Below the pieces are notes generated by a model. The model was not told where the DNA came from and did no database searches. It saw only the letters and a program-made list of their open reading frames with translations. Of a stretch of 29,123 nt of DNA, positions 1 through 29,123 are shown in pieces. The DNA comes from a virus: the IMG/VR virus record IMGVR_UViG_3300020171_002226, positions 1 through 29,123 of that record. One strand, written 5' to 3'. Made by a program: the position numbers and the translations under genes. Positions within the stretch are counted from its first letter, which is position 1; each line of letters begins with the position of its first letter.

Positions 1-333
1 AAAAAATACAAAAAAGAGAAAATTAAAGAATATTATGAAAATCACAAAAAAGAATATTATGAAAATAATAAAGATAAAATTATAGAACGAGCAAAAGAGT
101 ATTTACAAACCCCAAAGGGTAGAGAAATAAATAGAAAAACACAATCTAAAAGAAGACGAAATTTAGAGTGGAATCCATTAAATGAATATTTTGAAAATTC
201 CGAAGGACACCATATTAATAAAAATTGGCATTTTAAAGGACATTCGGTAATTAAAAATAAAAACATGGAACCTATAAATACTGTAGTATTTTTAATAATG
301 CAAAATATTGATAGATTTCAAATGTTGGATTAG
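1..333 (+). CDS. HNH-family putative homing endonuclease, C-terminal part (copy A)
   Basis: The frame is open from the window edge to TAG at 331-333, so the N-terminus lies outside. It reads KEYYEN repeats, then TPKGREINRK, then a core NPLNEYFENSEGHHINKN..HFKGHSV, then NMEPINTVVF and MQNIDRF. The same order occurs in four other copies here (near 4421-4854, 6447-7007, 23195-23650, 28572-29123). The complete ones start with a CxxC...C zinc finger. The GHH pair followed by a distal His suggests an HNH/His-Me nuclease, presumably a free-standing homing endonuclease; the activity is inferred. This is the only copy on the + strand. It lacks the VIYIP segment between GHHIN and the distal His, so it may be degenerate. 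Confidence 0.7.
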   Translation, partial: KKYKKEKIKEYYENHKKEYYENNKDKIIERAKEYLQTPKGREINRKTQSKRRRNLEWNPLNEYFENSEGHHINKNWHFKGHSVIKNKNMEPINTVVFLIMQNIDRFQMLD

Positions 334-344
334 GTGAAAAAATA

Positions 345-466
345 ATGACAAATGTAAGGTATTAAATTGTAAAAACAATCTAAATAAAACTTGCACCGCT
401 GATGACATAATCATTGATGAAGAATCCAAATGTTGGATTTTTGTAAATGGATTAGGTAAAAAATGA
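345..466 (+). pseudogene. DUF1540-like Cys-rich mini-protein, start apparently frameshifted
   Basis: From 353 the frame reads CKVLNCKNNLNKTCTADD, then IIIDEESKCWIFVNGLGKK and TGA at 464-466. The Cys spacing (C-x4-C-x7-C-x13-C) with CTADDI resembles the small metal-binding DUF1540 family. No start codon exists in this frame. The ATG at 345 is one base out of frame; adding one A would give MTKCKVLNC. It is either a frameshifted gene or uses an unrecognised start. Its stop overlaps the next ATG (ATGA), so it looks like the first gene of a small operon. Confidence 0.45.
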
Positions 467-639
467 TACACCCAAAAGCACGAACTAACGTACCTAAAGA
501 AGGACCCGCAATACTTAAGCGAGTATGTAAAGCTGGTAATAATTGCGATCATAAAGAAGAACATATCGTAAGTTTACTTTGCAATTTAAGATGCTGCGAT
601 GTTAATGGAAAGGATGTCCGGTGTGTACCTATAACATGA
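463..639 (+). CDS. Cys-rich hypothetical protein (58 aa)
   Basis: ATG 463 overlaps the previous stop by ATGA, and its own TGA overlaps the next ATG in the same way, which suggests translational coupling. The product has five Cys (VCKAGNNCDH, LLCNLRCCD) plus a sixth in DVRCVP, in the style of a small zinc- or metal-binding protein. I recognise no family. Both overlaps and the Cys pattern argue that it is real although short. Confidence 0.6.
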   Translation: MIHPKARTNVPKEGPAILKRVCKAGNNCDHKEEHIVSLLCNLRCCDVNGKDVRCVPIT

Positions 640-809
640 CGCACACTCTTAAAATAATCGTGCCTGACGATTTATACGAAAATCTAAAAAAATATAAATT
701 ATTGGATGTCGCAACACACGCAGCAATTGAAGGATTAATAAACGCTATTTTAGTTAAAATTAATGCGGATACACCTCGAAGAGTTATGCCAGAAAATAAG
801 TATAAATAG
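636..809 (+). CDS. Small hypothetical protein, possible ribbon-helix-helix-like (57 aa)
   Basis: The ATG at 636 overlaps the previous stop (ATGA) and is preferred to an upstream in-frame GTG at 621. The product starts THTLKIIVPDDLYENLKKY, a beta strand followed by a helix that recalls MetJ/Arc-type DNA-binding proteins, then a second helix HAAIEGLINAILVKI and a basic end. That fold is a guess from pattern only. It is the last gene of a three-gene run. Confidence 0.55.
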   Translation: MTHTLKIIVPDDLYENLKKYKLLDVATHAAIEGLINAILVKINADTPRRVMPENKYK

Positions 810-843
810 TAATTGTTGTATGTAAACTTGGCGAAAAATATAA

Positions 844-978
844 TTAATAACGAAGTCCATCATTATATGCATCATTTTCAAACTTTCTTAAAAGTTTACA
901 TAAACTTTTTATCCATTCTGTTGTAGGTGTAACGTTGTTATTTTTCAACCATAACAACGCTTGTTCTTCAAAATCCAT
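844..978 (-). CDS. Hypothetical protein (44 aa), end of a minus-strand mini-operon
   Basis: On the minus strand ATG is at 978-976, preceded by GGAGAATAA, a fair Shine-Dalgarno site. The product starts MDFEEQALLWLKNNNVTPTT and ends NDAYNDGLRY. It is acidic and helical with no Cys; the function is unknown. It follows the 982-1134 gene with 3 bp between them, so the two are probably co-transcribed. Confidence 0.5.
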   Translation of the reverse strand: MDFEEQALLWLKNNNVTPTTEWIKSLCKLLRKFENDAYNDGLRY

Positions 979-981
979 AAT

Positions 982-1134
982 TTATTCTCCTAATTCAATA
1001 ATGATGGTCTCATATCTACAACCAATACATGTGCATATATCCGCTTCATACCGACAGACTGTTTTTATACACATCATATGCATCCACTGTTTTAACCAAT
1101 ATGTTTTATCTAACATCATACATTCTTTTACCAT
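982..1134 (-). CDS. Cys-rich hypothetical protein (50 aa)
   Basis: Minus strand. ATG at 1134-1132 overlaps the stop of the gene at 1128-1301 (ATGGTAA). The product contains MMCIKTVCRYEADICTCIGC, giving paired Cys residues suited to metal binding. The function is unknown. It is the middle gene of a three-gene minus-strand run. Confidence 0.5.
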   Translation of the reverse strand: MVKECMMLDKTYWLKQWMHMMCIKTVCRYEADICTCIGCRYETIIIELGE

Positions 1135-1301
1135 GAAATCATCCACGAACCCACAACTTTACCGTTAGAATCTATTACTACACCTGAATCGATTCCAAGT
1201 AAGATTTTTGTGGTTACTTGCTTTAAACAAATTGCCAATTCAACTTCAAGCATTTCACACTCTTGAAATGCTGCATTATCCATATTTAGGGTGAGGTTCA
1301 T
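1128..1301 (-). CDS. Hypothetical protein (57 aa), first gene of minus-strand run
   Basis: Minus strand, ATG at 1301-1299. The product contains KILLGIDSGVVIDSNGKVVG, which reads like a beta hairpin of a small regulatory or nucleotide-binding fold; no family is recognised. A TATA-like CCTTATATAGT lies about 33-43 bp before the start on the minus strand. The next gene overlaps its stop. Confidence 0.5.
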   Translation of the reverse strand: MNLTLNMDNAAFQECEMLEVELAICLKQVTTKILLGIDSGVVIDSNGKVVGSWMISW

Positions 1302-1333
1302 ATTTTATCACTTTACTATCATTATGTCATATT

Positions 1334-1344
1334 ACTATATAAGG
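1334..1344 (-). promoter_or_regulatory. TATA box for the 1301-844 run
   Basis: Read on the minus strand this is CCTTATATAGT, about 33 bp before ATG 1301. The spacing fits an archaeal TATA box about 25 bp before a start site with a short leader. Confidence 0.4.
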
Positions 1345-1513
1345 TTATGCCTATTATTATTCAACACACTTTATATAAAACCCGAAAATTTCACCCCGGG
1401 TTCCACAAGGTAGTGTAGCGTATAAAAACGGATTTTACGTGCCTAATAGGTGATTGTATCGCGCTAAAAATATATAAATAGAACATGCTTCATCCAGCCT
1501 TCAATATGTTTTA

Positions 1514-1640
1514 TCACGATGATGTATTCTGATAGTGTGCTATGACCTTGCGATATGGCGGCTCTAAAGCATCATACCCTATATAGATAAGCCACGTTTC
1601 AATTGTCTTCTTAAACGCCTTATAATCAACAGTATGTTTT
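1514..1640 (-). pseudogene. Possible remnant of a small gene
   Basis: A minus-strand frame reads VDYKAFKKTIETWLIYIGYD then ALEPPYRKVIAHYQNTSS and TGA at 1516-1514. It looks protein-like but no ATG, GTG or TTG start is present upstream in frame before a stop. It may be a decayed gene or chance; I give it low weight. The rest of 1345-1710 shows no other gene I can support. Confidence 0.2.
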
Positions 1641-1710
1641 TAGCCGTATAAGTATGAAATTTCACACTTTGTAAATAATTACATTCGATAGCAGACGATG
1701 GATATTTTGA

Positions 1711-1744
1711 AAAACTGTATATAACAGTTATTATATACAGTTTT
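1711..1744. terminator. 14-bp perfect inverted repeat (hairpin)
   Basis: AAAACTGTATATAA, a six-base loop CAGTTA, then TTATATACAGTTTT. All 14 bp pair, and runs of A and T bracket it, so in RNA from either strand it forms a hairpin followed by U residues. It sits 30 bp past the stop of the 1775-1909 minus-strand gene, so a terminator for that gene is the simplest reading. A protein-binding site is the alternative. Confidence 0.5.
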
Positions 1745-1774
1745 GTTTATCTATCGGCGCATCACGATCCTTAA

Positions 1775-1909
1775 TTAATTTGGACGAAAGACAGTTTTTA
1801 CTTCTACCATCAATCCGTTGTCACATTGATCGCAGATAGTTAATTTAGTTGGATCGCATTTATCGTGATTCCCGCAAATTAAACATTCCATCTCGATTTT
1901 TGTTATCAT
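1775..1909 (-). CDS. Zinc-ribbon mini-protein (44 aa)
   Basis: Minus strand, ATG at 1909-1907. The product contains ECLICGNHDKC and TICDQCDNG, two CxxC-type knuckles expected to bind one zinc ion. Partner and role are unknown. A TATA-like CTTTATATAG lies about 35-45 bp upstream, and the perfect hairpin at 1711-1744 follows the gene. Confidence 0.6.
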   Translation of the reverse strand: MITKIEMECLICGNHDKCDPTKLTICDQCDNGLMVEVKTVFRPN

Positions 1910-1943
1910 GATTTTTTCACCATAGGTTAATATGAACTTAATA

Positions 1944-1953
1944 CTATATAAAG
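1944..1953 (-). promoter_or_regulatory. TATA box for the 1909-1775 gene
   Basis: On the minus strand the bases read CTTTATATAG, 35 bp before the ATG at 1909. Confidence 0.4.
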
Positions 1954-2116
1954 ATATGTTATTTCTAAGATTTTTACACAGTGATTCTTTGAGTAAACTA
2001 TTAATATCCTTTTAAACTGTGATGATAAAATATTTAAATAATGTCTCCAAAATTTAAATCCAATTCCTAAACTTGGTATGTTCAGCGGTCAAAGGCTACG
2101 TTTTTCAACGATTTAC

Positions 2117-2158
2117 TGTAACATTTTTGTCACAGGTGTTACAAAATTGTAACAGGTG
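2117..2158. promoter_or_regulatory. Operator-like repeat cluster TGTnACAGGTG
   Basis: TGTCACAGGTG at 2128-2138 and TGTAACAGGTG at 2148-2158 are direct repeats 20 bp apart, about two helical turns. TGTAACA at 2117-2123 and its reverse complement TGTTACA at 2137-2143 add further half-sites. The phasing suggests binding by a dimeric regulator or initiator. No protein can be assigned. Confidence 0.45.
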
Positions 2159-2376
2159 AGTAGTGTACTACGTATGCGTTAGCAAACATTCCCACAGATT
2201 AGCAGCGTTTAAAATGCTTGGATTGGTATTTTTGCACATTACTTTCAATTTATATTATTTAAGAGATAAATTGGTAAGGGAAGAGACTCATACATATAAT
2301 AAATATATAATATATATAATATATATATACTATACTATTATATTATTATTATTAACACTCTTTATGGCATTTTATT

Positions 2377-2390
2377 ATGTATGCATACAT
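2377..2390. repeat. Palindrome ATGTATGCATACAT, first copy
   Basis: A perfect 14-bp palindrome, followed at once by a further partial copy GTATGCAC. The central 12 bp TGTATGCATACA recurs exactly at 3053-3064, and a half-site TGCATACA lies at 2940-2947. Confidence 0.5.
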
Positions 2391-2871
2391 GTATGCACAC
2401 ATATAGTGGGGGTTATTTAAAAAATAATAATAATTTTTTTCTTTTTTAAAAAAAATAAGAAGAAACCATATGGTGTAGCAATACCTCCTAAATTATATCA
2501 TTAATAATATAAACTAGTAGTTATGCTTTAAATGTGATTTTAAGCATTTCAAACGTAGTAGCAAAAACTAATATTTAATAATACTCCTTTCTGGAATATT
2601 AGAATGTTGGTTTACTCGCATGCGGCGGTCGATTTAGACAGTTATAACGGATAGTATGTTTTAATATAATCAATATTGGTCGCCCGTACGTATTCAAAAT
2701 TCCTTTAGAATATTACTCAAATGTTGCTCCATACTAACCACTTTATTCCTCGTGAAATACATATCTTTATATACAATGGAGGATAAACTTAAAATTGTAC
2801 ACAATGGAATTAAAATTAATTAAATTATATATAATAAAAACTTTCGATATCTTTATATAGTACTACTTGTA

Positions 2872-2899
2872 AAAAATGCACTTAAAAACGTGCATTTTT
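2872..2899. terminator. Hairpin with flanking A and T tracts
   Basis: AAAAATGCAC, eight-base loop TTAAAAAC, GTGCATTTTT: a 10-bp perfect stem. It lies 12 bp after a TATA-like CTTTATATAG (2851-2860), so any transcript from that site would begin in or near the hairpin. It could be a bidirectional terminator or a site in the control region. Confidence 0.35.
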
Positions 2900-2950
2900 A
2901 CTTAAAATCGTCCGATACGTGTAGCTTATAAAGAAATTCTGCATACATCG

Positions 2951-2993
2951 TCGACCGCTAATGGTTGTTCCTATAGATCGACCGTTAATGGTT
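2951..2993. repeat. Iteron-like direct repeats TCGACCGyTAATGGTT
   Basis: Two 16-bp copies differing at one position lie at 2951-2966 and 2978-2993 (27 bp apart). A related CGGCCGATAACG follows at about 3003, and the reverse complement of the first eight bases lies at 2625-2632. These GC-rich blocks stand out from the AT-rich surroundings. Confidence 0.45.
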
Positions 2994-3052
2994 TTGCTAT
3001 GCCGGCCGATAACGATCGTATTCTGGAAGGCGATAGCGATTATTCGAGTAGT

Positions 3053-3064
3053 TGTATGCATACA
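3053..3064. repeat. Palindrome TGTATGCATACA, second copy
   Basis: Exact 12-bp repeat of the core of the palindrome at 2377-2390, about 670 bp away in the same gene-poor region. Confidence 0.45.
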
Positions 3065-3144
3065 TAGCCATTAATGGATATACATAGCTTTATATACTAC
3101 TTAAATACTCAAATTCTCATATATGTAAATTGTCAGCATTCGAT

Positions 3145-3158
3145 AACTATAAATACTA
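3145..3158 (+). promoter_or_regulatory. TATA promoter
   Basis: AACTATAAATACTA followed by TTAATGACCATATATG. It is the element-wide promoter form, 31 bp before ATG 3190. Confidence 0.65.
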
Positions 3159-3189
3159 TTAATGACCATATATGTTTGAGGACAAAAAT

Positions 3190-3312
3190 ATGAACAATAA
3201 TTTTACTTTAATGTGTATATACGAACACATTATTTGTTTTGAAATACGTGATTGTAAAGACTGTGATGTCTATAAAGAGACTGAAAAGAGACTACAAAGA
3301 AAACAGGAATGA
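3190..3312 (+). CDS. Small Cys-containing hypothetical protein (40 aa)
   Basis: ATG 3190 sits 31 bp after a clear TATA box. The product contains LMCIYEHIICFEIRDCKDCD and a basic, helical tail ending KRLQRKQE. Four Cys suggest metal binding. No family is recognised. Confidence 0.55.
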   Translation: MNNNFTLMCIYEHIICFEIRDCKDCDVYKETEKRLQRKQE

Positions 3313-3348
3313 TAATTTACAGATTACTTTAAAAGGAGGTGAAAAAAT

Positions 3349-3477
3349 ATGACTAAGATTGGAAAAATATTCGGAGCCACATCTATAATACTGGGTGTAC
3401 TATTTACCCTAACTTTGATCGGAGCAATAATAGGAATACCTATGATTGTAGTCGGTGTAATATTAATGTATGATTAG
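3349..3477 (+). CDS. Two-helix membrane mini-protein (42 aa) with an ideal ribosome-binding site
   Basis: AAAGGAGGTGA ends 7 bases before ATG 3349; this is the best Shine-Dalgarno match noticed in the window. The product is MTKIGKIFGATSII followed by two hydrophobic stretches (about residues 10-24 and 26-40) separated by GAIIGIP, so a hairpin of two membrane helices is expected. A strong terminator hairpin follows 6 bp after the stop. The role is unknown; such proteins may be toxins, holin-like or stress peptides, but nothing here decides. Confidence 0.65.
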   Translation: MTKIGKIFGATSIILGVLFTLTLIGAIIGIPMIVVGVILMYD

Positions 3478-3482
3478 AATGC

Positions 3483-3509
3483 GAGTAAGAAGTTCTTACT
3501 CCTTTTTTT
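3483..3509 (+). terminator. Intrinsic terminator
   Basis: GAGTAAG, loop AAGTT, CTTACTC, then C and seven T. It directly follows the 3349-3477 gene and is followed by a new promoter. Confidence 0.7.
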
Positions 3510-3516
3510 AAAAGAA

Positions 3517-3530
3517 AAACTATAAATACT
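3517..3530 (+). promoter_or_regulatory. TATA promoter
   Basis: AAACTATAAATACT followed by AATAAAACAAT, 17 bp before ATG 3547. It drives the run 3547-4424. Confidence 0.7.
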
Positions 3531-3546
3531 AATAAAACAATTAATT

Positions 3547-3705
3547 ATGCCAAGAATTACTAAAAAATTCATACGCGATTTAAAACGCCGACAGGTATTA
3601 AATTCTAATTTAGAGTGTGATGAAATTTGGTCGGCATTCATTGAACAACAGTTAGAAAAACAAACGAGAAAAATTAAGAAGACACTTAGTTCGGAGGAAT
3701 TATGA
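3547..3705 (+). CDS. Basic helical hypothetical protein (52 aa)
   Basis: First gene after the 3517 promoter. It starts MPRITKKFIRDLKRRQVLNS and ends KTLSSEEL; a basic N-terminal helix and an acidic middle suggest a small nucleic-acid- or protein-binding product. Its TGA overlaps the next ATG (ATGA at 3702), indicating coupled translation. Function unknown. Confidence 0.55.
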   Translation: MPRITKKFIRDLKRRQVLNSNLECDEIWSAFIEQQLEKQTRKIKKTLSSEEL

Positions 3706-3890
3706 ACAAAATATTCAGAAAATCAACGGGTAAAATCATTGACTTAGGTGATGATAAAGAATATAAATCAACCATTGAAAATGGGTTTAGTGATTTTTAC
3801 TGGCTTACAATAAATTATAAACCAGTGTTCTCATCACGTGGTGAATACCTGGGATTTACAACGAATCGAGATTTTATAGAGGTATCATGA
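3702..3890 (+). CDS. Hypothetical protein (62 aa)
   Basis: Overlaps the previous gene by 4 bp and the next by 4 bp (ATGA). It contains ENGFSDFYWLTINYKPVFSS and reads as a small beta-rich domain. No Cys and no membrane segment. I do not recognise it; the operon position next to a cupin gives no firm clue. Confidence 0.6.
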   Translation: MNKIFRKSTGKIIDLGDDKEYKSTIENGFSDFYWLTINYKPVFSSRGEYLGFTTNRDFIEVS

Positions 3891-4189
3891 GTGAAAGAGA
3901 ATATCACAATTATAAAGACCTTAGAATAATGGTCACAGATGATTATGAAGATGTCGAGGGTTGGCACCATCATGAACATACCGACCAAATTGTATACGTG
4001 ATTTGCGGTATGTTAGAAATAATTGCGGAAGGAATACATAACTTATCCAATAGACAATCGATTTGTATTCCTGCGGGAATGATGCACAAAATTAGCGCCT
4101 TAGAACCAGATACAAAAATATTTGTCATCAAATACCGATCTACCGGTAAAAACCTTATTAATGATATCATTGCAGATTATGTGAAATAG
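3887..4189 (+). CDS. Small cupin-domain protein (100 aa)
   Basis: Residues 27-31 (HHHEH) followed by TDQIVYVICGMLEI, and later IPAGMMHKI with His 67, match the two metal-binding cupin motifs on a single small beta barrel. Cupins of this size bind a metal and a small ligand or act as sugar isomerases or sensors; the ligand cannot be read from sequence. It is the third of four tightly packed genes starting at 3547, overlapping the previous gene by ATGA. Confidence 0.75.
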   Translation: MSEREYHNYKDLRIMVTDDYEDVEGWHHHEHTDQIVYVICGMLEIIAEGIHNLSNRQSICIPAGMMHKISALEPDTKIFVIKYRSTGKNLINDIIADYVK

Positions 4190-4199
4190 GAGTATTAAA

Positions 4200-4424
4200 A
4201 TGTCTAGAACATTTCGGTGGTGGAATAATCCCCGCATAAAAAAATTATCTAAGCGATTAAAAGACCTTGTAAGAAGTAAAATAAATCCATTTTATTACCA
4301 ACATGAAATAAAGGAAGTAAGAATATATCTTCATAGGCAATTCAGACACATGAACCGACTAAATGTTAAGCGAGGAATAGAACCTGAAAAAGAAATAAAA
4401 ACAGGTGGATGGTTGACACATTAA
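4200..4424 (+). CDS. Basic hypothetical protein (74 aa)
   Basis: AGGAG stands 9 bp before ATG 4200. The product is strongly basic (RIKKLSKRLKDLVRSK, RIYLHRQFRHMNRL), as expected of a nucleic-acid-binding protein, and ends GGWLTH. The stop shares bases with the convergent stop of an HNH-family pseudogene, so the original C-terminus may have been altered by that insertion. Function unknown. Confidence 0.55.
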   Translation: MSRTFRWWNNPRIKKLSKRLKDLVRSKINPFYYQHEIKEVRIYLHRQFRHMNRLNVKRGIEPEKEIKTGGWLTH

Positions 4425-4854
4425 ATATTCTGCATGGTTAAAAAGAAAACAGTATTAATATTTTTAGTTACTGAATGCCATGATTTAGGAATATAAATTA
4501 TATTAATATGATGTCCTTCGGAATTTTCAAACCATTCGTTTAATGAATTATATCCTAAATTTCTTTCACGTTTGGCTATCGCTTTTTAATGGCTTCTTTA
4601 CCGTTAGGTGTTTGTGAATATTCTTTATGATATTCTTTATTATCTTGATAATATTCTTTATTTTTTTCTTTAATTTCCTCTTTATTATCTTGACGATATT
4701 CTTTAAGTTCTTCTTTATTATCCTGATAATATTCTTTAATTTTTTCTTTATTATATTCTTTTTTATTTATTTTAGAACAACATTTTTGCCAGCGGCGATT
4801 ACTTTTAAATTCCAAACCACAGATAACGCAGATCATTACTATAATGAATTTCAT
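4421..4854 (-). pseudogene. HNH-family putative homing endonuclease, frameshifted (copy B)
   Basis: Minus strand from MKFIIVMICVICGLEFKS (ATG 4854-4852), with a zinc-finger start and KEYYQDNKEE-type repeats, to GKEAIKKR and a stop near 4576. The rest of the protein (NLGYNSLNEWFENSEGHHIN, then IIYIPKSWHSVTKNIN and MQNI) continues in another frame to TAA at 4423-4421. One lost base near 4576-4580 explains the break. It also lacks the Cys-x3-Cys knuckle of copies C and E. It ends on the stop codon of the convergent 4200-4424 gene. Confidence 0.75.
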
Positions 4855-4864
4855 TTTTAAGACA

Positions 4865-4880
4865 AAAACTATAAATACTA
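4865..4880 (+). promoter_or_regulatory. TATA promoter of the MCM-like gene
   Basis: AAAACTATAAATACTA, 20 bp before ATG 4901, with no coding sequence between; the mRNA leader must be very short. Confidence 0.7.
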
Positions 4881-4900
4881 GCATCATAGTATAAGATACA

Positions 4901-6406
4901 ATGAAAAATATGATTGATGAATGTAGCAAAAAAATTGTTAAATTCGAGGACATGTACGATACCACTTTGATCGATAAACAATTACTCATACAAAAAAATG
5001 AGGAGGACGATCCTGATTATGTCGAGTTTGATGAAAAAGATTATGATGCTGCATACGCTGAAGAAGTCAAAATCGCCAACATAGAACTTAAGGCTTTTGC
5101 TGCTGATACATCAACCACTTTCGACGGAATTGTGAATAAATATAGTATGTTAGTTGGGCTAACAGGCAGAAGTTATGATCCGGCAACCAAGATGATGTTC
5201 TACTCGGTTTTGGCGAATCAAATTAAAACGAATAAGTTTTCTATGGATTCTAAACTAATTGATTTGCGGTTAAATATCCTTCTACAACTTAAAGCTGGAC
5301 ATGGTAAGAAAAACTATGAGTATTTTATTCGCAGAACTATCGAAGGACTTGGTCGGCAATACCAGGAGCCGACTTCATATCATCCAGAACAATTTGTTGG
5401 TAAAGTGATTGTGACACAACAGAAGAATGAAGACCCCGATTATACACCAGTATACGGTACGCTTGCCGCTGATTTTTTAGTAATTGATGAAGCACACGCT
5501 ATGCTTACGCGAAAAGATAATGAAGAATGTCTTAGATTTATTAGAACCGCCTTGGATCCGATCGGTGATAATACTATAATGAAGAAACAAGTTAACGTTC
5601 CAGACGAGCATAAATTGAAATATGATCCGGTATGTACTATGTTGCTGCTTACGCAGCCAATTGCTAACATTAGTGAAGATTTATTAATGAGAGGAAGTTT
5701 TCGACGATTCATTGTTTTATTTATTACTACAACATTAGAAGAGCGTCTTGCGGCAAGAAGAAGCGCAAGATTTTTAACTTTACGTGAAGATGTGCATAAT
5801 ATAATTTGGATAAAATGGATTGAACTTAATAAGGCCTTATCTCAATATAGCAACTTACAATATTTCTGCCCGGATAGTACTGCGATAGATGATTATCTGG
5901 ATACATTAGGTTTCAATGCGCGCGAGATTAATCAGGAAGTAGTGGAGTATTATAACACCTCACAATTTACCATAAAACAAAATTTATTTAAAATGGCGAT
6001 AGTTCGCGCTGTAGTTGAACACCATGCTGAAAATGGTAATACCATCACCATTCAAGAAACTCATATTAAAAAAGCAATTGAGGATTGGCATGCCATCTGG
6101 ATACCACAAATACACTGGATCTCGCGGCAAATGCAGATTACATCATTAAATCCTATCGGCTGGAGTGATAAACATCACTCCGTGGTGATGAATTTACTTG
6201 ATAAAATGCCGGGTAAAGCCTGTGAATACTCTGTGATTGTTACGGCGGCTGTGGCTGTATTCGTTGGTGTTGATAGCAGTAAGCGTGCGAAAGTGTATAA
6301 GATAATGAATGATTTAGTGTCATGGGGGATGATTATAAAAACTCCTATACCGATGACTAAAAAATTTATGGTAACAATGGACTTAAGTGCGGCGAAAATT
6401 AAATAA
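4901..6406 (+). CDS. Divergent MCM-like AAA+ replicative helicase
   Basis: A 501-aa protein with an AAA+ layout in MCM order. A degenerate Walker A (AGHGKKN, residues 132-138) is followed 60 residues later by Walker B DFLVIDEAHA (191-200), a sensor-1-like LLLTQP (248-253), and LLMRGSFRRFIVLF (261-274), where MCM proteins have LLSRFDLIF with the arginine finger. A C-terminal region rich in short helices (about 410-501) could be the winged helix. MCM rings unwind DNA at forks. The N-terminal 120 residues are shorter than the usual MCM N-terminal domain and show no zinc finger. The Walker A lacks the usual Ser/Thr after Lys. Other AAA+ families are possible, but the neighbouring replisome genes support a helicase. 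Confidence 0.6.
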   Translation: MKNMIDECSKKIVKFEDMYDTTLIDKQLLIQKNEEDDPDYVEFDEKDYDAAYAEEVKIANIELKAFAADTSTTFDGIVNKYSMLVGLTGRSYDPATKMMFYSVLANQIKTNKFSMDSKLIDLRLNILLQLKAGHGKKNYEYFIRRTIEGLGRQYQEPTSYHPEQFVGKVIVTQQKNEDPDYTPVYGTLAADFLVIDEAHAMLTRKDNEECLRFIRTALDPIGDNTIMKKQVNVPDEHKLKYDPVCTMLLLTQPIANISEDLLMRGSFRRFIVLFITTTLEERLAARRSARFLTLREDVHNIIWIKWIELNKALSQYSNLQYFCPDSTAIDDYLDTLGFNAREINQEVVEYYNTSQFTIKQNLFKMAIVRAVVEHHAENGNTITIQETHIKKAIEDWHAIWIPQIHWISRQMQITSLNPIGWSDKHHSVVMNLLDKMPGKACEYSVIVTAAVAVFVGVDSSKRAKVYKIMNDLVSWGMIIKTPIPMTKKFMVTMDLSAAKIK

Positions 6407-6425
6407 GGGTTACAATATAAAACCA

Positions 6426-6460
6426 GGTGTTCCTATTTATAATAAATTAGTATGATTGAG
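6426..6460. repeat. Scar matching the 3' end of the Cas4-like gene
   Basis: GGTGTTCCTATTTA at 6426-6439 equals 28543-28556, the codons for WCSYL of the Cas4-like gene. Nine bases of that gene are missing, and AATAAAyTArTATGATTGAG then continues on both sides into the end of the HNH-family genes. This looks like a piece of the Cas4-like gene carried along with copy C. Confidence 0.65.
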
Positions 6461-7007
6461 ATTCAAGAAAAACCCAAGCTTTTATATTTATTTCATCCAT
6501 GTTTCTATTTTTGGTAACTGAATGCCGAATACTTTCATGCAATTCTGTTGGAACATAAATTACGTTAATTTCATCGAGATGATGTCCATGGCTTCCTTCA
6601 AACCATTCATTTAAAGGATTAAAACCTAAATTTCGAACGCGTTTAGCATTAGCTCTTTTTCTAACTTCTTTACCTTTAGGAGTTTGTTTATATTCTTTTT
6701 GATGTTCGTTAATTTTTTCTTTATTATCTTGATAATATTCTTGTTGGTATTTTTTAATTTGTTCTTTATTATCTTGATAATATTCTTTACTCTCTTCTTT
6801 ATTATCTTGTCGGTATTCTTTACCATATTCGTTAATTTCTTCTTTATTATTTTGATAATATTCTTTTTGATAGTCTTTTTGATATTCTTTTTGATATTCT
6901 TTTTGATTTATTTCATAACATCCTTTAGAACAGTATTTCTGAATATTATTATAACTTTCGAATTCTAAACCACAAATTAAACATATCATCACCATTATAA
7001 ATTTCAT
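6447..7007 (-). CDS. HNH-family putative homing endonuclease (copy C, intact)
   Basis: A 186-aa minus-strand product and the best complete member of the family here. Order: zinc finger MICLICGLEFES..KYCSKGCYE, about 80 residues of KEYYQDNKEE-type repeats (charged, helical, probably an extended linker), KGKEVRKRANAKRVRNLG, and the catalytic-looking core NPLNEWFEGSHGHHLDE, VIYVPTELHESIRHSV, NMDEIN. It presumably cuts DNA and promotes its own spread; no activity is proven. It lies just past the convergent MCM-like gene. Its C-terminus FLESQSY is shared with copy E, its closest relative here. Confidence 0.75.
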   Translation of the reverse strand: MKFIMVMICLICGLEFESYNNIQKYCSKGCYEINQKEYQKEYQKDYQKEYYQNNKEEINEYGKEYRQDNKEESKEYYQDNKEQIKKYQQEYYQDNKEKINEHQKEYKQTPKGKEVRKRANAKRVRNLGFNPLNEWFEGSHGHHLDEINVIYVPTELHESIRHSVTKNRNMDEINIKAWVFLESQSY

Positions 7008-7048
7008 TTATAATATGCAAACAATAATTACTAAAATACAATATAGAT

Positions 7049-7062
7049 AAGTATATATACTT
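7049..7062 (+). promoter_or_regulatory. TATA promoter
   Basis: AGTATATATACTTA, 9 bp before ATG 7072 and 18 bp before an in-frame ATG at 7081. The spacing favours the second ATG as the true start. Confidence 0.5.
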
Positions 7063-7071
7063 AAACGACAT

Positions 7072-7494
7072 ATGGTAAGTATGACTAGTTGGAAGCGTAT
7101 GAAGAAACTTTTTAAAATCGCAATGCGCAAAATAGGCAATCCGCCTATAAAATTAGTTACCCCAACAATGTGGGATAAGTTGTTTCCGGAATTTAAACTT
7201 GGTGATTGTTATGGTAGGTGTAGTATTGAGCATAGAATTATAGTATGTCGATATGTCGATGTTCATTCTTCCTTCCAAATTACCGATACCATCTTACATG
7301 AAGCAATGCATATCTTATTTAGGTATAAACCGCATTGGTGGATTGAATGTGCCGCAATGAAAGTTAATGGAGTGTATATACGTGGTTTCTTTACGAGTAA
7401 ATATCATAGGGTGTTGAGTGATGTATCTAATCGTAAGCGACTATTATATTTAATTAGATGCACATCAGAACGAATGCGCCAATTAGAGCAATAA
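7072..7494 (+). CDS. HExxH zinc metallopeptidase-like protein (140 aa)
   Basis: Residues 76-80 are HEAMH in the helix TDTILHEAMHILF, the zinc-binding and catalytic motif of metallopeptidases; Glu 92 in WWIECAAM could be the third ligand. The basic N-terminus (WKRMKKLFKIAMRKIG) suggests binding to nucleic acid or membrane. It could be a SprT-like or other small gluzincin; the subfamily is not clear. ATG 7081 (MTSWKRM) may be the real start because 7072 lies too near the TATA box. It is flanked by an HNH-family gene on the left and a new promoter on the right. Confidence 0.6.
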   Translation: MVSMTSWKRMKKLFKIAMRKIGNPPIKLVTPTMWDKLFPEFKLGDCYGRCSIEHRIIVCRYVDVHSSFQITDTILHEAMHILFRYKPHWWIECAAMKVNGVYIRGFFTSKYHRVLSDVSNRKRLLYLIRCTSERMRQLEQ

Positions 7495-7506
7495 CTTTAA
7501 ATACTA
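7495..7506 (+). promoter_or_regulatory. TATA promoter
   Basis: CTTTAAATACTA followed by TTAAGATATAT, 32 bp before ATG 7539; it starts just after the stop of the HExxH gene. Confidence 0.55.
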
Positions 7507-7538
7507 TTAAGATATATTAGGTTTGAGCGTGATAAATA

Positions 7539-7787
7539 ATGAGCAGTAAAAATCCAAGATCCCCCTTTCTTGCAAGTATAAAAAATTTAAGCGGCTGGGG
7601 TTATATTGACCGTAAATATGCACTATATACTCCTCATCGATCTTTAGCATCTTATGGTAAAAATATGAAGAGATTCTGGCAGACTAAATTTATGCAGCAA
7701 TTAGATATTGAAAAGTCACGTGTTGTAATTGAGGATAGAATATGGATGATTACCGCTAATGATGGTGTGCTGGCGGAGATGAGTTAA
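7539..7787 (+). CDS. Hypothetical protein (82 aa)
   Basis: First gene after the 7495 promoter. It contains KNLSGWGYIDRKYALYTPHRSL and MKRFWQTKFMQQL, with a basic and aromatic composition; no motif is recognised. Its TAA overlaps the next ATG (TAATG), so the two are coupled. Confidence 0.55.
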   Translation: MSSKNPRSPFLASIKNLSGWGYIDRKYALYTPHRSLASYGKNMKRFWQTKFMQQLDIEKSRVVIEDRIWMITANDGVLAEMS

Positions 7788-7921
7788 TGACCAAAATCGA
7801 AGAATATTTAAAATTTGTAAAAACATCAAATCAACATGAAGTATCAATTTATAAATATGTTTATGCAAAGGAGATAGATTATTCATATGATATCAGACAT
7901 GACGACCCAAATTACAGTTGA
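7787..7921 (+). CDS. Small hypothetical protein (44 aa)
   Basis: ATG 7787 overlaps the previous stop. The product MTKIEEYLKFVKTSNQHEVS continues to RHDDPNYS and runs 35 bp into the HD-domain gene in another frame. The coupling supports it, but the long overlap leaves some doubt about either this stop or the start of the next gene. Confidence 0.45.
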   Translation: MTKIEEYLKFVKTSNQHEVSIYKYVYAKEIDYSYDIRHDDPNYS

Positions 7922-8714
7922 TAAAACACAAACGGATATCGCAAAAGAACGCATTAGAGATGAATTCATTAACATAATAATGAGTCCTAATCGTGTTAAG
8001 GGCTTTAAGTTATTGGATAAATTTAGTCTACTAAAACAACTTATACCTGAATTCGAAGCGTTGAAGGGTTTACCTGCGGGAGATGTGAAACACCATCCCG
8101 AAAAAGATGTATTCATTCACACCATTGCAGCACTTGCGTCACTAAAAAAGAATGCATCGCTTGAGTTAATACTTGCAACATTGCTACACGACATCGGAAA
8201 ACCAGCAACACAAAATGAAAATCATTTTTATAACCATGATATTGTTGGTGCCGAAATAGCAGATAACATACTAAAACGCATAGGGTTTACAAATGTTGTA
8301 AGAAGTCGAGTAAAGTTTTTAATCGCTAATCATATGAGGATGCACATTTTTAATGATATGCGAAGATCAAAAAAGATTCGCTTAATTCAGCATGAGCAAT
8401 TTTCTGATTTGTGGGATTTACTTCGAGCAGACATAATGGTTGCTGAAGACATGTATAAAGTGGATATTATACAACAATTTAAGAGTGAGTTGTATCATCG
8501 ACTGACACCACAGGTGAGATTAATAACCGGGTATGATGTACTTAAGTCGGGCATAAAACCCGGACCCGAAGTTGCAATAATACTTACTGAAATCGAAGAT
8601 CAAATACTTGAAGGTAAAATAGTTGATAGAGCTGGCGCATTAAGAATGCTGTATAGAATGCAGGTGAATAGGATATTAGATAGGCGAAAAGAGGTATCAA
8701 TAATATTGAGTTGA
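7887..8714 (+). CDS. HD-domain protein derived from a class II CCA-adding enzyme, lacking the nucleotidyltransferase head
   Basis: Residues 20-60 (KERIRDEFINIIMSPNRVKG, LLDKFSLLKQLIPEFEALKG) match the RNA-binding body of bacterial tRNA nucleotidyltransferase/poly(A) polymerase. The HD phosphohydrolase domain follows: H78, HD 101-102 in LLHDIGKP, H117 and H149 in ANHMRM. The tail LITGYDVLKSGIKPGPEVAI matches the helical neck after the HD domain in that family. The catalytic GS..D.D head is absent, so CCA addition is not expected. The HD site may give phosphatase or phosphodiesterase activity on nucleotides or RNA ends. An in-frame ATG at 7899 is an alternative start. Confidence 0.75.
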   Translation: MISDMTTQITVDKTQTDIAKERIRDEFINIIMSPNRVKGFKLLDKFSLLKQLIPEFEALKGLPAGDVKHHPEKDVFIHTIAALASLKKNASLELILATLLHDIGKPATQNENHFYNHDIVGAEIADNILKRIGFTNVVRSRVKFLIANHMRMHIFNDMRRSKKIRLIQHEQFSDLWDLLRADIMVAEDMYKVDIIQQFKSELYHRLTPQVRLITGYDVLKSGIKPGPEVAIILTEIEDQILEGKIVDRAGALRMLYRMQVNRILDRRKEVSIILS

Positions 8715-8718
8715 AATT

Positions 8719-8838
8719 ATGACAAGTAAATATGAAAAACTTTGTGCCGCAGCAAGAGAAAAATGTGGATTAGAACCGGATGTGGATGAAACACTATTTT
8801 GCGAATATTGCCTTGCAAAGTATGTCTGTGAGGTTTGA
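8719..8838 (+). CDS. Cys-containing mini-protein (39 aa)
   Basis: ATG 8719 lies 4 bp after the HD gene stop. The product MTSKYEKLCAAAREKCGLEP then DVDETLFCEYCLAKYVCEV has five Cys with a CEYC knuckle, suited to zinc binding. It is the last gene before the promoter of the structured RNA. Confidence 0.5.
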   Translation: MTSKYEKLCAAAREKCGLEPDVDETLFCEYCLAKYVCEV

Positions 8839-8841
8839 GCG

Positions 8842-8856
8842 AAAACTATAAATACT
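8842..8856 (+). promoter_or_regulatory. TATA promoter of the structured RNA
   Basis: AAAACTATAAATACT with the same context as protein-gene promoters. No start codon with a usable frame follows for 180 bp; a start site near 8876-8882 is expected, at the first helix. Confidence 0.65.
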
Positions 8857-8874
8857 CATACGTCGTATATAGAT

Positions 8875-9036
8875 TTGTGCGAGAAGTGCATATCCGTTAT
8901 CGGACTGTCATTATCTCGCAACATAACTTCGCCTAATAGAGCCAAACAGAACACCGGCTTAAGACGGAAGACTATATTAGGTTATATCGGGGTGACAAGT
9001 TCTCGTCTGAACGCGACAGTTGCCACCCATTATATC
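8875..9036 (+). ncRNA. Orphan structured non-coding RNA with its own promoter
   Basis: No frame of useful length exists here, but nested helices do. TGCGAGA 8878-8884 pairs with TCTCGCA 8914-8920, enclosing TCCG/CGGA 8893-8904. CCTAATA 8932-8938 pairs with TATTAGG 8975-8981, extended by ATAA/TTAT (8923-8926 with 8982-8985) and enclosing AGCC/GGCT (8940-8943 with 8956-8959). GGGTG 8990-8994 pairs with CACCC 9024-9028, continued past one mismatch by CAA/TTG and enclosing GTTC/GAAC (8999-9012). A T-rich stretch at 9030-9040 could end it. ACAGAACACCGGCTTA (8947-8962) resembles conserved region V of RNase P RNA, but the partner region I (GGAGGAAAGUCC-like) is not evident, so I do not call RNase P. 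Function unknown. Confidence 0.65.
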
Positions 9037-9046
9037 TTTTAAGCAT

Positions 9047-9060
9047 AACTATAAATACTA
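9047..9060 (+). promoter_or_regulatory. TATA promoter before the ligase run
   Basis: AACTATAAATACTA then TTAAGACATATATAGG; it is placed for the small genes at 9080-9344 and the ligase. Confidence 0.65.
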
Positions 9061-9079
9061 TTAAGACATATATAGGATT

Positions 9080-9253
9080 GATGATAAATATGTTGAAGCC
9101 ATACATCCGCATATTATAATAAATGTGGGTGAGAATGTTGATGTTATCAAATATCCTATTAACGGTACAATATCTGAAAAATTAGATTATATTAAACTTA
9201 TACATGAACTCGGTATTTCAACATCAATGGATAATGATGATATTATACGGTGA
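9080..9253 (+). CDS. Hypothetical protein (about 58 aa; start uncertain)
   Basis: The frame reads DDKYVEAIHPHIIINVGENV then DVIKYPINGTISEKLDYIKL and ends TSMDNDDIIR. The protein-like sequence begins at 9080 right after the expected transcription start, but no ATG is in frame there; the first standard start is GTG 9125, which would discard 15 plausible residues. An ATT start at 9077 or a lost base at an ATG is possible. Function unknown. Confidence 0.4.
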   Translation, partial: DDKYVEAIHPHIIINVGENVDVIKYPINGTISEKLDYIKLIHELGISTSMDNDDIIR

Positions 9254-9257
9254 AAAT

Positions 9258-9344
9258 ATGAATTACCAAACCAAAATGATTATCGCGGGATCATATATTG
9301 TGTTAACGTTACTTGTAATGTATGTCATAGGAAAATTATTATGA
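9258..9344 (+). CDS. Single-pass membrane mini-protein (28 aa)
   Basis: MNYQTKMIIAGSYIVLTLLV then MYVIGKLL: a short polar head and one hydrophobic segment (residues 7-25). Its TGA overlaps the ligase ATG (ATGA). Length alone is weak evidence; the coupling supports it. Confidence 0.45.
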   Translation: MNYQTKMIIAGSYIVLTLLVMYVIGKLL

Positions 9345-10447
9345 AATCTAAAATATTATTTCAGAAAACAAAAACGGGTGCAATTAATCAATGGCGCATT
9401 TATACCATTGATAATATAATTTACACCGAATATGGACAAGTAGGCGGCAAACTTCAAACAACTTGCGGGCTTGAATGCATTGCGACAAATGTTGGAAGGG
9501 CGAATGAGCGTAATCCAATACAACAGGCTGAATTCGAAGCAGAAGCGCAAATTAAGCAGCAACTGAGATTAAAATATTCAGAAAGTATTGATGACGCCAT
9601 GGAAGTACGCATTCAACCTATGCTTGCAAATGACGGAAAAAAAGCAAAATTGTCATTTCCGGTTGACGTACAGCGGAAATATGACGGGCTTAGATGTTTA
9701 TCAATATTTGAAGATGGTGTGCGCAAGCTAAGAAGCCGTGGTAATAAGCCTTATTCAATTCCGCATATAGAAAAAGAATTAGCTAAGATAATACCGGAAG
9801 GTGTTATGACAGATGGTGAACTTTACATTCACGGGATGTCATTGCAACAGATCAATTCTTTAGTTAAGCGCGATCAAATTGAATCTTTAAAGTTAGAGTA
9901 TCATGTATATGATTCACCGGGAGAGGGTACATGGAAAGATCGCCGCGCAAAACTTGAAGCACTTAAATTTAATGATACAATTAAATTCGTTGAAACTTTT
10001 ACAGTAAATTCAGTTGAAGAGATTGTGGCCCTTCACGATCAATTCATTCAGGAAGGTTACGAGGGCGCAATTATACGATTACATACCGGTCTTTATGAAT
10101 TCGGCAAGAGATCGAGATCATTGTTAAAGTGGAAGAATTTTTCCGATGCCGAATTTGAGATCGTGGGTATGAGTGTTGGAACTGGTAAGATGTCTGAGTG
10201 CCCAATATTCCTATGTAAGAATGACTTGAATGACCTTACATTCAACGTGGTGCCACTTGGTACAATGGAAGCGCGCAAGGAAATGTTGCAACACGATAGT
10301 GTTGGTAAACTTTTAACGGTCAAGTTCATCGGTCGCACCGAAGATGGAATCCCAAAGTTCGCAACAGGAAAGACAATAAGAATAAATGAAGACATAGATA
10401 AATTATGGTATTTAAAAAAGGACAGAAAGGTTGGAACAAAGGTCTAA
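9341..10447 (+). CDS. ATP-dependent DNA ligase with N-terminal WGR-like domain
   Basis: Seals nicks through a lysyl-AMP intermediate. The nucleotidyltransferase motifs are in order: KYDG with catalytic Lys 113 (113-116), RSRG (131-134), DGELY (158-162), EGAIIR (241-246), LLKWK (261-265). A short OB domain ends PKFATGKTIR (about 339-348). Residues 1-60 (WRIYTIDNIIYTEYGQVGGK) resemble a WGR domain, seen in a minority of small ligases and in PARPs. At 368 aa it is of the compact viral/bacterial kind, not the roughly 550-600 aa archaeal Lig1. The last 14 codons overlap an HNH endonuclease gene, so the C-terminal residues after KLW may be altered by its arrival. Confidence 0.9.
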   Translation: MKSKILFQKTKTGAINQWRIYTIDNIIYTEYGQVGGKLQTTCGLECIATNVGRANERNPIQQAEFEAEAQIKQQLRLKYSESIDDAMEVRIQPMLANDGKKAKLSFPVDVQRKYDGLRCLSIFEDGVRKLRSRGNKPYSIPHIEKELAKIIPEGVMTDGELYIHGMSLQQINSLVKRDQIESLKLEYHVYDSPGEGTWKDRRAKLEALKFNDTIKFVETFTVNSVEEIVALHDQFIQEGYEGAIIRLHTGLYEFGKRSRSLLKWKNFSDAEFEIVGMSVGTGKMSECPIFLCKNDLNDLTFNVVPLGTMEARKEMLQHDSVGKLLTVKFIGRTEDGIPKFATGKTIRINEDIDKLWYLKKDRKVGTKV

Positions 10448-10974
10448 CTAAAAAAAATGATGAAAGAGTTAGAAAATCGGCAGAAAACATGAAAGGAATC
10501 TCAAAATCAGAATCTCACAAAGAAAAACTTAGACAAGTAAATTTAGGAAAGAAATATTCTAAAGAAACTAATCAGAAAAAAGCATGTCCTGGAGAAAAGA
10601 ATGGAAATTTTGGAAAACGTGGTGTAGAAACAACACAATTTGGTAAATTTAATGAAGAATCACCAAATTGGAAAGGAGGAAAATCATCTATATATGCTCT
10701 TATAAGATATTCTTCTAAATATTCAGAATGGAGAAGGGCAATCTTCGATCGTGACAACTTCACTTGTCAACATTGTCACAAGAAGAGTGAAGGAGATATT
10801 GAGGCACATCACATAAATATTTTAAGAGAATATAATATTACAAATACAGAACAAGCATATAATTGTCCAGAACTCTGGTTTTTAGAAAATGGTATAACAT
10901 TATGTATAAATTGTCACAAAGAGACAGATAATTATGGAAATAAAAAATTAAAACAAGTAAATAAAGAGAAATAA
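10405..10974 (+). CDS. HNH homing endonuclease with NUMOD3 motifs
   Basis: Starts inside the 3' end of the ligase gene (43 bp overlap) in another frame. N-terminal GWNKGLTKK, MKGISKSESHKEKL and NLGKKYSKET are NUMOD3-type DNA-binding repeats; SPNWKGGKSS marks the linker. The C-terminal HNH nuclease core is RDNFTCQHCHKKSEGDIEAH with HHIN and LCINCHKE: two zinc-binding CxxC pairs around the His pair. Such enzymes cut alleles that lack them and spread by repair. It has the same design and start context (ATG amid the end of a replication gene) as the one inside the polymerase gene at 26276. Confidence 0.85.
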   Translation: MVFKKGQKGWNKGLTKKNDERVRKSAENMKGISKSESHKEKLRQVNLGKKYSKETNQKKACPGEKNGNFGKRGVETTQFGKFNEESPNWKGGKSSIYALIRYSSKYSEWRRAIFDRDNFTCQHCHKKSEGDIEAHHINILREYNITNTEQAYNCPELWFLENGITLCINCHKETDNYGNKKLKQVNKEK

Positions 10975-10988
10975 AAGAGGTAATAAAT

Positions 10989-11117
10989 ATGACAGTAGTA
11001 TCACATAAATTCATGAAAGAAAAACCTGAACAGAAATATTCAGTAAAACAAATGCTCCCATATGAGACAAGAATAAAGAAAGCAGAAGCGAATAAATTAA
11101 GAAAAGCAGCGATATAG
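10989..11117 (+). CDS. Basic hypothetical protein (42 aa) overlapping tRNA-Gln
   Basis: GAGGT stands 9 bp before ATG 10989. The product MTVVSHKFMKEKPEQKYSVK goes on to RIKKAEANKLRKAAI. The final codons and TAG lie in the tRNA-Gln acceptor stem (10 bp overlap). It is basic, with no known domain. It may be real, or a displaced remnant left by the HNH insertion. Confidence 0.4.
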   Translation: MTVVSHKFMKEKPEQKYSVKQMLPYETRIKKAEANKLRKAAI

Positions 11118-11249
11118 TGTAGAGGTCAATCATTCTGGACTTTGAAAGATATTATAGGACAGGAATTCGCACAAAGACCACTCATGCGTGTGGTCAGTTC
11201 TGATATCTAAAGCTATCCAGAATCTGAGGTTCGAATCCTCATATCGCTA
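11108..11249 (+). tRNA. tRNA-Gln(UUG) with a bulge-helix-bulge intron
   Basis: Acceptor AGCGATA (11108-11114) pairs with TATCGCT (11242-11248), discriminator A 11249. Anticodon stem CTGGA 11135-11139 pairs with TCCAG 11216-11220; loop CTTTGA then A 11215; anticodon TTG at 11142-11144. T arm TGAGG TTCGAAT CCTCA. A 69-bp intron (11146-11214) lies between positions 37 and 38. CTTT/AAAG forms the 4-bp central helix with 3-base bulges GAA and CTA, and AGATAT/ATATCT the intron stem: the classic archaeal splicing-endonuclease substrate. Starting with A and ending TA is usual for archaeal tRNA-Gln. Confidence 0.93.
11146..11214 (+). other. Archaeal tRNA intron (bulge-helix-bulge)
   Basis: 69 bp with an internal hairpin: AGATAT (11147-11152) pairs with ATATCT (11202-11207), and AGACCAC (11175-11181) with GTGGTC (11189-11194). 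Cuts are expected between GA and A at the 5' bulge and between CT and A at the 3' bulge. Confidence 0.88.
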
Positions 11250-11252
11250 TAA

Positions 11253-11323
11253 CTCGATATAGTGTAATAGTAGCACGTAAGGCTGTAGACCTTGTAGTGT
11301 TGGTGCAATTCCGACTATCGAGA
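11253..11323 (+). tRNA. tRNA-Tyr(GUA), atypical D and T loops
   Basis: Acceptor CTCGATA (11253-11259) pairs with TATCGAG (11316-11322), discriminator A; C1-G72 is the archaeal tRNA-Tyr identity pair. D stem GTGT/GCAC with a 7-base loop AATAGTA that lacks the GG pair. Anticodon arm TAAGG CTGTAGA CCTTG gives GTA. T stem GTTGG/CCGAC, loop TGCAATT, with G in place of the almost universal U55. The loss of both G18G19 and U55 removes the usual elbow contacts. It lies 3 bp after tRNA-Gln, so the two are probably one transcript. Confidence 0.85.
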
Positions 11324-11326
11324 TAC

Positions 11327-11341
11327 AAAACTATAAGTACT
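11327..11341 (+). promoter_or_regulatory. TATA promoter
   Basis: AAAACTATAAGTACT, 34 bp before ATG 11376. Confidence 0.6.
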
Positions 11342-11375
11342 ATAACTTACAATCTAATAATTAGAGGCAATAATC

Positions 11376-11651
11376 ATGAATAAACAAGAATTTATAAATT
11401 TTATAGAAACCAAAGCAAAGCTGAAATACACTAAAGATTCATATGGTAATTATAAGGCTACAGATTCTAAGGGAATTGTTATCAGATATAAAATTCAAGC
11501 AACTTCTGTAAGACACGAGAGACAAGACGCATACGAAGATTTTGACGGAAAGAAACAAAATATGTGGACAAAACTTTGGTCTGAATATTATAAAAATCTT
11601 GAAATTAATCTTGAGACAGGAAGGCTAAGAAGAATCAGCAACCAAAAGTAG
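11376..11651 (+). CDS. Hypothetical protein (91 aa)
   Basis: Has its own TATA box and reads MNKQEFINFIETKAKLKYTK, then DSYGNYKATDSKGIVIRYKI and a C-terminal NLETGRLRRISNQK. It is basic and beta-rich in the middle, with no Cys, signal peptide or membrane segment. No family is recognised. It sits between tRNA genes. Confidence 0.6.
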   Translation: MNKQEFINFIETKAKLKYTKDSYGNYKATDSKGIVIRYKIQATSVRHERQDAYEDFDGKKQNMWTKLWSEYYKNLEINLETGRLRRISNQK

Positions 11652-11655
11652 AAAG

Positions 11656-11767
11656 ATGACGTGGAGATATAATAGTCATTGAAGTGTAACAGCTTCAATT
11701 ACCGACAGGACTGAAAAGTACTACGCACGATCCGAGAAAGATATTACTCCCTAAGGTCCTGTCGTCA
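11656..11767 (+). ncRNA. Structured segment before tRNA-Ala, possible small RNA
   Basis: No gene fits here. ATTGAAG 11678-11684 pairs perfectly with CTTCAAT 11693-11699 (8-base loop). CGACAGGAC 11703-11711 pairs perfectly with GTCCTGTCG 11756-11764 across 44 bases. TGACG 11657-11661 can pair with CGTCA 11763-11767 as an alternative. No T-loop or anticodon arm is visible, so it is not a normal tRNA. It may be an RNA processed with tRNA-Ala, or the hairpin end of the upstream transcript. Confidence 0.4.
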
Positions 11768-11794
11768 CAATACAAAACTATAATGTATGGTATA

Positions 11795-11867
11795 GGGGCA
11801 GTAGCTCTAACGGAAGAGCGCGGCATTTGCAATGCCGAGGCTGTGGGTTCGATTCCCATCTGCTCCA
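11795..11867 (+). tRNA. tRNA-Ala(UGC)
   Basis: Acceptor GGGGCAG pairs with CTGCTCC, containing the G3-U70 pair that defines alanine tRNA; discriminator A 11867. Anticodon arm CGGCA TTTGCAA TGCCG gives TGC. T arm GTGGG TTCGATT CCCAT is canonical. No intron and no encoded CCA. An ACTATAATG TATA-like site lies at 11777-11785. Confidence 0.95.
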
Positions 11868-11892
11868 TTCATAATACGAGTAAAAAAACCGC

Positions 11893-11908
11893 AAACTATA
11901 TATACTAA
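11893..11908 (+). promoter_or_regulatory. TATA promoter
   Basis: CAAACTATATATACTA then ATAAAACAAT, 32 bp before ATG 11941. Confidence 0.6.
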
Positions 11909-11940
11909 TAAAACAATATACATATAAGAGATGATTATAA

Positions 11941-12108
11941 ATGAAAGCAAATATTTCAGTTCCAAAAGACGATTCCTGTATATTTTGTGACCAAGAATGC
12001 CCTGAAGATGTGTACGATTGCATGATTTTACAACAGGCGATGAATTCAAAAAAAGCGGTTTACAAATGGTGCTGGGTCAAAAATGAGAAAACACCAAAGG
12101 AAAAGTAA
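11941..12108 (+). CDS. Cys-rich mini-protein (55 aa)
   Basis: CIFCDQECPEDVYDCM and KWCWVK give five Cys with a CxxC knuckle; probably zinc-binding. It starts 32 bp after a TATA box, and its TAA is followed at once by ATG 12109 (TAAATG), so it forms an operon with the next two genes, which are also Cys-rich. Confidence 0.55.
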   Translation: MKANISVPKDDSCIFCDQECPEDVYDCMILQQAMNSKKAVYKWCWVKNEKTPKEK

Positions 12109-12717
12109 ATGGCTATTTGCGTGTGCTGGGCGTGTAAGATAACCTTTGAAGCTGCAAGAAGTTCTAAGCTTTGTTGTTCACCTGATTGTCGCAGGATGTA
12201 CCAGTCCGATTATGATCATGAGAGATATTTAGAATTTCGAAATGTCAATCGTAAGAAAAAGCGCGAAATGTTAGCGATTAAGTATTCAATTGTATCATCA
12301 AATTTATATAAAATCGCGGCTGTTTGCGATGAGTGCCTTACTAAGTTTTATTACGATTACACTATATTTCAAAAGTTCAATGACGTATATGTTGCGAAGT
12401 ATAACACCACTGAATGGGGCGCATCATTCTGTCCTAATTGCGGCTTAGTTGAGAAATTACAATGCGATGAAATTTTTATTCCCGCGGGCGGTATGAATCA
12501 AATTGAACGTAAGTTATTTTTAAGTGATATTCATCGTACTAAAAAGCCTTCAGTTAGACGTGAAGCAATATACCTTCGAAATCAATTGGATTTCATTGCT
12601 GAAGCTGAGTACGTGCGCATGGTGCGAAATCAAATAAATAATAAGGGTAATCTAACTGAGTTAGAAATTAATGAATGTATCGCGATCCTATTTAGGAAGA
12701 TGTGTGAGGTAAAATGA
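12109..12717 (+). CDS. Multi-zinc-finger protein (202 aa)
   Basis: Three Cys pairs at the N-terminus (CVCWACKITFEA, LCCSPDCRRMYQ) recall the zinc finger at the start of HNH proteins, followed by a basic stretch (NRKKKREM). A second cluster is formed by AAVCDECLTKFYYDY with FCPNCGLVEKL. The C-terminal 80 residues are helical (ELEINECIAILFRKM). No HH or GHH nuclease core is present, so this is more likely a DNA/RNA-binding or regulatory protein than an endonuclease. It overlaps the next gene by ATGA. Confidence 0.6.
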   Translation: MAICVCWACKITFEAARSSKLCCSPDCRRMYQSDYDHERYLEFRNVNRKKKREMLAIKYSIVSSNLYKIAAVCDECLTKFYYDYTIFQKFNDVYVAKYNTTEWGASFCPNCGLVEKLQCDEIFIPAGGMNQIERKLFLSDIHRTKKPSVRREAIYLRNQLDFIAEAEYVRMVRNQINNKGNLTELEINECIAILFRKMCEVK

Positions 12718-12860
12718 GTCTTTGTCTGAATGATCCAAAAGATGTTGAAGATCGCGTTGCACGAATTAAGAGACTTTTAGCCGCACACACAAGATGTAAA
12801 AAATGCGACAATTTACTTGATGACTTTCAAGATGTCTGTCCTTGTGAACATAAAGTTTAA
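12714..12860 (+). CDS. Zinc-ribbon mini-protein (48 aa)
   Basis: ATGA overlap with the previous gene. One helix (DVEDRVARIKRLLAAH) leads into TRCKKCDNLLDDF and DVCPCEHKV, a classic four-Cys ribbon. The last codons AAA GTT TAA form part of the TATA box of the glutamate dehydrogenase gene. Confidence 0.6.
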   Translation: MSLCLNDPKDVEDRVARIKRLLAAHTRCKKCDNLLDDFQDVCPCEHKV

Positions 12861-12866
12861 ATACTA
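12854..12866 (+). promoter_or_regulatory. TATA promoter of glutamate dehydrogenase
   Basis: AGTTTAAATACTA then ATAACACATATTA, 35 bp before ATG 12901; it overlaps the end of the previous gene. Confidence 0.6.
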
Positions 12867-12900
12867 ATAACACATATTACTATTTAATTGAAGGAAAAAT

Positions 12901-14151
12901 ATGACAAGCTTTATTGAAGCAGTAATGCAAAACTTGGATGAAGCCGCGGAATTTTTAAGTCTGAATGATTCGGATAAAGCAGCTATCAAGATGCCCGTAA
13001 AGGAATTACAAGTAACAATACCTGTACGAATGGATGATGGATCGATAAAAAGATTTGTAGGTTTTAGAGTGCAGCATAGTACCGCGCTGGGATATTCTAA
13101 AGGCGGAATCAGATTCCACCCCGATGAAACTATAGATACGGTGCGATCGCTTGCGTCACTTATGACATGGAAAACGTCATTGGCAGGACTTCCTCTGGGT
13201 GGTGCAAAAGGTGGCGTAATTGTTGATGTTAAGACATTATCTGTCGGTGAGCTTGAACGGTTGAGTCGCGGATATATTCGCTCTGTTGCTGATGTAATTG
13301 GTCCGGGTCAAGATGTACCTGCGCCTGATGTATATACCACACCACAAATAATGGCATGGATGATGGATGAATACGAAATGATCAAGCGAAGAAGTGTTCC
13401 CGGTGTTGTTACTGGAAAACCCATAGTATTAGGTGGTAGTCAAGGTCGTGGCGCAGCTACAGCAATGGGTGGAATATATGCATTACGTGAAGCCGCAAAA
13501 CATTTTAAAATAAATTTAGAAGGTGCAACATTCGCAGTTCAGGGATTTGGTAACGCTGGATCACATGCGGCGAAATTAGCGCATAATATGTTTGGGATGC
13601 TTTTAATTGGCGCTTCTGATAGTAAGGGCGCAATTGTAAGTTTAAGGAATCATTATATTGATCCGCATGAACTTGAATTTTATAAAAATAAAACCGGATC
13701 GGTAATTGGATATCCTAATACGATAACCTTAAAAGAACCCGAAGAATTACTTGAACTATACGTCGATATTCTTATACCTTCAGCACTTGAGAATGTGATT
13801 ACCGTTGATAATGCCCATAGTGTTAGGGCTAAAATAATTGTTGAACTAGCAAATGGTCCAACTACACCGGAAGCGGATAAAATACTTTACAAGAATGGCG
13901 TACATGTAATACCAGATTTTCTCGCCAATTCAGGCGGAGTGATTGTTAGCCACTTCGAAAATGTGCAAAATGCATACGGACATTATTGGTCTGCTGAAGA
14001 AGTCGATAAACTTTTAGATGCAAGAATAACAAAAATGTATGCAGATGTTGTTAAGATATCCGATGATAAAAAGATTAACATGCGATTAGCGGCATTTACA
14101 ATTGCCATCTCGCGTGTATTGGAAGCAATGAAGTTAAGAGGTGTGGCGTAA
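12901..14151 (+). CDS. gdhA: Glutamate dehydrogenase, NAD(P)-dependent
   Basis: Interconverts glutamate and 2-oxoglutarate plus ammonia. At 416 aa it has the normal length of hexameric archaeal enzymes. GYSKGGIRFHP (64-74) and PLGGAKGG with catalytic Lys 103 form the substrate site, Asp 143 in PAPDVYT is the acid/base residue, and FAVQGFGNAG (211-220) is the Rossmann fingerprint. All key residues are present, so an active enzyme is expected. It has its own TATA promoter among small zinc-ribbon genes, with no other nitrogen gene nearby. In a mobile element it would be metabolic cargo acting on host nitrogen or redox balance. Confidence 0.95.
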   Translation: MTSFIEAVMQNLDEAAEFLSLNDSDKAAIKMPVKELQVTIPVRMDDGSIKRFVGFRVQHSTALGYSKGGIRFHPDETIDTVRSLASLMTWKTSLAGLPLGGAKGGVIVDVKTLSVGELERLSRGYIRSVADVIGPGQDVPAPDVYTTPQIMAWMMDEYEMIKRRSVPGVVTGKPIVLGGSQGRGAATAMGGIYALREAAKHFKINLEGATFAVQGFGNAGSHAAKLAHNMFGMLLIGASDSKGAIVSLRNHYIDPHELEFYKNKTGSVIGYPNTITLKEPEELLELYVDILIPSALENVITVDNAHSVRAKIIVELANGPTTPEADKILYKNGVHVIPDFLANSGGVIVSHFENVQNAYGHYWSAEEVDKLLDARITKMYADVVKISDDKKINMRLAAFTIAISRVLEAMKLRGVA

Positions 14152-14178
14152 AACCACACCATTATAAGGTGAAATAAA

Positions 14179-14316
14179 ATGACTAAAGTAAAAGCGGTAT
14201 GCCGCGACTGCGGAGAACCGATGGATAAACCAATCGACATTTGTATGAATTGTCGAGTTTCTCGAATAAAAGAACGTGAAGCCGAAAGAGATAGAAACTA
14301 TAAGTCTGTCAGATAG
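14179..14316 (+). CDS. Zinc-ribbon mini-protein (45 aa)
   Basis: AAGGTGA lies 7 bp before ATG 14179. VCRDCGEPM and DICMNCRVS form a four-Cys ribbon that recalls DksA/TraR-type fingers, followed by a charged helix RIKERE. No promoter of its own is seen; it is probably read with glutamate dehydrogenase. Confidence 0.6.
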   Translation: MTKVKAVCRDCGEPMDKPIDICMNCRVSRIKEREAERDRNYKSVR

Positions 14317-14324
14317 GTAAAAAT

Positions 14325-14465
14325 ATGAGTTATACATTAGAGGATTATGAGTTTGCCTTAAATGAGATAAACTCTTTAATTGACAGTGGATTACGTGGAA
14401 AAAAATCACTTCATATAGCCGCATACTTGTTGGAACATGCGATTAATAATTATGAAGTTGGTTAG
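14325..14465 (+). CDS. Hypothetical helical protein (46 aa)
   Basis: MSYTLEDYEFALNEINSLID, then GLRGKKSLHIAAYLLEHAIN and NYEVG. Two amphipathic helices around a basic turn; no known family. It starts 8 bp after the previous stop. Confidence 0.5.
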   Translation: MSYTLEDYEFALNEINSLIDSGLRGKKSLHIAAYLLEHAINNYEVG

Positions 14466-14466
14466 T

Positions 14467-14480
14467 AAACTATAAATACA
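14467..14480 (+). promoter_or_regulatory. TATA promoter of the DUF3326 gene
   Basis: AAACTATAAATACA then AATAAAGACATATGG. An ATG at 14492 is only 11 bp away; ATG 14510 fits the TATA spacing better. Confidence 0.65.
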
Positions 14481-14509
14481 AATAAAGACATATGGTATTG
14501 AGTGATAAT

Positions 14510-15775
14510 ATGATTTATACTAAAACCTTTGTAATTCCTAAGAATAGAAACATTGAAAATTTTATACTCAATACTATAAATGAAGATGGTGATGAGCCGA
14601 ATCATACCGTATTAAGATATTATATTTCAAAAGTTAATGATTATACTGTTGAAGTTACGGCATCAATACTTGAGGATGGTTATCGTATGGGTCGCGATTA
14701 TAAAATACCATTTGTACCAAATAATAAATTCGATGTTGTAATGATTATTCCTACGGGCGTTCGCGCTGAAATTGGCGGTTTTATTGCTGATGCCACACCA
14801 ACGGTAAATGTACTTGCTGAGGTTTGCGATAAAGTAATTGTTCATCCAAATGTGGTTAATGGTTCGTTTTTAAATTATGCCAGAGAAAACGTACTTTACG
14901 TTGAGGGTAGTATTCTTGATAATTTTTTACAGAATAAAATAGCACTATCTGAGGTTCTTCAAAATAAAATTGGAGTTATCATTGATCGTGGTGCGCTCGA
15001 AAGTGAAAAAACTTTAAATACCGTAATAAATGTTATTGAATCGCTACGAGTTATTACGGGTATTAATTGTATTGGTTATAAAATTACTAATGCGGCGATC
15101 GGTGGTCACGCAATCCAAATGGAATCGGGTGCTTTTTGTGGTGAAGTAAGTAATCCAAATACACTGATTGAAGCAGGAGAAGAATTAATAAAAGCTGGCG
15201 CAACGGCACTGGCAGTAGCAACACGCATTAGTATTGATAATCTTGAGCGAGATTTAGATAAATATTTCCGTGGAGAATTAGCGAATCCGTTCGGCGGAAC
15301 CGAAGCATTAATTAGTCACACTCTTTGCGAAATTTTACATGTTCCCGCCGCACATGCGCCAATACTTTCACAATCTGAAATAAATTATTATAATGAATGC
15401 GGGATAGTTGATCCACGTGCAGCACCGGAAATTGCATCCCCGAATTACCTTGGCTGCATTCTGAAGGGACTGAATAAATCTCCACAACTAAGTAAAAATG
15501 GAATCACACTTTCAGATGTGAAAGCGATCGTAATACCTTATGGATGTTGTGGTGGAATACCCGCATTAGCGGCACAAAAATTTAATATACCCCTAATTGC
15601 AGTAAAAGAAAATGAAACCTGCTTGAATGTAACCCCAGAATTAATGGGATTTAAAAATTACATTATTGCGGAAAATTATTGGGAAGTTGTCGGCATCATA
15701 TCGGCGCTTAAAGCAGGTATATCGCCAGATATGCTTAGACGACCAATAAAACCAATTCAAGAATTACGGTCATAA
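14510..15775 (+). CDS. DUF3326 family protein (about 421 aa)
   Basis: MIIPTGVRAEIGGFIADATP, NVLAEVCDKVIVHPNVVNGS and IPYGCCGGIPALAA are characteristic of DUF3326, an uncharacterised family known from cyanobacteria and methanogens. The Gly-rich motifs and conserved PTGVRAEIGG suggest a ligand- or nucleotide-binding enzyme, but no reaction is established. The start at 14510 is preferred over in-frame ATG 14492 because of the TATA position. A GGTNN array preceded by a small inverted repeat follows the stop. Host-derived cargo is likely. Confidence 0.75.
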   Translation: MIYTKTFVIPKNRNIENFILNTINEDGDEPNHTVLRYYISKVNDYTVEVTASILEDGYRMGRDYKIPFVPNNKFDVVMIIPTGVRAEIGGFIADATPTVNVLAEVCDKVIVHPNVVNGSFLNYARENVLYVEGSILDNFLQNKIALSEVLQNKIGVIIDRGALESEKTLNTVINVIESLRVITGINCIGYKITNAAIGGHAIQMESGAFCGEVSNPNTLIEAGEELIKAGATALAVATRISIDNLERDLDKYFRGELANPFGGTEALISHTLCEILHVPAAHAPILSQSEINYYNECGIVDPRAAPEIASPNYLGCILKGLNKSPQLSKNGITLSDVKAIVIPYGCCGGIPALAAQKFNIPLIAVKENETCLNVTPELMGFKNYIIAENYWEVVGIISALKAGISPDMLRRPIKPIQELRS

Positions 15776-15786
15776 ATTATGACATT

Positions 15787-15825
15787 ACGGGAAGGTTTGG
15801 TACGGTGCGGTTAGGTGAGGTACGG
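15787..15825 (+). repeat. GGTNN pentamer array 1
   Basis: After ACGGGAAGG the sequence runs GGTTT GGTAC GGTGC GGTTA GGTGA GGTAC GG: six 5-bp units with fixed GGT. The stop codon of the DUF3326 gene lies in the inverted repeat TCATAAATTATGA just upstream. The strong G bias stands out in AT-rich DNA. Period 5 rules out a codon explanation; GG every 5 bases fits a two-tier G-quadruplex. Confidence 0.8.
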
Positions 15826-15826
15826 C

Positions 15827-15852
15827 TGCACATCGAGTAAAATCGATGTGCA
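15827..15852. terminator. 10-bp perfect hairpin after array 1
   Basis: TGCACATCGA, loop GTAAAA, TCGATGTGCA. It lies 1 bp after the GGTNN array and 1 bp before the next TATA box, so it may end DUF3326 transcription or hold a regulator. Confidence 0.5.
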
Positions 15853-15853
15853 T

Positions 15854-15908
15854 AAACTATTTATAGTAATAAAACAATAAGATAATACCCAAAAAATGTA
15901 TAAATAAC
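15854..15908 (+). promoter_or_regulatory. Promoter region with two TATA-like sites
   Basis: AAACTATTTATAGTAATAAA at 15854 and TGTATAAATAACG at about 15897 precede ATG 15949, which also has ACGAGGT as a ribosome-binding site. The second site has the better spacing. Confidence 0.5.
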
Positions 15909-15948
15909 GAATTAAAAAGTTAAAAAACATTAAACGAGGTAAATTAAA

Positions 15949-16488
15949 ATGAAGTCAATACAAGTAGAAATAACGGGAATATCAGCATTATTATGTAATC
16001 GTTTCCCGATAGAAGAATTTGGAACAGAAAAATCAAAAGCAAGTAAAAAAGTATATATACCAACCGAAATAGCAGAAAAAAAACTATATAAAGATCATGA
16101 TGGAAAGCCATGTATGTTAGGGGAACATATATTTCAAAGTATGCGTAAAGCTGCGGTAGATTTTAAGTTTGAAAAAAAGAAAAGCTTTAAAGATGTTATA
16201 ACATCCGGCATCGCTATAATGCCCGAAGATATACCGCTTATCACGGATAAGCCTTATGAAATTGACGCAAGACCAGTTGTAATTCAGCGAGCAAGAGTCT
16301 TATCATGGCGCCCAAAATTCACTAATTGGAAAATGAAATTCACGATACAGATACTTGATGATGAAAATATTTCAATAAATAACGTGAAAGAAATACTTGA
16401 AAAAGCTGGCAACACTAAGGGAATTGGTGATTATAGACCAAGATTTGGTAGATTCATGGTCACTTCATTCCAGGAATTAAAGTCATAA
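15949..16488 (+). CDS. Hypothetical phage-like protein with RAMP-like Gly-rich loop (179 aa)
   Basis: Begins MKSIQVEITGISALLCNRFP, a beta strand typical of ferredoxin-like folds, and ends with AGNTKGIGDYRPRFGRFMVT. GxGxxRxRxGR near the C-terminus recalls the glycine-rich loop of RAMP proteins (Cas5/6/7 group), and VVIQRARVLSWRPKFTNW is a conserved-looking core strand. I have no proof of homology. No CRISPR array or other cas effector gene is nearby. It may bind RNA or DNA; function unknown. It has its own promoter and ends in an inverted repeat plus GGTNN array like its two neighbours. Confidence 0.65.
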   Translation: MKSIQVEITGISALLCNRFPIEEFGTEKSKASKKVYIPTEIAEKKLYKDHDGKPCMLGEHIFQSMRKAAVDFKFEKKKSFKDVITSGIAIMPEDIPLITDKPYEIDARPVVIQRARVLSWRPKFTNWKMKFTIQILDDENISINNVKEILEKAGNTKGIGDYRPRFGRFMVTSFQELKS

Positions 16489-16502
16489 ATTATGACAACT
16501 TT

Positions 16503-16556
16503 ACGGGAAGGTAATGTCCGGTAAGGTTCGGTGTGGTATGGTTGGGTAAGGTATGG
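16503..16556 (+). repeat. GGTNN pentamer array 2
   Basis: TACGGGAAGG then about nine units (GGTAA TGTCC GGTAA GGTTC GGTGT GGTAT GGTTG GGTAA GGTAT GG), one of them degenerate (TGTCC). Upstream, TCATAAATTATGA contains the stop of the previous gene, as in array 1. The last unit contains the ATG (16553) of the following HNH gene. Confidence 0.8.
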
Positions 16557-16831
16557 CACAATATCAACGTAATCGGCGCGTACTATTAAAAGAAGAATCC
16601 ATCGAATTTATTGGTGGTAAAGTATGCGTCGTTTGCGGTGAAAATTCTCTTCCAATCTGTTGTTACGATTTTCATCATACGAAAGGCGCGAAAGAAAATA
16701 ACATATCAAAATTATTAAATACTAAAACGGAATTAGATGAAGAATTAAAAACGGAATTAAAAAAATGTGTTATACTTTGCGCAAATTGTCATAGAATTAT
16801 AACTTATGAAAAAATTACATTCATCAAATGA
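16553..16831 (+). CDS. Small HNH endonuclease-like protein (92 aa)
   Basis: CVVCGENSLPICCYDFHHTKG and CVILCANCHRIITYE carry the CxxC zinc pairs and the HH motif of compact phage HNH proteins; the C-terminal CANCHR is typical. No NUMOD or other DNA-binding domain is present, so it could be a minimal mobile endonuclease. It is bracketed by GGTNN arrays 2 and 3 and starts inside array 2. Confidence 0.75.
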   Translation: MAQYQRNRRVLLKEESIEFIGGKVCVVCGENSLPICCYDFHHTKGAKENNISKLLNTKTELDEELKTELKKCVILCANCHRIITYEKITFIK

Positions 16832-16841
16832 TGAAAACTTT

Positions 16842-16875
16842 ACGGGCAGGTGAGGTTTGGTTTGGTGAGGTAAGG
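16842..16875 (+). repeat. GGTNN pentamer array 3
   Basis: ACGGGCAGG then GGTGA GGTTT GGTTT GGTGA GGTAA GG. The inverted repeat TTCATC/GATGAA just upstream includes the HNH gene stop, matching the layout of arrays 1 and 2. Confidence 0.8.
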
Positions 16876-16921
16876 AATATTTAAATGCATTGAAGTTACA
16901 GTTTTTGTAACTTTGGTGTAC

Positions 16922-16935
16922 AAAAATATAAATAC
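16922..16935 (+). promoter_or_regulatory. TATA promoter
   Basis: AAAAATATAAATAC then TATTAAAGCG, 23 bp before ATG 16959. Confidence 0.6.
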
Positions 16936-16958
16936 TATTAAAGCGTTAGAGATTAAAT

Positions 16959-17195
16959 ATGACATATAAAACCCTATATGAAAAAATCGAAGAAGAAAAC
17001 AGAGAACGTGTAGCCACACAAAGGCATGCTTCGGGACATAGTAAAAAAAATGATGATATAAAATATCGAAATTTATGTTCTTCGTGTTTAAACGACTTCG
17101 CCACTTGTATTAGCGATCCGGAGTTTGGATGTGGAAACGATAACGTTTTTAATTGTGACGCATATAAGCGAGCTGGATCGTTCAAACAAATGTGA
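16959..17195 (+). CDS. Cys-rich hypothetical protein (78 aa)
   Basis: An acidic/basic helical start (LYEKIEEENRERVATQRHAS) is followed by NLCSSCLNDFATC, then FGCGNDNVFNCD: five Cys that could bind one or two metal ions. It has its own TATA promoter and lies 65 bp before the clamp loader gene. No family is recognised. Confidence 0.6.
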   Translation: MTYKTLYEKIEEENRERVATQRHASGHSKKNDDIKYRNLCSSCLNDFATCISDPEFGCGNDNVFNCDAYKRAGSFKQM

Positions 17196-17229
17196 TTTAT
17201 GTTCAATTTAAAGATCGTAATTGATAGAA

Positions 17230-17241
17230 TTCTTTATATAT
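17230..17241 (+). promoter_or_regulatory. TATA-like promoter of the clamp loader gene
   Basis: TTCTTTATATAT, 19 bp before ATG 17261; it differs from the common CTATAAATACT form. Confidence 0.45.
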
Positions 17242-17260
17242 TATTACAGAGTGATTTATA

Positions 17261-18223
17261 ATGTGGACACAAAAATATCGACCTATAAAACTTGATGATA
17301 TTGTTGGTAATAAGCCAATTATAACATCAATAAAATCTATGTTATCAGATTTACCCCATATGTTGTTTATGGGTCCGGCGGGCGTTGGTAAAACAACAGT
17401 CGCACTTGCAATAACTAAAGAACTTGGTTGCGAATATAAAGAAATTAACGCATCCGATGAAAATGGTGTTGATGTGGTTCGAACTACAATTAAGAATTTT
17501 ATGATAAGTGCGAGTCTTACTGGCAAACCCAAAATTCTAATCCTTGATGAAGCTGATTCAACATCCACAGAATTTCAAACCGCGCTAAGACGAATGATGG
17601 AACAATATAGTAAAAATTGTAAGGTTATTATTATTTGTAACTATCCACATAAGATCATTGCGCCAATAAAATCAAGATGTTTGGGTGGAATGTTTGATTT
17701 CTTACCAATTGAATTCGATGAATTTAAACGTGGCGTTTTAGGTATCTTAACTAAAGAGCAAATGACAATTACGGATGAAGCTTTAGTTAAATTGCATGAA
17801 TTATCTCATGGGGATTTAAGAATAATTGACAAATTATACCAGATATCATTTACAAGCAAGAATGTTACTTTAAATGACATTATGCTGATCCAAGATGATG
17901 ATTCCTGGAAAGAATTGTTAAAATTAATACGCACTAGTAAATATGTCGAATCTTGTAAGTTTGCTGACAAAAAGCATATTATTCCTATCTTCCATGTCTT
18001 GTTAGATGACGCCACCATTGATGATGATCAAAAAATGCGCATTGTAAAATATGTTGCAGACTGGGAATATAAATCTCATTTTGCGCCAACCGATTATATT
18101 CAATTATATGCACTTATCGCTAATATAATGTCAGTGTTAAAAGTTGAAAAGGTACCAATGCGAAATGTTATAAGTTTACCGCAAAAACCTAAAGAAATTA
18201 ATATTTTTGGAGTAAAGAAATGA
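17261..18223 (+). CDS. rfcS: Replication factor C small subunit (clamp loader)
   Basis: AAA+ ATPase that opens the PCNA ring and loads it on primed DNA. Starts MWTQKYRPIKLDDIVGN as in archaeal RfcS. Walker A GPAGVGKTT (38-46), NASDENGVD (63-71), Walker B LILDEAD (93-99) and SRC motif (138-140) with the arginine finger. 320 aa matches the family. The C-terminal collar domain ends INIFGVKK, a possible PCNA-binding tail. No large subunit is seen in the window; a homomeric loader or host RfcL is possible. The next gene overlaps the stop by ATGA. Confidence 0.93.
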   Translation: MWTQKYRPIKLDDIVGNKPIITSIKSMLSDLPHMLFMGPAGVGKTTVALAITKELGCEYKEINASDENGVDVVRTTIKNFMISASLTGKPKILILDEADSTSTEFQTALRRMMEQYSKNCKVIIICNYPHKIIAPIKSRCLGGMFDFLPIEFDEFKRGVLGILTKEQMTITDEALVKLHELSHGDLRIIDKLYQISFTSKNVTLNDIMLIQDDDSWKELLKLIRTSKYVESCKFADKKHIIPIFHVLLDDATIDDDQKMRIVKYVADWEYKSHFAPTDYIQLYALIANIMSVLKVEKVPMRNVISLPQKPKEINIFGVKK

Positions 18224-18585
18224 GAACTTTTGAGACGGGAGCCACCAGGGATGATGATTTAGAAAAAATGGATTATGAAGGACATTTGTCACCATTAGTT
18301 CTTGAACGTTATGCTCGATATATGCACCAGCACCGTAAACAATCTGATGGTAATTTACGAGATTCAGATAATTGGCAGAAAGGTATCCCGAAAGATACTT
18401 ACATGAAAAGTGCATGGCGACATTTTATGGATTGGTGGTTAGAACACCGTGGATTTAATAGTCGAGATGGAATAGAAGAGGCGTTATGTGCAATTATGTT
18501 TAATTGCATGGGATATTTACATGAAATTCTAAAAAACAAAACTATAAATACTAATAAAACAATAGAGATGATACTATGGATCTAA
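18220..18585 (+). CDS. dATP/dGTP diphosphohydrolase-type phage protein (121 aa)
   Basis: The start RTFETGATRDDDLEKMDYEG, then LSPLVLERYARYMHQHRKQS, DNWQKGIPKD and WRHFMDWWLEHRGFNS, matches the phage family named dATP/dGTP diphosphohydrolase N-terminal domain. Members are thought to hydrolyse purine dNTPs and so shape the nucleotide pool; activity of this one is inferred. The helix EALCAIMFNCMGYLHE supplies acidic residues for metal binding. The last 15 or so codons run through the TATA box of the next gene, so the C-terminus NKTINTNKTIEM may be non-functional. Coupled to rfcS by an ATGA overlap. Confidence 0.75.
   Translation: MRTFETGATRDDDLEKMDYEGHLSPLVLERYARYMHQHRKQSDGNLRDSDNWQKGIPKDTYMKSAWRHFMDWWLEHRGFNSRDGIEEALCAIMFNCMGYLHEILKNKTINTNKTIEMILWI
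18538..18552 (+). promoter_or_regulatory. TATA promoter of the ssDNA-binding protein gene
   Basis: AAAACTATAAATACT then AATAAAACAAT, 23 bp before ATG 18576; it lies inside the previous coding region. Confidence 0.7.
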
Positions 18586-19727
18586 ACGAAATTGCTAAAC
18601 AATATAATATAAATATAGCCGAATTGCAATCGGTTGAATCGAATTTGAGAAAAAAATACAATTCTGTTATCAATGTTGTATCACAGGAACAAATTGAAAA
18701 ATTTGTTACTGGTGGTATCATGCAGCATGTCAATCGCTTTAAAGCGCTCGGTCTAACCCAGTTCTTTGGTGTGGTGTTAACTTTATCGCAACCAAAAGAT
18801 GGTATGGCTAAAAGAAGATCAAAAACAATAAAAGCATATGTTGAAAATTCAGAAGCCGCAATTACATCTGGCGCAGTACAAGAATTTAAAAATGGCATGA
18901 AGCGATTACTTGTAAAGGGTGGAATGGTTAAATCAATACCAGTCAACACTGAAGCAATTCCTAAAAGTGCCGTATATCTACCAGATCAAAAAGCGTATGT
19001 GGTTCCAACAGATGATCGTGAATCATGGCCAAGCGGAAAAAAGAATTTTAATTTCTTAAAACCGTTACCGCTTGAACAATATTTTACTTCAATTGAGGGT
19101 ATTGCATCAACAGATGGTGCAACATGGCAGCCATTTAAGATGATGTTCAATTGTACTGAACACGTTAATTTCCCAACCGTGACAATACCACAAGGAAAAC
19201 TTGTAAAGTTTTATTGTAAAGTTAAGACTCAGGGTGAAACACTTGTGTTAAACTATAATAACAAAAACACAAAATTTGAATCCATTGAGGGGGATATTAA
19301 CGCGCTAAGTGGTGAAATTAAAAATTTCTATGATGACGTAATGCTATCTGATTTGCAGAGTGCATTTGAAACAAAGGAAAATAATTATGCAACCGTTTCC
19401 GTGTTTGGGCAGGTTATTAGTAAGTGGCAAAAAGAGCCGTCTGAAGAAAAACCATATCCATGGATCACTGCAAGTATAACAGATAATACTCGTGATACAC
19501 CATTGAAGTTGCTTATACATCCTGATATGAGCGCCCAGTTTGAGGAGCAAAGCATTGTTAAGGTGTGGGGATCCTTAAGTGAAGGAAACGTATGGGATCC
19601 AGAAACTAAAGAGAAAACCGAAGAAAAAGAGATCACCATGTTTGCGACCGGCGTATATTCATTCTCAGTTGGAGAAGCTGTACAGGAAGCAACCGAAGAA
19701 CCGCAAGATGAGGGTTGGGAGCAGTAA
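18576..19727 (+). CDS. Single-stranded DNA-binding protein, RPA-like (383 aa)
   Basis: The C-terminus VQEATEEPQDEGWEQ is acidic, as in SSB and RPA-like proteins that recruit partners. The segment NYATVSVFGQVISKWQ to KVWGSLSEGNVWD reads like an OB fold; an earlier stretch (about 180-230) may be another. No zinc finger is seen. The gene lies between RFC and the Sak4-like ATPase, where replication-recombination modules of phages carry SSB. Identification rests on tail, composition and context, so an unrelated replication protein is possible. Confidence 0.6.
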   Translation: MDLNEIAKQYNINIAELQSVESNLRKKYNSVINVVSQEQIEKFVTGGIMQHVNRFKALGLTQFFGVVLTLSQPKDGMAKRRSKTIKAYVENSEAAITSGAVQEFKNGMKRLLVKGGMVKSIPVNTEAIPKSAVYLPDQKAYVVPTDDRESWPSGKKNFNFLKPLPLEQYFTSIEGIASTDGATWQPFKMMFNCTEHVNFPTVTIPQGKLVKFYCKVKTQGETLVLNYNNKNTKFESIEGDINALSGEIKNFYDDVMLSDLQSAFETKENNYATVSVFGQVISKWQKEPSEEKPYPWITASITDNTRDTPLKLLIHPDMSAQFEEQSIVKVWGSLSEGNVWDPETKEKTEEKEITMFATGVYSFSVGEAVQEATEEPQDEGWEQ

Positions 19728-19733
19728 ATAAAA

Positions 19734-20753
19734 ATGACATCAATTTTTGATAACGTTAGGGTGGAGAAATCTCCACCTGAAACTAAATCTATATTTAAGG
19801 GTTTGGCAGAAGAGTATAAAACTGGACAAGTTGCAATAGTTGAAAAACTTGCTGCAGGTCATACACCTATAAAATCTGCAAGATTTTCACCTGAAAATAT
19901 GCGTGCATGGATGGAAAAAAGTAAGAAAACAAAAAATTCAAGCATTTGCGCTTTGATGATCGGTCATCCTAAAATCGGTAAGAGTGGTGTGGTGTTAGAT
20001 TGTCTTACGGAGCAGGATGTTATTGACGGTAAGAAACTTATAATATTTGAGCTAAATGCAGACCAGGGTTGTGATGTAAATAAAAAGGAGTTCCATGGGG
20101 ATAACGATAACATAATAATATTGAATCCTTCGGGAGATCGTGATATGTATGTTCAGGATAAAGATGGTAACCATCAGCTTGACTACATTGCGGTCATGTC
20201 AAAAATAAAAGCGACCATCCAGACAATAAAAGAAGATATTGATAATGGTGATACCAGCATAAAAGCTATTGGATTTGACGGACTAGATATATTCTTATCT
20301 GAAATTTGTGAATCCCAAATGCGAATGGAAGAACATATTGACGCCGCTGGTGGAGTATCAATGCGTTATTGGAAAAATCGTAATAAATATTATTATGATG
20401 TTTTAAATATGCTTTTGAGCATCGATGTGGACAAGTATTTTATTACCCACTATGCCCCAAGAAGCCGTGATGATAAAACCGGCCAGTATAATGATAAGCG
20501 AGCAGTATCTAAAATTAATGATAACCTAGTTTATTCTTGTCAAAAATCAACAACGGATAAGATGCATCAAATAATTGAATTCACGGATCATACACAAATT
20601 AAAGCGGGTAAGAAACACGTAAAAATAGTTGCCACAATGGTTGCGGACAGAAGATCGTTAAATTCATTTATGGATAATTTAACTATTGCTGAAACTGTTG
20701 AAGGTAAAGTAAAATGGAACGGACGAGCAATATTAGAAAGGACATGGAGTTAA
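19734..20753 (+). CDS. Sak4-like RecA-fold ATPase (AAA_24 type)
   Basis: Walker A GHPKIGKS (77-84) after the strand SSICALMI, and a Walker B-like strand IKAIGFDGLDIFL (176-188) with acidic residues. The C-terminal half (KKHVKIVATMVADRRS) is typical of phage nucleotide-binding proteins related to Sak4, single-strand annealing or recombination ATPases that work with SSB. At 339 aa it is longer than minimal Sak4 (about 220 aa), with an N-terminal extension of about 65 residues. It starts 6 bp after the SSB-like gene, and the M42 gene follows in 1 bp. Confidence 0.75.
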   Translation: MTSIFDNVRVEKSPPETKSIFKGLAEEYKTGQVAIVEKLAAGHTPIKSARFSPENMRAWMEKSKKTKNSSICALMIGHPKIGKSGVVLDCLTEQDVIDGKKLIIFELNADQGCDVNKKEFHGDNDNIIILNPSGDRDMYVQDKDGNHQLDYIAVMSKIKATIQTIKEDIDNGDTSIKAIGFDGLDIFLSEICESQMRMEEHIDAAGGVSMRYWKNRNKYYYDVLNMLLSIDVDKYFITHYAPRSRDDKTGQYNDKRAVSKINDNLVYSCQKSTTDKMHQIIEFTDHTQIKAGKKHVKIVATMVADRRSLNSFMDNLTIAETVEGKVKWNGRAILERTWS

Positions 20754-20754
20754 A

Positions 20755-21792
20755 ATGATAGAACTACTCAAGAAATTAAGCGATGCACCGGGAATATCCG
20801 GGCATGAGAGCGCAATAAGAGATATAATAAGTGCCGAATTAATACCATATGTTGATCAAATTTTTACTGACAATATGGGCAACCTTATTGCGCAAAAGCG
20901 ACACACCGCAATAGGACCGACAATTATGCTTGCATCCCACATGGATGAAATTGGTCTGACGGTGAGATATATTGATCCAGACGGCTATATATTTTTCAAT
21001 ACGATCGGTGGTTGGTTTGACCAGACCCTGTTGAATCAACGAATGGTTATACATACGCGCGATAAGAAAGAGTATTATGGTATTATTGGTTCAAAACCGC
21101 CACACGTAATGAAGTTGGCTGAATATGATAAGGTCATAAAAACTGACGAAATGTTTATTGATGTTGGTGCTGGATCAAAATCTGAAGTTGAAAAAATGGG
21201 CATTGAGATCGGTAATCAGATTGTTCCCGATGCCAAATTCTTTACTTTAAACGGAACTAAAGTTTCCGGTAAAGCATTGGATAATCGTGCGGGTTGTGTA
21301 ATGCTTGTTGAAACAATCAAAAGATTGAAAAATGTAAAAGCGAATGTTTATGCGGTGTTTACCGTCCAAGAAGAAGTTGGACTTAAAGGCGCGCGAACTT
21401 CAGCATATCAAATTAATCCAGATTTCGCATTTGCAACGGATGTAACCATTTGTGGAGATCATCCAAGCATATCATTGAAAGAGGCCAATATAGAAATGGG
21501 AAAAGGACCCGCCATAATGATGAGTGATGGGAATGGGCGAGGTATAATCGTGCCCGAAAGCATACTTAATCATGTAAGAGATGCTGTAAAAGAGTATGAC
21601 ATACCAGTGCAGTATGAAGCTGGTAATGGTGGCACAACTGACGGTTCAGCGATACAATTAACGCGAGAAGGAATACCAACTGGAGTAATTTCGGTGCCAA
21701 CCCGATATATACACACGCCGTATAGCGTTTTAGATATGAATGACTTAGAAAGTTCCGTGAATCTGGTAGTAAAAATGCTCGAAGCATGGTAA
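20755..21792 (+). CDS. M42 family aminopeptidase (345 aa)
   Basis: Metal-dependent TET-type aminopeptidase that trims peptides in the cytosol. The di-zinc site is complete: H62 and D64 in SHMDEIG, bridging D176 in ALDNRAG, catalytic E206 and ligand E207 in VQEEVGLKG, D229 and H320 in RYIHTPYS. Length and start (LLKKLSDAPGISGHES) are normal for the family. It is read in the same run as the SSB-like and Sak4-like genes. A peptidase inside a recombination operon is odd; host-derived cargo or a role in degrading host peptides are both possible. Confidence 0.93.
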   Translation: MIELLKKLSDAPGISGHESAIRDIISAELIPYVDQIFTDNMGNLIAQKRHTAIGPTIMLASHMDEIGLTVRYIDPDGYIFFNTIGGWFDQTLLNQRMVIHTRDKKEYYGIIGSKPPHVMKLAEYDKVIKTDEMFIDVGAGSKSEVEKMGIEIGNQIVPDAKFFTLNGTKVSGKALDNRAGCVMLVETIKRLKNVKANVYAVFTVQEEVGLKGARTSAYQINPDFAFATDVTICGDHPSISLKEANIEMGKGPAIMMSDGNGRGIIVPESILNHVRDAVKEYDIPVQYEAGNGGTTDGSAIQLTREGIPTGVISVPTRYIHTPYSVLDMNDLESSVNLVVKMLEAW

Positions 21793-21805
21793 ACTATAAG
21801 TACTA
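21791..21805 (+). promoter_or_regulatory. TATA promoter
   Basis: AAACTATAAGTACTA then ATAAAACAAT, 22 bp before ATG 21828. It overlaps the stop of the M42 gene. Confidence 0.65.
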
Positions 21806-21827
21806 ATAAAACAATGGAGATGATACT

Positions 21828-22262
21828 ATGTCATTTAAAATAACTGAAGAGTTTAAAGAAATAGCTTTAGAGCTATACATGAAACATAAGGATGATTTGG
21901 AATTAACCGTTCACCCTACAGATGTAATATTCATGAGATCAGACAAAAAGAAAAAAGCTTATGCCTACTGTAAGGTTATAAGTCGCGAATATAAGTTGTT
22001 AACCAATAAAAATTTTATTATTGTAATAATAAGTGAAAATTTTGATGCGCTAAAATCTGAAGATGAAAAGCGATATGTAATTCTGCATGAATTGGTTCAT
22101 TTACATTATAACGATGAAAAAGAACGTTATAGTTTATTGAAGCACACTCTGGAAGATTTCCATGCATTGTTAGTAAATCCGAAATGGAATTTAGAATTGA
22201 CAAGAAATAAAGAGCCGGTGAGCACCGCATTAATGGTGCTTCCAACAATCATGGTGATATAA
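21828..22262 (+). CDS. Phage-type putative metallopeptidase (144 aa)
   Basis: HELVH at residues 87-91 in KRYVILHELVHLH is a zinc metallopeptidase motif; YSLLKHTLEDFHALL with E109, D110 and H112 follows at the distance seen in the family of phage-encoded putative metallopeptidases. Members are small, lack a signal peptide and have unknown substrates. It has its own promoter and precedes the PCNA-like gene directly. Confidence 0.75.
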   Translation: MSFKITEEFKEIALELYMKHKDDLELTVHPTDVIFMRSDKKKKAYAYCKVISREYKLLTNKNFIIVIISENFDALKSEDEKRYVILHELVHLHYNDEKERYSLLKHTLEDFHALLVNPKWNLELTRNKEPVSTALMVLPTIMVI

Positions 22263-22263
22263 A

Positions 22264-22947
22264 ATGAAAGTAGGACAGTTTAAAGAAATATGCAGTTTAG
22301 TATCTGCATGTGGATTAGTTGATGAATTTTCTATAAATGAGAATGGACATTTTATCGGAATGGATAGTGGAAAAACGTTTATCGCTGATTTAGAATATCC
22401 ACATAATTTACCAGTGAAAACTAATATAATAAATGTTAAAGGTATGATGCAAACGTTTAACCTCTTCAAGGATGATGTTGATGTTGAATTGGTTGATGGC
22501 CGAATAAAAATTAATGATGGTACAACTTTTGCCAGTATTGTATTAAGTGCTGCTGAACCCACAAAGTTCACTCTACCACCATTAACTGATGACGACTATG
22601 ATATTATTATTAATAAAATAAGTTATAAGTCGTTTAATGCTATCGCTAGATTAAGACCTGAGGCAATGATTAATGAATATTATTTCCTATTTACAAGTAA
22701 GAATAAATTAATGCTACACATTGGTGAAGATTCAGGATCATTTGTGGGAACAAAAATTACTGATCTTATTGAGGGCGATAAATCTGATGATAGTAAAATG
22801 GCTAAATATACCATGAATGTTTCAGAATGTTTTAAGAATATTAAAACTGACGCATCCATAAAAATAATTGCTGATAAGATCATGACAATAAATTGCGCAC
22901 CGGGATCATATAATGTAACATACTACCTTGCGCCAAGGGTGGACTAA
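22264..22947 (+). CDS. PCNA-like sliding clamp (227 aa)
   Basis: Forms the ring that tethers polymerase to DNA. The two-repeat layout is visible: N-terminal MKVGQFKEICSLVSACGLVD, a central linker (FTLPPLTDDDYDIIIN, where PCNA has the interdomain connector) and a second half with YTMNVSECFKNIKTDASIKI and MTINCAPGSYNVTYYLAPRVD, matching the PCNA C-terminal strand order. It is slightly shorter than cellular archaeal PCNA (about 245 aa). The neighbouring RFC, polymerase and ligase support the call. Confidence 0.8.
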   Translation: MKVGQFKEICSLVSACGLVDEFSINENGHFIGMDSGKTFIADLEYPHNLPVKTNIINVKGMMQTFNLFKDDVDVELVDGRIKINDGTTFASIVLSAAEPTKFTLPPLTDDDYDIIINKISYKSFNAIARLRPEAMINEYYFLFTSKNKLMLHIGEDSGSFVGTKITDLIEGDKSDDSKMAKYTMNVSECFKNIKTDASIKIIADKIMTINCAPGSYNVTYYLAPRVD

Positions 22948-23205
22948 ATGCGAATGATGGTGTCAATACCTATGAATCACTTCCTTAAATTTGAGGTGAT
23001 TTATACTACATCTAAAATTGATTTGTATAAAGAACATGTTGAGATGAGTAAAATTCTATCTGCCGATATTGTTAATATACAATCGCCATATACACGAGAG
23101 GCACTTTCACAAGTAATAAATAAAGTAAAAAATTTATTTCCTACAACGGCAACATATCGATTATGGAAGAATAAAAATTTTTATGTTGAAGATACTATAG
23201 AATAA
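22948..23205 (+). CDS. Hypothetical protein (85 aa)
   Basis: ATG follows the PCNA-like stop directly (TAAATG), so the two are coupled. It reads MNHFLKFEVIYTTSKIDLYK to TATYRLWKNKNFYVEDTIE; mixed alpha/beta, no Cys. No family is recognised; position suggests an accessory of the replication module. The end overlaps the convergent HNH-family copy D by 11 bp. Confidence 0.55.
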   Translation: MRMMVSIPMNHFLKFEVIYTTSKIDLYKEHVEMSKILSADIVNIQSPYTREALSQVINKVKNLFPTTATYRLWKNKNFYVEDTIE

Positions 23206-23650
23206 ATCTATCAATATTTTGCATGACTAAAAAGAAATGTGCAACGGTGTTAATAGGTTCCATATTAATATTTTTAGTTACTGAATGCCCCTTAAAATGA
23301 TAATTTTTAGGTATATAAATTACGTCATTTCTATTAATATGATGTCCTTCACTATTTTCGAACCACCCATTTAATGGTTTAAATCCTAAATTTCTTTTTC
23401 GTTTAGCCATCGCTCTTTTAATAATCTCTTTACCTTTAGGTGTTTTTGAATATTCTTTATCATATTCTTTACGTTCTTCTTTATGATTTTGAGAATATTC
23501 TTTAGCTTGTTCTTTAAATTGTTCTTTATTATCTTGATAATATTCTTTTTGATATTTTTTATTGAATTTTTTATTATAACATTCTTTAGAACAGTATTTT
23601 TGACGATTACCCGTTTTAATAAATTCAATACCACAAATTTCGCATATCAT
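23195..23650 (-). CDS. HNH-family putative homing endonuclease (copy D)
   Basis: Minus strand, ATG 23650-23648: MICEICGIEFIKTGNRQKYC then SKECYNKK, a Cys4 finger, a shorter KEYYQDNKEQ-type linker, TPKGKEIIKRAMAKRKRNLG and the core NPLNGWFENSEGHH-like region (here KPLNGWFENSEGHHIN) with VIYIP and HFKGHSV. Upstream, the MKFI start of copy C is kept but the next codon is TAG, so translation must begin at the inner Met. Its end overlaps the stop of the convergent 22948 gene. Confidence 0.75.
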   Translation of the reverse strand: MICEICGIEFIKTGNRQKYCSKECYNKKFNKKYQKEYYQDNKEQFKEQAKEYSQNHKEERKEYDKEYSKTPKGKEIIKRAMAKRKRNLGFKPLNGWFENSEGHHINRNDVIYIPKNYHFKGHSVTKNINMEPINTVAHFFLVMQNIDRFIL

Positions 23651-23697
23651 CAACTATATAAATTTCATTTATAGACAATAATAAATTAAATAATAGT

Positions 23698-23712
23698 AAA
23701 CTATAAATACTA
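23698..23712 (+). promoter_or_regulatory. TATA promoter of the methyltransferase-polymerase run
   Basis: AAACTATAAATACTA then ATAACACATATTA, 19 bp before ATG 23732. Confidence 0.7.
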
Positions 23713-23731
23713 ATAACACATATTAAGTGAC

Positions 23732-24712
23732 ATGATAACTATTAAAATTGGTAATTCTTTTGATTTAATTAAAGAATTACCAGATAAATCTATTGATTGT
23801 GTCATGACAAGTCCACCATATTGGAATTTACGGGATTATAATCATCCGGATCAATTGGGATTAGAAAAAACACCAGAAGAATATATTAAAAAATTAATTG
23901 ATTTTTTTGATAATGTTAAGATGAAATTAAAAGATACTGGAAATTTGTTCTTAAACTTAGGAGATACATATTCAGGTTCAAAAGTTGGGAATACAAACGG
24001 CGTTTATGCTGATGTTGTTGACAAAACGAAAGCATACGCTACAACATCATCTTTTAAGAAAAATAAAGGAAATTTACCAACTAAATGCCTTTGTATGCTC
24101 CCTCAACGTTTTGCGTGGAATATGATAGAATGTGGTTGGATTTTACGTAATGAAATAATATGGCATAAAAAAAATCATATGCCAGAAAGTGTGACAGATA
24201 GGTTAACAAAAGCGCATGAGATTGTTTATCACTTTGTTAAGCAAGGCAAATATTACTATAATTTAGATGCGATACGAGAACCACATGAAACACAAGAAAA
24301 AAGACCAATGGGTATTATCAGAAGTCGTGAATGGGGTTATAATGGAAAATACGAAGGCAATAAACTACATGAAGATTTCGGAAGTCCGAGAACACAGCGG
24401 AAACACGAGGTTTCTCAAGTAGTGGCATCCAATACAAACGGCAAAAATCCTGGTGATGTTTGGAGTATTGTAACTCAACCATACCCTGAGAGCCATTTTG
24501 CTACTTTCCCTTTAGAACTTATTAGGCGGCCTATTCTTGCGGGATGTCCCGAAAACGGTAATGTTCTTGATCCTTTCGCAGGAAGTGGTACGGTTGGTGA
24601 ATTTTGTCGTAAAAATAATAGAAATGCAATATTATTTGAATTAAATCCAGATTATAAAAAATTAATAGAAGATAGAAGTTTGTCGAATATAGTAAATTTG
24701 TGCGAATTATGA
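23732..24712 (+). CDS. DNA methyltransferase, N4-cytosine or N6-adenine type
   Basis: Catalytic motif TSPPYW (26-31) near the N-terminus and SAM-binding DPFAGSG (280-286) near the C-terminus give the beta-class order. The S in SPPY is more common in N4-cytosine enzymes, but specificity cannot be read. The target-recognition region lies between about 90 and 240. No restriction partner is visible, so it is probably an orphan enzyme protecting or marking the element's DNA. It is coupled to the polymerase gene by an ATGA overlap. Confidence 0.9.
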   Translation: MITIKIGNSFDLIKELPDKSIDCVMTSPPYWNLRDYNHPDQLGLEKTPEEYIKKLIDFFDNVKMKLKDTGNLFLNLGDTYSGSKVGNTNGVYADVVDKTKAYATTSSFKKNKGNLPTKCLCMLPQRFAWNMIECGWILRNEIIWHKKNHMPESVTDRLTKAHEIVYHFVKQGKYYYNLDAIREPHETQEKRPMGIIRSREWGYNGKYEGNKLHEDFGSPRTQRKHEVSQVVASNTNGKNPGDVWSIVTQPYPESHFATFPLELIRRPILAGCPENGNVLDPFAGSGTVGEFCRKNNRNAILFELNPDYKKLIEDRSLSNIVNLCEL

Positions 24713-26283
24713 ACATACCGTTAATAGCAAAAGCAATTGTAGATAAGTTTACACAAGATCAGAAATTAGAAATTTGGTTTAATGGTCATGTATCATATGT
24801 TGACGCACCATTTCAGCCATACTTTTATTCTACATACCCACTTAAGTTAGACGCTAATAAATATCCTGCCGAGCAATTAACTAAAACGTTATTTAGTAAT
24901 TTACAACCAACAACCGTTTACAAGTATTCATTTAAGAATACACTAACCGCAAAAGAGCATCAAGAAGAGGACAGTATCGAACATCAAATTAGTTATACTG
25001 ATAAAGTTTTAATTGATGATCATAATTTCTTTACAAAATATCCAAATGAGCAACCACTTAAAGTAATGCACTTCGATATTGAAACCGATACAATCGGTAT
25101 GTTTCCTACACCTGAACGAAATGCCATAATTGCAATTGGTGCCAGGTGTGGAGATCGTAAAGCAATATTTATGGCTGAAACCTATGATAACGATAAAATA
25201 ATATTGAATAAGTTCTTTGACTTTTTACAAGAAACTGATCCAGATATCATTACACATTACAACGGGGATAGTTTTGATATACCGTATATGATGGAACGCA
25301 TGAAGATAAATCAGATACCATTAAGTCGATGGTCGCGCAACAATAAAGAGATACATAAATATAAGAATACAATAACTATTGGCGGGCGAGTATCATTTGA
25401 CCTTTACCATGAAGCACAGCACGACCAAACACTTTCGGGGATTAAGAACCTCAAGATGAAAACGCTGGCAAAATGGTTAAAAATGCCGGATATAAAGGAA
25501 GTACCATATAGTGAAATGCGCAATATGGTTAACACACCTAAGTTACGTGACTATTTAATATCTGATATTGAAATTACTGAAAAATTATTTAACATTTATT
25601 TTAAAAATGTAGTAGTTTTGGCTGAAATGAATAAAATACCTTTAAATTTAATGATTGGCGCTAATGCGAGTTTTTTGCCAAATATTATTACAGGTCGAAA
25701 ATTTCATAAACTTAACATTATATCGGATAAATATAATGGTGCGCGCCATCCTAAATATATCAAAAATAAGCGCGGCGCGTTAGTAGATACGTTCGCGCCC
25801 GGATTATATAATCATCCCATATATAAAGTGGATTATGCATCGCAATATCCGAGAATAGTTCAAACATTTAATCTATCACCAGAAACAGTCAGGATTATAC
25901 GATATGATTTATATAATGGGGTTTATAATTTTGACATTTCTAATCCTGATAAATATATCTTCAGTATACCTGATGAAACTTCAAACAAAAATATCATTAT
26001 TTCAATCGATATGTCTAAACGTGGATTTTTATCACAGTTCATGGAAGATGTTTTAAATGAACGGTTCGATATCAAGAATCGGCTAAAAACCTTAGAAAAA
26101 GGATCGCCTGAATATGAGGGACTCCACGTTCGCCAGAATGCACTCAAAGTGGTTTGTAACGTCCAAACGGGATATCACGGACAAGAATACGCACTATATG
26201 GTGATTTGGGAACGTATTGTGCTATCACAGGCTTAGGAAGATGGTATTTAAATTTAGCAATGGAGTATATAAAAAATGCCTAA
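24709..26283 (+). CDS. Family B DNA polymerase, N-terminal part (exonuclease and palm up to motif B)
   Basis: ATG 24709 overlaps the methyltransferase stop; an upstream GTG at 24700 is less likely. 3'-5' exonuclease motifs: FDIET (Exo I, about 122-126), HYNGDSFD (Exo II, about 183-190), YLISD (Exo III, about 282-286). Motif A is VDYASQYPRI with Asp about 375; motif B is KVVCNVQTGYHG (about 480-491), where the usual NSxYG Tyr is replaced by Thr. The protein stops at YIKNA, just before motif C, which is on a separate gene at 26914. Both parts must associate to give a working polymerase. 24709-26283 ends overlapping the ATG of an HNH gene. Confidence 0.9.
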   Translation: MNIPLIAKAIVDKFTQDQKLEIWFNGHVSYVDAPFQPYFYSTYPLKLDANKYPAEQLTKTLFSNLQPTTVYKYSFKNTLTAKEHQEEDSIEHQISYTDKVLIDDHNFFTKYPNEQPLKVMHFDIETDTIGMFPTPERNAIIAIGARCGDRKAIFMAETYDNDKIILNKFFDFLQETDPDIITHYNGDSFDIPYMMERMKINQIPLSRWSRNNKEIHKYKNTITIGGRVSFDLYHEAQHDQTLSGIKNLKMKTLAKWLKMPDIKEVPYSEMRNMVNTPKLRDYLISDIEITEKLFNIYFKNVVVLAEMNKIPLNLMIGANASFLPNIITGRKFHKLNIISDKYNGARHPKYIKNKRGALVDTFAPGLYNHPIYKVDYASQYPRIVQTFNLSPETVRIIRYDLYNGVYNFDISNPDKYIFSIPDETSNKNIIISIDMSKRGFLSQFMEDVLNERFDIKNRLKTLEKGSPEYEGLHVRQNALKVVCNVQTGYHGQEYALYGDLGTYCAITGLGRWYLNLAMEYIKNA

Positions 26284-26917
26284 AGGTGTATATAAAAAAT
26301 CTGAAGAACATAAAAGAAAATTATCAATAGTTCAAAAATTAAATCCCTCAAAAGGATTTTTAGGAAAACACCATACCCAAAAAGTAAAGGATGAGCAATC
26401 TCAAAGAATTAGTGGTAAACCATCTTTGAAAAGGGGTATCAAGCTTTCTCAAGAAATTAAAAGAAAAATATCGATAAATCATGCTAATGTTTCTGGAAAA
26501 AATAATCCAAGTTATAAAGAAAAAATAAAAAAGATTTGTTTAGTTTGTGGTAACGAATTTGAAGATATACCATCTCACAAAAATCGAAAATTTTGTTCAC
26601 GAAAATGTTATGGAATATATAAATCGAAAAATTTTATTGGAAAAACGCATCCAAATTGGCAAGGTGGAATTTCATTTGAACCTTATTGTGAAAAATTTAA
26701 TGAGAAAAAGAGGGAAGAGATTCGCAATCAATATGGAAGAAAGTGTGTAATTTGTGGTAGAGATGAAAAAGACAATATAACTAAAACCGGAAAACAATGG
26801 AAATTATCAGTACATCATATTGATAGTGACAAAGAACAAGGATGTGATGGTAAGCAATGGAAGTTAGCACCACTGTGCATGTATTGTCACAATAGTAAAA
26901 GAATGGAGATATTATGA
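26276..26917 (+). CDS. HNH homing endonuclease with NUMOD3 motifs, splitting the polymerase gene
   Basis: 213 aa: MPKGVYKKSEEHKRKLSIVQ, GFLGKHHTQKVKDEQ and RGIKLSQEIKRKIS are NUMOD3-type repeats; CLVCGNEFEDI with FCSRKCYG is a zinc finger; HPNWQGGI is the linker; the HNH nuclease is CVICGRDEK, SVHHIDSDKEQG and LCMYCHNSKR. It overlaps polymerase part 1 by 8 bp and part 2 by 4 bp and uses a frame different from both. The gene fills the gap exactly, leaving no room for an intron. Confidence 0.88.
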   Translation: MPKGVYKKSEEHKRKLSIVQKLNPSKGFLGKHHTQKVKDEQSQRISGKPSLKRGIKLSQEIKRKISINHANVSGKNNPSYKEKIKKICLVCGNEFEDIPSHKNRKFCSRKCYGIYKSKNFIGKTHPNWQGGISFEPYCEKFNEKKREEIRNQYGRKCVICGRDEKDNITKTGKQWKLSVHHIDSDKEQGCDGKQWKLAPLCMYCHNSKRMEIL

Positions 26918-27525
26918 AAATTATCAGTTGCGATACAGATGGAATTTATTGTGATTCAGATGTGGATATTCAGAAATTAAATGATTATTTAGATAAAAAA
27001 ACTATAGAGGTTTTTTATCTAAATAATCATTTACACATGGAAAAAGATAAATATGATATGGCGTTCTTCCGGGAAACTAAGGGTAAGAATTATATATTAA
27101 AAGATGGTGATAAAATTTCCATACACGGTGCTAGTTTTAAGGGTTCCCACATGCCTGTTTTCTTTGATAAAGTTCTAGATCAAGTTGTAAATGATTTATT
27201 TAACAACATATCTAATCGGACTGTCGATGTTAGATCGTTCCCCATTGAAAATCTGATCCAGAACATTAAAGTTAAGGATGAAGCGTCTTACAAATCTGAC
27301 GGATCACTTTCTATGCAATTAATACAAGCAGTTAAGCGCGAAATGCCAGATATTAAACTTAAAGATGATGATCAATTAGCTTACCTAAAAACTAATAAGG
27401 GTTATGAATTAGTTATGCCCGGAAAAGTGTATGGGGAGATTGACTGGGATTATTATCAGGGAATTATTGATAAAATATATGAACGGCTTAAAATTGAGGA
27501 TAAAAAACAATTAACTTTTGGATAA
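26914..27525 (+). CDS. Family B DNA polymerase, C-terminal part (motif C and thumb)
   Basis: Starts MKIISCDTDGIYCDSDVDIQ: SCDTDG is motif C (YxDTD), supplying the second pair of catalytic Asp residues. FFRETKGKNYIL corresponds to the KKRY region, followed by the thumb (PVFFDKVLDQVVNDLFNNIS). Joined to part 1 the total is about 730 aa, a normal compact viral PolB. Its ATG overlaps the HNH stop (ATGA), so all three genes are translated in a coupled series. The polymerase palm is thus assembled from two chains. Confidence 0.88.
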   Translation: MKIISCDTDGIYCDSDVDIQKLNDYLDKKTIEVFYLNNHLHMEKDKYDMAFFRETKGKNYILKDGDKISIHGASFKGSHMPVFFDKVLDQVVNDLFNNISNRTVDVRSFPIENLIQNIKVKDEASYKSDGSLSMQLIQAVKREMPDIKLKDDDQLAYLKTNKGYELVMPGKVYGEIDWDYYQGIIDKIYERLKIEDKKQLTFG

Positions 27526-27526
27526 C

Positions 27527-27541
27527 AACTTATAAATACTA
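27527..27541 (+). promoter_or_regulatory. TATA promoter
   Basis: ACTTATAAATACTAT-type box then TAAAACAATATG, 20 bp before ATG 27562; a short upstream ATG at 27552 has only a six-codon frame. Confidence 0.6.
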
Positions 27542-27561
27542 TTAAAACAATATGAATTACT

Positions 27562-27891
27562 ATGAATTTTAAACCAGATGCATATTTTGATCATAAAAAT
27601 CGATATCTTATTAATGTAGATTTTGACGGAACCTTAACTAATGGAGAGAATGGATGGATAGTAGAGCCAACACCAAATGTAGATCATATTCGTATAATAA
27701 ATAAATTATATCGAAAAGGTTTTATAATTATTATTCATACTGCACGAACGTGGGATGCCGCACCTGAAACTGTTGCGTGGTTAATACGTAATAATGTACC
27801 ATATCATGGTCTGTTTATGTTCAAAGGCGGTAGTGACGCATATCTAGATGATAAATCTAGTAGTTTTGAAGAATTGGAGAAATTATTGTGA
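27562..27891 (+). CDS. HAD-family phosphatase (109 aa)
   Basis: Motif I VDFDGTLT (19-26; nucleophile D20 and acid D22), motif II HTART (59-63), Lys 88 in FKGGSDAYLDD and Asp 96/97 for motif IV. No cap domain, so a minimal capless HAD like those in phages, possibly acting on nucleotides or polynucleotide ends. The next gene starts at GTG overlapping its stop (GTGA). Confidence 0.82.
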   Translation: MNFKPDAYFDHKNRYLINVDFDGTLTNGENGWIVEPTPNVDHIRIINKLYRKGFIIIIHTARTWDAAPETVAWLIRNNVPYHGLFMFKGGSDAYLDDKSSSFEELEKLL

Positions 27892-28580
27892 ACATTTCAA
27901 AATCAAAAATAAAAACTTTAGAAAATTGTCCATTATGTTTTAAATGGCAATATTTAGAGCATAAGAAACCTGACATACCGCCCGCAGCAGTAACGAGAAT
28001 TGGATTAGATGTTCACGATATATTTAATAAATTCTATAATGTTATCAAAATCGATGAAATTGGTGATCAACCCTTAGAATACTTCAAAAATTCAATGGAA
28101 ATACTACCCCAATACCGTGAAATTTTCAATCTATTCTGTAATTTTCAAGCGAGTCGATGGAATAATACTACTGACAAAACCACCTTTATACCTGTTATAA
28201 GAGAGCGAAAGTTTATTAATAAAGATGAGGTAGGTGTCGTAGATGCTGTTCATTATGATTGTAATACTGGTGAATACATGGTTTTGGATTATAAGTCTGG
28301 CGTATCGAATCCTTCTAACTTAAGATTTGAACTTGCATATTACGCCAAGATCGTGAATGATAGTGGTATATTAGATAAGCCGGTAAAATATATCGGCGCT
28401 TATGGATATAAGACTGGGGAGATATTTTGTGAAGATATAAAGACAAGGTCTTATAATCTGATGCTTCAGAAAATTGCTGATTTTAGAGCCAATAAATTTG
28501 AAACAATGGAATTCCCTAAAAAGCCCGGCTTTGCGTGTAATTGGTGTTCCTATTTACCGAGTTGCAATAAACTAATATGA
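27888..28580 (+). CDS. Cas4-like / RecB-family PD-(D/E)XK nuclease with Fe-S Cys cluster
   Basis: GTG start at 27888 overlaps the HAD stop. C14 (ENCPLC), H43 in VHDIFNKFY, D119 in GVVDAV, D134 and K136 in MVLDYKSG are the Cas4/RecB catalytic set; C217, C220 and C226 at the end complete a four-Cys cluster as in Cas4 and AddB. Such enzymes resect DNA ends and in viruses assist recombination or replication. No CRISPR array is present, so this is not evidence for a CRISPR locus. The stop is shared with the convergent HNH copy E. Confidence 0.88.
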   Translation: MNISKSKIKTLENCPLCFKWQYLEHKKPDIPPAAVTRIGLDVHDIFNKFYNVIKIDEIGDQPLEYFKNSMEILPQYREIFNLFCNFQASRWNNTTDKTTFIPVIRERKFINKDEVGVVDAVHYDCNTGEYMVLDYKSGVSNPSNLRFELAYYAKIVNDSGILDKPVKYIGAYGYKTGEIFCEDIKTRSYNLMLQKIADFRANKFETMEFPKKPGFACNWCSYLPSCNKLI

Positions 28581-29123
28581 TTGAGATTCAAGAAAAGCCC
28601 AAGATTTTATATTTATCTCATTCATATTTATATTTTTAATTACACTATGTGCAATACTTCTGTGTAATTTTGTTGGAATATAGATTATATTAATTTCGTC
28701 GAGATGGTGTCCTTCTGAACCTTCAAACCATTCATTTAAAGGATTAAAACCCAAATTCCTTTTACGTTTAGATTGTGCTTTTTGATGTGATTTTTTGCCT
28801 TTAGGCGTTTTTAAATATTCTTTTTGATATCCTTTAATTTTTTCTTTATTATCTTGATAATATTCTTTACTCTCTTCTTTATTATCTTGATAATATTCTT
28901 TACATCGTTTATTAAGTTCTTCTTTATTATCTTGATAATATTCTTGATAATATTCTTTATTATCTTGATTATATTCTTTTTGATATTTTTTAATTTCTTC
29001 TTTATTTTCTTCACGATATTCTTTACGTTTTTCTTTATGATTAATTTTAGAACATTCTTTAGAACAGCATTTTTGAATATTATGATAACTTTTAAATTCT
29101 AAACCACAAATTAAACATATCAT
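28572..29123 (-). CDS. HNH-family putative homing endonuclease (copy E, reaches window edge)
   Basis: Minus strand, 183 aa from MICLICGLEFKSYHNIQKCC at the very edge; by comparison with copy C about six more residues (MKFIMV-like) may precede it. Zinc finger C..C with CCSKECSK, then the longest KEYYQDNKEE-type linker here, then GKKSHQKAQSKRKRNLG and NPLNEWFEGSEGHHLDE, IIYIPTKLHRSIAHSV, NMNEIN. Ends FLESQSY like copy C. It overlaps the stop of the Cas4-like gene by 9 bp. Confidence 0.75.
   Translation of the reverse strand: MICLICGLEFKSYHNIQKCCSKECSKINHKEKRKEYREENKEEIKKYQKEYNQDNKEYYQEYYQDNKEELNKRCKEYYQDNKEESKEYYQDNKEKIKGYQKEYLKTPKGKKSHQKAQSKRKRNLGFNPLNEWFEGSEGHHLDEINIIYIPTKLHRSIAHSVIKNINMNEINIKSWAFLESQSY

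Follow-up and report, generated by a model that had tools for sequence, protein, structure and literature searches.

A 14-base scrap of a Cas4-like gene at the 3' end of a putative homing endonuclease gene in an archaeal-type virus

In the T4-like phages, free-standing endonuclease genes such as seg and mob occur several to a virus, between genes or at gene ends, and their flanks move along with them. Some are found in new places or inside genes, for example mobE in nrdA of Aeh1 and a seg-like gene beside a split gene 43 (PMC2988022). Co-conversion of flanks, illegitimate repair of double-strand breaks into ectopic sites, and transposition-like endonuclease insertions have all been described in this group (PMC2988022; PMC3984707). 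Here we analyze a 29,123-base virus contig from IMG/VR (the window) that carries five copies of one endonuclease-like gene family, A to E, and in which copy C ends beside what appears to be a fragment of another gene. By analogy, copy C may be a case of T4-type flank carriage, a principle already known from phage homing endonucleases. It differs from the seg and mob cases in that its nuclease module is matched by no profile library, the virus is archaeal-type, and what speaks for carriage is no cross but a fossil remnant of the end of a foreign gene.

Two other known systems bear comparison. NUMOD3-containing homing endonucleases of the HNH and GIY-YIG types resemble the present family since the same C-terminal module is joined to NUMOD3 in proteins of other viruses, yet in copies A to E a Zn-ribbon and KEYYQDNKE repeats stand where those proteins have NUMOD3. 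The exon co-conversion tracts that flank mobile group I introns likewise consist of a short piece of donor flank that marks a transfer and its direction. In contrast, no intron is involved here and the scrap lies at a nonhomologous site; therefore, the joining would not have been plain homing. When a mobile gene ends in a scrap of a foreign gene, the scrap directly records a past move and its polarity. In this instance it points to ectopic spread, beyond homing alone, of an endonuclease family missed by profile libraries, in viruses that have been little sampled.

The contig and its endonuclease family

The gene set of the contig is archaeal-type, with an AAA clamp-loader-like ATPase, a B-family DNA polymerase (PolB), an ATP-dependent DNA ligase, a glutamate dehydrogenase, and an M42 peptidase. 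Distant relatives of the Cas4-like and polymerase proteins occur in tailed viruses of haloarchaea, namely Halorubrum viruses of the Hafunaviridae. No near relatives of the Cas4-like protein, of the product of gene 4901-6406, or of PolB were found among IMG/VR viral contigs, and the virus group is little sampled and poorly known. The contig begins and ends (positions 1 and 29123) within members of the endonuclease family, copies A and E; these repeats are thus probably where the assembly broke.

In the family, a Zn-ribbon-like segment at the N terminus and charged KEYYQDNKE repeats precede a C-terminal module whose HH..H..H..NM..IN pattern is invariant in 12 aligned sequences. A confident structure model of the module (pLDDT of 85) shows two strands with one short and one long helix. 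The module has no match among Pfam and NCBIfam profiles and no significant Foldseek match to PDB or viral structures; thus, neither a known profile nor a known fold places it in the HNH (His-Me finger) group, and the PHROG HNH match of copy D is limited to its N-terminal part (residues 3 to 62). In other viruses, the same module is fused to NUMOD3 repeats (L111, 2.3e-15; L112, 4.3e-7) or joined to varied Zn-binding and charged N-terminal regions. This shuffling of a nuclease module among DNA-binding modules such as NUMOD3 is what is expected of a homing endonuclease, and because it is typical of these enzymes, 'HNH' is a reasonable, though putative, label for copies A to E, which would be nucleases. 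No relatives of the endonuclease were found in GTDB genomes.

The features discussed are collected in Table 1. Copies A and B are decayed, which fits a family whose members are gained and then decay, as in the homing cycle. The ends of copies B, D, and E fall exactly on the stop codon of a neighboring gene, and copy C is kept apart from its neighbor by the scrap.

Table 1. Endonuclease family copies, scraps, and associated features in the window
Feature	Position	Strand	Description
Copy A	1..333	+	5'-truncated by window; lacks VIYIP strand (decayed); C terminus QMLD encoded in scrap
Copy B	4424..4855	-	Decayed: frameshift and losses in catalytic module; end overlaps stop of gene 4200-4424
Copy C	6447..7007	-	Intact ORF; Zn-ribbon, KEYYQDNKE repeats, and C-terminal HH..H..H..NM..IN module, from family alignments
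Copy D	23195..23653	-	Intact; end overlaps stop of gene 22948-23205
Copy E	28572..29123	-	ORF, sister of C; window end cuts at its start codon
14-base Cas4-like scrap, 3' end of copy C	6426..6439	+	Exact match to 28543-28556; two matches only in window
T + AATAAA between scrap and copy C stop codon	6440..6446	+	By alignment; 9 Cas4 bases replaced by 1
Source-type sequence of scrap	28543..28556	+	Codons W-C-S-Y-L of Cas4-like cysteine motif, by translation and alignment
Cas4-like PD-(D/E)XK nuclease	27888..28580	+	Overlaps copy E stop codon; Pfam PDDEXK_1 6e-14; exonuclease PHROGs
Scrap at 3' end of copy A	319..351	+	Duplicate of end of small Zn-type reading frame with 14 bases deleted; aligned to 427-470
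Small Cys-rich reading frame (KCKVLNCKNNLNKTC...CWIFVNGLGKK)	341..463	+	By translation; no clear start codon; resembles copy A scrap

The flank shared by copies C and E

Local alignment of copies C and E gives 76% nucleotide identity over 594 columns (75% at the protein level), continues across both stop codons, and breaks off precisely at 6426 and 28543, with no C-E similarity farther out. Past the stops, both loci carry AATAAA (6441-6446 and 28566-28571) and then GGTGTTCCTATTTA (6426-6439 and 28543-28556), in the same order, as the earlier note had described. Between these elements E has nine bases (CCGAGTTGC) and C a single T, which agrees with the nine extra bases reported at E. The similarity past the coding end on which that reading depended is present in this alignment, and it reaches into GGTGTTCCTATTTA. 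Most of the longer flank given at the same time, AATAAAyTArTATGATTGAG, lies inside the endonuclease coding sequence (from 6447), leaving AATAAA and the 14-mer outside it.

At E, GGTGTTCCTATTTA forms the codons W-C-S-Y-L of the Cas4-like gene, followed by PSC; at C it is noncoding, in a 40-base gap between the stop codons of gene 4901-6406 and copy C. The Cas4-like protein combines a PD-(D/E)XK core (the PDDEXK_1 match spans residues 3 to 227, its whole length) with a C-terminal cysteine cluster, C-NWC-SYLPS-C, that includes the conserved WCSYLPSC, and the Cas4-like proteins of HRTV-7 and HRTV-2 also bear a C-terminal cysteine-bearing segment. A search of IMG/VR with the motif pattern returned 48 contigs, none a confirmed homolog. 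On this coding evidence, the 14 bases are assigned to the Cas4-like gene by origin. Since AATAAA may belong to the end of the endonuclease gene, only the 14-mer is certain Cas4 sequence.

Exact matches to GGTGTTCCTATTTA occur at the C and E loci only, the next best sites in the window carrying three mismatches, so that the 14-mer is not a common sequence here, as it might have been. On dinucleotide frequencies, 2e-4 exact matches would be expected per window, and fewer still in register. Neither 14,206 control 40-mers from the window nor 20,000 random sequences yielded a score as good against the Cas4 end (0 in each set), although in this comparison the margin is small because of the lenient gap cost.

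Possible histories of copy C

The explanation that we consider best overall, with a probability of roughly 0.6, is that the endonuclease spread by break repair and illegitimate joining and carried the end of the Cas4-like gene to locus C. Copies A to E would be free-standing homing-endonuclease-like genes that spread in this way within the genome of this virus or across related viruses. Copy E, or a relative occupying its position, would have lain on the 3' end of the Cas4-like gene in convergent orientation. The 3' end of this endonuclease gene would then have been copied into the gap that follows gene 4901-6406, carrying along about 30 Cas4-like bases, and a loss of nine bases during or after joining would have left 14 in the noncoding gap. 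Because the scrap derives from coding sequence of a conserved cysteine motif, its own direction of transfer is from the Cas4-like gene to C; the pathway of repair is inferred, as is the extent of the copying, be it the entire gene or just the 3' end. Four points count against this explanation: the certain scrap is just 14 bases long, it has been perfectly retained, IMG/VR yielded neither an empty site nor an intermediate, and no profile or structure match ties the family to an HNH nuclease.

The retention of the scrap raises the question of its age. C and E pair in trees with support of 90/90 for the whole module and 84/83 without the tails; thus, by sequence, they are sister copies with the tails in or out. 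Their dS is about 1.0 in the domain core, compared with 0.37 in the last 20 codons and 0.26 in the first 30. The last 70 or so aligned nucleotides, scrap included, hold 5 differences, against 28% in the adjoining domain core (hypergeometric P of 1.4e-4, for a tail length picked after seeing the data). The scrap is identical at 14 of 14 positions despite the core dS of about 1, which is unlikely under neutral change for a copy as old as the core. The shared 3' end may therefore reflect a later short conversion, constraint, or a fast-evolving core, and since it is so much more alike than the core, later conversion or constraint fits as well as one-step copying. The earlier note read the flank as recording both a mobility event and its direction; the direction holds for the scrap, but the contrast between 3' end and core makes a transfer of the whole of gene C together with it one of several readings. 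It had also derived C from an E-like locus by gene conversion or end-joining, as the simplest history. The sister relationship and the scrap agree with such an origin, and a single event is indeed the simplest history, yet others fit as well, and the two pathways cannot be told apart.

A possible, if somewhat unlikely, alternative takes C and E as old sisters, with the 3' end of C (about 75 bases, scrap included) later overwritten from E by short gene conversion. The similarity of the tail, its lower dS, and the intact scrap are what this history predicts, but the tail's significance suffers from the choice of length mentioned above, the first 30 codons are alike too, so that the core may just be fast, and conversion into a locus without Cas4 would still need an end-joining step. 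The same homology would also fit the reverse course, in which the Cas4-like gene first lay at locus C and was moved or duplicated to E with the endonuclease, leaving a remnant at C; the window indeed holds only one intact Cas4-like gene. We regard this as quite improbable, for there is no further Cas4 similarity at the joint 6425/6426, and the gene beside E sits in a replication row with the PolB parts. In HRTV-7 a Cas4-like gene and PolB likewise share one region, about 3.3 kb apart, which favors E as its old place.

Perfect identity amid diverged sequence could also mean that the 14 bases are a functional signal, or an endonuclease target site common to both loci, rather than a copied scrap. 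This is very improbable given that the 14-mer is absent at A, B, D, and locus L001 and that in E it is plain coding sequence for the conserved cysteine motif of the Cas4-like protein. As to a chance match or an assembly artifact, the window does end inside copies A and E, where assembly probably broke. We nevertheless reject both: chance, because the 14-mer is unique to two loci, against the small expected number, and no control scored as well; and a mis-join, because C and E differ at scattered sites throughout, the indel in the scrap included. Among IMG/VR contigs, none carries the exact C/E tail; the flanking genes lack close relatives in that collection, and it yielded neither an intermediate nor a related virus whose site is empty, which leaves some room for a former Cas4-like gene at locus C.

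A second scrap and other elements

Flank carriage is not unique to C, since a similar scrap, derived from a different gene, lies at copy A. The scrap, at 319-351, duplicates the end of the small Cys-rich reading frame 100 bases downstream (427-470), from which it differs by the loss of 14 bases between TGGATT repeats; neither 20,000 random sequences nor 9,467 window 33-mers included one that scored as well. The last residues of copy A (QMLD) are read from the scrap. This scrap is independent of that at copy C, and two scraps in one contig suggest that flank carriage could trace the spread of these genes. With copies B, D, and E on their neighbors' stop codons and A and C beside scraps of other genes' ends, one could go further and propose that the family regularly lands on stop codons, carries gene ends around, and remodels the 3' ends of viral genes, although we hold this general pattern to be rather improbable.

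At locus L001 (4600-4740), two tandem elements of about 40 bases with TTATAAATGAAATTTATA lie directly past an endonuclease gene; five copies occur in that virus (G001), most of them ahead of ordinary genes. Because it thus resembles a promoter of general use in G001, we rejected TTATAAATGAAATTTATA as a terminal signal of the endonuclease itself, and the element that bears it is probably a promoter of that virus. In the window, AAACTATAAATACTAATAAAACAAT is repeated before genes (for example at 3517, 18539, 23698, and 27527) and is probably the main promoter of this virus.

A different HNH gene (26276-26917, PHROG 1271) lies between the polymerase N-terminal part (24700-26283) and the frame at 26914-27525. 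The N-terminal part, compared with the HRTV-7 polymerase, ends at residue 589, directly before the YGDTDS motif, and 26914-27525 begins with a DTDG-like motif. The region 24700-27525 thus looks like a polymerase gene in pieces, though BLASTP gave no confirmation for the C-terminal part. Elsewhere, a ACTTTACGGGaAGGT..GGT..GGT element, a pattern with no exact match among the loci compared, occurs in three copies past gene ends (15771-15823, 16487-16539, and 16826-16878), two of which flank a small HNH gene (16553-16831) as direct repeats.
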